Shown here: positions 1 to 44,084 of the stretch, one piece after another
Numbering within the stretch: the first letter of the stretch is position 1
Layout: each line of letters begins with the position of its first letter
Assembly (NCBI GenBank): GCA_026985525.1
Contig: JALSQI010000034.1
Coordinates: 1-44,084 of the forward strand
DNA: 44,084 bases
Direction of reading: 5' to 3'
Source of the DNA: Archaeoglobaceae archaeon
GTDB lineage: Archaea; Halobacteriota; Archaeoglobi; Archaeoglobales; Archaeoglobaceae
The notes under the pieces: model-generated
Database searches by the model: none
What the model was told of the DNA's origin: nothing
Seen by the model: only the letters and a program-made list of their open reading frames with translations
Position numbers and translations under genes: made by a program

Positions 1-533
1 TGTCCAGCCTCTACTGCAAAATCCCTACTCTCAATTTCTGCAATCTTTTTAGCTCTTAGTCTATCTCTTAAAACGAATCTCTCTGCATCGGCTCTGGCAA
101 ACTCAATTACTGAATTTACAACTCTTTCAAAATCTTTTGTCATAAAAGCTTCCTGATATTCAAGCAGTTTTGCTGTAGCTTTTCTCTCAACTCTTAAGAC
201 TTTTTGTACTAACTCGTCTTTTACGTATTCGTTATACCTTCCTTCTTCAACTGCTAAGTGTATTCCCTCTATAACCTGTAAATACGGTTCTACGGCGAGA
301 ATTTTTACTTTATCGGATATGTCTATTAAAAATTTAGCTAAATAAGTCGTGTAAACGGGAAAACCGGTATCCACCCACTTTGCATACTCTTCAGCACTTA
401 TCTCTCCAGATAGCAGTTTTCTTAACTCAATCGTTTCCGGCTCTTCTAAGACCAAAACTCTAAATCGCTTGAGTTGTTGTGAGAACAGGGGTAAGAATTC
501 CACTCTGTGTGGGGTATATATTATTCGAATCAC
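1..533 (-). CDS. Conserved hypothetical protein, N-terminal 177 residues (cut by window edge)
   Basis: I do not recognise the family. The frame is open from a GTG at 533 to the window edge, 177 codons without a stop, and reads as a soluble, charged, mostly helical protein. It begins MIRIIYTPHRVEFLP, followed by a segment rich in Leu, Glu and Arg. No signal peptide, membrane segment or metal-binding cysteine motif is visible. The minus strand has an AT-rich TATA-like stretch about 25-30 nt upstream (around 553-565), so the message may be leaderless with GTG as first codon. An earlier in-frame GTG is excluded because its frame meets a stop. The gene is divergent from the cytochrome gene at 689. 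Confidence 0.7.
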   Translation of the reverse strand, partial: MIRIIYTPHRVEFLPLFSQQLKRFRVLVLEEPETIELRKLLSGEISAEEYAKWVDTGFPVYTTYLAKFLIDISDKVKILAVEPYLQVIEGIHLAVEEGRYNEYVKDELVQKVLRVERKATAKLLEYQEAFMTKDFERVVNSVIEFARADAERFVLRDRLRAKKIAEIESRDFAVEAG

Positions 534-614
534 GATTCACTTAGCTCTATTAGGTTTAAAACTTTAACGAATTTTTTTGCGTGAACTTTTGGATTATTAT
601 TTCATTAGAAATTT

Positions 615-630
615 GAGAAAGTTTAAATAA
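615..630 (+). promoter_or_regulatory. Promoter (BRE/TATA) of the tetrahaem cytochrome gene
   Basis: The purine-rich gagaaa at 615-620 is followed by gtttaaataa at 621-630, a good archaeal BRE plus TATA box. Transcription would begin near 650-655, leaving a leader of about 35 nt that carries a GGGGTGG ribosome-binding site just before the ATG at 689. Confidence 0.5.
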
Positions 631-688
631 TGAGGTTTGACATAATTGAAATTGAGGTAGATTAAATCGTAATATCTGGGGTGGTAAT

Positions 689-1501
689 ATGAATAGTGGC
701 AAATTGGTTTTACTTGCGATAGCACTTGTTGCGGTGGGAACTGTTGTAATGCCCCAAACAGCCTCGCTTTTCGCAGGACAACACTGGTGGTACAACATAA
801 GTGGTACAGGTAACCAAGTTCCATGCCAGAAATGCCATGCAGATGTCTTTGAAGAATTAGCCCTTAGCAACTTCCACACCCACTGGGGGCCAAATGGTTG
901 GAATGTATCTGCACCCGGTACTGCTGACCAATACGACTGTGCTGCATGCCATAGAAGCAACTTAAGCATACAGTACGCTCTTGTAAACGGTAGTGTTACT
1001 AACTACCAGCCCGGTAAGCAGGCTCACGCTGCGAGCGTCGTCGCTTGTATGTTATGCCACCAGATGAATGCGAGCAAAGCTACGTGGGCTCCTGGTTACT
1101 ACGCAGGAGGATTTAACATAACTCCGTTCGTTAAAGCTGGAATAATACCTCCATCACCTTATAACTACTCAAACGCAACGTACAACGGTATGTATGCAGC
1201 GCACAACGCTTTCATAGCAATGGCAATTAAGAATAACACGTTCCCAGACTCAACTGAAGCTTGCGTTGCTTGCCATACGCACGTTGCCGTTAAGATAATT
1301 TGGCACCACAAGAGAAGTCTTGAGTTCGACGTTAACATAACGAATCCAGTTACTCTGAGCAATGGTGTGCACAACTGGACTATTAGCGATTGGAAAGTCA
1401 ATGGAACTGCAACTGCTATAAGCTGGGGTAATACTAGTGGAGCAGGTAATACGAGCTACTGGAGCGGATGGCCGGGTAACGTTAGCAACATATATTCTTA
1501 A
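689..1501 (+). CDS. Secreted tetrahaem c-type cytochrome, probable extracellular nanowire subunit
   Basis: A 270-residue protein with four CXXCH haem c sites at residues 46-50, 84-88, 120-124 and 192-196. The N-terminus is a short basic/hydrophobic signal segment (about residues 5-28). There is no C-terminal anchor. Further histidines (63, 65, 113, 172, 198 and others) could give bis-His ligation. I count 15 N-X-S/T sequons, including residues 36, 72, 91, 100, 127, 143, 159 and 162, which suggests a heavily N-glycosylated surface protein. Size, four haems and dense sequons recall the extracellular cytochrome nanowire subunit described for Archaeoglobus veneficus (AvECN). That link rests on memory of the family, not on an alignment. 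The start is set by GGGGTGG ending a few bases before the ATG. No maturation or partner gene lies beside it. A periplasmic-type electron shuttle is the alternative. Confidence 0.85.
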   Translation: MNSGKLVLLAIALVAVGTVVMPQTASLFAGQHWWYNISGTGNQVPCQKCHADVFEELALSNFHTHWGPNGWNVSAPGTADQYDCAACHRSNLSIQYALVNGSVTNYQPGKQAHAASVVACMLCHQMNASKATWAPGYYAGGFNITPFVKAGIIPPSPYNYSNATYNGMYAAHNAFIAMAIKNNTFPDSTEACVACHTHVAVKIIWHHKRSLEFDVNITNPVTLSNGVHNWTISDWKVNGTATAISWGNTSGAGNTSYWSGWPGNVSNIYS

Positions 1502-1560
1502 AATTAATTTTTGTTTTTAGTTTTTTAGTCTAATTTTAGTTTAATTTTTAATTTTTTTCA
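1502..1560 (+). terminator. T-rich terminator region after the cytochrome gene
   Basis: Directly after the stop codon come several runs of five to seven T on the plus strand, without a stable hairpin. This matches the oligo-T termination signals of archaea and would separate the cytochrome transcript from the cobT-like gene. Confidence 0.45.
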
Positions 1561-1606
1561 AACTTCTGTTGAAAACTCTTATTTTACGCAATTTACACTT
1601 GCCAAT

Positions 1607-2623
1607 ATGTGCGTTGAAGATGTTATGGAATTGATGAGGGGCAACGTTCTCTTCTTGTTTACTGTAGGAAATACGTTGACTGCAGAAATTCCTGGCATAA
1701 CTGTTGCAGGAGCCAATATGGATTTGATAAAGTTTACACCTCCGGCAGATGTAGAACTGCTGTACTACGGGAAGTGTAGAGTTATTCCTTTTCCTCCCGC
1801 AACTCCAGATGGAAAACCCACCCCAGCTTTGATAACTTACACTTCTCTACGGTTAACTGGTGTTCCATTCCTCGTTGTTGATTCTGGGCTTATTGTTAAA
1901 CCTGACGTGCCTTTAATAGACGTTAAAGCTCCAGTTGGCAAAAATATTGAAAAAGAAAAAGCCATGGAATACGAAAAAGCAAAACACTGCTTTGAACTTG
2001 CAAAAACCTTGGGTGAGAAAGTATCTAAGCTTGTAGATGTTATAGTAATAGGTGAAAGCATTCCTGCTGGAACTACAACAGCTGGAGCAGTTTTAAAGGC
2101 TCTTGGGATTGAGAGCAAAGTTTCTTCCAGCATGCCGGAAAATCCTGTAGAACTCAAGAAAAAAGTAATAGAAAAAGCAGTCTCAAGACTTAATGGATGT
2201 GAAAGTGTTCTTGAAATTGTTAGCTCTGTTGGAGATCCCGTTATACTTGTAGCTTCAGCAATTGCCTGTGGGAGTGAAAAACCAGTGGTATTTGCTGGAG
2301 GCACTCAGATGGCTGCTGTAGCTCACGTAGCCGTTAAAATGGGTTTTAAAAATGGTTACATAGTAACTACAAAGTACGTTGCAGAAGACGATAGCTCGGA
2401 CATCCATACTATTTCGCCTTTACCAGTCATTTCAGTTGATCCAATGCTTGGAAAATCTAAGAAAAAAGGTTTGAGGGCTTACGAGGAAGGATTCGTGAAA
2501 GAAGGTGTTGGAGCTGGAGGTGCAACTCTTTTAGCTTATTCGAGAGGGATATCCTCAGAAAGATTTCTGATTGAAATAGAAAAGGACTACGAAAGAATTG
2601 TTGAGAGGTGTGGAGATGTTTGA
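1607..2623 (+). CDS. cobT: CobT-like nicotinate mononucleotide-dependent phosphoribosyltransferase (UPF0284)
   Basis: A 338-residue archaeal protein of the CobT-related family (UPF0284, MJ1598 type). The family is annotated as transferring phosphoribose from nicotinate mononucleotide to the lower-ligand base of cobamides, although the activity of archaeal members is less well established than that of bacterial CobT. Visible support is the conserved opening with GITVAGANMDL, the TPPADVE segment, GESIPAGTTTAGAV near the middle and the GGTQMAAVAHVA loop at about residues 230-242, typical of the nucleotide-binding region. The first ATG has no strong ribosome-binding site. A second in-frame ATG lies 18 nt downstream. 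The 3' end overlaps hisA by 8 nt, so the two are probably co-transcribed although their pathways differ. Confidence 0.8.
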   Translation: MCVEDVMELMRGNVLFLFTVGNTLTAEIPGITVAGANMDLIKFTPPADVELLYYGKCRVIPFPPATPDGKPTPALITYTSLRLTGVPFLVVDSGLIVKPDVPLIDVKAPVGKNIEKEKAMEYEKAKHCFELAKTLGEKVSKLVDVIVIGESIPAGTTTAGAVLKALGIESKVSSSMPENPVELKKKVIEKAVSRLNGCESVLEIVSSVGDPVILVASAIACGSEKPVVFAGGTQMAAVAHVAVKMGFKNGYIVTTKYVAEDDSSDIHTISPLPVISVDPMLGKSKKKGLRAYEEGFVKEGVGAGGATLLAYSRGISSERFLIEIEKDYERIVERCGDV

Positions 2624-3344
2624 AGTAATACCCGCAGTTGACTTAAAAGATTTTAAATGCGTTCAACTCCAGCAAGGTAGGGCAGAAAGAGTTCTTGTAT
2701 CTATAAGCGACCCCGTTAAAGTAGCTGTAGGCTGGATGGAAAGAGGAGCAAAAACTCTGCACGTTGTTGATTTAAGCGGAGCGTTCGGTGGAAACCTTTA
2801 TCACGAAAAAATTATTTTTGAAATAGTAAAGGAAGCAAAAAGTAGAGATGTAACTATTCAAGTTGGCGGTGGCATAAGAAGTGCTGAAATAGCGGTAAAT
2901 TTACTCGAAAAAGGTGTTGATAGAGTAATTTTAGGAACTCTTGCTTTCGAAAATCCGGATGTTGTAAAAGCTCTTGCAAAAAAATATCCTGAAAGAATTG
3001 TTGTAGCTGTGGATTCTAAGGAAGGAAAAGTAGTTGTTAGAGGGTGGAAAGAAAAAACTAATCTCTCTCCTGCTAAATTTGCCAGTATTTACGAAGGTTA
3101 CGATATACTTTTACTTTACACTAACGTTGACGTGGAGGGGTTGATGAAAGGAATATCTCTAAAAAGCATTAGAGATGTTGTTGAAAGTGTAAACTTCCCT
3201 GTTTACGTCGCTGGAGGGATTTCGAGTATAGATGACGTTTTAAATATTAAAAAAGTCGGTGCAAAAGGAGTAATTATAGGTTCAGCTCTTTACACGGGAA
3301 AAATCGTGTTTGAAGAATTGCTAAATAAGCTAAATAAAATTTAA
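2616..3344 (+). CDS. hisA: HisA, ProFAR isomerase of histidine biosynthesis
   Basis: This is the 242-residue (beta/alpha)8-barrel isomerase that opens the ribose of ProFAR by an Amadori rearrangement, the fourth enzyme of histidine synthesis. The first catalytic aspartate is in IPAVDLK (Asp9) and the second in VVAVDSKEG (about Asp133). The phosphate-binding loops VGGGIRS and VAGGISS, plus [11 protein letters not shown] near the C-terminus, are present. I use the ATG at 2616 because GAGGTG at about 2604-2610 precedes it and the protein then starts [10 protein letters not shown], as in the family. The reading frame extends 18 nt further upstream. It overlaps the stop of the cobT-like gene, and its own stop overlaps that of rpsJ on the other strand by 4 nt. 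Confidence 0.95.
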
Positions 3345-3661
3345 CTTTCAAGAACTATTTCTATATTTACATCTTTTGGAACTTGTATTCTCATTATCTG
3401 TCTTAACGCTCTTTCGTCTGCAGCTATGTCTATTAGCCTTTTGTGTATTCTCATTTCCCAGTGGTCGTAAGTTTCACTCCCTTCTCCATCTGGAGCTTTT
3501 CTAACCGGTACTACTAACCTCTTCGTTGGAAGTGGTACTGGACCTCTCATCTCTACTCCAGTTTTATTGGCTATTTCTTTGATTTGAGAACATATTCTGT
3601 CTAAGTCCTTGGGATTCATACCAGAAAGCCTTATTCTGGCTTTGTATCCTTTAATACCCAT
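3341..3661 (-). CDS. rpsJ: 30S ribosomal protein S10 (uS10)
   Basis: A 106-residue uS10, a head protein of the small ribosomal subunit. The opening KARIRLSG, the GPVPLPTKR loop that reaches into the 30S subunit, and [13 protein letters not shown] are diagnostic. The ATG at 3661 is chosen over a GTG nine bases upstream because AGGTG sits at the normal distance before it; the upstream GTG is part of that ribosome-binding site. The gene follows tuf by about 25 nt on the same strand, the usual archaeal tuf-rpsJ end of the str operon, so it is expected to be highly expressed with EF-1A. Confidence 0.97.
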
Positions 3662-3685
3662 GTTCAACACCTAAAAATTAAAAAA

Positions 3686-4957
3686 TTAGTCTCTTGGAGT
3701 TAAGTCCAAAACCATTCCAGCTGCAACTGTCATGCCCATGTCTCTAATTGCAAACCTGCCGAGTGGTGGAATCTCTTTAACTCTTTCGAGAACCATTGGT
3801 CTTGTTGGCTGAAGCTTTACTATCGCTGCATCTCCAGTTTTGAGGAATTGTGGGTTCTCTTCTTTGACTTGTCCAGTTCTTGGGTCTATCTTCTTTTGCA
3901 ATTCTATGAATTTACAAGCAACCTGTGCTGTGTGTGCATGTACTACAGGTGTGTATCCAACAGTTATAGCAGTTGGATGCTGTAATACGATTATCTGTGC
4001 TGTAAAGTCTCTTACTACCGTTGGTGGGTTTGTTGTGTGCCCACACACATCTCCTCTCCTTATGTCGTTCTTTCCGACACCTCTGACGTTGAAACCAATG
4101 TTGTCACCCGGATAAGCCTCTTTTATAGGTTCATGGTGCATTTCTATGCTCTTAACTTCACCGCTGACACTTGGCGGCTCAAAAATTACTTTGTCCCCAA
4201 CTTTTAGCACGCCAGTTTCAACTCTTCCTACTGGTACCGTACCTACACCACTTATTGAGTAAACGTCCTGTATGGGTATTCTCAGTGGTTTGTCAATGGG
4301 CTTCTCTGGTGGTTTCAGGTTGTCAAGAGCTTCAAATATCGTTGGACCTTTGTACCAAGGAGTTTTATCGCTTCTCTTTAACACGTTATCTCCATAGTAA
4401 GCTGAAGTTGGTATGAACGGTATCTCGTCAACTTTATAACCAACCATTCTGAGCAATTTTGCTACTTGCTCTTTTACTTCGTTGTACCTCTTTTCATCGT
4501 AATTTACCTTATCCATCTTGTTTATCGCTACGATCATCTGGTTTATACCGAGAGTTCTTGCCAAGAACACGTGCTCCTTAGTCTGTGCCTGCACACCATC
4601 ATCAGCTGCAACTACGAGTATTGCCGCATCAGCTTGGCTGGCACCAGTTATCATGTTCTTTATGAAGTCTCTGTGTCCAGGGCAGTCAACTATTGTTATT
4701 TCATACTTGTTTGTTTTGAACTTTCTATGAGCTATATCAATCGTTATACCTCTCTCTCTTTCTTCTTTGAGCCTATCCATTACCCAAGCAAACTCGAAAG
4801 TTGCTTTACCTTTCTCCTGAGCTTCTTTTCTGTACTTTTCTATTATGTGCTCCGGAATTTCTCCAGCCTCATACAGCAACCTGCCTATCAGGGTGCTTTT
4901 GCCATGATCCACATGCCCTATCATGGCGACATTAATGTGTTCTTTCTCCTTCGCCAT
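3686..4957 (-). CDS. tuf: Translation elongation factor 1-alpha (aEF-1A)
   Basis: A 423-residue GTPase that delivers aminoacyl-tRNA to the ribosome. The P-loop GHVDHGKST is at residues 14-22, the switch region contains RERGITID, G3 is DCPGH, G4 is NKMD and G5 is SAYYGDN-like. Two beta-barrel domains follow. The insertions compared with EF-Tu are typical of archaeal/eukaryotic EF-1A. I start at the ATG at 4957 rather than a GTG six bases upstream because a very strong GGAGGAGGTG lies at 4962-4971. A TATA-like tatataaa at 5063-5070 may serve as promoter with a leader of roughly 75 nt, consistent with a highly expressed housekeeping transcript that also carries rpsJ. Confidence 0.98.
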
Positions 4958-5093
4958 ACGCACCTCCTCCTTTCCTCCTCGTTATTAAATTTCGAGTTTA
5001 AACAGCTTTTCAAACTTTCGTTAGCTCTTCACTCAAACTCTTCCAGCTTAACATGTGGCTGGTATATAAAACTTTGCTGAAGCACAACCAAAA

Positions 5094-5105
5094 GAGATAT
5101 ATACT
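5094..5105 (+). promoter_or_regulatory. TATA box upstream of the 38-residue ORF
   Basis: The gatatatact stretch, preceded by a purine-rich aaaaga, forms a good BRE/TATA element. Transcription would begin near 5124, about 20 nt before the ATG at 5144. This is the main reason to take the tiny ORF as a real gene. Confidence 0.45.
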
Positions 5106-5143
5106 CTTTATTTTTTGAATTTTGGAAAAATCCTCAAAAGGGG

Positions 5144-5260
5144 ATGGATTTGAGGAGAGGGAAGAAGTTCGACTATATGGATGAACTTACCCCCGTAACG
5201 GATGAGGAGTTTGAAGAGCTGCTGGATAGTATGAACGATAGGAGAAGGAGGAGAAAGTAG
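5144..5260 (+). CDS. Candidate 38-residue charged small protein
   Basis: The ORF encodes MDLRRGKKFDYMDEL, then an acidic middle (TDEEFEELLDSM), and ends in a run of arginines (NDRRRRRK). A basic-acidic-basic layout of this kind suits a small RNA- or ribosome-associated peptide, but I recognise no family. Support is a good TATA box about 45 nt upstream, a GGGG just before the ATG and its own stop two bases before the convergent NMD3 gene ends. It lies between the divergent tuf and the convergent NMD3 gene. It could be an accidental ORF. Confidence 0.45.
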   Translation: MDLRRGKKFDYMDELTPVTDEEFEELLDSMNDRRRRRK

Positions 5261-5262
5261 CA

Positions 5263-6237
5263 CTACAATTTTTCTGGAAATGCGTAGTGTTTCTTTTCAA
5301 CTTCAAATATTTTTACTCTATCTCCAACTTTTAATTCTTTTATCCTTTCAACAGTTACGACTTCTCCAGTGCTAAGTCTCATAACTTCCATGCCGTACTT
5401 ATCACAGTTGACTATAATTCCTTCTTCGATGTTTTCTCTCCTTACAACAACTCTTGCGTCTTTGAGATTTACGTTCTTTAATTCTGGAAGAGTTAAGCCC
5501 TTTTTTAGCTTTGGATTTGTAACTACCACAATTTTATTTTCAGATGAAACGATATCCCCTTTTCTATAAGCTGGCAATCTGACTGAATACGTAAATCTGT
5601 AGATATCCCTTCCATCTTTTCTACCAGCTATTTTCTTACTCTCCGTGATTTTTCCACCGAATTTTTCCACTATGCTTTTTGAAATCTTTCTTCCAATATT
5701 TCTACCACCTATGTAATAATCTATTCCTTCTCTTCTCTCGACTACTTTACTTATAAACGCCTTCGTATCTTCTTTGGCTTTTTCAATCGTTTCCAATACG
5801 ATTCTGTTGACTTCGTCTATCTCACTTTTTTCAAGCTCTCTGTCAGCTCTTAGCTGTACTATACACTCGTAGTAACCTCCAGCTTCTCTACTACATTTTT
5901 CGCAGAGAACTTTTTTTAATTTAATTTCGAACTCTAAAAATTCTTCTACGTCTTTATTCCAAAAAGAACCTCCAAGCAACAGTTCTCCTTTTTCTCCAAC
6001 TTTGAGTTCAACTCTTTCGACTTTAAAATCGGGGTGAACTCTCAATTTTTTTTCTACTTCTGAGCTAACAGCTTCTAATAAATCTACAGATTTCCACTTA
6101 CCACTAACTCTAAACATACCGCATCTGGGGCAAACAGTAACTTCTACGTCTTCTATTTCAACTATTCTGTTTTTTTTCAGATAGCAATCAACACACAAGC
6201 TTCTTTCACTATTTTTACCACAAACAACGCACTTCAC
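5263..6237 (-). CDS. Archaeal NMD3 family protein
   Basis: A 324-residue homologue of eukaryotic Nmd3, the adaptor that binds the large ribosomal subunit during late maturation and export. In archaea it is presumed to act in 50S assembly. Cysteine pairs typical of the NMD3 zinc-binding region are at residues 3/6, 15/18 and 36/39, with a further CEKC pair near residue 110 followed by the GYYECIVQLR segment that is characteristic of the family. The C-terminal part looks like the OB/SH3-like domains. It starts with GTG at 6237, with no clear ribosome-binding site; a TATA-like stretch about 27 nt upstream suggests a leaderless message. It ends two bases from the small ORF on the other strand and lies close to tuf, a translation neighbourhood. 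Confidence 0.88.
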   Translation of the reverse strand: MKCVVCGKNSERSLCVDCYLKKNRIVEIEDVEVTVCPRCGMFRVSGKWKSVDLLEAVSSEVEKKLRVHPDFKVERVELKVGEKGELLLGGSFWNKDVEEFLEFEIKLKKVLCEKCSREAGGYYECIVQLRADRELEKSEIDEVNRIVLETIEKAKEDTKAFISKVVERREGIDYYIGGRNIGRKISKSIVEKFGGKITESKKIAGRKDGRDIYRFTYSVRLPAYRKGDIVSSENKIVVVTNPKLKKGLTLPELKNVNLKDARVVVRRENIEEGIIVNCDKYGMEVMRLSTGEVVTVERIKELKVGDRVKIFEVEKKHYAFPEKL

Positions 6238-6283
6238 GTTGGGAATTAGTTAGCAAGGATTTTTAGTTTTAACTGCGTTAACT

Positions 6284-6292
6284 CTTTATAAG
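6284..6292 (+). promoter_or_regulatory. TATA box of argS, leaderless
   Basis: ctttataag is centred about 24 nt before the ATG at 6312, and there is no ribosome-binding site between them. Transcription should begin at or within a few bases of the start codon. Confidence 0.5.
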
Positions 6293-6311
6293 CTACAGTT
6301 TAATCTCCGGC

Positions 6312-7967
6312 ATGTTCAGAAAGCTCAGACAGGAAGTAATCAGGTTACTCGGAGATTACGGTGAGGAGAGGTTTTTGAGAGAGAGCGAGCATGCTGAGCT
6401 GTGTACTACAATTGCTTTTAAGCTCGCCAAAGAAATGAAGAAAAAACCCGATGAAGTTGCAGAGGAAATAGTGTCTTCTCTTGACTTGAGCGAAGTAAGT
6501 TATGTTGGGAAAATAGAAAGCGTTAAAGGTTACATAAATTTCTACGTAAATCAGGAATTTCTCGAAGATACAGTTGAGAAAATAATTAGAGAAGATGAGA
6601 ACTACGGTTCTTTCTCGTTAAGTGATGAAAAAGTGCTAATAGAACACACTTCTGCCAATCCGGATGGGCCCTTGCACATAGGGCATATAAGGAATTCTAT
6701 AATAGGCGACACTCTTGCAAGAATGTTCAAAAAAGCAGGTTTTAACGTTAGAACGCACTACTACGTGAACGATATGGGAAGGCAGATAGCTATTGCCTGT
6801 CTTGGATTTTCAAAATTTGGAATTGATAAATCAAAAAAACCTGATCATGCAATAGTAGATGTTTACATAAAAATGAATAAAGAAATAGAACAAAATCAAG
6901 AACTTGAGAAGGACGTAGAAAAGCTAATGCTTGAGTACGAGAGAGGAAGTGAGGAAGTTATCAGCCTTTTTAGAGAAGTTGTGAATTTAGCACTTGAAGG
7001 TATAAAAGAAACTCTCTGTAAGTTAAATGTTAAGCACGACGATTACGTTTGGGAATCTGAGTTTGTTAGAAATGGCTACGTGGATAGAATTATTGAAATG
7101 CTTGAAGAAAAAGGCATGATTAGCGAGGATGATGGAGCTTTAGTAATAGACATGAAAAAGCTTGGATATGAAAAAAACGTTGTTGTGAGGAGAAAAAACG
7201 GTACGACTCTTTACGTTACAAGAGACTTAGCCTATCACGTTTGGAAAAACGAGAATTATGATACGTTCATCAACGTGCTCGGTGCTGATCACAAACTTAT
7301 TGGCAGGCAATTACAGGACATAATAAAGGCTCTTGGATTTAAACCTCCGGAAATAGTTTTTTTCGAATTCGTTTCCTTACCCGAAGGTTCTATGAGTACG
7401 AGGAAGGGAAAGTTTATTTCAGCAGATGAACTAATAGATAAAGTTTTTTATGAAGCGAAAAAGATAGTTGACGAAAGAGAAGATCTAAGTTATGAAGAAA
7501 AAGAGAAAATAGCAAGAGCCGTCTCTGTTGGAGCTTTAAGATACGATTTCGTAAAAGTTGCACCCGAAAAGCCCATGACGTTTGACTGGAACAAAGCTCT
7601 TGACTTTAGAAGGCAAACTTCTGCATACATTCAATACTCCCACGCGAGGGCTTGTAGCATACTCAGGAAAGTTGATGAAGAGTTCGCTTTTTCAGCAGAA
7701 ATGTGTAGTAAAGTGGAAAGAGAACTGATAATACTTCTTTCTAAGTTTTCTTGGGTTGTTGAGAAGTCGATAAAGAGCTTAAGGCCCAACGTCTTTGCAG
7801 AGTATTTAATGGATGTAGCTTCGAAGTTCAACGACTTTTACACTGAACATCCAGTTTTAAAAGCTGGAGAGTTGAGAAGTCATAGGTTGGCTATAGTTGA
7901 AGCTTGCAGAATCGTTCTTAGAAACGGTCTGGAATTGCTTGGGATAGAGGCAATAGAGAAGATGTAA
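6312..7967 (+). CDS. argS: Arginyl-tRNA synthetase
   Basis: A 551-residue class I synthetase that charges tRNA-Arg. The ATP-binding signature is in HTSANPDGPLHIGHIRN, with HIGH at residues 122-125. The KMSKS loop is replaced by MSTRKG at residues 361-366, a variant usual for archaeal ArgRS, whose lysine deficit is compensated elsewhere. The N-terminal tRNA-binding Add-1 domain covers roughly the first 90 residues, and the C-terminal anticodon-binding helical domain holds QTSAYIQYSHARA. It lies divergent from NMD3 with a TATA box directly upstream and no neighbouring gene in the same transcript. Confidence 0.97.
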   Translation: MFRKLRQEVIRLLGDYGEERFLRESEHAELCTTIAFKLAKEMKKKPDEVAEEIVSSLDLSEVSYVGKIESVKGYINFYVNQEFLEDTVEKIIREDENYGSFSLSDEKVLIEHTSANPDGPLHIGHIRNSIIGDTLARMFKKAGFNVRTHYYVNDMGRQIAIACLGFSKFGIDKSKKPDHAIVDVYIKMNKEIEQNQELEKDVEKLMLEYERGSEEVISLFREVVNLALEGIKETLCKLNVKHDDYVWESEFVRNGYVDRIIEMLEEKGMISEDDGALVIDMKKLGYEKNVVVRRKNGTTLYVTRDLAYHVWKNENYDTFINVLGADHKLIGRQLQDIIKALGFKPPEIVFFEFVSLPEGSMSTRKGKFISADELIDKVFYEAKKIVDEREDLSYEEKEKIARAVSVGALRYDFVKVAPEKPMTFDWNKALDFRRQTSAYIQYSHARACSILRKVDEEFAFSAEMCSKVERELIILLSKFSWVVEKSIKSLRPNVFAEYLMDVASKFNDFYTEHPVLKAGELRSHRLAIVEACRIVLRNGLELLGIEAIEKM

Positions 7968-8040
7968 GGTGTAGTTTTTTGTAATTTTTTGACAACTAAG
8001 CAAATCAACCGTAATCATAGGCAATCACACATTAGAAAAC

Positions 8041-8074
8041 TTTATATATTTTTAGTAATCACACTGCTATAAGC
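8041..8074 (+). promoter_or_regulatory. One or two TATA elements before the GC-rich RNA candidate
   Basis: A strong tttatatatt lies at 8041-8050, preceded by gaaaac, and a weaker ctataagc at 8067-8074. The second would place the transcription start near 8097, exactly where the GC-rich island begins; the first would start near 8071. The octamer aatcacac occurs twice here (about 8023 and 8057). Confidence 0.45.
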
Positions 8075-8097
8075 TAAAAACATTAAACTCTTTGGAT

Positions 8098-8207
8098 TTT
8101 GGGGCGGGTAAGGTCGAGGTTTGTGCCTCCCTCCGTCCGAAACGATGAGGCCCGCGTAAGCGGGGTGGGATGGAGTAGGACGGGGCCGCCGTTAAAACCA
8201 CTTTTTT
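8098..8207 (+). ncRNA. Candidate structured non-coding RNA beside DUF3800
   Basis: This GC-rich island contrasts sharply with the AT-rich surroundings, the usual sign of a stable RNA in a hyperthermophile. A compact fold can be drawn by hand. An outer 5-bp helix pairs 8103-8107 with 8186-8190. A small hairpin has GAGG at 8116-8119 with CCTC at 8126-8129. An 8-bp helix pairs 8131-8138 with 8178-8185 and is contiguous with the outer helix. A distal 5-bp stem, 8151-8155 with 8160-8164, is capped by a GTAA (GNRA) tetraloop. A large purine-rich internal loop with GA steps lies between the last two helices. The tetraloop, upstream TATA boxes and the T6 run at 8202-8207 favour the plus strand. It is not a tRNA, 5S, SRP or RNase P RNA as far as I can see. 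On the minus strand it would be the 3' extension of the DUF3800 message. Confidence 0.6.
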
Positions 8208-8827
8208 AATTCTAACCTTAATTTTGGTTTGATAATCTCGTAGAACTCACATTTCCCACGTTCATAATATTGAAAAACTGCACCAGCTACAAAATCCGCA
8301 ACTTGTAAACCCGGATTCTGTTGGGAATCTTTATGGACAATTTCAATTTTTGGTGGGTTTGAACGTCCATAACTATTCAATAATTTGTGTTTCAAATACC
8401 AATTGAATTCTTTTCTTTTTTCTTCGCTCATTATAAATTTATCTACAATTATTTTGAATTCTTTTTCATTGCTGTACTCATAATTTAAGGATTCGGCTAT
8501 AAATCCTGTCAGATAATTGTGCAATTTATCTTTTCTGTTTCGTAAATAACTATAAACCATTTGTTTTTGAAGAACAATAGCAGAAAAGAGTAAATCTTCC
8601 TCTACTACTCTTTTCAAGAGTCTTTCTCGTATAACGTCATCAGATCTTGCAAATTTGAACTCAGGTATGTTTTTCTTCTTTTTACCTAAGGTCCTTCTTA
8701 CTTTTTTAATTACTCTGAACAATAATCCCAACAAGTTTCTTGTTTCTATACAAGCAATTACATAGTATTTTGTAGATTTCTTGGTAAATCCCAAATCTCC
8801 ACTTTCATCGATGAAAACATAAAGCAT
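8192..8827 (-). CDS. DUF3800 domain protein
   Basis: A 211-residue protein with the full DUF3800 signature. The N-terminal strand VFIDESGDLGF (residues 4-14) carries conserved Asp and Glu, there is an acidic VDKF in the middle, and the C-terminal motif is GLQVADFVAGAVFQYYERG. The acidic spacing suggests an RNase H-like nuclease fold. The family's function is unknown to me, and DUF3800 genes are often found in mobile or accessory positions. The stop codon lies directly against the GC-rich RNA island. A number of bacterial structured-RNA motifs were named for being next to DUF3800 genes, so the pairing may be functional. The ATG at 8827 has an AT-rich TATA-like stretch about 25 nt upstream on the minus strand and no ribosome-binding site. 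The transcript is monocistronic. Confidence 0.85.
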   Translation of the reverse strand: MLYVFIDESGDLGFTKKSTKYYVIACIETRNLLGLLFRVIKKVRRTLGKKKKNIPEFKFARSDDVIRERLLKRVVEEDLLFSAIVLQKQMVYSYLRNRKDKLHNYLTGFIAESLNYEYSNEKEFKIIVDKFIMSEEKRKEFNWYLKHKLLNSYGRSNPPKIEIVHKDSQQNPGLQVADFVAGAVFQYYERGKCEFYEIIKPKLRLELKKWF

Positions 8828-8881
8828 TAAATCGATTTTCCAGAGCTTAAAATAAAAAAATTTTTATGATTACGTTTATAC

Positions 8882-8903
8882 CCCTGACAAAACCCTTGAC
8901 AAA
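8882..8903. repeat. Tandem 11-bp direct repeat upstream of DUF3800
   Basis: CCCTGACAAAA at 8882-8892 is followed immediately by CCCTTGACAAA at 8893-8903, two near-identical 11-mers one helical turn apart. They lie between the divergent DUF3800 gene and the membrane protein gene and could be a binding site for a regulator. A second pair, two copies of cgtttaat spaced 10 bp apart (8940-8957), overlaps the probable TATA box of the gene at 8970. Confidence 0.35.
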
Positions 8904-8969
8904 TTCTAAGAAATCTAAAGAAGAGGGTGTAATAAGAAACGTTTAATTGCGTTTAATCAACTTTTTTCC

Positions 8970-9380
8970 ATGTCCTTTGGTGAAGAGAACGTAATCGGAA
9001 AATGTGCAATTAACATAGCAATTTCGTTCGGTTTTGGGTTAATTTTTGTTCTGTGGGCTTACGGGCTTTATGGCATCGTGAAAACTTTTAAGATTTACTT
9101 TTACCCGCAATACGTAGCTTTTGCGTTTGCACTGTTTTACATAATGTTCACAATACTCTTAGAACATAGAGGTGTAGAAATGCCTTACCTGCTTATTAGC
9201 GGAGCAATACTTTCGGCTTTTGCTACTTTTTTTGTTACTTGCGTAATAAACGGAATTCTGTGGCTTCAACACAACGGTTTGCCCGACTTTAATACCGCTC
9301 TATTTGAGCTATCAATATCTTCTGTTGTCGCTTTCGTGCTTGCAAAATTAATAGCTCACGGACTCAACAACAAAGTTTAA
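8970..9380 (+). CDS. Small four-helix membrane protein, unknown function
   Basis: A 136-residue protein that I do not recognise. Four hydrophobic segments are visible, roughly residues 12-35, 44-65, 74-98 and 108-130, joined by short loops, with few charges and no cysteine or histidine motif. The topology resembles small archaeal inner-membrane proteins of unknown role. The ATG at 8970 has no ribosome-binding site, but a TATA-like cgtttaatt is centred about 26 nt upstream, so the message is probably leaderless. The gene is divergent from DUF3800 and about 48 nt ahead of the spoVG gene, so the two may share a transcript. Confidence 0.65.
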   Translation: MSFGEENVIGKCAINIAISFGFGLIFVLWAYGLYGIVKTFKIYFYPQYVAFAFALFYIMFTILLEHRGVEMPYLLISGAILSAFATFFVTCVINGILWLQHNGLPDFNTALFELSISSVVAFVLAKLIAHGLNNKV

Positions 9381-9428
9381 ATACTCCCTTATCTAACTTG
9401 CCTGAAATAAGAGCAGGAGGAGTTTGAA

Positions 9429-9686
9429 TTGGTAGAAATTACGGAAGTTAGAATATACAAGGCGAAGGGAGATGGAGCTGTAAAAGCGTATGCGTCTGTA
9501 TCCCTTGACAACGAGTTTGTTGTTAAGGGCTTGAAGGTTCTTGAAGGTGAGAACGGCCTTTGGGTTAGCATGCCGAGTAGAAGGCTTAAGGATGGGTCTT
9601 TCCAAGATGTATTCCATCCAGCAAGTAAAGAGGCGAGAGAAAAGATAGTAAACGCTGTTTTAGAAGAATACAGAAAGCAGGCATAA
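9429..9686 (+). CDS. spoVG: SpoVG family protein
   Basis: An 85-residue SpoVG. The conserved core is clear: ITEVRIYK at the start, a strand around AYASVSLDNEFVVKGLKVLEG, then the GLWVSMPSRR motif and DVFHPASKEAREKI. In bacteria SpoVG binds nucleic acid and affects septation, sporulation and virulence regulation; in an archaeon only a nucleic-acid-binding role can be inferred. The start is a TTG at 9429, supported by AGGAGG ending about 8 nt before it and by the family's usual N-terminus. It follows a membrane protein gene and precedes a phosphodiesterase gene that has its own TATA-like element. Confidence 0.88.
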   Translation: MVEITEVRIYKAKGDGAVKAYASVSLDNEFVVKGLKVLEGENGLWVSMPSRRLKDGSFQDVFHPASKEAREKIVNAVLEEYRKQA

Positions 9687-9721
9687 AAACTTTTTACAAC
9701 TTTTAGATTTTAATGTATTTT

Positions 9722-10249
9722 ATGAGAATTTTGGCAATAGGTGATACTCACATTCCCGATAGGGCTGAGGGAATACCAAATGCCATAAGGAATTTTATCA
9801 GCAGAGGTTATGACATCTTAGCTTTTACAGGAGATGCTACACTCAAAAACGTTATTTCCGAAATAGCTAAGGTGAGCCGTGCTAAGAAAGTTTACGCCGT
9901 TAGAGGCAATATGGATTATTTGAACTTGCCTTTAAGGGAGAAATTTGTAGCAAAGCTAAGGTTTGGGTTGGTTCACGGACACGGAATATATCCGAGAGGG
10001 GATAGAAAACAACTTGAAGAACTTGCAATTGAAATGGGTGTTGACGTCTTAATATCGGGGCATACGCATCACCACGACGTATATGCTGGAGATGTAATTT
10101 TACTCAATCCCGGATCTGCTACTGGGGTTTGGAGCGGTGGTAATGCGTCAATGATTCCTTCAGCTATGTGCATAGAAGTCAGCGATGTTTTAAGAGTTGA
10201 ACTGTGTTTGAACGGAAGAATAGAGTTATACGAACTAAACGAGGTTTAA
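9722..10249 (+). CDS. Metallophosphoesterase, MJ0936/YfcE type
   Basis: A 175-residue dinuclear-metal phosphodiesterase of the YfcE/MJ0936 family. The metal ligands are in order: GDTHIPD near the N-terminus, FTGD, RGNMD, VHGHG and SGHTHH. Family members hydrolyse artificial phosphodiesters in vitro and the natural substrate is generally unknown. I start at the ATG at 9722, which gives MRILAIGDTH, rather than at 9713. Neither has a ribosome-binding site, and a TATA-like aaactttttac at 9688-9697 fits a leaderless message from 9722. The last 15 nt overlap the convergent radical SAM gene. Confidence 0.88.
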   Translation: MRILAIGDTHIPDRAEGIPNAIRNFISRGYDILAFTGDATLKNVISEIAKVSRAKKVYAVRGNMDYLNLPLREKFVAKLRFGLVHGHGIYPRGDRKQLEELAIEMGVDVLISGHTHHHDVYAGDVILLNPGSATGVWSGGNASMIPSAMCIEVSDVLRVELCLNGRIELYELNEV

Positions 10250-11245
10250 GTTAAACTCTCTTGCAATTTCCATAGCCCTTTTCATTTCTTCTCTGTTGAG
10301 CCTTCTTGCAATTTCTTTCCACTTTTCGGGATACATTGCAACTAAGTATTCTGGTCTGTATTGAAACATCATGTTAAACTTTACATTTGGTATGTTTTTG
10401 CTAACCCACTCTGCTATTTTGTACGTGCAGCATTCGAGGTGGTTTGGCATTACGAGGTGTCTGAGGAGAATTTCTCCGTTCTCATACGCTCTTTTAAAGT
10501 TTCTCGTAACGACTTTCCAGTAATTTTTTACTTTTGAATACTTCTCTGCACACTCATCTCTACCATATTTAAAATCGCCAAGCCAAACATCAACGACGTC
10601 TTCTATAACTTCAGCTAATTCTTCGCTATGGTACATGTTGGAGTTCCAAACGACTGGTATGTTAACCCTCACATTGCATAGTATTTCCATTATCGTGTGA
10701 GCGTGTTGATCCGGATTACCTCCGACGAAGTTGACGTTTCTGCTACCCTGTAAAAACCTGATCTCTATTATTTTTGCCATTTCCTCTGGATTTACGAGGT
10801 AGTCGTCCTCATAAACTATGTCGTAATTCTGACAGAAAACGCAGGCAAAAGTGCATCTGTTGAAAAATATCGTGTGAGACGGTATTAGCTCATCTTCTTC
10901 ACCCATGTGAAGGAATTCTGAAGCGTAATAGCTTTCCACTCCACACTTGCAAAAGCCCTTACTTTCGTATCTGTTAACTCCACACCTCCTTTCGCAAAAG
11001 TTGCAGTTCTTGAGTCTTAACTTTAAAAGTTCTGCTTTAATGTGGAGAAAGGAGTAATCTGGAAATTCAGGTTCTGCTAAGCTTTCTTCTTTCAACAACT
11101 TTTTAAATTCTCTTTTTAGTCTGTTGTGTTCTCTCTCTAAGTCCTCAGTTCCAACTCTTTCAGCTTCTATACTCCTCGCTATCAAAAATTTGGCTAATCT
11201 TTCTCCCGAACATATCAAATTATACCTCTTTAACGGCGTTTCCAA
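10235..11245 (-). CDS. Radical SAM protein, PflX/MJ0804-like
   Basis: A 336-residue radical SAM enzyme. The SAM-cluster motif is CTFACVFC (CX3CX2C) after a FFNR segment, followed by the GGNPDQH loop. Upstream, a cysteine-rich segment near residues 80-103 (CNFCERRC and FCKCG) resembles the one seen in proteins annotated as pyruvate formate-lyase activating enzyme-like (PflX, MJ0804). The real substrate of this archaeal group is unknown to me, and the name should not be taken as proof of glycyl-radical activation; no glycyl radical enzyme lies nearby. The start is a TTG at 11245 with a purine-rich AGGGGA about 10 nt upstream, overlapping the phosphoribosyltransferase gene by 16 nt, so the two are translationally coupled. 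Confidence 0.8.
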   Translation of the reverse strand: METPLKRYNLICSGERLAKFLIARSIEAERVGTEDLEREHNRLKREFKKLLKEESLAEPEFPDYSFLHIKAELLKLRLKNCNFCERRCGVNRYESKGFCKCGVESYYASEFLHMGEEDELIPSHTIFFNRCTFACVFCQNYDIVYEDDYLVNPEEMAKIIEIRFLQGSRNVNFVGGNPDQHAHTIMEILCNVRVNIPVVWNSNMYHSEELAEVIEDVVDVWLGDFKYGRDECAEKYSKVKNYWKVVTRNFKRAYENGEILLRHLVMPNHLECCTYKIAEWVSKNIPNVKFNMMFQYRPEYLVAMYPEKWKEIARRLNREEMKRAMEIAREFNLNLV

Positions 11246-11880
11246 ACTCTTTCCCCTCTTCTCTCTCCCACTTCTAAAATACCTCTTCTAACCATTTCGT
11301 TCAATACGCTTTCCAACTTTCCGGGCTGGGAGATTTCAAGAGATACGGGGTCTATACCATAAGTTTCATATAGCCTCCACTTCACTTCCCACAGGCAGAG
11401 GTATTCTTCCCCAACAACTCTTTCTATTAAATCTATCATTTCTTCGTAGAAGTTCCATGGAAATACTATCCAAACATCTTCAACTATGTAATCTCCGAAG
11501 TAGTGTGGAATGTACGAGGAGCTTTGCATAAGCATGAGTACTGCTGTTTTTACTTCTTCCCCATCGCACAACTCCTCTGCAAGTTCGAGGCTCTTTCCCG
11601 TTTTTGCCACATCGTCAACTATCAGAATTTTTCCCTTAGCGTGTGAAAAATCCTCTTTTACTATTTCCGGTATGAGTTTTGTCGTAGCTGAATAGTGTTT
11701 AGCTCTGACACTTATGAGGTTGTTTATACCAAGCATATCACAAAGGATATTGCCTGCAAACCATCCACCTCTCGCGAGGGCCACAATGCAGTCTGGCTTG
11801 AATTCGTCCTCTCTTATCTGCTCTGCAAGTTTTTTACATAAGTTGTCCATGTAATCCCAGTTCGTTATGGTAACTTTCAT
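11230..11880 (-). CDS. Phosphoribosyltransferase (Gpt-like) with C-terminal extension
   Basis: A 216-residue type I phosphoribosyltransferase. The PRPP-binding loop is ILIVDDVAKTGKS around residues 85-97. An upstream loop ALARGGWFAG corresponds to the PPi-binding region of xanthine-guanine phosphoribosyltransferases, and VFPWNFYEE in the middle matches the FPW pattern of Gpt-like archaeal proteins. A purine salvage role (hypoxanthine, guanine or xanthine to nucleotide) is likely but the base is unproven. Beyond the core, the last 60 or so residues form a basic, winged-helix-like tail (LESVLNEMVRRGILEVGERRG), which may be a regulatory or DNA-binding addition. The ATG at 11880 has no strong ribosome-binding site. 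The next gene downstream overlaps by 16 nt. Confidence 0.8.
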   Translation of the reverse strand: MKVTITNWDYMDNLCKKLAEQIREDEFKPDCIVALARGGWFAGNILCDMLGINNLISVRAKHYSATTKLIPEIVKEDFSHAKGKILIVDDVAKTGKSLELAEELCDGEEVKTAVLMLMQSSSYIPHYFGDYIVEDVWIVFPWNFYEEMIDLIERVVGEEYLCLWEVKWRLYETYGIDPVSLEISQPGKLESVLNEMVRRGILEVGERRGERVWKRR

Positions 11881-11926
11881 AACTTCTGCTAATATGCTGG
11901 TTTTTTCAGTTTTACCCTTTACTTCT

Positions 11927-13501
11927 TTACTTCGGCCTTTTTACAACTCTGAATATCTCATCTTTCAACTTCTTCCCTGTTTTTCTTTCCCACTCCTCGA
12001 GGGGTATGCTGAATTCCGCATGTATTTTGTCTCTGTAAATCTCTGGCAATACGTTAAATGCACAGAATGGAATAATCCTTCCATCTGGCGTAGCGTAATG
12101 AATTACACACCTCTTTACTCTCTCTATGTCGTAGTTGTACAGGTCTTGGAAATGCATCATTCCTATGAAAAGAGTTCTAACGTGAAACTCACTTAAGGCT
12201 GAATAGTCGTGTCTAACCAATACTTCAAACAGTATTTTGCTAATGTCAAATCCTTTTGGAGCTTTAGAATGATCAACGAACTTTCTAACGTCTAATATTC
12301 CTTTTAACATCCTTATAGTTTTTATTCTGCTATTTGCCAGCTCTTCGGCTTTTTCATCTAAGTACTCGAAAAATCCCTCTACATCTACAAATCTGGTTAT
12401 TGGAACGACTTTACCATCTATTTCGAAAACATAGGTTGCCATTCCACATGCGAAATGACAGCTGAATTCGTATTGAGGCTCTCCCGTTATAGCTTCTACT
12501 ATGTGCGTTATAGGTGTTACACTCGGAACGGGGTAGAAGTCCCAGCGGGAAATCTCACCATCGGTTTGTTCTTCTATTTTTTTGATAACGTCTGGAATAG
12601 TTATCCTGTACTTTTCCCTGTCTTTCTTAGGCATACTTCCAACTAAGCTAACTGGCTGAAAGTTCACACCTCTAACTACATCCATGTTTTTTATCGCATA
12701 CCTTATTATATCACCAATCTGGTGGTCATTTACGCTTTTTATTACGGTTGGAACGAAAACTATTCCAAGTTCAGCTCTTCTACAGTTTTCGAGTATGGTT
12801 GGAACTTCTTTTATGTTTTTGGGATTCGTACTCTCATCTACTCCGTCGAAAGATAGGTAAACGGTATTGACTCCCGCCTCTTTTACCTTAATTGAAAGTT
12901 CGGAGTCTCTTGCAAGTTTTATTCCATTGGTGTTAAGCTGTATGTGTTCTATTCCCTCGTTTTTTATAGCTCTTATTATGTCTATTAAGTCTTCTCTAAG
13001 CGTCGGTTCTCCTCCAGTCAGCTGAACGGCGTTGCATCCAACTGGCTTCATGTCTCTCGCTATTCTGACCATCTCTACTATCTGTTGTAAAGTTGGCTCG
13101 TAAACGTATCCCGCTCTCTTAGCGTAAAAGAAGCAATACCAGCAAGCTAAATCACATCTATTCGTCAAAACTATGTTGAGTAACGCTGTGTGACTCTTAT
13201 GCATTGGGCATAAACCGCAAGAAAAAGGACACCCGTTTCTACCGTCGGTGTTTGGAGTTTCTATTCCTTTGCCGTCGTGAGCAAAGCGAGAGGCTTTTTT
13301 GAACATCTCCACATCTCCCCAGTAAACGTCAACGAACTCGCCGTGCTCTGGACATTGCTTCTTTATCATTACTTTCCCATCTTCCTCATAAACAGTAGCA
13401 TTAATGACTTTTAAACATTGGGGGCAAAGAGAAATCGTTTTGTACGGGAGTTTAACTTCTCTTATCTCTTTGCTCTTGGGTTTTGGATTGAATATACTCA
13501 C
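11927..13501 (-). CDS. tes: Radical SAM tetraether lipid synthase (Tes/GDGT-MAS)
   Basis: A 524-residue radical SAM protein closely resembling MJ0619, shown to join the ends of two archaeol chains to make glycerol dialkyl glycerol tetraethers and macrocyclic archaeol. An N-terminal rubredoxin-like part has CPQC at 26-29 and a further Cys at 50. A first CX3CX2C set is at residues 91, 95 and 98, and the SAM-cluster CX3CX2C at 116, 120 and 123 (CDLACWYCFF). QLTGGEPTLRED follows, and a C-terminal CHFACG segment supplies further cluster ligands. It starts at GTG 13501, preceded by GGAGGTG. It is divergent from carS across a 98-bp intergenic region, both being steps of membrane lipid synthesis. It was formerly annotated as a MoaA/PqqE-like or methyltransferase protein. 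Confidence 0.88.
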   Translation of the reverse strand: MSIFNPKPKSKEIREVKLPYKTISLCPQCLKVINATVYEEDGKVMIKKQCPEHGEFVDVYWGDVEMFKKASRFAHDGKGIETPNTDGRNGCPFSCGLCPMHKSHTALLNIVLTNRCDLACWYCFFYAKRAGYVYEPTLQQIVEMVRIARDMKPVGCNAVQLTGGEPTLREDLIDIIRAIKNEGIEHIQLNTNGIKLARDSELSIKVKEAGVNTVYLSFDGVDESTNPKNIKEVPTILENCRRAELGIVFVPTVIKSVNDHQIGDIIRYAIKNMDVVRGVNFQPVSLVGSMPKKDREKYRITIPDVIKKIEEQTDGEISRWDFYPVPSVTPITHIVEAITGEPQYEFSCHFACGMATYVFEIDGKVVPITRFVDVEGFFEYLDEKAEELANSRIKTIRMLKGILDVRKFVDHSKAPKGFDISKILFEVLVRHDYSALSEFHVRTLFIGMMHFQDLYNYDIERVKRCVIHYATPDGRIIPFCAFNVLPEIYRDKIHAEFSIPLEEWERKTGKKLKDEIFRVVKRPK

Positions 13502-13570
13502 GTTTACACCTCCGTATAACGACTTTTAATATTTGAGGTTATATCAAATTTCCGCCAGTTAAGAAACAAA

Positions 13571-13578
13571 AATATATA
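13571..13578 (+). promoter_or_regulatory. TATA box of carS, leaderless
   Basis: aatatata sits in gaaacaaaaatatatact, centred about 25 nt before the ATG at 13600, with no ribosome-binding site between, so transcription starts at the start codon. The same 98-bp region carries a TATA-like gatataacc on the minus strand for tes. Confidence 0.5.
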
Positions 13579-13599
13579 CTCTACTTACAATTCTGTTAC

Positions 13600-14157
13600 A
13601 TGATTTTCGAAGTGTTATGGTTTCTGTTTATTGCGATCTGGTTACTCTTACCAGCATACACTCCCAATAACTTTGCAGTCGTTTTTGGTGGTGGAAAACC
13701 CTTGGACTTAGGAAAGAACTTCATCGACGGAAAAAGGATTTTAGGTGATGGTAAGACTTTTAAGGGGTTTTTTGCTGGAGTTGTTGGAGGTATATTCATA
13801 GCTCACTTAGAGCTGTTGATTGAAACTTTTTTTGGCTTTCATGTTTTTTCAAGTTTAACTTATCCAGAATTTTTGAAGCTTGTTTTTGCTTTATCTTTCG
13901 GCTCCTTAGCTGGTGATTGCGCTGGAAGTTTTGTGAAGAGAAGGTTTGGAGTGGATAGGGGTGGAAAGTTTCCGTTGTTGGATCAGTACGATTTTCTCCT
14001 ATTTTCACTATTTCTCTCTTGGTTTTTATGCAGAGAAGCTTTTTCTAAGCTCTTCTCACTGCCCGTTTTAGTTGTAGCTTTTGTAATAACTCCAATATTG
14101 CACAGAGTTACAAACGTAATAGCATATAAACTGGGACTAAAGGATGTTCCTTGGTGA
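13600..14157 (+). CDS. carS: CDP-archaeol synthase
   Basis: A 185-residue integral membrane enzyme that activates digeranylgeranylglyceryl phosphate with CTP to give CDP-archaeol, the branch point of polar lipid head-group addition. The conserved cytoplasmic loop contains GGGKPLDLGKNF, DGKRILGDGKTFKG and the later SLAGDCAGSFVKRRFG and LDQYDFLL. About five hydrophobic segments alternate with these loops, and the length equals the family norm. A leaderless TATA box lies upstream. The stop codon is six bases before the pyrE start, so carS and pyrE are probably co-transcribed. The divergent neighbour is the tetraether synthase, giving a small lipid locus. Confidence 0.93.
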   Translation: MIFEVLWFLFIAIWLLLPAYTPNNFAVVFGGGKPLDLGKNFIDGKRILGDGKTFKGFFAGVVGGIFIAHLELLIETFFGFHVFSSLTYPEFLKLVFALSFGSLAGDCAGSFVKRRFGVDRGGKFPLLDQYDFLLFSLFLSWFLCREAFSKLFSLPVLVVAFVITPILHRVTNVIAYKLGLKDVPW

Positions 14158-14162
14158 TTTGT

Positions 14163-14696
14163 ATGGTTGAAAGAGATATAGAAAAGATAGCTAAGAGAAT
14201 GGTAGAAGTTGGAGCTGTAAAAAAAGGAAACTTTGTTCTTTCTTCTGGAAAAAGGAGTAACGTTTACGTTGACGTAAAATTAGCTTGCACTTATCCAGAT
14301 TTACTAAAGGACATAACTAATCAAATGGTTTACTTGGCTAAGGAATTCGACTCGATAGCTTGCATAGAGTTGGGCGGCGTTCCACTCGCAACAGCTCTTT
14401 CATTGAAAACTGGAAAAAGAATGGCTATTTTTAGAAAGAAAAAGAAAGAATATGGAATAGAAAGCGATTTAGTTGGTGTTGTTGAAAGAGGTGAAAGAGT
14501 TCTTGTTGTTGAAGATGTAACTACTACTGGCGGTTCAGCTCTTTCTACCGTTAGCAGAGTTAGGGAATTGGGAGCGGAAGTATCACAAGTAATAGTTGTT
14601 GTTGATAGAGAAGAAGGCGCTGTTAAAAGATTTAGAGATGAAGGCGTAGAGTTAACTCCACTTTTAAAAATGAGTGATCTCATGCGTTTTCTTTGA
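14163..14696 (+). CDS. pyrE: Orotate phosphoribosyltransferase
   Basis: A 177-residue enzyme of pyrimidine synthesis that converts orotate and PRPP to orotidine 5'-phosphate. The PRPP signature VLVVEDVTTTGGS is intact and the flexible-loop region FRKKKKEYG supplies the catalytic lysines. The orotate-binding FVLSSGKRSNVYVDVK segment is near the N-terminus. I use the ATG at 14163 because GGTGAT lies at the right spacing; the ORF could extend four residues upstream. The 3' end overlaps the convergent permease gene by 17 nt. Confidence 0.94.
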   Translation: MVERDIEKIAKRMVEVGAVKKGNFVLSSGKRSNVYVDVKLACTYPDLLKDITNQMVYLAKEFDSIACIELGGVPLATALSLKTGKRMAIFRKKKKEYGIESDLVGVVERGERVLVVEDVTTTGGSALSTVSRVRELGAEVSQVIVVVDREEGAVKRFRDEGVELTPLLKMSDLMRFL

Positions 14697-15939
14697 TGAA
14701 TACTCTATAAGCAGATTCAAATGCAAAAGCACTACCTATCATAGCAATTAGTATTAATAAGTCAGTTATGCTTTTAACTGTAACGGAAAGTAAAGTTATC
14801 AAAGCGAGTATGCAGGTTACAAAGCCGAAAGAGGTTATTAATTTGTTGGACTTTGTTTCTTTTCTAAGCCTTAGGTTTGCTAAGTTGACGGCGGAGAATA
14901 TTATGAGGAAACCCGAACTTCCAAGTGTTGATATGTTGGAGAGGTTTAGCGTGTTTGCCATAACAAGAGTTAAAGCTGAAGTTAAAAGCAAACCTTCAAC
15001 TGGTTTGCTCCACACCTTTTTCTCCATGAAAGCGGGCATTTCTCTGTACTTGGCTATAATGTAGCTAACTCTCGCAGAACCGTATAGAGTAGCGTTTATT
15101 GCCGAGCCAGTTGAAAGAAGTGCGGCTATTGCTATCAACGTAAATCCTGCCTCTCCGAGAAAGGGTTTTGCAGCAGCAGCTAATGCGTAATCTCTTGCGT
15201 TTATTATTTGTTGAAATGGCAAGTTTCCAACTGTAACTATGGCTACGGAAACGTAGAGGAAGATTACAAACCCTACTGCAGTGTAGTAAGCTTTTGGTAG
15301 GAAAGATAAGTCTTCCACGTCCATTGCAGTGTTAGCTATAAGCTCAAATCCCTCGTAGGCAAGAAAAATTATCATACCTCCAGCAACTAACCTTAGGGCT
15401 GATGGAATGTGAGAGTTAAACCTTGAAAAGTCTATACTCCACAAACCGGCTAAAACGAAAAATAGAAGAATTGCAACTTTAAAAGCCACTATGTACTCTT
15501 CTACTTCACCAACGACTCCGGCGCTCATTAAGTTTAGGACGGTCATTAAAACAATTATTAAAGTTGTAAATACATGCCTGTAAAACTGAATATGGTGGGG
15601 AAAAAAGCTTGCGGCATAACTTCCAAAAGCGTAGGAGTAAAGAGATAACATTACTATATAACTTTCCCAGAGAAGGATGTTTAAGGAACCAGTAATTACG
15701 CCTCTTCCAAAAGCTCTGTTAAGAAATTCCACCGTCCCTCCTGGACTTGGATAAGTAACTGTGAGCTTTGCGTAGGAGTAGGAAGTTATTAGAGCTATCA
15801 ATCCAGCTATAAAAAAAGCTATAGGTGTTGCACCACCTGAAAGTTGAACTGCTAAACCTAAAACAGCAAATATCCCCCCTCCAACCATTCCTCCAATTCC
15901 TATAGCTACAGCCGACCAGAAACCTACTTTTTCTTTCAC
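14680..15939 (-). CDS. APC family amino acid permease
   Basis: A 419-residue secondary transporter of the amino acid-polyamine-organocation superfamily with about twelve hydrophobic segments. The first helix carries the unwound GIGGMVGGGIFA substrate/ion-binding motif, and the YPSPGGTVEFLNRAFGRG loop follows helix 2. The AYEGFELIANTAMDVED segment and the sixth-helix region are typical of APC amino acid permeases. The substrate cannot be read from the sequence. The gene is convergent with pyrE (17-nt overlap) and lies about 26 nt downstream of the DNA glycosylase gene on the same strand, so they may share a transcript. Confidence 0.87.
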   Translation of the reverse strand: MKEKVGFWSAVAIGIGGMVGGGIFAVLGLAVQLSGGATPIAFFIAGLIALITSYSYAKLTVTYPSPGGTVEFLNRAFGRGVITGSLNILLWESYIVMLSLYSYAFGSYAASFFPHHIQFYRHVFTTLIIVLMTVLNLMSAGVVGEVEEYIVAFKVAILLFFVLAGLWSIDFSRFNSHIPSALRLVAGGMIIFLAYEGFELIANTAMDVEDLSFLPKAYYTAVGFVIFLYVSVAIVTVGNLPFQQIINARDYALAAAAKPFLGEAGFTLIAIAALLSTGSAINATLYGSARVSYIIAKYREMPAFMEKKVWSKPVEGLLLTSALTLVMANTLNLSNISTLGSSGFLIIFSAVNLANLRLRKETKSNKLITSFGFVTCILALITLLSVTVKSITDLLILIAMIGSAFAFESAYRVFIKENA

Positions 15940-15965
15940 AAAAGTTAAAGCATTTCGATTTTATT

Positions 15966-16823
15966 TCAGCCTTTCGCACGTATTTTACTTTGTTCTCTTC
16001 TATCGTAGCACGTTATGTAAAATGCGAGTAAGCTCTTCCACTTACCAAAAGGTTCTATTAACTCTCTAACATCTCTTTCTTTTACTTCTTTAACTCCGAT
16101 TCCAAGTATCTTTGCTACACCTCTCCTTATTCCGAGATCATTAGCGGGATAGGTATTTTTTCTGAAAGTGTAAGTCAAGAAAAGCTCAGCACTCCACCTA
16201 CCAATACCTCTAAAACTTGTCATGTACTTTATTGCCTCTTCTTCACTCATTTTTTCAACCTTGTTTAAGTCAATTTCTTTTCTAATTAATTTTTCACTGA
16301 TTTCTTTTATGTACTCTTTTCTGTAACCAAGCTTAGCTTCTCCAAGTTTGTCTTTAACTTTTACAACTTCCTCAGCAGTGGGAAATCTGTACAATTTTAC
16401 TTTTTTGCCTTCAATATTTTCTTCAACTCTTTTACCTGCAATTTTTACTAAGTTCTCTATGGTTTTCATAGCAAATTCGAAACTCACTTGCTGCTGTGCT
16501 ATTGTTTCTACTATGGCTTGATAAGCTGTAACAGCTGCTGGACTTCTAAGACCGTAGAATTCATCTATAAGAAATGAAAATTTTGTATCTGCTATTTCGG
16601 AGTAAAAGTCGTCCAAGTTTATGTCTATTCCCAACACAAACTTCAGTTTATTTTTTACTCTCTTTTTTTCTCTAATACTCATGTTATCTGGAAAAAGGTA
16701 GTCTCCGTTAAATCCAATTATGTTATTTTCAATACAAATGAAGAAAATACCGTCTTTGTAACACCACGTCCCGTTTCTTATCATTTCGTGCGTTGTTATT
16801 TTCAACCAATTGTTTTCTACCAC
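15966..16823 (-). CDS. HhH-GPD DNA glycosylase, AlkA-like
   Basis: A 285-residue base-excision repair glycosylase. The helix-hairpin-helix is SFRGIGRWSAELFL and the catalytic aspartate follows in NTYPANDLGIRRG, the arrangement of AlkA 3-methyladenine glycosylases. The N-terminal 90 residues would be the AlkA-type beta domain, and AAVTAYQAIVETIAQQQVS is the first helical-domain signature. It probably removes alkylated purines; an 8-oxoguanine glycosylase is less likely because the catalytic lysine of that group is absent from the HhH. It starts with GTG at 16823 with only a weak ribosome-binding site. The permease gene follows 26 nt later. Confidence 0.85.
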   Translation of the reverse strand: MVENNWLKITTHEMIRNGTWCYKDGIFFICIENNIIGFNGDYLFPDNMSIREKKRVKNKLKFVLGIDINLDDFYSEIADTKFSFLIDEFYGLRSPAAVTAYQAIVETIAQQQVSFEFAMKTIENLVKIAGKRVEENIEGKKVKLYRFPTAEEVVKVKDKLGEAKLGYRKEYIKEISEKLIRKEIDLNKVEKMSEEEAIKYMTSFRGIGRWSAELFLTYTFRKNTYPANDLGIRRGVAKILGIGVKEVKERDVRELIEPFGKWKSLLAFYITCYDRREQSKIRAKG

Positions 16824-17001
16824 ACCAATTTTAGAAACAGATTTTGTTTTTTACGTTTTCGAAAGAGATTGCTTTTGCTTAGTACCTTTCCTATCAATCA
16901 TGAACATTACTGGTGTTCTTTCAAACCAATAGCTGTCTTTATTACTTTTCAGAGAATAAACTATAAGAATAACTCGCATTATTTATAAGTTAATGTCCAA
17001 A

Positions 17002-17015
17002 ATTAGAAGTCTAAT
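17002..17015. promoter_or_regulatory. Perfect palindrome upstream of the HdrE/DsrM-like promoter
   Basis: ATTAGA-AG-TCTAAT is a perfect 6-bp inverted repeat with a 2-bp spacer, 15 bp upstream of the TATA box at 17031-17038. Position and symmetry fit the binding site of a dimeric regulator acting on the membrane oxidoreductase operon. Confidence 0.4.
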
Positions 17016-17030
17016 GTTATAAAACAAAAA

Positions 17031-17076
17031 ACTTATATACTTTACTAAACGGCATCACTCCAAAAACCGGGAGGTG
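17031..17076 (+). promoter_or_regulatory. TATA box and ribosome-binding site of the HdrED/DsrMK-like operon
   Basis: acttatatac lies at 17031-17040 after an A-rich stretch, giving a start near 17062. The short leader holds a strong GGGAGGTG at 17069-17076 for the ATG at 17087. Confidence 0.55.
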
Positions 17077-17086
17077 CTGGTAGAGC

Positions 17087-18019
17087 ATGCTTTCAGCGTT
17101 GATGGCTTTATCATATGCAGCGTTTGCTATTTTCGTAATTGTGGTTGCATCAAAGTGGATTAAGTGGTCTTCGATGCCCATGCACCTCAGGTGGGAGCTT
17201 TATCCGGTTCCACACGAGGCGGGCAGGCATCACTACGGTGGTAGTTACATAGAAGAAGTCGATTACTGGAAAAAACCGAGGGAGACAACTCTTGCAGGTG
17301 AGTTAAAAGACATGTTCTCAGAGATGCTTTTTATAAAAAGGGTTTATCAGTACAAAAGACCTCTTTGGTGGCTTACGTATCCTTTTCACGCAGGGATATA
17401 CCTCATATTAGCTTGGTTTTTCCTACTGTTCGTTCATGGAATTCTTAGCGTTTACATAAGCATACCAGCTTTGGCTACGATCGTTTACTACCTCATCCAG
17501 ATATGCGGAACAATTGGCATAATAGCTGCAACTCTTGGATGTATCGGCTTGATAATCAGGAGGTTTAGTGACAGAGATATGGGTAATTACACTGTAGGCG
17601 TCGAAATCTTTAACCTGTTCTTCATACTCGTGGTACTTTTAACAGGAATAGCCACTTGGATTACGTACGATCCCCATTTTCAGCATGCAATGGAATTCAT
17701 GAAAGCCTTAGTTGCTTTTAATGCGGCATATCTTCCAAAGCTAACAACTATTGCTAAGGTGCATGTAGTTCTCTTGTGCCTGTTGTGGATATACATACCG
17801 TTTACAAAGATGTCCCACTTTATTGGGAAGTACTTCACTTTCCACAAAGTTCTGTGGGACGATGAACTGAATGTACCGGGTAGTAAAGTAGAAGCAAAAG
17901 TTAGGGAACTAACAAAACTACCAATGCCGTGGAGCGCTCCACATGTTGATACCGGTAAGAGTTGGGATGAAAACGCTCTTGAAAGCCCCAAAGATGAATG
18001 GGGGAGGTGGAGATATTGA
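17087..18019 (+). CDS. Membrane cytochrome b subunit, HdrE/DsrM-like (NarI superfamily)
   Basis: A 310-residue membrane protein related to nitrate reductase gamma, HdrE and DsrM. Hydrophobic segments lie at about residues 3-22, 97-120, 125-157, 172-193 and 222-240. Histidines 101, 117, 226 and 244 inside or at the ends of segments are candidate haem b ligands. Between the first and second segments is a hydrophilic loop with YPVPHEAGRHHYGGSYIEEVDYW, seen in several HdrE/DsrM relatives. It should oxidise menaquinol and pass electrons to the iron-sulphur partner encoded next, whose TTG start overlaps its stop by 4 nt. There is no DsrJOP-like cluster nearby, so it appears to be a two-subunit complex. 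Confidence 0.8.
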   Translation: MLSALMALSYAAFAIFVIVVASKWIKWSSMPMHLRWELYPVPHEAGRHHYGGSYIEEVDYWKKPRETTLAGELKDMFSEMLFIKRVYQYKRPLWWLTYPFHAGIYLILAWFFLLFVHGILSVYISIPALATIVYYLIQICGTIGIIAATLGCIGLIIRRFSDRDMGNYTVGVEIFNLFFILVVLLTGIATWITYDPHFQHAMEFMKALVAFNAAYLPKLTTIAKVHVVLLCLLWIYIPFTKMSHFIGKYFTFHKVLWDDELNVPGSKVEAKVRELTKLPMPWSAPHVDTGKSWDENALESPKDEWGRWRY

Positions 18020-19626
18020 GTAGAGAAATAAAGCCCGAAGATGCGGCTTCTCCTGTTGATCAACTTGTTAAACTTACAGTTAGAGATTTGGAAAAGCTTC
18101 CACCACCGTATGACAAGCCGGGGATGGAGCCTGAACTTACAGATCCTAAGCCGGAATGGAGGGAAAAATACGCTACTGATTTGGATGGATATATTGCTAT
18201 AGACTTGCCTTGGAAACCTCAAAACAAGGAAGAGGAAGAAAGACTCGTTAAGAGTTTTCTGAGTGGTCTTAACAAATTGCTGACTAAGGAAGGTAACTGG
18301 ACTTTCCTTCAACCGCTATTGCTTTCATTGGAATACTGTGCTAAATGTCAGACTTGCAGCAATGCTTGCCCGATATACATAATGAGCGGAAAGCAGGAAG
18401 TTTACAAGCCAACTTGGAGGGCTGAAATTCTTAGGAGAATTTGGAAGAAGTACTGTACTCCAGCAGGAAAGATTTTCGGAAAGTTTGTGGCGGGAGATAT
18501 AGAGTTAAACGCAAAAACTCTGCTTAGATTGGCTGAATCTGCTTATAGATGCACTCTTTGCAGGAGGTGCACTCAAACTTGCCCTATAGGCGTTGATAAT
18601 GGACTTATAAGTCACGAAATTAGAAAGCTTTTTAGTCAGGAAATGGGTATAGCTCCAAAAGCATTACACGAATTGGGTACAGTACAACACTTAAAAGTAG
18701 GTTCGAGCACGGGTTTAACCCCTGATGGAGTTAGGGACATAATAGAGTTTATTGAAGATGACATAGAAGACAAGATTGGTAAGAGAATAAAAATTCCGGT
18801 TGATGAAAAGGGAGCGGACATATTGCTCATACACAACGCTGGAGAATTCTTAAGCTGGCCAGAAAATCCAGCAGCATTTGCAATTCTGTTTGAAGAAGCT
18901 GGGTTAAGCTGGACTCTTAGCAGTGAGCAAGTAGCTTACGATGCCGTCAACTACGGAGTTTGGTACGATGATTTGCAGTTGGCTAGAGTAGCAGCTAAGC
19001 ATGCGGAAATAGCTAACAAACTTGAGGTCAATAAAATAGTGGTTGGTGAATGTGGACATGCTCACAAAGCTATAACGGTTGTTGCAGATAGAGTTTTGCA
19101 CGACGATATATGGATTCCGAGAGAAAGCTGTATGCCTATATTGTGGGAAATAGTAAAGAAGGAGAAAATAAACTTTGATCCAGAGAAAAACAACTTCCCC
19201 GTAACTCTGCACGATCCATGTAACATGGTAAGGCTTATGGGAGTTGTTGAACCGCAGAGAAAGATATTGAGAAAATTGGCTCCTCAATTTAGAGAGATGG
19301 AGCCGCACGGAGTTTACAACTATTGTTGCGGTGGTGGAAGTGGCTTTGCAATAATGACATCCATGAACTTCCCCGAATGGAGAAACGCTGTTGCAACGAG
19401 AATGAAGTTCAAGCAGGTACTTGAAGCTTTCAAAGATTGCTTAGATCCGAGCATAAATAAGTATATCTGCGCACCATGCTCGAACTGCAAAGGTGCAATA
19501 AGAGATATGCTTTCCTACTACAAAGCACCTGAAAGGCTCAGTATATACTATGGTGGATTGGTTGAATTGATGGTAAATGCAATGGTAGATTTAGAAGAAC
19601 CGTTCATAGAATGGGAATTCCACTAA
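18016..19626 (+). CDS. HdrD/DsrK-like iron-sulphur oxidoreductase subunit
   Basis: A 536-residue cytoplasmic protein. Two ferredoxin-like [4Fe-4S] motifs are at C108-C111-C114-C118 and C179-C182-C185-C189. A complete C-terminal CCG domain follows: HDPC at 399-402, CCGGG at 437-441 and CAPC at 485-488, the ligand set of the non-cubane cluster that acts on heterodisulphides or related sulphur compounds. The N-terminal CCG repeat is degenerate (only GECGH around residue 340), which is the DsrK/HmeD pattern rather than true methanogen HdrD with two intact repeats. I use the TTG at 18016, not the ATG at 17998, because GGGGAGGTGG lies directly before it and the 4-nt overlap with the previous stop is classic coupling. 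The likely substrate is a disulphide such as DsrC-type or CoM-CoB-like; it cannot be fixed here. Confidence 0.82.
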   Translation: MSREIKPEDAASPVDQLVKLTVRDLEKLPPPYDKPGMEPELTDPKPEWREKYATDLDGYIAIDLPWKPQNKEEEERLVKSFLSGLNKLLTKEGNWTFLQPLLLSLEYCAKCQTCSNACPIYIMSGKQEVYKPTWRAEILRRIWKKYCTPAGKIFGKFVAGDIELNAKTLLRLAESAYRCTLCRRCTQTCPIGVDNGLISHEIRKLFSQEMGIAPKALHELGTVQHLKVGSSTGLTPDGVRDIIEFIEDDIEDKIGKRIKIPVDEKGADILLIHNAGEFLSWPENPAAFAILFEEAGLSWTLSSEQVAYDAVNYGVWYDDLQLARVAAKHAEIANKLEVNKIVVGECGHAHKAITVVADRVLHDDIWIPRESCMPILWEIVKKEKINFDPEKNNFPVTLHDPCNMVRLMGVVEPQRKILRKLAPQFREMEPHGVYNYCCGGGSGFAIMTSMNFPEWRNAVATRMKFKQVLEAFKDCLDPSINKYICAPCSNCKGAIRDMLSYYKAPERLSIYYGGLVELMVNAMVDLEEPFIEWEFH

Positions 19627-19628
19627 AA

Positions 19629-19660
19629 ATTTTTAATTTTTATTATTGTGTTTTATTTTA
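19629..19660 (+). terminator. T-rich terminator after the HdrED/DsrMK-like operon
   Basis: Three to four runs of four or five T follow the stop codon within 35 bases, without a hairpin, as expected for archaeal termination. The next promoter, that of ubiD, begins at about 19688. Confidence 0.4.
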
Positions 19661-19717
19661 ATAACAGTTTTTAGTACCTTCGTCAACCTTTATTAAGTTT
19701 CCATTCGTCGAAAGCCT

Positions 19718-21160
19718 ATGTACGAGGATTTAAGAGAATTTATAGAAAAACTCGAAAGTGAAGGTGAATTGGCGAGAATTAAGAGAGAAGTTAGTCCTAT
19801 TTTAGAAATGACTGAAATAGCAGATAGAGCTGTTAAATCTGGTGGAAAAGCAATCCTTTTTGAAAATCCGAAAGGATACGACATTCCCGTTTTCATGAAT
19901 GCATTTGGTACTGAGAGGAGAATGAAATTGGCTCTTGGAGTTGAAAGGCTTGAAGAAATAGGTGAGAGACTTGTGGAGCTCACAAAGCTTAGACCAACTT
20001 CGTTTCTCGATGGAATAAAGAGCATAAGTGCAATAAAAGATATAGCTGCTTTTGTTCCAAAAACAGTAAAAAAAGCTCCGTGTAAAGAAGTTGTTGAAGA
20101 ACCGAACTTGGACAAATTTCCAATTCTGAAGTGCTGGCCTAAGGATGGTGGTAGATTCATAACTCTACCAGTTGTCATAACTAAGGATCCGGAAACGGGA
20201 GAACTCAATGCAGGAATGTATAGAATGCAAGTTTTCGACAAAAGAACTACCGGAATGCACTGGCAAGTACACAAGCACGGTGCTTTACACTTAAAAAAGA
20301 TTGCAGAGAAAAACGGAAAGCTTGAAGTTGCGGTAGCGATAGGCGTTGACCCCGCAACGCTTTACGCTTCAACCGCCCCTCTTCCAGAGAACTTAAGCGA
20401 GTTCATGTTTGCCGGCTTTATTAGAAGAGAACGACTGAAGTTGGTGGAATGTGAAACCGTTGATTTGAAAGTTCCGGCAACAGCTGAGATAGTTTTGGAA
20501 GGCTATGTTAAGCCAGACGAACTTAAAATTGAGGGACCTTTTGGAGATCACACGGGGTATTACACACCACCTGAGCCGTATCCAGTATTTCATGTAGAAT
20601 GCGTTACGAGGAGAGAAAATCCAATTTATCACGCAACAGTCGTTGGTAAACCCCCAATGGAGGACGCTTGGCTTGGAAAAGCTACGGAAAGAATATTTCT
20701 GCCTTTAATAAAAATGATTCACCCCGAAATAGTTGACATAAACTTGCCAGTTGAAGCTTGCTTTCACAACCTCGCCATAGTGTCTATTGAGAAGAGATAC
20801 CCCGGACATGCAAAGAAAGTAATGTTTGCCCTTTGGAGTATGGGTATGCTATCTTTGACAAAAATCGTAATCGTTGTTGACAGTGATGTTAACGTTCAAA
20901 ATCTTAAAGAAGTTCTTTGGGCTGTTACGAGTAGGTTTGATCCGGCAAGAGATGTAGTTTTAATTCCATCCTGTCCCATTGATAGCTTAGATCATTCGAC
21001 TTACCTACCAAACCTCGGTGGAAAGCTGGGCATAGACGCAACTAAGAAGTGGAAGGAAGAAGGTTTTGAGAGGGAATGGCCAGAAGTAGTAGAGATGAGT
21101 GAGGATGTAAAGAGAAAAGTTGACAGCATTTGGAACGAGCTGAAGAAGTTAATAACTTAG
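19718..21160 (+). CDS. UbiD family prenylated-FMN decarboxylase
   Basis: A 480-residue UbiD-type decarboxylase. The N-terminal LREFIEKLESEGELARI, the GMYRMQVFDKRTTGMHW strand, and the catalytic EGPFGDHTGYY loop (Glu, then an acidic Asp five residues later) are typical, and the C-terminal VVDSDVNVQNL matches. The enzyme needs prenylated FMN from UbiX, which is not in this window. Two roles are possible in this organism. One is the decarboxylase of the futalosine menaquinone route (MqnL), supported by mqnA and mqnC 4-6 kb away. The other is anhydromevalonate phosphate decarboxylase of the archaeal modified mevalonate pathway. The motifs do not separate them. A TATA element at 19688-19697 suggests a leaderless transcript. 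It overlaps moaA tail to tail by 4 nt. Confidence 0.85.
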   Translation: MYEDLREFIEKLESEGELARIKREVSPILEMTEIADRAVKSGGKAILFENPKGYDIPVFMNAFGTERRMKLALGVERLEEIGERLVELTKLRPTSFLDGIKSISAIKDIAAFVPKTVKKAPCKEVVEEPNLDKFPILKCWPKDGGRFITLPVVITKDPETGELNAGMYRMQVFDKRTTGMHWQVHKHGALHLKKIAEKNGKLEVAVAIGVDPATLYASTAPLPENLSEFMFAGFIRRERLKLVECETVDLKVPATAEIVLEGYVKPDELKIEGPFGDHTGYYTPPEPYPVFHVECVTRRENPIYHATVVGKPPMEDAWLGKATERIFLPLIKMIHPEIVDINLPVEACFHNLAIVSIEKRYPGHAKKVMFALWSMGMLSLTKIVIVVDSDVNVQNLKEVLWAVTSRFDPARDVVLIPSCPIDSLDHSTYLPNLGGKLGIDATKKWKEEGFEREWPEVVEMSEDVKRKVDSIWNELKKLIT

Positions 21161-22032
21161 TAGTATGGCTTTCTAATCTTCACAGCTTTTTTAATCGCTT
21201 CAATTAATTCTTTCCCTCTTAACCCTCTTGCATCTATGCTCTCTTCCTTCATCAGGCATGGTTTTATCTTTCCGTCCGATGTAACCCTTATTCTGTTGCA
21301 GTGCATGCAGAACTCCTTACACGGTTTAACGAATTCAACCACTACATCTCCCACTCTATACTGCTTTCTAAAATGCATCTCTCTCAAAACAACGGCTTCT
21401 GCCATTGAAGCTATTTTTCTCTCTACTTTGGAAATGTCCACATAATACTTTTCCAGAGATTTCAATCTTAAAACTTCTATTACTTGCAATATTGCTTTTA
21501 CTTCTTCAGAATTTAAAGAGGAAACGAATTCCATCATCTCTTCAATTTGATCGTCGTTTAAATCCTTCATCACGACCATGTTTATCTTCACCGGAGTTAA
21601 CTTAGCATTGCATGCAGCAATTATTCCATCAACTACTTTTTCTACATCTCCTCCCGTTATAAATCTGTAAACATCACTCCTCAAGCTATCGAGACTTACG
21701 TTTATTCTGTCCAATCCAGCATCTTTTAAATCTTCTGCAAGCTTTGACAGTAATGTGCCATTAGTTGTAATAGAGATTTCCTGAAATTCAGGCATTGAAG
21801 AGATGATGTCACATATATCTCTTCTAAGCAAAGGCTCTCCACCAGTAATCTTTACTTTTCTTATTCCAAGTTCTCTAAATGCCTCAGCTATCTCCACTAT
21901 CTCATCTAAGCTCATTTCTTTTCCACTTTCTTTTTCTCCTTCTCTGTGGCAATAAATACACCTCAAATTGCATTTCATCGTTACTGCAATTCTGAGGTTA
22001 GTTATTCTCCTGCCATACTCATCGACGAGCAT
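21157..22032 (-). CDS. moaA: GTP 3',8-cyclase MoaA
   Basis: A 291-residue radical SAM enzyme that starts molybdopterin/tungstopterin synthesis by cyclising GTP. The N-terminal cluster is C21-X3-C25-X2-C28 (CNLRCIYC), followed by KITGGEPLLRRD. The C-terminal second cluster is in KPCKEFCMHCNRIRVTSDGK with a later PCL. It is shorter than bacterial MoaA, as is usual in archaea. The C-terminal end lacks the bacterial double-glycine tail and finishes RKPYY. The ATG at 22032 gives the family's MLVDEYGRRITNLRI opening and overlaps the mobA 3' end by 31 nt, so the two are translationally coupled. Confidence 0.93.
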   Translation of the reverse strand: MLVDEYGRRITNLRIAVTMKCNLRCIYCHREGEKESGKEMSLDEIVEIAEAFRELGIRKVKITGGEPLLRRDICDIISSMPEFQEISITTNGTLLSKLAEDLKDAGLDRINVSLDSLRSDVYRFITGGDVEKVVDGIIAACNAKLTPVKINMVVMKDLNDDQIEEMMEFVSSLNSEEVKAILQVIEVLRLKSLEKYYVDISKVERKIASMAEAVVLREMHFRKQYRVGDVVVEFVKPCKEFCMHCNRIRVTSDGKIKPCLMKEESIDARGLRGKELIEAIKKAVKIRKPYY

Positions 22033-22613
22033 ATTTCTTCAGCCCTTTTCAAGTCTTTCAGCGTGTTAACGTTAAAAAAAGAAACAAGATTTTCGTCAAA
22101 AGTTCTAATTGTTTCTACGCTTATGAATTCCACTTTTTTCATTTTTTCAACGGCATTCATTATTTTCAACTTCTTTTCAGAAATAGCTCCTCCAAAAGCT
22201 TCTATAGCTGAAGAAGAATAGTAAGCTAATAAAGGCTCTTTTTTTCCGTCACTCCAAATTGGTATTAGGGCATCGCAACCCTTTTTTATACCTTCATCGT
22301 GCAAAAATTTCACAACTTCTGCTTTAACGAAAGGCATATCTCCTCCTATGACAACTGTACTGCCTTTTCTTAGAGCTGTGTATATGCCACCTATTGGGCC
22401 AAGCTCTAATTCGTCTATTATCACTTCGCCAAATTTCTTGTAAATTTCGGCATTGTCTTTTCTACAAACGATAAAAATTCGAAGATCTTTTAACTCTTCA
22501 ACTATCCTTTCTATTATCCTTTTTCCACAAATTTTAAGCAACGGTTTTTCCGAAAAACCCATTCTCCTACCTCTTCCTCCTGTAAGTATTGAAACGGTGT
22601 ATTTCACGCTCAC
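22002..22613 (-). CDS. mobA: Molybdenum cofactor guanylyltransferase MobA
   Basis: A 203-residue nucleotidyltransferase that adds GMP to molybdopterin, giving the dinucleotide form for Mo or W enzymes. The nucleotide-binding loop LTGGRGRRMGFSEKPLL is at residues 10-26, the metal-binding GGDMPFV is in the middle, and GPIGGI and the later FFNVNTLKDL match MobA. It starts with GTG at 22613 (a second GTG is two codons on), without a ribosome-binding site. A TATA at 22629-22640, close to the mfnA promoter, suggests a leaderless transcript on the minus strand. moaA overlaps its last 31 nt. Confidence 0.92.
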   Translation of the reverse strand: MSVKYTVSILTGGRGRRMGFSEKPLLKICGKRIIERIVEELKDLRIFIVCRKDNAEIYKKFGEVIIDELELGPIGGIYTALRKGSTVVIGGDMPFVKAEVVKFLHDEGIKKGCDALIPIWSDGKKEPLLAYYSSSAIEAFGGAISEKKLKIMNAVEKMKKVEFISVETIRTFDENLVSFFNVNTLKDLKRAEEICSSMSMAGE

Positions 22614-22731
22614 AAGTCGTTGTTACTGGATATATATTTTGACTTATTTAACTTATTTTGACTTTTTTGCCCAACCGATGCACGTTAACTATTGCGGCAA
22701 GAAATTAATAACGCAGGAAAAAACTTTGCTC

Positions 22732-23829
22732 ATGGATAAAGTTTTGAAAGAGTTGGAGAGTTACCTTTCTAAGGATATTCCGTATTCGAGAGTTTTAAGT
22801 TCTATGTGTACGAATCCTCATCCCGTAGCTGTTAAAGCACACTGCATGTTTGTTAGAGCAAATCTTGGTGATCCGGGATTGTTTCCCGGCACTTTTGAAC
22901 TCGAAAAAAAGCTCATATCCATGCTTGGCAACTTTTTTGGAAATAGCAATGCTGTTGGATACGTTAGTTCTGGGGGGACTGAAAGCAACATCCAAGCTAT
23001 AAGAGCTGCGAGAAACGTTTACGGAAAAGGCAACATAGTTGTTCCCGATTCAGCCCACTTCTCCTTTCTCAAAGTAGCAGATCTACTTGGAATTGAAGTG
23101 AAAAGGGCTAAGCTTGACGATGAATACAGAGTTGACGTTGCAGATGTTGAAAGGTTAGTAGATGAGAACACGTTCGCAATTGTAGGTATAGCTGGAACGA
23201 CCGAACTCGGTCAAGTTGACGATATAAAATCTCTTTCCAAAATAGCAGTTGAGAGAGATATTTACTTACACGTAGATGCAGCTTTTGGAGGATTTGTACT
23301 TCCCTTTTTGGGTTATAAAGACTTTGATTTTAGAGTTAAAGGTGTTTGCTCTATTGCTGTTGATCCCCACAAGATGGGCTTGGCAACTATACCAGCTGGA
23401 GTAATTCTTTTTAGAAAAGAAGAGTACTTACACTCTCTTTCAGTGGAAACTCCATACTTGACTTCTACTAAGCAGTACACGTTAACTGGTACGAGGCCCG
23501 GAACTGGAGTAGCTTCCGCTTACGCCGTTCTAAAACACCTTGGATTCGATGGTCTGAGAAAAATAGTTTTGGAGTGCATGAGGGTAACTAAAATCTTAAA
23601 AGAGGAGGTGGAGGCTCTTGGATTAAAACCTGTAATAGAACCAGTTACGAATGTCGTGTGTTTTGAATGTAAAGCTTGTAGAGTTAGGGAGCTTTTGATG
23701 AAAGAAGGATGGTACGTATCAACGATAAGAAAGCCTGAGGCTATAAGGTGTGTGGTAATGCCTCACGTTACCGAAGAAACGGTTTCGAAATTCGTAGATT
23801 CACTTAAAAGAGTTCTTCGAGCTCTTTGA
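22732..23829 (+). CDS. mfnA: MfnA-type PLP decarboxylase (tyrosine/aspartate)
   Basis: A 365-residue PLP-dependent decarboxylase of group II. The signature GGTESNIQAIRAARN, the AHFSF active-site histidine segment, DAAFGGF and the PLP lysine in VDPHKMGL are all present. In archaea MfnA makes tyramine for methanofuran and/or beta-alanine from aspartate for CoA; both are plausible. I start at the ATG at 22732, giving MDKVLKELES and SYSRVLSSMCTNPHP-like spacing as in MfnA; an ATG at 22678 would add 18 residues, and the frame continues further upstream antisense to mobA. A TATA-like attaata about 25 nt upstream of 22732 supports leaderless initiation. It overlaps the next convergent gene by 26 nt. 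Confidence 0.88.
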   Translation: MDKVLKELESYLSKDIPYSRVLSSMCTNPHPVAVKAHCMFVRANLGDPGLFPGTFELEKKLISMLGNFFGNSNAVGYVSSGGTESNIQAIRAARNVYGKGNIVVPDSAHFSFLKVADLLGIEVKRAKLDDEYRVDVADVERLVDENTFAIVGIAGTTELGQVDDIKSLSKIAVERDIYLHVDAAFGGFVLPFLGYKDFDFRVKGVCSIAVDPHKMGLATIPAGVILFRKEEYLHSLSVETPYLTSTKQYTLTGTRPGTGVASAYAVLKHLGFDGLRKIVLECMRVTKILKEEVEALGLKPVIEPVTNVVCFECKACRVRELLMKEGWYVSTIRKPEAIRCVVMPHVTEETVSKFVDSLKRVLRAL

Positions 23830-24364
23830 GCTTTTTCAGTTTTTTGAGTTTTTTCTCTCTGTAAGCGTAGTAGGGATAAAGAGCAGGATAAGCTGATACG
23901 TTAATGTTCAAAACTTCAACTCTAACTGGTAAGAAGGAAAAAAGGAGAAGTAACAAGTTGTATGGAAGCATTTTTTTTATCACCATTGCTGGTGTAGAGA
24001 GAACGGTTAAAGCTGTTATTAATATTAGCGTCTTTTTAGCCGCTTCTTTTTGAGCTTTTAAGATCTCTATTTCTATCTCCATTCCTTCTAAGTCCAGAAT
24101 TTTTCCGACGACGACTTTTGCTTTAAACTTTGCCAGTACGTCACAGAATTCTGAAGAAGGGACTTTAACGTAAACGCTATTTTTAGTTTTCATAATCAAA
24201 ACGCTTTTCATAAATCCAAGCTTAAATTTCACCATTTCTGGTTTCGAGTACTTTTTTACACTGTATCTAATATTTTTCGATTTTAAGTAATTTTCTATTT
24301 CTTTTATAACTTTTTCATAATCTGCTTCAAGTACGTACCTCACACCTATGCCAAAGTTACTCAT
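23804..24364 (-). CDS. Hypothetical membrane-anchored protein
   Basis: I do not recognise this 186-residue protein. The first 110 residues are soluble alpha/beta with many lysines, then two hydrophobic segments at about residues 112-132 and 134-150. The C-terminus is a lysine/leucine/glutamate-rich tail that is probably helical (EKKLKKLKKLKELEELF). It could be a small membrane-anchored nucleotide- or lipid-binding protein, but there is no motif to support that. The ATG at 24364 lacks a ribosome-binding site and may be leaderless. The last 26 nt overlap mfnA on the opposite strand, and the divergent DUF1284 gene starts nearby. Confidence 0.6.
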   Translation of the reverse strand: MSNFGIGVRYVLEADYEKVIKEIENYLKSKNIRYSVKKYSKPEMVKFKLGFMKSVLIMKTKNSVYVKVPSSEFCDVLAKFKAKVVVGKILDLEGMEIEIEILKAQKEAAKKTLILITALTVLSTPAMVIKKMLPYNLLLLLFSFLPVRVEVLNINVSAYPALYPYYAYREKKLKKLKKLKELEELF

Positions 24365-24398
24365 CGTTATTAAGTTTCCGGGAAAAGGTAAAAATCTA

Positions 24399-24806
24399 AT
24401 GAGCTTAACATCTTTTATGTTTCCGAGGTTGAGAGGTCATCACCTTATATGCCTTCAGTTTTACAGAGGAGAAGGATACGACGAAGTTTTTGTAGAAAAC
24501 CTCGAAAGAGTTATTGAAGATGCAAAAAAACGAGGCGTTTTAGTAGTCGAAGGAGTCGATGACGTCTGTGCTAAGTGCCCGTATATGGTAAACGGAAAAT
24601 GTAAGTATTCTGTTAACTCAGAGGAGGAGGTAAAGTACCTCGACGTATTGGCACTTAGCCTTCTGAATCTATCTCCCGGATGCACAGTTAGCTGGAAAGA
24701 ATTAAAAGAGAAAGTTTTCAGTCCTGAAGTTCTGGAAAAGTGGAAAGAAGAGGCTTGCAAGAGTTGCGACTGGAGAGATGTGTGTGAGGTTGGAGATAAG
24801 GGCTGA
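24399..24806 (+). CDS. DUF1284 protein, probable iron-sulphur or zinc protein
   Basis: A 135-residue DUF1284 protein with the family opening RLRGHHLICLQFYRGEGYDE. Cysteines form CAKC and GKC sets in the middle (DDVCAKCPYMVNGKC) and CKSC/DVC at the C-terminus, a set that could bind an iron-sulphur cluster or zinc. Function is unknown. A TATA-like gttattaag lies 28 nt before the ATG at 24399, so I use that start. An ATG at 24417 would give a protein beginning at MFPRLRGHHL, which is also family-like. The 3' end overlaps the next gene by 29 nt, so the two are coupled. Confidence 0.72.
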   Translation: MSLTSFMFPRLRGHHLICLQFYRGEGYDEVFVENLERVIEDAKKRGVLVVEGVDDVCAKCPYMVNGKCKYSVNSEEEVKYLDVLALSLLNLSPGCTVSWKELKEKVFSPEVLEKWKEEACKSCDWRDVCEVGDKG

Positions 24807-25197
24807 GGGACATCCAAACATTAGAGCGACTCACAGAACTACACTTGAAATAACAAAAGAACGGTATTTAACTCCAAGAGGCGATTGTATAGTTGGTGTA
24901 AACGCCGAAATTGGAATTTCGGAAATTCCAGTGGAAATAAAGGGGTACCTCTCGTTACCGAATCCAGTAACGATATGGCTGGAGTTACCGGAGTACGGTT
25001 TAAAGGAAGAAATAAAAGCCTATGGTAACGAAAAACTAACTTTTACTCATCCTACAGATATAGTCGTTAGAAAAAGTAACTACGTTTGCGGAAGAACGAT
25101 AGCAGTTAAAGCCAATAAATCTGCATCTGATATCGATAGAGAATTCGTTGAGTTGTTGAGAGACAAAGCTGAACTACTATTCGTAATAGAAATTTGA
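24778..25197 (+). CDS. DUF371 protein
   Basis: A 139-residue archaeal DUF371 protein, function unknown. The diagnostic opening GHPNIRATHRTTLEITKE is followed by the GDCIVGVNAE segment and the later YGNEKLTFTHPTDIVVRKS, which mark the family. No signal peptide or membrane segment is seen. The ATG at 24778 overlaps the DUF1284 stop by 29 nt; the GTG at 24784 is an alternative start. The gene appears to share a transcript with the DUF1284 gene. mqnA follows 34 nt later but has its own TATA-like stretch. Confidence 0.8.
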   Translation: MCVRLEIRAEGHPNIRATHRTTLEITKERYLTPRGDCIVGVNAEIGISEIPVEIKGYLSLPNPVTIWLELPEYGLKEEIKAYGNEKLTFTHPTDIVVRKSNYVCGRTIAVKANKSASDIDREFVELLRDKAELLFVIEI

Positions 25198-25231
25198 GAA
25201 CAGTTTTTTAACTCTATGTAGTGGAAATCTC

Positions 25232-25969
25232 ATGAAAGCTAAAATTGGTAAGTTCGGGTTAGTTAACAACTTTTTGCCATACAGGTTTCTTTCTGGCAAT
25301 TTTGAAGTAGTTGAAAGTTCTCCGAGAGGTATGGCGGAAAAACTCGTTTTAGGGGAAATAGATTACGCACCAGTTCCAACTTACTTTTACATTAAAAATG
25401 AATTTAAACTTAAACACTATTCATTCTGCATAGCGTCGGATGGAGAAGTTTTAAGCGTTGTAGTAGTTTCAAGAAAAAACAGAATTGGAGATAAAATAGC
25501 AGTTACGGCACAAACTTTGACTTCCGTTAATTTAATGAAAATAATTCTAAAAGAGAAAGACTTGGACGTTAAGTTGATACCTTCTAATTTTATTAGTGCA
25601 AGCGAATTGCTTAAAATTGCAGATTCAGCTCTTGTTATTGGGGATGAAGCTATAAAGGCGAGAATGCTTTACAGAGTGGTAATGGATCTTGGAGAGGAGT
25701 GGAAGGACTTAACGGGTTATCCAATGGTTTTTGGTATCTCCGCATCACTTAAAAACAAAGATTTTAATTTTGTTGACAGAGCTATACAATTCAGCGTTGA
25801 AGAGGGTATGAAAAGATTTGAAGAAGTAGTGGAAGAGGCATCTCTGAAATTCAGACTTCCAGTTGAATTTCTTGTAAAGTACTTCAAAATCCTCATATAC
25901 TCTCTCGGTAAAAAAGAGAAGAAAGGACTTGAAGAATTCGCTTCGAGGTGCAGGGATTATGGACTATAA
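25232..25969 (+). CDS. mqnA: Chorismate dehydratase MqnA
   Basis: A 245-residue periplasmic-binding-like enzyme that dehydrates chorismate to 3-enolpyruvylbenzoate in the futalosine menaquinone pathway. The N-terminal KIGKFGLVNNFLPYRF matches MqnA, as do the GEIDYAPVPTYFY loop, VIGDEAI and WKDLTGYPMVFGIS near residues 150-170. MqnD is the close relative, but the LTGYPMVF pattern favours MqnA. A TATA-like tttttaac lies 24-28 nt before the ATG with no ribosome-binding site. mqnC begins 11 nt before its stop, so the two are coupled. Confidence 0.88.
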   Translation: MKAKIGKFGLVNNFLPYRFLSGNFEVVESSPRGMAEKLVLGEIDYAPVPTYFYIKNEFKLKHYSFCIASDGEVLSVVVVSRKNRIGDKIAVTAQTLTSVNLMKIILKEKDLDVKLIPSNFISASELLKIADSALVIGDEAIKARMLYRVVMDLGEEWKDLTGYPMVFGISASLKNKDFNFVDRAIQFSVEEGMKRFEEVVEEASLKFRLPVEFLVKYFKILIYSLGKKEKKGLEEFASRCRDYGL

Positions 25970-27035
25970 AGCATACGTTGAAAAAAACCTCAGAGGGGAG
26001 GATTTAAGTTTCGAGGAGGCTATGGATCTATTTGAACAACCCCTCCCAGTTGTGGGAAAAATTGCAGACGAAATAAGGAAGAAAAAATGTGGTGACCTCG
26101 TAACTTTTGTTGCTGATAGAAACATAAATTACACCAATGTTTGCATATCTAAGTGCAAGTTTTGTGCCTTTTATGCGAGAAAAAAGGAAGAAGAATACGT
26201 TCTGAGTTACGAGGAAATACTGAGAAAAATTGAAGAGGCTGAAAGATTCGGAGTCACTCAAATACTCTTGCAGGGAGGAATGAATCCAGAGCTTGGAATA
26301 GAGTGGTTTGAAAAGCTGTTTAAGTTAATAAAATCCAAACACCCTAAGATTCAACTCCACGCTCTTTCAGCTCCTGAAATCTATTTTCTGGCGGAGAAAG
26401 AAGGTTTGAGTATAAGAGATGTTTTGAAGAGGTTGATAAAAGCGGGGATGGATTCTTTACCCGGTGGAGGAGCGGAAGTATTGAGCAATAGAGTTAGAAA
26501 AATCGTCAGCCCTAAGAAAGTCGATTGCGATGGTTGGATTGAAGTTATGAGAACGGCTCACGAATTGGGAATTAAGAGCAGTGCTACTATGATGTTTGGA
26601 CACGTTGAGAAAGACGAAGATATAGTAGAACACCTCCTTAGAGTTAGAGACTTGCAAAAGGAAACGAACGGATTTACCGCTTTTGTTTGCTGGACCTTTC
26701 AGCCAGAAAGAACGGAGCTTTACGAAAAAGGTATCGTGAAAAATCCAGTTTCCGCGGCGAGGTATCTACAGGTTCTCGCTATATCGAGAATAGTTCTTCA
26801 CAACTTTAGAAACATTCAAGCATCCTGGCTAACTCAGGATTTCGACATAGCTACTTTAGCTTTGTTTTTTGGAGCAAACGATTTTGGTGGAACTATGCTG
26901 GAAGAGAACGTTGTTAGAGCAACTGGTAAGGAATTTAGACCAGCGAGAATTGAGGAAATTGTAAAAGCAGTTAAAGCTGTTGGAAGACCAGTTGCCCAGA
27001 GAAATACTCTTTACGAAATAATTAAAAGATTTTGA
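25959..27035 (+). CDS. mqnC: Dehypoxanthine futalosine cyclase MqnC
   Basis: A 358-residue radical SAM enzyme that cyclises dehypoxanthine futalosine in menaquinone synthesis. The cluster cysteines are C62-X3-C66-X2-C69 (NYTNVCISKCKFCAFY). LLQGGMNPELGIEW, LPGGGAEVLS and the C-terminal GGTMLEENVV are typical of MqnC, and the related MqnE lacks the last. I use the ATG at 25959 because GAGGTG lies at the right spacing before it and the ORF upstream is just mqnA sequence. It overlaps mqnA by 11 nt. MqnB and MqnE, if used, must be elsewhere in the genome. The product supports menaquinone-dependent respiration. Confidence 0.92.
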   Translation: MDYKAYVEKNLRGEDLSFEEAMDLFEQPLPVVGKIADEIRKKKCGDLVTFVADRNINYTNVCISKCKFCAFYARKKEEEYVLSYEEILRKIEEAERFGVTQILLQGGMNPELGIEWFEKLFKLIKSKHPKIQLHALSAPEIYFLAEKEGLSIRDVLKRLIKAGMDSLPGGGAEVLSNRVRKIVSPKKVDCDGWIEVMRTAHELGIKSSATMMFGHVEKDEDIVEHLLRVRDLQKETNGFTAFVCWTFQPERTELYEKGIVKNPVSAARYLQVLAISRIVLHNFRNIQASWLTQDFDIATLALFFGANDFGGTMLEENVVRATGKEFRPARIEEIVKAVKAVGRPVAQRNTLYEIIKRF

Positions 27036-27048
27036 ATTTAATTCTTTA

Positions 27049-27801
27049 TTAATTCTTTTTCTTAAAGTACTCAAGTATTTCGATCGGTATTGGAAGGACT
27101 ATTGTCGTGTTGTTGACCATTCCTATTTCACTTAGAGTTTGAAGTACTCTTAGTAGTGGTGCTACATGGCTCTGCTCTATCATCTTTGATGCTTCTAATA
27201 ACGTCTTTGATGCCTGCAATTCTCCCTCGGCTTTTATTATTTTTGCCCTCTTTTCTCTCTCCGCTTCCGCTTGCATTGCCATTATCTTCCTCATCTCCTC
27301 AGGAATCTCAACGTCTTTTATCTCTACGGCTGTAACCTTTATACCCCAAGGATTGGTTTCTTTGTCGAGTATCTCTCTAAGCTTTGAATTTACACCTTCT
27401 CTATTGGAAAGCAGTTCGTCAAGTTCTACTTGACCTATAACACTTCTCAAAGTAGTTTGAGCGAGTTGAGCTGTAGCAATTCTATAGTTTTCCACTTCTA
27501 CAACTGCTTTTTCTGGATCCGTTACTCTGAAGTAAACGACAGCGTTTACGCTAACTGGGACGTTATCCTTAGTCAGGGTTTCCTGTTTTGGAACGTCGTA
27601 AGTTATAGTTCTAAGGTCAACTTTAACCATGTTTTCCAGCATAGGTATTATTAGAAATAAGCCCGGCCCTCTAACGCCTACTAATCTGCCCAATCTGAAT
27701 ATTACTGCCCTCTCGTATTCTCTAATTATCCTTACTCCCGATAGTATTGCTGCAAGTATTATAATAAACAAAACCACGGCTATTCCTGCAAGAGGTATCA
27801 T
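27049..27801 (-). CDS. Slipin (stomatin/prohibitin family) membrane protein
   Basis: A 250-residue SPFH protein with one N-terminal membrane segment (about residues 4-24), then the SPFH domain starting REYERAVIFRLGR, KVDLRT and the RSVIGQVELDELLSNR segment. A helical, charged coiled coil follows (MQAEAEREKRAKIIKAEGE) and then the C-terminal oligomerisation tail. Such proteins form large ring-like oligomers on the membrane and are often paired with a NfeD-type protein or a membrane protease; none lies beside it here. The ATG at 27801 has a weak TATA-like region upstream. It is divergent from the ATP synthase operon and convergent with mqnC. Confidence 0.9.
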   Translation of the reverse strand: MIPLAGIAVVLFIIILAAILSGVRIIREYERAVIFRLGRLVGVRGPGLFLIIPMLENMVKVDLRTITYDVPKQETLTKDNVPVSVNAVVYFRVTDPEKAVVEVENYRIATAQLAQTTLRSVIGQVELDELLSNREGVNSKLREILDKETNPWGIKVTAVEIKDVEIPEEMRKIMAMQAEAEREKRAKIIKAEGELQASKTLLEASKMIEQSHVAPLLRVLQTLSEIGMVNNTTIVLPIPIEILEYFKKKN

Positions 27802-27996
27802 GTATCTCCATTTAATATTTTAATATTTAAACTTTGTTATCTTTAAAAATTTTTGATTCGAATAATCTTTAGATTTTTAGGTTTTTCGTATATGGACTAT
27901 CTGCCATTTTTCGAATACTTTATTAGTTTTCTCTTTTTGAATGAAATAATAATCGGGGACGAATAATCTGAAAAGATGTGGAGTAAAAATGACAAA

Positions 27997-28007
27997 CTTT
28001 AAATATT
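27997..28007 (+). promoter_or_regulatory. Promoter of the A-type ATP synthase operon
   Basis: ctttaaatatt at 27997-28007, with acaaa before it, is the best BRE/TATA in this gap. A start near 28030 would leave a leader of about 30 nt with an AAGGGTGA ribosome-binding site before the ATG at 28062. The decamer cgaataatct occurs at 27859-27868 and again at 27960-27969. Confidence 0.45.
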
Positions 28008-28061
28008 TCCGTGATTTTGGCTACTTGAGGAGTTATTTAAAAAATGCTAAGGGTGACCGCC

Positions 28062-28391
28062 ATGGAGAGAACAGAGATTCTTGAAAGGATTAAAGAGGCC
28101 GAGCTAAAGGTTGAACAGGATATCGAGGAAGCGAAAAATAAAGCTAAACAGATAATTCTTGAAGCTAAGGAAGAGGCGAGAAAAATAATAGAAGAGGCTG
28201 AGAAAGAGGCTGAAAAAATTAAAGCTGAAGTTATGGAAAAGGCAAAAGCCGAAGTTGAGCAGGAAAAAGCTAAGATTAAGGAGCAGTGGTTACAGCAGAT
28301 TTCTGCAGTTGAGAAAAAAGGTAAGGATAACGCTTGGAATGCTGCTGAATTTTTGTACAATGAATTTGTAGGGATGGTGGAGCATGCTTAA
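28062..28391 (+). CDS. atpH: A-type ATP synthase subunit H
   Basis: A 109-residue coiled-coil subunit of the peripheral stalk, pairing with subunit E to connect the catalytic head to subunit I. The sequence is almost entirely helix-forming Glu/Lys/Ala with hendecad-like spacing (AKQIILEAKEEARKIIEEAE). I start at the ATG at 28062, which has AAGGGTGA at the right distance, rather than the ATG at 28044. The first gene of the operon, it overlaps the next by 8 nt. Confidence 0.88.
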   Translation: MERTEILERIKEAELKVEQDIEEAKNKAKQIILEAKEEARKIIEEAEKEAEKIKAEVMEKAKAEVEQEKAKIKEQWLQQISAVEKKGKDNAWNAAEFLYNEFVGMVEHA

Positions 28392-30426
28392 GCCGGTAAA
28401 GATGGTTAAGGTCTCAGTAGTGGGGCCTAAGGATTACTTGGCCACCACGTCTGAGACTCTACACAAGGCTTATGCAATGCACATAGAAGACCCGGTCGAG
28501 GATGAATACTTCAAACTTGGCGAGCCATTAGAGAAAGCATCGACTACTTCAAAATACCTCGTCCTCCTGAGGAGTTACATTTCTCACCTAAAAATCGATC
28601 CGGAAAAAGTTTTTCCGAGCAGGAAGTATAGAGTGAGTGAAGTGGAATCTCAAATACAGCAGAAACTCGACGAATTTCAACAGGAAATTGGTACAAGGAT
28701 AGACAGGATAAAAACTCTTTCAGATAGGCTTAAATCAATAGAAGAGGAACTTAAAAACTTAGAACCACTGAGAGTTCTTGGATTGCCACCAAAACTCTTG
28801 AAAGGTTACAAACACATAAGGTGCTTTGTAGGTATCGTTAGGGACAATCCAGAGGAAAAAATAAGAGAAATTACGTCTGATTACGAGATATTCATTAAAG
28901 AATACGAAAAAGAGTACGTTTTAGCTGTTTTTGTCAGGAAGAGCTTAGAGGAAAAAGTTTACGCTGTTTTGCAAGAGTTCTCATTTAGAGAAATATCAGT
29001 TCCGGATGTTGACAGCATAGAAGAAAGAATAAAAGAGATTTTCGACGAAAAAGCAAGAATTCAGGATGAAATAGAGAGAATTGAGAAAGAATTAGAAGAG
29101 ATCAAAGAGAAAGAAGTCGAATTCATGCTGGCAATGGAAGAGTACTTAAGCATAGAACTGGAAAAAGCAGAACTGCCTCTTAGAACTCTTGTTTCAAAGT
29201 ACGCATTTATGATAGTTGGATACGTTCCGGCTAAGGAATTTGACAGGGTAAAAAGGGAGATCGAATCTGCTACTAATGGTAAAGTCGTTGTTGAGCAAGT
29301 AGAGGATAAAGAATTCAATCCTCCGACGATGCTCAAAAATCCCACTGGAGTTAGAAACTTTGAGTTGCTAACAACGACTTTTGGAATTCCAAAGTATCAC
29401 GAAATCGATCCTACTCTATTCATGTCAATAATGTTCCCGATATTCTTCGGAATGATGCTTGGTGATGTTGGTTATGGTCTTGCCGTCCTCGCTTTGGCAT
29501 TCTTCCTAAAAACGATTTACAAGACTGAAGGGTGGCAGAGACTGTTGAACATACTGATTTACTCCGGCATATCAACAGTAATATTCGGCTTAATATACGG
29601 TGAATTCTTTGGGGCAGAGATATTTGGACCAGAAAGCATATTCGGTCTCAAGAACATAATGCCTCTGTTCCCCAGAGCTGGTAGTGGTGAAATGGCTGAA
29701 ATTGCGGCTTATGACGTAAAATTCCTGCTGCTTATTACGCTGTTCATAGGTCTCGCAGTTATAATATTCGGTTTCATTCTCGGATTCATCAACGTTTACA
29801 AAGAACATGGGTTTAAAGAAGCTCTTCTCGAAAAAGGCACTTGGATTTTCGGCATGCTCGGTCTCGGTTTTGCCATCATTGGCTTTACTTACAACCTCGG
29901 TGTTTACCACCAGATAGCTTATTACACCTTCCACATGAACGTCAATCCACACTTCGTAAAACAGCCATCTCTACCACTGCCAATAACTCCTGGCTGGCAG
30001 AACGGAATCAACGTGTTCTATGTAGTTGCATTGCCTTTTGTAGCAATCTGGCTCGTAATGCTGCTGATGCACGAAATACCGAAGATGGGTGGAATAGGTG
30101 CAGTAATGGGTCTTGAATTACTCACTTACTTCGGACAGGTTTTGAGCTTCGCTCGAATTCTGGCTATAGGTCTATCCTCTGTTTACATAGCTTTTGTAGC
30201 AAACTTCATGGGCGGACTAATAATGAAGAAGGGTGGAGTCCTAATAATTGCTGGAATCCTCGTGATGCTGATATTCCACGTCATAAACTACTTACTCGGC
30301 ATCCTCGACCCTGGCTTACAGTCCCTTCGATTGCACTACGTAGAGTTCTTTACGAAGTTCTTTGAGGGCGGTGGAAGACTGTTCAAACCTTTCGGCAGGG
30401 TGAAGAGGTTTTTGGAGGATGAGTAG
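28384..30426 (+). CDS. atpI: A-type ATP synthase subunit I (a subunit)
   Basis: A 680-residue subunit with an N-terminal cytoplasmic half, including coiled coils at about residues 80-125 and 210-245, and a C-terminal half of about eight membrane helices. It forms the ion half-channels against the K ring. The essential arginine is Arg591 in LSFARILAIG. FPIFFGMMLGDVGYGL is the first transmembrane signature. The 8-nt overlap with atpH and GGTGG before the ATG at 28384 fix the start. A proton-driven enzyme is likely, but the coupling ion is not determined by this subunit. Confidence 0.95.
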   Translation: MLKPVKMVKVSVVGPKDYLATTSETLHKAYAMHIEDPVEDEYFKLGEPLEKASTTSKYLVLLRSYISHLKIDPEKVFPSRKYRVSEVESQIQQKLDEFQQEIGTRIDRIKTLSDRLKSIEEELKNLEPLRVLGLPPKLLKGYKHIRCFVGIVRDNPEEKIREITSDYEIFIKEYEKEYVLAVFVRKSLEEKVYAVLQEFSFREISVPDVDSIEERIKEIFDEKARIQDEIERIEKELEEIKEKEVEFMLAMEEYLSIELEKAELPLRTLVSKYAFMIVGYVPAKEFDRVKREIESATNGKVVVEQVEDKEFNPPTMLKNPTGVRNFELLTTTFGIPKYHEIDPTLFMSIMFPIFFGMMLGDVGYGLAVLALAFFLKTIYKTEGWQRLLNILIYSGISTVIFGLIYGEFFGAEIFGPESIFGLKNIMPLFPRAGSGEMAEIAAYDVKFLLLITLFIGLAVIIFGFILGFINVYKEHGFKEALLEKGTWIFGMLGLGFAIIGFTYNLGVYHQIAYYTFHMNVNPHFVKQPSLPLPITPGWQNGINVFYVVALPFVAIWLVMLLMHEIPKMGGIGAVMGLELLTYFGQVLSFARILAIGLSSVYIAFVANFMGGLIMKKGGVLIIAGILVMLIFHVINYLLGILDPGLQSLRLHYVEFFTKFFEGGGRLFKPFGRVKRFLEDE

Positions 30427-30444
30427 GAATTAGAAAACGTGTAA

Positions 30445-30692
30445 AAAGGAGGTGAATATAAATGGTATTGGATATTGCAAAAGGTTTGGTGGCAATTGGT
30501 GCCGGTCTTGCAGTTGGACTGGCTGGTATAGGTGCTGGACTTGGTGAAAGCGGAATAGGTGCTGCTGCAGTAGGAGCTACAGCTGAAGACAGGGGCTTCT
30601 TCGGTCTCGGTATACTGTTCACAGTTCTGCCAGAGACCATAGTCATATTTGGTCTGGTCATATCGTTCATACTGATGTTCGCGTTTAAGTAA
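30445..30692 (+). repeat. Direct repeat copy 1 (248 bp, contains atpK)
   Basis: The stretch from aaaggaggtg through the atpK stop codon is identical base for base to 30918-31165. Identity starts three bases before the ribosome-binding site and stops exactly at the stop codon; flanking bases differ at once on both sides. The spacing between copies is 473 bp. Confidence 0.97.
30462..30692 (+). CDS. atpK: A-type ATP synthase subunit K, copy 1 (c ring)
   Basis: A 76-residue, two-helix proteolipid (about residues 8-30 and 49-74) that forms the rotating ring. The ion-binding carboxylate is Glu58 in the second helix (TVLPETIVIF), and the glycine-rich GIGAGLGESGIG marks the first helix. It carries a strong AAAGGAGGTG ribosome-binding site. 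A second gene with an identical protein and DNA sequence lies 473 bp downstream. Two tandem K genes raise the dose of the ring subunit, which is needed in about ten or more copies per enzyme. Confidence 0.97.
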   Translation: MVLDIAKGLVAIGAGLAVGLAGIGAGLGESGIGAAAVGATAEDRGFFGLGILFTVLPETIVIFGLVISFILMFAFK

Positions 30693-30727
30693 AGCCATAG
30701 CTTAAAATTTAATTTTTTAGTGGAACT

Positions 30728-30919
30728 ATGACGTACAACGAGGAGCTATCAGATAGAATTGCGAGGTGGATAGACAAGAAGATTCTGAATGATAAGAACA
30801 TAGAGCGTTTTCTCAAGTACTACTGGATAATTTCGACGTTTAGGCTCGTACTTGGCTTTACGTTGTTGGTATTGATAGTTGTAATGGGGTACAGGCTTGA
30901 TAACCTCGTACCTAAGTAA
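30728..30919 (+). CDS. 63-residue single-span membrane protein between the two atpK genes
   Basis: I do not recognise this protein. It starts MTYNEELSDRIARW, has a basic/amphipathic stretch to about residue 30, one membrane segment at about residues 31-54 (rich in Leu and Val), and a short tail ending VPK. The ribosome-binding site is weak (tggaact), unlike its neighbours. It lies wholly within the segment between the 248-bp repeats, so it belongs to the interval that would be lost by recombination between them. Its position in the ATP synthase operon suggests a ring-assembly or accessory role, comparable in spirit to the bacterial AtpI/UncI proteins, but that is a guess. Confidence 0.7.
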   Translation: MTYNEELSDRIARWIDKKILNDKNIERFLKYYWIISTFRLVLGFTLLVLIVVMGYRLDNLVPK

Positions 30920-31165
30920 AGGAGGTGAATATAAATGGTATTGGATATTGCAAAAGGTTTGGTGGCAATTGGTGCCGGTCTTGCAGTTGGACTGGCTGGT
31001 ATAGGTGCTGGACTTGGTGAAAGCGGAATAGGTGCTGCTGCAGTAGGAGCTACAGCTGAAGACAGGGGCTTCTTCGGTCTCGGTATACTGTTCACAGTTC
31101 TGCCAGAGACCATAGTCATATTTGGTCTGGTCATATCGTTCATACTGATGTTCGCGTTTAAGTAA
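30918..31165 (+). repeat. Direct repeat copy 2 (248 bp, contains atpK)
   Basis: Identical to 30445-30692, including the ribosome-binding site and every codon of atpK. The copy begins inside the stop codon region of the 63-residue gene, so the duplication junction overlaps that gene's last two bases. Confidence 0.97.
30935..31165 (+). CDS. atpK: A-type ATP synthase subunit K, copy 2 (c ring)
   Basis: Same 76-residue two-helix proteolipid as the gene at 30462, with Glu58 as ion-binding residue. The nucleotide sequence, ribosome-binding site and spacing are the same, and there is not one synonymous difference. Either the duplication is very recent or the copies are kept identical by gene conversion. 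The following gene, atpE, begins 20 nt after the stop with GGAGAGG before it. Confidence 0.97.
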   Translation: MVLDIAKGLVAIGAGLAVGLAGIGAGLGESGIGAAAVGATAEDRGFFGLGILFTVLPETIVIFGLVISFILMFAFK

Positions 31166-31185
31166 GTTGAAAGGAGAGGTCAAAA

Positions 31186-31752
31186 ATGCCACTCGAAGCA
31201 GTGCTTGAAGAAATACGAAAGAATGGTGAAGAACAAGTACAACAAATTCTTGAGGACGCGAAAAAGCAAGCTGAGGAAATAATAGCGGAGGCTAAGTTAG
31301 AGGCGGAGGAGATAATAAAAAAAGCGAGAGAAGACGCTGAAAAAGAGGCGGAGAGATACAAGAGGCAGGAGATTTCGAGTGTAAACTTAGAAATGAAGAG
31401 ACTAATGCTCAATAAGAGGAAGGAGATTTTGGAGGAAGTTCTAAACCTCGTGAAAGACAGGATTAAGAAGATGGATCCCGAAGAAAAGAAGAGGTTACTT
31501 GAAAAGTTAATAGAAAAATGTGAGTTAGAAGAGGCGATAGTTTACTCTAATAAAGACGACGAAAACTTAGTTAGAGAAGTGATATCAAGTAAAAAGGGAT
31601 ATAGGTACGGTGGTAACATCGATTGCCTTGGTGGTGTAATTATCGAAAGTACCGACGGGGAGGTGAGGATAAACCTGACATTTGACGATCTCCTCGCTCA
31701 GGTTTACGAAAATAAGATGAGTGAAGTCTCTAAAATACTGTTTGGAGAGTGA
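31186..31752 (+). CDS. atpE: A-type ATP synthase subunit E
   Basis: A 188-residue peripheral-stalk subunit. The first 110 residues form a long charged coiled coil, and the C-terminal part is the globular domain that contacts subunit B (GGVIIESTDGEVRINLTFDD is the usual end). It pairs with subunit H. Ribosome-binding site GGAGAGG; AtpC follows after 6 nt. Confidence 0.93.
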   Translation: MPLEAVLEEIRKNGEEQVQQILEDAKKQAEEIIAEAKLEAEEIIKKAREDAEKEAERYKRQEISSVNLEMKRLMLNKRKEILEEVLNLVKDRIKKMDPEEKKRLLEKLIEKCELEEAIVYSNKDDENLVREVISSKKGYRYGGNIDCLGGVIIESTDGEVRINLTFDDLLAQVYENKMSEVSKILFGE

Positions 31753-31758
31753 TCAACT

Positions 31759-32775
31759 ATGCTGACGCTCGGTAAGAAATCTCAGTGGGCTTACATAGTT
31801 GCAAGAGTAAAAGTAATGAAAAGAAGCTTGATTCCAAAAGAAGAGTTCAGAAAATTGCTCAACATGGACTTTCATGAAGTAGTGAGATATCTCGAAGAGT
31901 CTGAATACAAAAAAGAAATAGACGAGCTTTCCTACAAGTACACTGGACCGAGGTTGATAGACTATGCGTTATCACTACACCTTTTCAGGAAGTACAGAAG
32001 AATTCTTGACGTATCGTTTGGAGCGGCAAAGGAACTAATATTCGAATATCTGAAAAGATGGGATATTTGGAACATAATAAACATTCTCAGGGGTAAGCTT
32101 GCTAACGTTTCTCCGGAAGAAATAGAAGAGACTCTCGTTCCAGTTGGAGAATTTAGCTACGACTTCTACAAGTCTCTTACGACTAAGGACATAGACGAAA
32201 TAATAAAAGCTTTTGACAGAACACCTTACTACGAAACTCTATCAAAAATAGGTCAAGAACCCATAGGGCAGATCGAAGATGAGCTGTACAAGATATACTA
32301 TTCGCACATGATAGGTTTGAAAGCACCTGACCAGCCGTTGAAGCTATTCATAGACTTTATAAGGAAAGAAATAGACATAAAGAACGTAAAGACAATGCTA
32401 AGATTGAAGTTAGATGATGTACCATCTGAAGTAATAATGGAAAAAATAATACCTGGTGGTTACCAATTAGACGTCGATGAAGTGAGAAAGCTCGTAGGAA
32501 TGCCGTTAGATGAGCTTGTTAAAGCTCTCGAAGGATACTGGTTCTGGAAAGACATAGAACTTGAGGAAGGATTTTCAAAAGTTGAAATAAAGTTAGACAA
32601 AGTATGGATGGAAGAAGTTGCAAAGAAGGCAGATCACTATCCGCTATCTATACTTCCAGTGTTGCACTACATGTGCCTTAAGAAAATAGAAGTTGACAAC
32701 TTGAGAGTTATAGGATGGGGTAAGTGGGAAGGTTTATCGAATGAAGCTATAGAAGAGCAGCTGGTGATTGTATGA
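31759..32775 (+). CDS. atpC: A-type ATP synthase subunit C
   Basis: A 338-residue funnel-shaped subunit linking the central rotor (D and F) to the membrane ring. The YIVARVKVMKRSL start and the repeated three-lobed helical pattern (KTMLRLKLDDV, GGYQLDVDEV) match the family. It is soluble with no membrane segment, and the 3' end overlaps atpF by 4 nt. Confidence 0.93.
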   Translation: MLTLGKKSQWAYIVARVKVMKRSLIPKEEFRKLLNMDFHEVVRYLEESEYKKEIDELSYKYTGPRLIDYALSLHLFRKYRRILDVSFGAAKELIFEYLKRWDIWNIINILRGKLANVSPEEIEETLVPVGEFSYDFYKSLTTKDIDEIIKAFDRTPYYETLSKIGQEPIGQIEDELYKIYYSHMIGLKAPDQPLKLFIDFIRKEIDIKNVKTMLRLKLDDVPSEVIMEKIIPGGYQLDVDEVRKLVGMPLDELVKALEGYWFWKDIELEEGFSKVEIKLDKVWMEEVAKKADHYPLSILPVLHYMCLKKIEVDNLRVIGWGKWEGLSNEAIEEQLVIV

Positions 32776-33071
32776 GCCACCTAATAGTTGTTGGCGATCC
32801 GGACTTTAACTTGGGATTTAGACTTGTCGGAATAAGAGATGTTATAGACGTCGAAAACGAAGAAGAGTTACCTCAGATAGTTGAGAACTTACTCGGAAAG
32901 GAAGGAATAGTTGTAATAAAATATGATTTTTATAAGAAATTGCCCGTTCACGTTAAGATGAGGGTAGAAGAAAGTCTCGAACCCACCTTCGTCAAGGTGG
33001 GTGGCGAGGCTGGTGTGGAGGAGTTAAGGGAGAAGATAAGAAGGGCGATAGGTGTTGACCTATGGAAGTGA
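32772..33071 (+). CDS. atpF: A-type ATP synthase subunit F
   Basis: A 99-residue central-rotor subunit. The opening [17 protein letters not shown] and a flexible C-terminal helix are typical; the latter can reach into the catalytic head to regulate ATP hydrolysis. It overlaps atpC by 4 nt and atpA by 10 nt. Confidence 0.92.
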
Positions 33072-34807
33072 AAACGTCTGGTAAGGTTGGTGAAGTTTAT
33101 AGAGTTTCAGGACCTCTTGTAGTTGCTGAAGGAATAAAGCCGAGGATGTACGATGTCTGCTACGTAGGTGAAGAGGGGCTGATGGGTGAGGTCGTAGGTA
33201 TAGTGGGCAATAAAACTCTCGTGCAGGTTTACGAGGATACTTCTGGAATAAAACCGGGAGACAGGGTAGAGAACACGGGAATGCCTTTGAGTGTTGAACT
33301 TGGACCAGGATTGATAAAGTCTTTCTACGATGGTGTTCAGAGACCGCTTCCAGCTCTTAAAGAGGCGAGTGGAGACTTCATAAGCAGAGGTATCCATGTT
33401 CCCGGACTCGACAGAAACAAGAAATGGGAGTTTAAACCAGTAGTAAAGAAGGGAGATAGGATAAAAGGAGGAGACATCTTAGGTACCGTTAAGGAATCGG
33501 AATTAGTTGAACACAAGGTTTTAGCTCCACCGAAAATAGGAGAGAGGACTATAACAGAAATATATGAAGGTAGCTTTACAGTAGAAGATACTATTGCTGT
33601 CCTTGATGATGGAACTGAGTTGAAGATGTACCACAAATGGCCTGTTAGAGAAGCGAGACCATATCAGGAAAAGCTACCGCCAGTAATACCCCTAATCACA
33701 GGACAGAGAATCTTAGACACAATGTTCCCAGTAGCTAAGGGTGGTACAGCCGCAATTCCGGGGCCATTTGGCAGTGGTAAAACGGTTACTCAGCATCAAC
33801 TTGCAAAGTGGAGTGATGCACACATAGTCGTTTACATCGGTTGCGGTGAGAGAGGTAACGAGATGACAGAAGTTCTTGAGGAATTCCCAGAGCTAATAGA
33901 CCCAAGAAGTGGAAAACCACTTATGGAGAGAACAGTTTTAATAGCTAATACATCAAACATGCCAGTAGCAGCAAGAGAAGCTTCAGTTTACACTGGAATT
34001 ACCATAGCTGAGTACTTCAGAGATATGGGTTACGATGTTAGCATAATGGCAGATTCAACGAGCAGATGGGCTGAAGCTATGAGAGAGATTTCTGGAAGAC
34101 TTGAAGAGATGCCCGGTGAAGAAGGTTATCCAGCATATCTCGCTTCGAGAATTGCTGAGTTCTATGAGAGAGCTGGAAGAGTTAAAACTCTTTCAGGAAA
34201 CATTGGAAGCGTAACTGTCGTAGGAGCAGTTTCACCACCCGGAGGAGACTTCAGCGAGCCAGTTACACAGAACACACTCAGAATAGTGAAAGTCTTCTGG
34301 GCGTTAGATGCAAAGCTCGCTGCGAGAAGGCACTTCCCAGCTATAAACTGGTTGCAGAGTTACAGCTTGTATGTGGACACTCTTAAAGAGTGGTATGAGA
34401 AGAACGTTGCACCAGATTGGGGTGAGCTTAGAAGGTGGGCTATGGAAGTTCTGCAGGAAGAAGCTAACTTACAGGAAATCGTGCAGTTAGTCGGTAGCGA
34501 CGCTTTGCCAGAATCTCAGAGAATTTTGCTTGAAGTTGCAAGGTTGATCAGAGAAGTCTTCCTCCAGCAGTACGCTTACCATCCAGTTGACTCCTTCTGT
34601 TCTCCACAGAAGCAGTACGACTTGCTCAAAGCGATAAAGACTCTGAACGACTGGTTCTATAAAGCACTTGAACAGGGTAAGTTGATAGATGAAATACTGA
34701 ACGTTCCGGGTAAGGAAGAATTTGCGAGAGCGAAGTTTGAAGAGGACTACAAGACTGCTTTGGAGAACGCCATGAATAAGATAAAGGCTGCTTTATTTGG
34801 TGAATAA
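33062..34807 (+). CDS. atpA: A-type ATP synthase catalytic subunit A
   Basis: A 581-residue catalytic subunit. The P-loop is GPFGSGKT at residues 234-241, followed by the conserved GERGNEM segment, and Walker B is in the [17 protein letters not shown] region. The non-homologous insertion typical of A/V-type A subunits lies before the P-loop (roughly residues 110-190). The start overlaps atpF by 10 nt. No intein or insertion is seen, the length being normal. Together with B it forms the hexameric head. Confidence 0.98.
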
Positions 34808-34832
34808 ATTTTTTATTTGGTAGGTGGTGGAG

Positions 34833-36245
34833 ATGAAAGAGTATAAGACTATAAGTAAGGTTGCCGGACCCCTAATATTTGTTGAAAAAACCGAACCCGT
34901 AGGATTCGGAGAACTCGTTACTATTACTCTACCTGATGGAACCGTAAAAAGAGGTCAGGTTTTGGATACTTCAAAAGACATAGTTGTCGTTCAGGTTTTC
35001 GAGGGTACAAGAGGTATTGACTCTTCTTCAACAGTTAGGTTCACGGGAGACATAGTTAGACTTCCCTGTTCAAAGGACATGCTCGGTAGAGTACTCTCTG
35101 GTAGTGGAGAACCAATAGATGGTGGTCCAAAGATAGTTCCAGAGGAGAGAAGAGAGATCATAGGTGCCGCTATCAATCCGTATGCGAGGCAGTATCCGAG
35201 AGAATTCATACAGACTGGTATCTCTGCAATAGACGGTATGAACACCTTAGTTAGAGGGCAGAAGTTGCCAATATTCAGCGGTTCTGGATTACCTCACAAC
35301 GACATAGCCTTGCAGATTGCGAGGCAGGCAAAGGTTAGAGGAGAGGGTGAAGAATTCGCTGTTATCTTCGCGGCAATGGGTATTACACATGAGGAGGCTT
35401 ACCAGTTCATGAAAGACTTCGAAAGGACTGGAGCTCTTGAGAGAGCTGTAGTTTTCCTTAACTTAGCAAACGATCCAGCTATAGAAAGAATTCTTACTCC
35501 GAGAATGGCTCTAACTGCAGCAGAGTTCTTAGCTTACGAGTACGATCTGCACGTCTTAGTCATCCTTACGGATATGACTAATTACTGTGAAGCTTTAAGA
35601 GAGATGTCTGCGGCAAGAGAAGAAGTTCCCGGTAGAAGAGGTTATCCGGGATACATGTACACGGACTTAGCCACTATATATGAAAGAGCTGGAAGAATTA
35701 GAGGTAGAAAGGGTACGATAACTCAGATGCCAATTCTCACGATGCCCGGTGACGATATAACTCATCCGATTCCAGACCTTACTGGATATATTACTGAGGG
35801 ACAGATCGTTCTTAGCAGAGAACTTCACGCAAAGGGTATATATCCACCAATAGACGTTCTGCCATCTCTCAGCAGGTTGATGAAAGAAGGTATTGGTGAA
35901 GGAATGACGAGAGACGATCACGTCCAGTGGAACGACCAGATGTACGCTGCATATGCAGAGGGTGTTGACCTGAGAGGTTTAGTAGCAATAGTCGGTGAAG
36001 AGGCTTTGTCGGAGAGAGATAGGGCTTATCTGAGATTTGCAGACGAGTTCGAGAAGAGGTTCATCCAGCAGGGCAAGTATGAAGATAGAGACATCGAATA
36101 TACACTTGACTTGGGTTGGGAATTGTTAGCTCTCCTGCCTGAAAGCGAGTTAACCAAGATTGAGAAGAAGTACATAGAGAAGTACCATCCCGCTTACAGA
36201 AAGAAGGGCGAGGCTAAAGCAGAAGCTGCGGAGGCTGCAGCTTAA
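34833..36245 (+). CDS. atpB: A-type ATP synthase subunit B
   Basis: A 470-residue non-catalytic nucleotide-binding subunit of the head. The position of the P-loop carries FSGSGLPHN instead of a canonical Walker A, as is normal for B subunits. I use the ATG at 34833 because GGTGGTGG precedes it; two GTG codons upstream are part of that ribosome-binding site. The C-terminus is an alanine/glutamate-rich tail ([10 protein letters not shown]). It is followed by atpD. Confidence 0.97.
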
Positions 36246-36271
36246 TTCAATTTTTTTTGGAGGGATAGTTA

Positions 36272-36919
36272 ATGACAATGTCGGACATAAAACCTACGAG
36301 AATGGAGCTTATAAAGTTAAAGAGAAGGATAAAGATGGCTACCAGAGGTCATGCATTGCTAAAGATGAAAAGAGACGGCTTGATAATGGAGTTCAGAGAA
36401 ATACTGGAGGAGGCGAAAGAAGTTATTGGAGGAATGGTGGATAAGTACAACAAAGCGAGAGAAAAAATGGCTTTAGCAAAAGCTGTTGACGGTGTTCTTG
36501 CGGTGAAAGCAGTAGCTATATCTTGTCAGTGTGAACCGACTTTTACGATAAAGAGAAAAAATATAATGGGCGTAGTAGTTCCAGTTGTTAAAAGAGAAAA
36601 AATCAGGAGAAAAGTCGTTGAAAGGGAATATGGAGTAATAGCCACTACTGCGAGAATTGACGAGGCAGTAGCTGCTTACGAGGAATTGGTTGATGCTATA
36701 CTCGAAGTAGCAGAAATCGAGACTACTGTAAAAAGATTAATAGAGGAAATTGAAAGGACAAAGAGGAGAGTTAACGCTCTCGAATACAGAGTAATTCCGA
36801 GCATGAAAGAAGCAGCAAAGTATATAACATTTAAACTCGAAGAACAGGATAGAGAGAACATAATAAGGTTGAAGAAGATAAAGTCTAAGATGGCTCAGAA
36901 AGAGGCTGCCAAAGCTTAA
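36272..36919 (+). CDS. atpD: A-type ATP synthase subunit D
   Basis: A 215-residue rotor shaft subunit made of two long antiparallel helices. It opens with PTRMELIKLKRRIKMATRGH and the RGHALLKMKRDGLI segment, and closes with RRVNALEYRVIPSM, all family markers. GGAGGG lies before the ATG at 36272; a second ATG two codons on is possible. This is the last gene of the operon. Confidence 0.94.
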   Translation: MTMSDIKPTRMELIKLKRRIKMATRGHALLKMKRDGLIMEFREILEEAKEVIGGMVDKYNKAREKMALAKAVDGVLAVKAVAISCQCEPTFTIKRKNIMGVVVPVVKREKIRRKVVEREYGVIATTARIDEAVAAYEELVDAILEVAEIETTVKRLIEEIERTKRRVNALEYRVIPSMKEAAKYITFKLEEQDRENIIRLKKIKSKMAQKEAAKA

Positions 36920-36937
36920 AAGCTTAAATTAAAAAAT

Positions 36938-37511
36938 TTAACTATTTTTATTAGCCAATCTCGTGTTTCTTAGGTGTTCTGTTCTTCTAACGAATAGTGT
37001 AGCAATTATTAAGCTTATCGTAACTATTGGTATAGCTGTTGTGAATACGGCATGTAAGCTTTTTATGAACGCATCCGTAATTTCTAATATCCATATACCG
37101 GCAGTTTCAGCTGTTAGGCATAGAATTCCTTGCAGGTAATAAGGTATTAAGAATATTACGGAAGCGAGAGCCCAAGACATGAAAAACAGAGCAACCATAG
37201 GAGCTGTAAAATTCCTTATCTTGAACAGGCTAACGTCTAATATATAAGAATATAGCCATTCCAACTGTGTAAAGCAAGTCTCTCCTCGTAGCGTCTCCTA
37301 TTTTCCCGAAAACTATCAACAGTACTACTAAGGTTATTAAGTAAGCGTTTAGCAACCACTGAACGTCAGATGCTGTTGCTTGAAAGTCTTGGGTTATCTT
37401 TGGTAGAGCTACCATTAGAATGCTCATGTCGAGTACTACCATGAACAATCCTATTACTACTGGTATTAGTGAAAGCCATGGATTTTTCCTACCCAAGTTT
37501 TTACCGAACAT
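36938..37511 (-). pseudogene. Decayed DHA2-family (14-helix) MFS drug/ion transporter
   Basis: Two reading frames on the minus strand look like pieces of one DHA2 MFS transporter that should be about 470-500 residues. The first (from the ATG at 37511) encodes helices 1-3, with MVVLDMSILMVALPKITQDF, ASDVQWLLNAYLIT and GKIGDATRRD, then breaks after IRR at about 37230. The second frame (36938-37264) resumes near helix 8 (LFKIRNFTAPMVALFF and LIPYYLQGILCLTAETAGI), then jumps to a last-helix-like segment ending VRRTEHL. So helices 4-7 and a C-terminal block are missing, and there is a frame change. It shares 11 nt with the GNAT gene upstream. Too little is left to transport anything. Confidence 0.78.
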
Positions 37512-38016
37512 TTGGAAACCGAATATGCTTGACCATTCTAATCCAGCATCCATTTTTTTCTTTATCTATGAATTTAAATTTTCTATAAAACATTATTGCC
37601 TCGTAATTTCTTTCTCCTACCCAAAGCTCAATCTTATTTCTATTCTTTTTTACAGCGTAATCAACAGCCTTGTTTATCAGTAAACTGCCTATGCCTATAC
37701 CTCTCCATTCCCTTCTTACAAATATCTCGTGAATTTCGCATACAACTTCGTTCTCGTACTTGCTAAACCAGTTTGAATCGCAAGCGAGAAAAGCGACACA
37801 CTTTTCAACACTCGAATCAAAACTTTGAGTTTTGATGATAATATCAACTGTAAATATTCCTTTCCTATCTCTTTTCATTAGCCATTTAAAGTAGTTTTTC
37901 ACGTCCCTCTTAGAACTGTAAGCGTAAGCTTCTAATCCCCTGTAAGCGTCTATGTAACACTTTACGAAATCTTCTTCGTCTCTGTCGATGGCATTTCTAA
38001 GTCTGACTTTAATCAC
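37501..38016 (-). CDS. GNAT family N-acetyltransferase
   Basis: A 171-residue GNAT enzyme. Acetyl-CoA-binding motif A is RREWRGIGIGSLLINKAVD near residues 105-123, preceded by the VCEIHEIFV strand and followed by IELWVGERNYEAIMFYRKFKF (motif B). The acceptor is unknown: it could be a protein N-terminus, an amine or a small molecule. It starts with GTG at 38016 without a ribosome-binding site. It is divergent from the M20 hydrolase gene with shared AT-rich promoter DNA. Downstream it runs into the decayed transporter. Confidence 0.8.
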   Translation of the reverse strand: MIKVRLRNAIDRDEEDFVKCYIDAYRGLEAYAYSSKRDVKNYFKWLMKRDRKGIFTVDIIIKTQSFDSSVEKCVAFLACDSNWFSKYENEVVCEIHEIFVRREWRGIGIGSLLINKAVDYAVKKNRNKIELWVGERNYEAIMFYRKFKFIDKEKNGCWIRMVKHIRFPNVR

Positions 38017-38023
38017 GATAAAA

Positions 38024-38032
38024 GTTTAATTA
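38024..38032 (+). promoter_or_regulatory. TATA box of the M20 hydrolase gene, leaderless
   Basis: gtttaatta is centred 27 nt before the ATG at 38055, with no ribosome-binding site between. Confidence 0.42.
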
Positions 38033-38054
38033 TCTCCTAATCATAAACTCTGCG

Positions 38055-39011
38055 ATGAATGCTATGGAACTTCTAAGAAAACTTGTGGAAATTCATTCTC
38101 CATCTGGCAAAGAGAGAGATTTGGCAGAATTTATACATTCTTACCTGAAAAAGCTCGGCTACTCTCCAGTTATCGATGAAGTTGGCAACGTTTTACTCGA
38201 ATGTGGAAGCGATTACTGGGTAACAGCTCATATGGATACGGTAGAAGTACTTTCCGAATTCAGATGCGATGGAAATATTTGTTATGGAACTGGAGTAGCT
38301 GATGACAAGGCAAGCATAGCATCAATTTTACTCGCCTTAGAAAAAGCAAGGTTCAACTGTGCTTTTTTTGTTGAAGAGGAAGAAACGGGAATGGGTTCGG
38401 AATACTTTGCAGAAAGAATAAAGCCGGGAAAAGCAATAGTTATGGAACCAACGGAAATGAGAGTTTGCACAGAACATTGGGGGGTTTTTGAGTTTCAAGT
38501 TTGCATAAGAGGTGAGAGCTCTCACGCTTCAATGCCCGAAAAAAACGCAATAGAATTGGCTTTGGAACTAATAGAAAAAATTAGAAACGATAAGCTCAAC
38601 TTGCTTGGAATATGGTCTAAACCTGAAAACCTCTATGCAACCCCTCATGAGTGCATTTTAAAAGCTGAATACTTAGTCGATAAAATTGGTAGTTCAGAGC
38701 TAATTCTAAAAACTATGGAATTGTTGGAGAGTTATGGAGATGTTAAAGTTATAGAAATGGCTGATCCTTTCTCGTCAAAAGAAGTTCACAAAATATTGGA
38801 AAGAGCAATCGTTTTAGCTGGACTGAAAGTTAAAAGAGGATATATGCCATCTTGGACTGACGCAGTTAACTTACACGAACGTGGGTGGGATACAGTCGTT
38901 TTTGGTCCGGGAAATTTAAAAAATTGTCATACAGATAAAGAATTTGTAGATTTAAGAGACATAATTCTTTCATCTAAGGTGCTGGTAAAACTAAGTGAAA
39001 TATGCAAGTGA
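38055..39011 (+). CDS. M20 family metallohydrolase (ArgE/DapE/LysK-like)
   Basis: A 318-residue zinc amidohydrolase of the M20 family. The metal-binding HMDT (His59, Asp61), GVADDKAS (Asp83/84) and the catalytic glutamate in FVEEEETG (around 108-110) are all present, as is the later metal-binding histidine in NCHTDKEF near the C-terminus. The size is close to archaeal [LysW]-lysine/ornithine hydrolase (LysK), but no LysW or lysine-synthesis gene lies nearby. Acetylornithine or succinyl-diaminopimelate hydrolysis is also possible. An ATG three codons on is an alternative start. Confidence 0.8.
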   Translation: MNAMELLRKLVEIHSPSGKERDLAEFIHSYLKKLGYSPVIDEVGNVLLECGSDYWVTAHMDTVEVLSEFRCDGNICYGTGVADDKASIASILLALEKARFNCAFFVEEEETGMGSEYFAERIKPGKAIVMEPTEMRVCTEHWGVFEFQVCIRGESSHASMPEKNAIELALELIEKIRNDKLNLLGIWSKPENLYATPHECILKAEYLVDKIGSSELILKTMELLESYGDVKVIEMADPFSSKEVHKILERAIVLAGLKVKRGYMPSWTDAVNLHERGWDTVVFGPGNLKNCHTDKEFVDLRDIILSSKVLVKLSEICK

Positions 39012-39015
39012 GAAA

Positions 39016-39024
39016 CTATATAAC
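39016..39024 (+). promoter_or_regulatory. TATA box for the CinA-like gene, leaderless
   Basis: ctatataac lies just after the stop of the M20 gene and is centred about 26 nt before the ATG at 39046, with no ribosome-binding site between. Confidence 0.5.
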
Positions 39025-39045
39025 TTACTTAGGAAGTCAAGAACC

Positions 39046-39759
39046 ATGGCAAAGTTTTCAATACTCAGCGTAGGTAACGAGATACTTGCTGGGGATATAG
39101 ACAACACTAATGCAACGTACTTAGCCAAGAGATTGACCATTGCTGGTCACGACGTAATTAGAATTGTCGTAGTTCCAGATAGTGTGGACGACATAGCTTC
39201 TGAGCTTTCCAGACTAAAAGAATTATCTGATTTCGTAATCGTTACGGGTGGTCTGGGGGTTACGCATGATGACGTTACCGCTGAAGGTGTGGCTAAAGCT
39301 CTTGGTAAAAAGTTAGTTTTAAACGAAGAAGCTGTAAAAACAATGGAAGGTAGAGTTAGAAGTAAAAAAGCGATAGAAAAGATGGCAACTTTGCCAGAAG
39401 GAGCGAGAGTTATAAGAAATGACGTAGGTGCCGCCCCCGGATTTATCGTTGACAACGTTTTAGTTATGCCGGGAGTTCCTGAAGAAATGAAAGACATTTT
39501 CTCCAAAGTGGAGAAGGAGTTTGGTTGTTTACCTTATTACGAGGAGAGAGTTAGAGTCGAAGGTTTTGAGGATAGGATTTCAGATATACTAAGGGAGCTT
39601 GCAAATAAGTATAGAGATATTAGCATAGGTAGCTATCCGAAAGCGAGTTACGTGAATGTGAAGTTTAGTGGTCATAACAAAAGCGTAGTTGAAAGAGTTA
39701 AAAACGAATTTTTAAGAGAGCTTGAGAAGAGAGGAATACCGTATAGGGAGATGATATGA
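39046..39759 (+). CDS. CinA N-terminal-like molybdopterin-binding domain protein
   Basis: A 237-residue protein of the CinA/MoaB-MogA-like domain family. It opens SILSVGNEILAGDIDNTNATYLA and has the VTGGLGVTHDDVTAEGVA signature and the later PGVPEEMKDIF, typical of the nucleotide/molybdopterin-binding core found in CinA. Bacterial CinA adds a nicotinamide-mononucleotide deamidase domain, which is absent here, so the activity is open. I start at the ATG at 39046 because it follows a TATA box at leaderless distance; the frame upstream reads back into the M20 gene. The next gene overlaps by 4 nt. Confidence 0.82.
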   Translation: MAKFSILSVGNEILAGDIDNTNATYLAKRLTIAGHDVIRIVVVPDSVDDIASELSRLKELSDFVIVTGGLGVTHDDVTAEGVAKALGKKLVLNEEAVKTMEGRVRSKKAIEKMATLPEGARVIRNDVGAAPGFIVDNVLVMPGVPEEMKDIFSKVEKEFGCLPYYEERVRVEGFEDRISDILRELANKYRDISIGSYPKASYVNVKFSGHNKSVVERVKNEFLRELEKRGIPYREMI

Positions 39760-40433
39760 GACCTTTCGTTTTTGTAAACGCAGCTGTAAGCGTTGACGGA
39801 AGGTTGACGGACTGGAGAAAAAGACAAGTTAGAATTTCTTGCGAAGAAGATATGAAGAGAGTTGATAAGCTTAGAGCGGAGAGCGACGCTATACTCGTTG
39901 GAATTGGGACTGTGCTATCAGACAATCCATCCTTAACTGTTAAATCTGAAGAGCTAAGGAAGTTGAGAATTTTAAAAGGAAAAAGCCCGAACCCCCTCAG
40001 AGTTGTTTTGGACAGTAAAGCTAAAATCCCTATAAATTCGAAGATTTTATCCCCCGATGCAAAAACGCTCGTAGCTGTTACTGAGAAGGCTAACGTGGAA
40101 AAAGTTGAAGAATTGAAAAAGTACTCCGAAGTAGTTGTTTGTGGAAAAGAAATAGTTGATCTGAAAAAGTTAATGTCGATACTGTATAGCATGGGCGTAA
40201 GGAAGCTCATGGTTGAGGGAGGGGGAAAGGTTATCGCTAATTTCCTCAGAGAAGGTATTGTTGACAGAATTTACGTTTATGTTGGAGGGTTTGTTTTTGG
40301 TGAGGGCGTTAGCTTTGCTGAAGGCAGAGTCGGAATAAAAGTTAAGCTGAAAAGTGTTGAGAAGTTGGGCGAAGGAGTTTTAATGGAATGGATTCCTACT
40401 AATTCCAATAAATTCGCAAGTGATTACAATTGA
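39756..40433 (+). CDS. arfC: Diaminohydroxyphosphoribosylaminopyrimidine-type reductase (ArfC/Rib7-like)
   Basis: A 225-residue NADPH-dependent reductase acting in archaeal riboflavin/F420 synthesis. It reduces the ribosyl side chain of 2,5-diamino-6-ribosylamino-4(3H)-pyrimidinone 5'-phosphate to the ribityl form (as MJ0671). VNAAVSVDGRLTDW, AILVGIGTVLSDNPSLTVK and VEGGGKVIANFLREG mark the RibD C-terminal family. The ATG overlaps the previous stop by 4 nt (ATGA), so it is coupled to the CinA-like gene. The product feeds flavin and deazaflavin supply. Confidence 0.87.
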   Translation: MRPFVFVNAAVSVDGRLTDWRKRQVRISCEEDMKRVDKLRAESDAILVGIGTVLSDNPSLTVKSEELRKLRILKGKSPNPLRVVLDSKAKIPINSKILSPDAKTLVAVTEKANVEKVEELKKYSEVVVCGKEIVDLKKLMSILYSMGVRKLMVEGGGKVIANFLREGIVDRIYVYVGGFVFGEGVSFAEGRVGIKVKLKSVEKLGEGVLMEWIPTNSNKFASDYN

Positions 40434-40482
40434 GTAAAAAATTTAAAAATGATATTTAAACGTGAAGCGAAGAAAAAGGAAA

Positions 40483-40490
40483 GATTAATA
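40483..40490 (+). promoter_or_regulatory. TATA box of ppaC
   Basis: gattaata preceded by a purine-rich aaaggaaa, centred about 27 nt before the ATG at 40514, suggests a nearly leaderless message. Confidence 0.45.
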
Positions 40491-40513
40491 ACATTGCTGC
40501 AATAATTTCATCC

Positions 40514-41464
40514 ATGAGTGTGTATGTTGTAGGTCACAAAAACCCAGATACGGACTCCATAGCTTCTGCTATAGTGACGGCATATCTGTTGAACAAGTGG
40601 AGGGAGAAGGGTTGTGGACTTTTGAAAATAGACGAAGAGGCAGTCCCAGCAAAACAGGGCGAACCAAATCCGGAAACCGCTTTTGCTCTCGAAACTTTTG
40701 GTGTTAGCGTTCCAGAAACAGTTACAGATGTAGAAGGCAAGAAAGTTGTACTTGTTGACCACAGCGAGCTTACTCAGGCTCCTGAAAACCTCGATAAAGC
40801 AGAACTCCTTGGAATAGTTGACCACCACAAGATAGGAGATGTAACTACTCCAAACCCAATTCTATTCGTAAACTTCCCAGTGGGTTGCACGGGAACTGTC
40901 CTAAAGCTTCTGTTTGACTGGACTGGTGTAGAGATACCAAAAGAAATGGCTGGACTGATGCTGTCCGCAATTTTAAGCGACACTGTAATTTTCAAGTCAG
41001 CTACAACGACAGAACTCGACAAGAAAGTGGCTGAGGAACTCGCAAAAATAGCTGGTGTTGATGACATAACGAAGTTTGGAATCGAATTAAAAGCTAAGCT
41101 TTCTGCCGTCGATAATCTATCTGCGAGAGAAATAATACTTAGGGACTTCAAGGACTTCAACATGTCTGGAAACAAAGTAGGAGTTGGTCAGATAGAGCTC
41201 GTTGACCTCAACTTAATAAAAGATAGAATAGACGAGATCTACGAGGAAATGAAGAAAATGAAGGAGGAAGGAGGGTATCACAGCGTATTCTTAATGCTTA
41301 CCGACATAATGAAGGAAGGAACCGAATTACTCGTTGTAACAGATGATCCAAGCATAGTGGAAAAGGCTTTTGGAGTAAAACTCGAAGGAAAGAGCGTTTG
41401 GTTGGACGGAGTAATGTCGAGGAAGAAGCAAGTAGTTCCTCCGTTAGAAAAAGCGTTTTCCTAA
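40514..41464 (+). CDS. ppaC: Manganese-dependent inorganic pyrophosphatase (family II)
   Basis: A 316-residue DHH-family pyrophosphatase, hydrolysing PPi to two phosphates. The metal-binding set is HKNPDTDS (His8, Asp12, Asp14), VDHSE, then VDHHK, with the C-terminal DHHA2 domain ending in RKKQVVPPLEKAF. Length and motif order match family II enzymes, unlike the unrelated family I. The product removes PPi from nucleic acid and aminoacyl-tRNA synthesis. A membrane protein gene starts 8 nt after the stop. Confidence 0.96.
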   Translation: MSVYVVGHKNPDTDSIASAIVTAYLLNKWREKGCGLLKIDEEAVPAKQGEPNPETAFALETFGVSVPETVTDVEGKKVVLVDHSELTQAPENLDKAELLGIVDHHKIGDVTTPNPILFVNFPVGCTGTVLKLLFDWTGVEIPKEMAGLMLSAILSDTVIFKSATTTELDKKVAEELAKIAGVDDITKFGIELKAKLSAVDNLSAREIILRDFKDFNMSGNKVGVGQIELVDLNLIKDRIDEIYEEMKKMKEEGGYHSVFLMLTDIMKEGTELLVVTDDPSIVEKAFGVKLEGKSVWLDGVMSRKKQVVPPLEKAFS

Positions 41465-41472
41465 ATTTTTTT

Positions 41473-42027
41473 ATGTCTCGTATTCTCGGTGTTGCAGGAT
41501 ATTTGCTCATACTTTTGGGTTTAATTTTGATGAACTTTTCTCCGCTATTTGGTTTTTTAAGCGTAGCTGGCTTTGTATTAGTTGCCATTGCTTGGATGAG
41601 TCTTGGTGAGAAAAGTGGAGAAAAAGTAATGGTTGGCAATGGAGCGATTATGTTCTTCGTTTTAATTCTCTCATTTACATTTCCTTTGATTTCAATTCTT
41701 ACGGGAAATTTGAACATTCTTTCGTACGGAATTTTATTTGTAATGTCAGTAACTTTTGCTTCTCTCCTTTTTGACTTGTTATCTCACCTAAAAGCTTACC
41801 TGAAGTTTAAATCTTTTGGATTTGCAGTAGCTTTCTTACTCAGACTGCTAAGCTTGGCTTTCTCAATTTACCTGTTTTATAGCATGAGATTTGTTTTCAA
41901 AATGAAGTCTTTTAGAGATATTTTAATTCTTGAGAAATCTTTACCTCAAATAACATTTTTCGGCGTAGTTGTAATACTGGCAAATCTGTTCTCAGCACTT
42001 GGATTTTACGGCATAAGGGAAAAATAG
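41473..42027 (+). CDS. Archaeal multi-span membrane protein, unknown (possibly DUF996-like)
   Basis: A 184-residue protein with about five hydrophobic helices (roughly residues 4-20, 24-42, 54-75, 82-105 and 155-178). It opens MSRILGVAGYLLILLG. The pattern resembles DUF996 membrane proteins of archaea, but I am not certain. I start at the ATG at 41473, eight nt after ppaC; the ORF upstream overlaps ppaC in another frame. No ribosome-binding site is evident, so translation may depend on ppaC. The next gene begins 16 nt later. Confidence 0.65.
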   Translation: MSRILGVAGYLLILLGLILMNFSPLFGFLSVAGFVLVAIAWMSLGEKSGEKVMVGNGAIMFFVLILSFTFPLISILTGNLNILSYGILFVMSVTFASLLFDLLSHLKAYLKFKSFGFAVAFLLRLLSLAFSIYLFYSMRFVFKMKSFRDILILEKSLPQITFFGVVVILANLFSALGFYGIREK

Positions 42028-42042
42028 GCGATAACTCTTTCT

Positions 42043-43200
42043 ATGTTCGTGTACATAAGAAGTTTCGAAGATGCTGGTGAAAAAGTATTCGTGATAAGAA
42101 ACTTTATAGAAGTTAGAATCCCTCTCAAACACTTTAAAAAGTTGGAAAGGAAGTATTCATTGGAGTACATAATTTCGATGGGAGAACCGAGAAAAGTAAT
42201 AAGTCACGTAACTAAGAGAAATCTTGAGGTAATAACTAAGGAAAGTGGAATACCTTTGCTTGGAAATCCTTACTTCGGTGTAATAGATAGGGGAACTAAC
42301 TTACTTCAAGTTAGAGGCGTTACGGGGTGTAATTTCTGCTGTGCTTTTTGTAGCGTTGATGAGGGGAAATGCAGTAAAACGAGGATGACTGACTACATTG
42401 TAGAACCGAATTACTTAGCTGAGTGCGTTAAAGAAATAGCCAAGTTTAAGGGTAAGGGAGTTGAAGTCCACATAGACGGGCAGGGCGAACCACTTCTCTA
42501 TCCATACATGGAGGAGCTTTTAAAGGAAATTAGAAAGATAGACGAAGTAGAAGTTGTGTCTATTCAGACGAACGGTTCTTTACTGAACGAAGAAAAAATA
42601 GATGCTTTAGAAAAATACGTTGACAGGATAAACATGTCTGTAAGTGCTATGGATAAAAAGATAGCGAGTTTTTTGGCGGGAGTGAAATACCCCCTCGAAA
42701 AAATTCTAAAAAACGCAAGAATGGTGGCAGATAGCAAAATGGATTTATTAATAGCTCCGGTTTGGGTTCCGGGTTATAACGATAGGGAAATTGAAAAAAT
42801 AATAGAGTTTGCCTTAGAGATAGGGGCTGGTAAGAAGTGGCCACCCCTTGGAATACAGAAGTACATACCTTACAAACACGGGAGAAAAGTAAAAACGAAG
42901 CCCATGAGCTTTCCAGAATTTTACTCGAAACTCAGGGAATTGGAAAAAAAGTACTCCGTTAAGCTTGTTTTGAGTCCTGAGGATTTTGGAATAGAGAAAA
43001 GAGAGCGTTACCCATCACCTATAAGCAGGGGAGAAAAGTTAAGAGGTAGAATAGTTCTCCCCGGAAGGTTGAGAAACGAGAAAATAGTTGTTGCTAAGAA
43101 TAGAACCGTAACTGTTAGAACCAACAAAAAGCTGGGAGATTACGTTAACTTTGAAGTCGTTAGAACTCACGACGGGATATATTTGGGCGAGGAAGTTTAG
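42043..43200 (+). CDS. Radical SAM protein with C-terminal TRAM-like domain, unknown function
   Basis: A 385-residue radical SAM protein. The cluster motif is in GCNFCCAFC, with CX3CX2C spacing, followed by a fourth cysteine in EGKC. HIDGQGEPLLYP takes the place of the more usual GGEP loop. The last 55 residues (LRGRIVLPGRLRNEKIVVAKNR and VRTNKKLGDYVNFEVVRT) look like a small beta-barrel of the TRAM type, an RNA-binding fold. That would suit a tRNA- or rRNA-modifying enzyme. An N-terminal 85-residue extension has no motif. Substrate unknown. The ATG at 42043 has no ribosome-binding site. Confidence 0.75.
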   Translation: MFVYIRSFEDAGEKVFVIRNFIEVRIPLKHFKKLERKYSLEYIISMGEPRKVISHVTKRNLEVITKESGIPLLGNPYFGVIDRGTNLLQVRGVTGCNFCCAFCSVDEGKCSKTRMTDYIVEPNYLAECVKEIAKFKGKGVEVHIDGQGEPLLYPYMEELLKEIRKIDEVEVVSIQTNGSLLNEEKIDALEKYVDRINMSVSAMDKKIASFLAGVKYPLEKILKNARMVADSKMDLLIAPVWVPGYNDREIEKIIEFALEIGAGKKWPPLGIQKYIPYKHGRKVKTKPMSFPEFYSKLRELEKKYSVKLVLSPEDFGIEKRERYPSPISRGEKLRGRIVLPGRLRNEKIVVAKNRTVTVRTNKKLGDYVNFEVVRTHDGIYLGEEV

Positions 43201-43238
43201 CTTAAAAATTTCGATAGTAATGCTATAGAGGTGTGGCT

Positions 43239-43769
43239 ATGAACTACAAACACATAGAATTTAAGAAAAAATATAAAAATTTATTAAAAAGTGGTAAAAA
43301 GAAATGTACTGTAAGGAAAAGATGTTACGTAAAAGAAGGTGATGAAGTATTTGTTCATTGCGGTGGTAAGATAATAGGAAAAGCGAAAATTTTGAAAGTA
43401 GAGGAAAAAAAGCTAAGCGAGTTGGATGAAGACGTTGCAAAAGCTGAAGGTTTCTCTACTAAGGAAGAGTTGCTAAACGAAATAAAAAAATTATATGGAA
43501 ATTTAGATAAAGTTTACGTTATAAGATTTGAATTCGAACCGTTTAAAAAACCAGTGTCGCCAGAAGAGATGTACTACGGTTCTGAAAACTTAAAGGATAT
43601 AGCTGAAAGAGCTCTAAGAGAGTTAAAACTAAGCGATGAAGAGAGAAAAATTCTTGAAATGTTTGTGGAGTGTGGAAGTGTTAAGAAAACGGCTTTGAAA
43701 CTTGGAGGTATATGGGAAAGGAAAAGAGTTAGGGAACTTTTGAGGAAGTGTTACAAGCAGCTTACCTGA
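43239..43769 (+). CDS. ASCH domain protein with C-terminal helix-turn-helix
   Basis: A 176-residue protein. The N-terminal ASCH domain has the motif GKKKCTVR (GXKXXTXR form) at about residues 19-26, then VKEGDEVFVHCGGKIIGKAKIL. ASCH is a PUA-like fold thought to bind RNA or modified bases. The C-terminal 70 residues, with LKLSDEERKILEMFVECGSVKKTALKLGG, form a helix-turn-helix-like region. I start at the ATG at 43239 because GAGGTG precedes it; a GTG two codons upstream is part of the ribosome-binding site. The 3' end overlaps the convergent PAC2 gene by 8 nt. Confidence 0.75.
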   Translation: MNYKHIEFKKKYKNLLKSGKKKCTVRKRCYVKEGDEVFVHCGGKIIGKAKILKVEEKKLSELDEDVAKAEGFSTKEELLNEIKKLYGNLDKVYVIRFEFEPFKKPVSPEEMYYGSENLKDIAERALRELKLSDEERKILEMFVECGSVKKTALKLGGIWERKRVRELLRKCYKQLT

Positions 43770-44084
43770 AATATCTTAAGTCTTCGTCGCCTTTCCACTG
43801 CTGCATCGCACTTTCTTGAAGCTCCTTTATCTGAGCTATTAACCTCTCCATTTCTTTTGCTCTCTCGTTCAATGCGTCCAAACTAACTTCGAGCTTGAGT
43901 ATTTTCATTAAAACTTCTAATACTGCTTTTGCACTTTTTGGATCGACCATGTAGCCGGAAGTTACTCCCATCAAACTTGCAGCTTCAATTCCTTCCAGCA
44001 TTGCAACTCCGAGAAGTAAACCTGAAGCACCTATTATTCCTCCTCCCGGTTCACCTTCCTCAAATCTTACTCCGTACTCTTTTA
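43762..44084 (-). CDS. PAC2 family protein, C-terminal part (cut by window edge)
   Basis: The 3' end of a gene whose start lies beyond the window; about 107 codons are visible and the frame is open to the edge. The conserved part is GGGIIGASGLLLGVAMLEGI, then a GVTSGYMVDPKSAKAVL segment and a coiled C-terminus, as in the archaeal PAC2 (proteasome assembly chaperone-like) proteins of the COG1938 type. These act in or near proteasome assembly, but the archaeal function is unproven. It converges on the ASCH gene with an 8-nt overlap. Confidence 0.8.
   Translation of the reverse strand, partial: KEYGVRFEEGEPGGGIIGASGLLLGVAMLEGIEAASLMGVTSGYMVDPKSAKAVLEVLMKILKLEVSLDALNERAKEMERLIAQIKELQESAMQQWKGDEDLRYFR

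Follow-up and report, generated by a model that had tools for sequence, protein, structure and literature searches.

A small RNA of the DUF3800-X family and a DUF3800 gene convergent with it make up a two-gene unit, which is gained and lost among related genomes. The unit described here lies in a stretch of 44,084 nucleotides from an Archaeoglobaceae archaeon (contig JALSQI010000034.1; hereafter the window), in which the 90-nt RNA occupies positions 8102-8191 of the plus strand and the gene, which encodes 211 amino acids, occupies 8192-8827 of the minus strand. The host genome contains one DUF3800-X RNA and one DUF3800 gene, and the nearest named units are found in Archaeoglobi MAGs, with DUF3800 proteins that are 73% identical.

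Identity, fold and transcription of the RNA

An earlier note on this DNA pointed to a 90-nt GC-rich island ending one base before the DUF3800 stop codon. This description holds, as the G+C fraction of 8102-8191 is 0.69 compared with about 0.28-0.42 in the surrounding DNA, and its last base, 8191, directly precedes the stop codon complement (8192-8194). The island matches the full model (positions 1-73) of Rfam family RF02984, DUF3800-X, on the plus strand (cmscan; 68.1 bits, E 4.7e-13), which is about 30 bits above the cut-off of 38.2 bits. This is the sole Rfam match within the 44 kb, and no other fitting Rfam family was found on either strand of the island. It was suggested in the note that the RNA might be a new archaeal member beside the named set of DUF3800 motifs; given the match, the RNA belongs to the named family itself, whose distribution is largely archaeal among the genomes seen here.

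The fold drawn by hand in that note (a 5-bp helix on an 8-bp helix, a small hairpin at 8116-8129, and a distal stem capped by GTAA) agrees with the model fold. P1 (5 bp) joins 8103-8107 to 8186-8190 and is followed by a near-invariant GUAAG (8108-8112), which is kept both in DUF3800-X and in relatives outside Rfam, and P2 (8 bp) joins 8131-8138 to 8178-8185. Next to P2, a conserved GAAA (8139-8142) faces AGUA (8174-8177) across an internal loop, a pattern that probably corresponds to a bulged-G (loop E-like) motif. The P3 hairpin (8151-8164) consists of the stem 8151-8155/8160-8164 and a GUAA tetraloop (8156-8159). Although the RF02984 match runs end to end, and motifs and gene neighbor are common to both, the window RNA has an insertion of 18 nt between GUAAG and P2 (8113-8130) that is missing from the Rfam consensus. 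It forms an extra hairpin (stem 8116-8120/8125-8129), which most other Archaeoglobi members also have, with stem sequences that differ among them.

The folding energy of the window RNA is only mildly unusual (7 of 200 shuffles fold as well; z -2.1), so the strong evidence for structure comes from the covariance-model match and from covariation, which covers P1, P2 and P3. In an alignment of 70 distinct DUF3800-X sequences, fitted to the covariance model, 93.6% of the cells at paired positions were paired compared with 74.4% after shuffling, and 232 cells showed double changes compared with 59 (none of 500 shuffles was as high); slid controls of the pairing gave 45-55%. The same result for P1 and P2 was obtained from an independent positional count, which carries a mild bias because the P2 register was picked per sequence. 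Covarying base pairs, for which the earlier note proposed a test among homologous loci, are present.

The plus strand is settled by the strand of the model match, by the placement of TATA elements, and by the excess of G-U over A-C (74 vs 21) at paired positions read on that strand. Of 52 archaeal loci, about 28 have their best TATA match starting between -31 and -29 relative to the RNA, and the positional profile of these loci places the TATA-like GCTATAAGC of the window (8066-8074, plus strand) near the relatives' TATA position. The conspicuous TTTATATATT (8041-8050) lies about 30 nt too far upstream for this position. A T6 run (8202-8207, plus strand) follows the RNA within the antisense of the DUF3800 3' end and is a probable terminator; T-rich sequence also follows the RNA in other archaeal loci, and in Patescibacteria loci sigma-70-like boxes were recognized by eye directly upstream of the RNA. 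A TATA element at a fixed distance together with a T-rich tail points to a separate plus-strand RNA of about 75-95 nt that is predicted to start near P1, in line with the independent plus-strand RNA proposed before.

The DUF3800 protein and the RNA at its gene tail

The protein matches PF12686 (E 4.4e-18; 66.8 bits, cut-off 21), and only this family. An AlphaFold2 model built from 72 sequences (pLDDT 93.8, pTM 0.91) has RNase HII as its closest solved fold, the best Foldseek match being 1eke (E 5.3e-6, TM 0.59/0.56), and RNase HII of A. fulgidus (3p83) is also among the best PDB matches. Five acidic residues are invariant or nearly so (D7, E8, E56, D129 and D178 in the numbering of the window protein), and, judging from strand order in the model, D7-E8, D129 and D178 appear to be placed like the catalytic acids of RNase HII, with which an N-terminal DE-[SA]-G motif is also common. 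However, the comparison of the RNase HII and DUF3800 profiles was not significant (hhalign probability 0.3%), the protein has no match to the RNase HII domain PF01351, and a PDB sequence search with it returned nothing. As the sequence profiles do not match, kinship with RNase HII is claimed for the fold only; DUF3800 further differs from it in being an accessory gene with an RNA partner. The earlier proposal of a structured RNA linked to a nuclease-like DUF3800 protein in an archaeon is supported. No relatives of the protein were found in the phage record collection. In five loci (L061, L072, L075, L076 and L080), the DUF3800 frame has no stop before the RNA and runs through its antisense strand.

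From the side of the protein, the association with an RNA is strict. In a phylum sample of 394 genomes, of which 49 carry the RNA and 36 a DUF3800 gene of the clade of the window, a tail-to-tail RNA stands at all 29 full-length DUF3800 genes (22 of type DUF3800-X and 7 of other types, read by eye). A separate scan of GTDB gave 77 assessable DUF3800 loci, and the core GTAAR-N-CC lies antisense at the gene tail in 62 of them, compared with a rate of 3.2% after shuffling and with 4 of 77 control sites upstream. By eye, an RNA was seen at all of the GTDB loci except L218, where the 3' end of the gene is adjoined by another, transposase-like (by eye) gene. A strict structural core pattern matched only 42 of the 77, a count that is too low since the RNA is displaced by gene stops and by insertions, and the shorter core test and reading by eye were used in its place. 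An Rfam match is absent from 38 of the GTDB loci, and 10 loci of non-Rfam type were re-checked at a relaxed threshold.

Several RNA types share this position. A common RNA of 63 positions, which belongs to no Rfam family, was found at 21 loci, mainly of Patescibacteria (L195, L204-L206, L217, L223, L224, L227-L230, L237, L238, L240, L244, L245, L250, L252, L254, L255 and L257). Its P1 and P2 are 100% paired, with 58 double changes compared with 16 after shuffling, and its model found a second copy in L206. Another type, with a GUGUACC-UUGA-GGUGCAC hairpin, lies behind the DUF3800 gene of several DPANN and other archaeal loci and of a Methanobacterium plasmid (L209, L239, L249, L256, L355, L358-L360 and L370), and the members tested had no Rfam match. 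DUF3800-V (RF02964) occupies the same tail-to-tail position in bacterial loci, with a distal structure different from that of the window RNA. The types have in common the order P1-GUAAR-P2 and the place at the gene tail, a likeness that is noted here without a claim of common ancestry. Further variants were observed: divergent DUF3800 genes in L363 and L364 have a further tail RNA (TTACCCATTG...GATGGGAGTGAT), beside which the 3' half of a DUF3800-X RNA is preserved in L363, and in the related loci L211, L225 and L226 the tail RNA is extended near P3 by an insertion longer than 100 nt.

Empty sites, solitary RNAs and viral contigs

At the syntenic site of a sister species (G069), argS is separated from the next gene by about 70 bp, compared with about 1 kb including the unit in the window. 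The flanks align at one site up to 8004 and from 8889, and a stretch of about 8005-8888 is missing; these ends are approximate, as the compared flanks are only 73-90% identical, and no target-site duplication was fixed. In the genus of another carrier genome (G154), one genome (G390) joins both flanks with 1 nt between them, and further species have no unit there. Likewise, among Methanoculleus-type genomes, G131 and G080 have an empty site, and G405 and G228 carry the unit at another place within the same variable region. These empty sites mark the unit as accessory. With one or two DUF3800-X copies per genome, it is unlike a proliferating insertion sequence. Proximity of units to tRNAs was checked, and no association is claimed.

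The RNA is also found without the gene. DUF3800 matches are lacking in 22 of the 49 RNA-bearing genomes, others have broken remnants, and some RNA-only loci can be derived from full units (L033 compared with L059, and L079 with L069). Such solitary RNAs retain 7.57 of the 8 P2 pairs, compared with 7.89 of 8 beside intact genes. In viral contigs, DUF3800-X RNAs occur in two records that may be fragments and in which no DUF3800 was detected, one RNA in L327 (terminase, head morphogenesis) and two in L329 (terminase, portal, major head protein); in the latter they lie between portal and terminase (8511-9976) together with two tRNAs and a QueD-like gene. A third contig (L282, with a terminase-like gene by eye) carries the whole unit, tail to tail. 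Pattern matches in viral contigs L328, L331, L332 and L392-L397 had no covariance-model score and were dropped, and a search of viral contigs with the pattern of the Patescibacteria-type RNA gave no match. The earlier note held that an island without DUF3800 in relatives would refute its reading. Such islands do exist, in the 22 genomes and the viral contigs, and they indicate a dissociable RNA-protein pair rather than no link.

Three further observations concern the surroundings of units. In L160 (G394, C171), an RNA-only copy and a second, inverted unit of RNA and DUF3800 lie between the same flanks. Just past the unit of L059 (relative positions +950 to +1148) lies a repeat, about 150-190 bp long, that is present many times in genomes of that genus. 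In the window, 9429-9686 holds a SpoVG-family gene (PF04026, E 1.2e-31), here in an archaeon, in a stretch conserved across the genomes of the family.

How the pair may work

The mechanism best supported by these data, which we favor tentatively and with slightly less than even confidence, is a type-III-like toxin-antitoxin or abortive infection system in which the RNA restrains the DUF3800 nuclease. The protein would be an RNase HII-fold nuclease that binds the DUF3800-X RNA as a non-guide partner, and the RNA, made from its own promoter, would restrain it as an RNA antitoxin. When the supply of RNA falls, for example during infection, the nuclease would be released, and RNA copies without the protein, in hosts and viruses, might act as antidotes. 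A restraining RNA fits the observation that RNA-only loci are common and protein-only loci were not seen, as well as the solitary RNAs of viral contigs and the accessory status of the unit. The excess of RNA-only loci should be read as suggestive, since the RNA is an about eight-fold smaller mutational target than the gene, so that some excess would arise even if selection played no part.

In the type III systems described so far, tandem RNA repeats precede the toxin within one transcript. The RNA here is single and convergent, which argues against the antitoxin reading, and the RNase HII-like fold of the protein is neither a ToxN fold nor an AbiF HEPN domain. The closest parallel is the abiF RNA motif, which turned out to be an RNA antitoxin (PMC12373285): as here, a conserved structured RNA stands beside a putative RNase gene in the accessory genome, but AbiF is of HEPN type and its RNA, which has two repeats, precedes the gene on the same strand, rather than as a single RNA convergent with an RNase H-like gene. 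ToxIN is likewise an RNA-nuclease pair, with a different fold and with ToxI as an RNA of tandem repeats that shares its transcript with toxN; the mimicry of ToxI by a phage RNA (PMC3475682), pseudo-ToxI, is a parallel to the viral DUF3800-X copies. Also against the antitoxin reading, one transposon screen of L. pneumophila classed a strain-specific DUF3800 gene as essential (PMC7811196), which is odd for a toxin.

A less probable explanation, at about one chance in a few, is that the RNA is a required cofactor or sensor that switches on a nuclease directed against viruses or other elements. The strict co-occurrence from the protein side and the accessory, mobile nature of the unit are in its favor, as are the reports of DUF3800 as an RNase H-fold nuclease accompanying Cas12a2, V-A2 and VI-F CRISPR loci (PMC10910872, PMC12669027) and a weak match of one member to the PADLOC defense candidate PDC-M04A (E 3.7e-7), but a pure cofactor does not explain well-paired RNAs without DUF3800 in 22 genomes and in viral contigs. 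It is improbable that the RNA has a function of its own, in host or mobile-element regulation, and that DUF3800 processes or degrades it. The RNase H-like fold and the occurrence of the RNA without the protein would suit such a housekeeping role, and the essential Legionella gene fits a protein that removes a harmful RNA; yet a harmful RNA should not last alone, as this one does in many genomes and viral contigs. An RNA-guided nuclease or transposon-like element of the TnpB/omega-RNA (IS200/IS605) type, the minus-strand layout raised in the earlier note, is very unlikely: these elements are likewise mobile units with an RNase H-fold nuclease and an RNA near one end, but here the RNA (plus) and the gene (minus) are on opposite strands rather than overlapping at a same-strand 3' end, and a terminal helix closes both ends of the RNA. 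With the 5' end predicted at P1 from the TATA spacing, and with a T-rich stretch after P1', there is no apparent room for a variable guide; there are only one or two copies per genome, no constant target was seen, and the protein matched only PF12686 and not the TnpB family. A decaying relic without present function in the window genome is just as improbable, despite the broken DUF3800 genes in many relatives, because the gene in the window has an intact frame that retains the invariant acidic residues, and the score of the RNA exceeds the cut-off by 30 bits.

Beyond the type-III-like restraint of the nuclease by the RNA, it is possible, and we propose it with more reserve, that DUF3800 and its tail-to-tail RNA constitute a separate class of RNA-restrained nucleases, with an RNase HII-fold toxin and a single convergent RNA built on a P1-GUAAG-P2 core. 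Such a class would extend over archaea, Patescibacteria and other bacteria, and would include RNA families outside Rfam, and viruses with the RNA only might counteract it. DUF3800-associated RNAs have so far been catalogued without function, and the present data bring distinct RNA families together under a single architecture. Should the antitoxin reading prove true, they would represent an added archaeal and bacterial system of RNA-controlled immunity or addiction, together with viral countermeasures.
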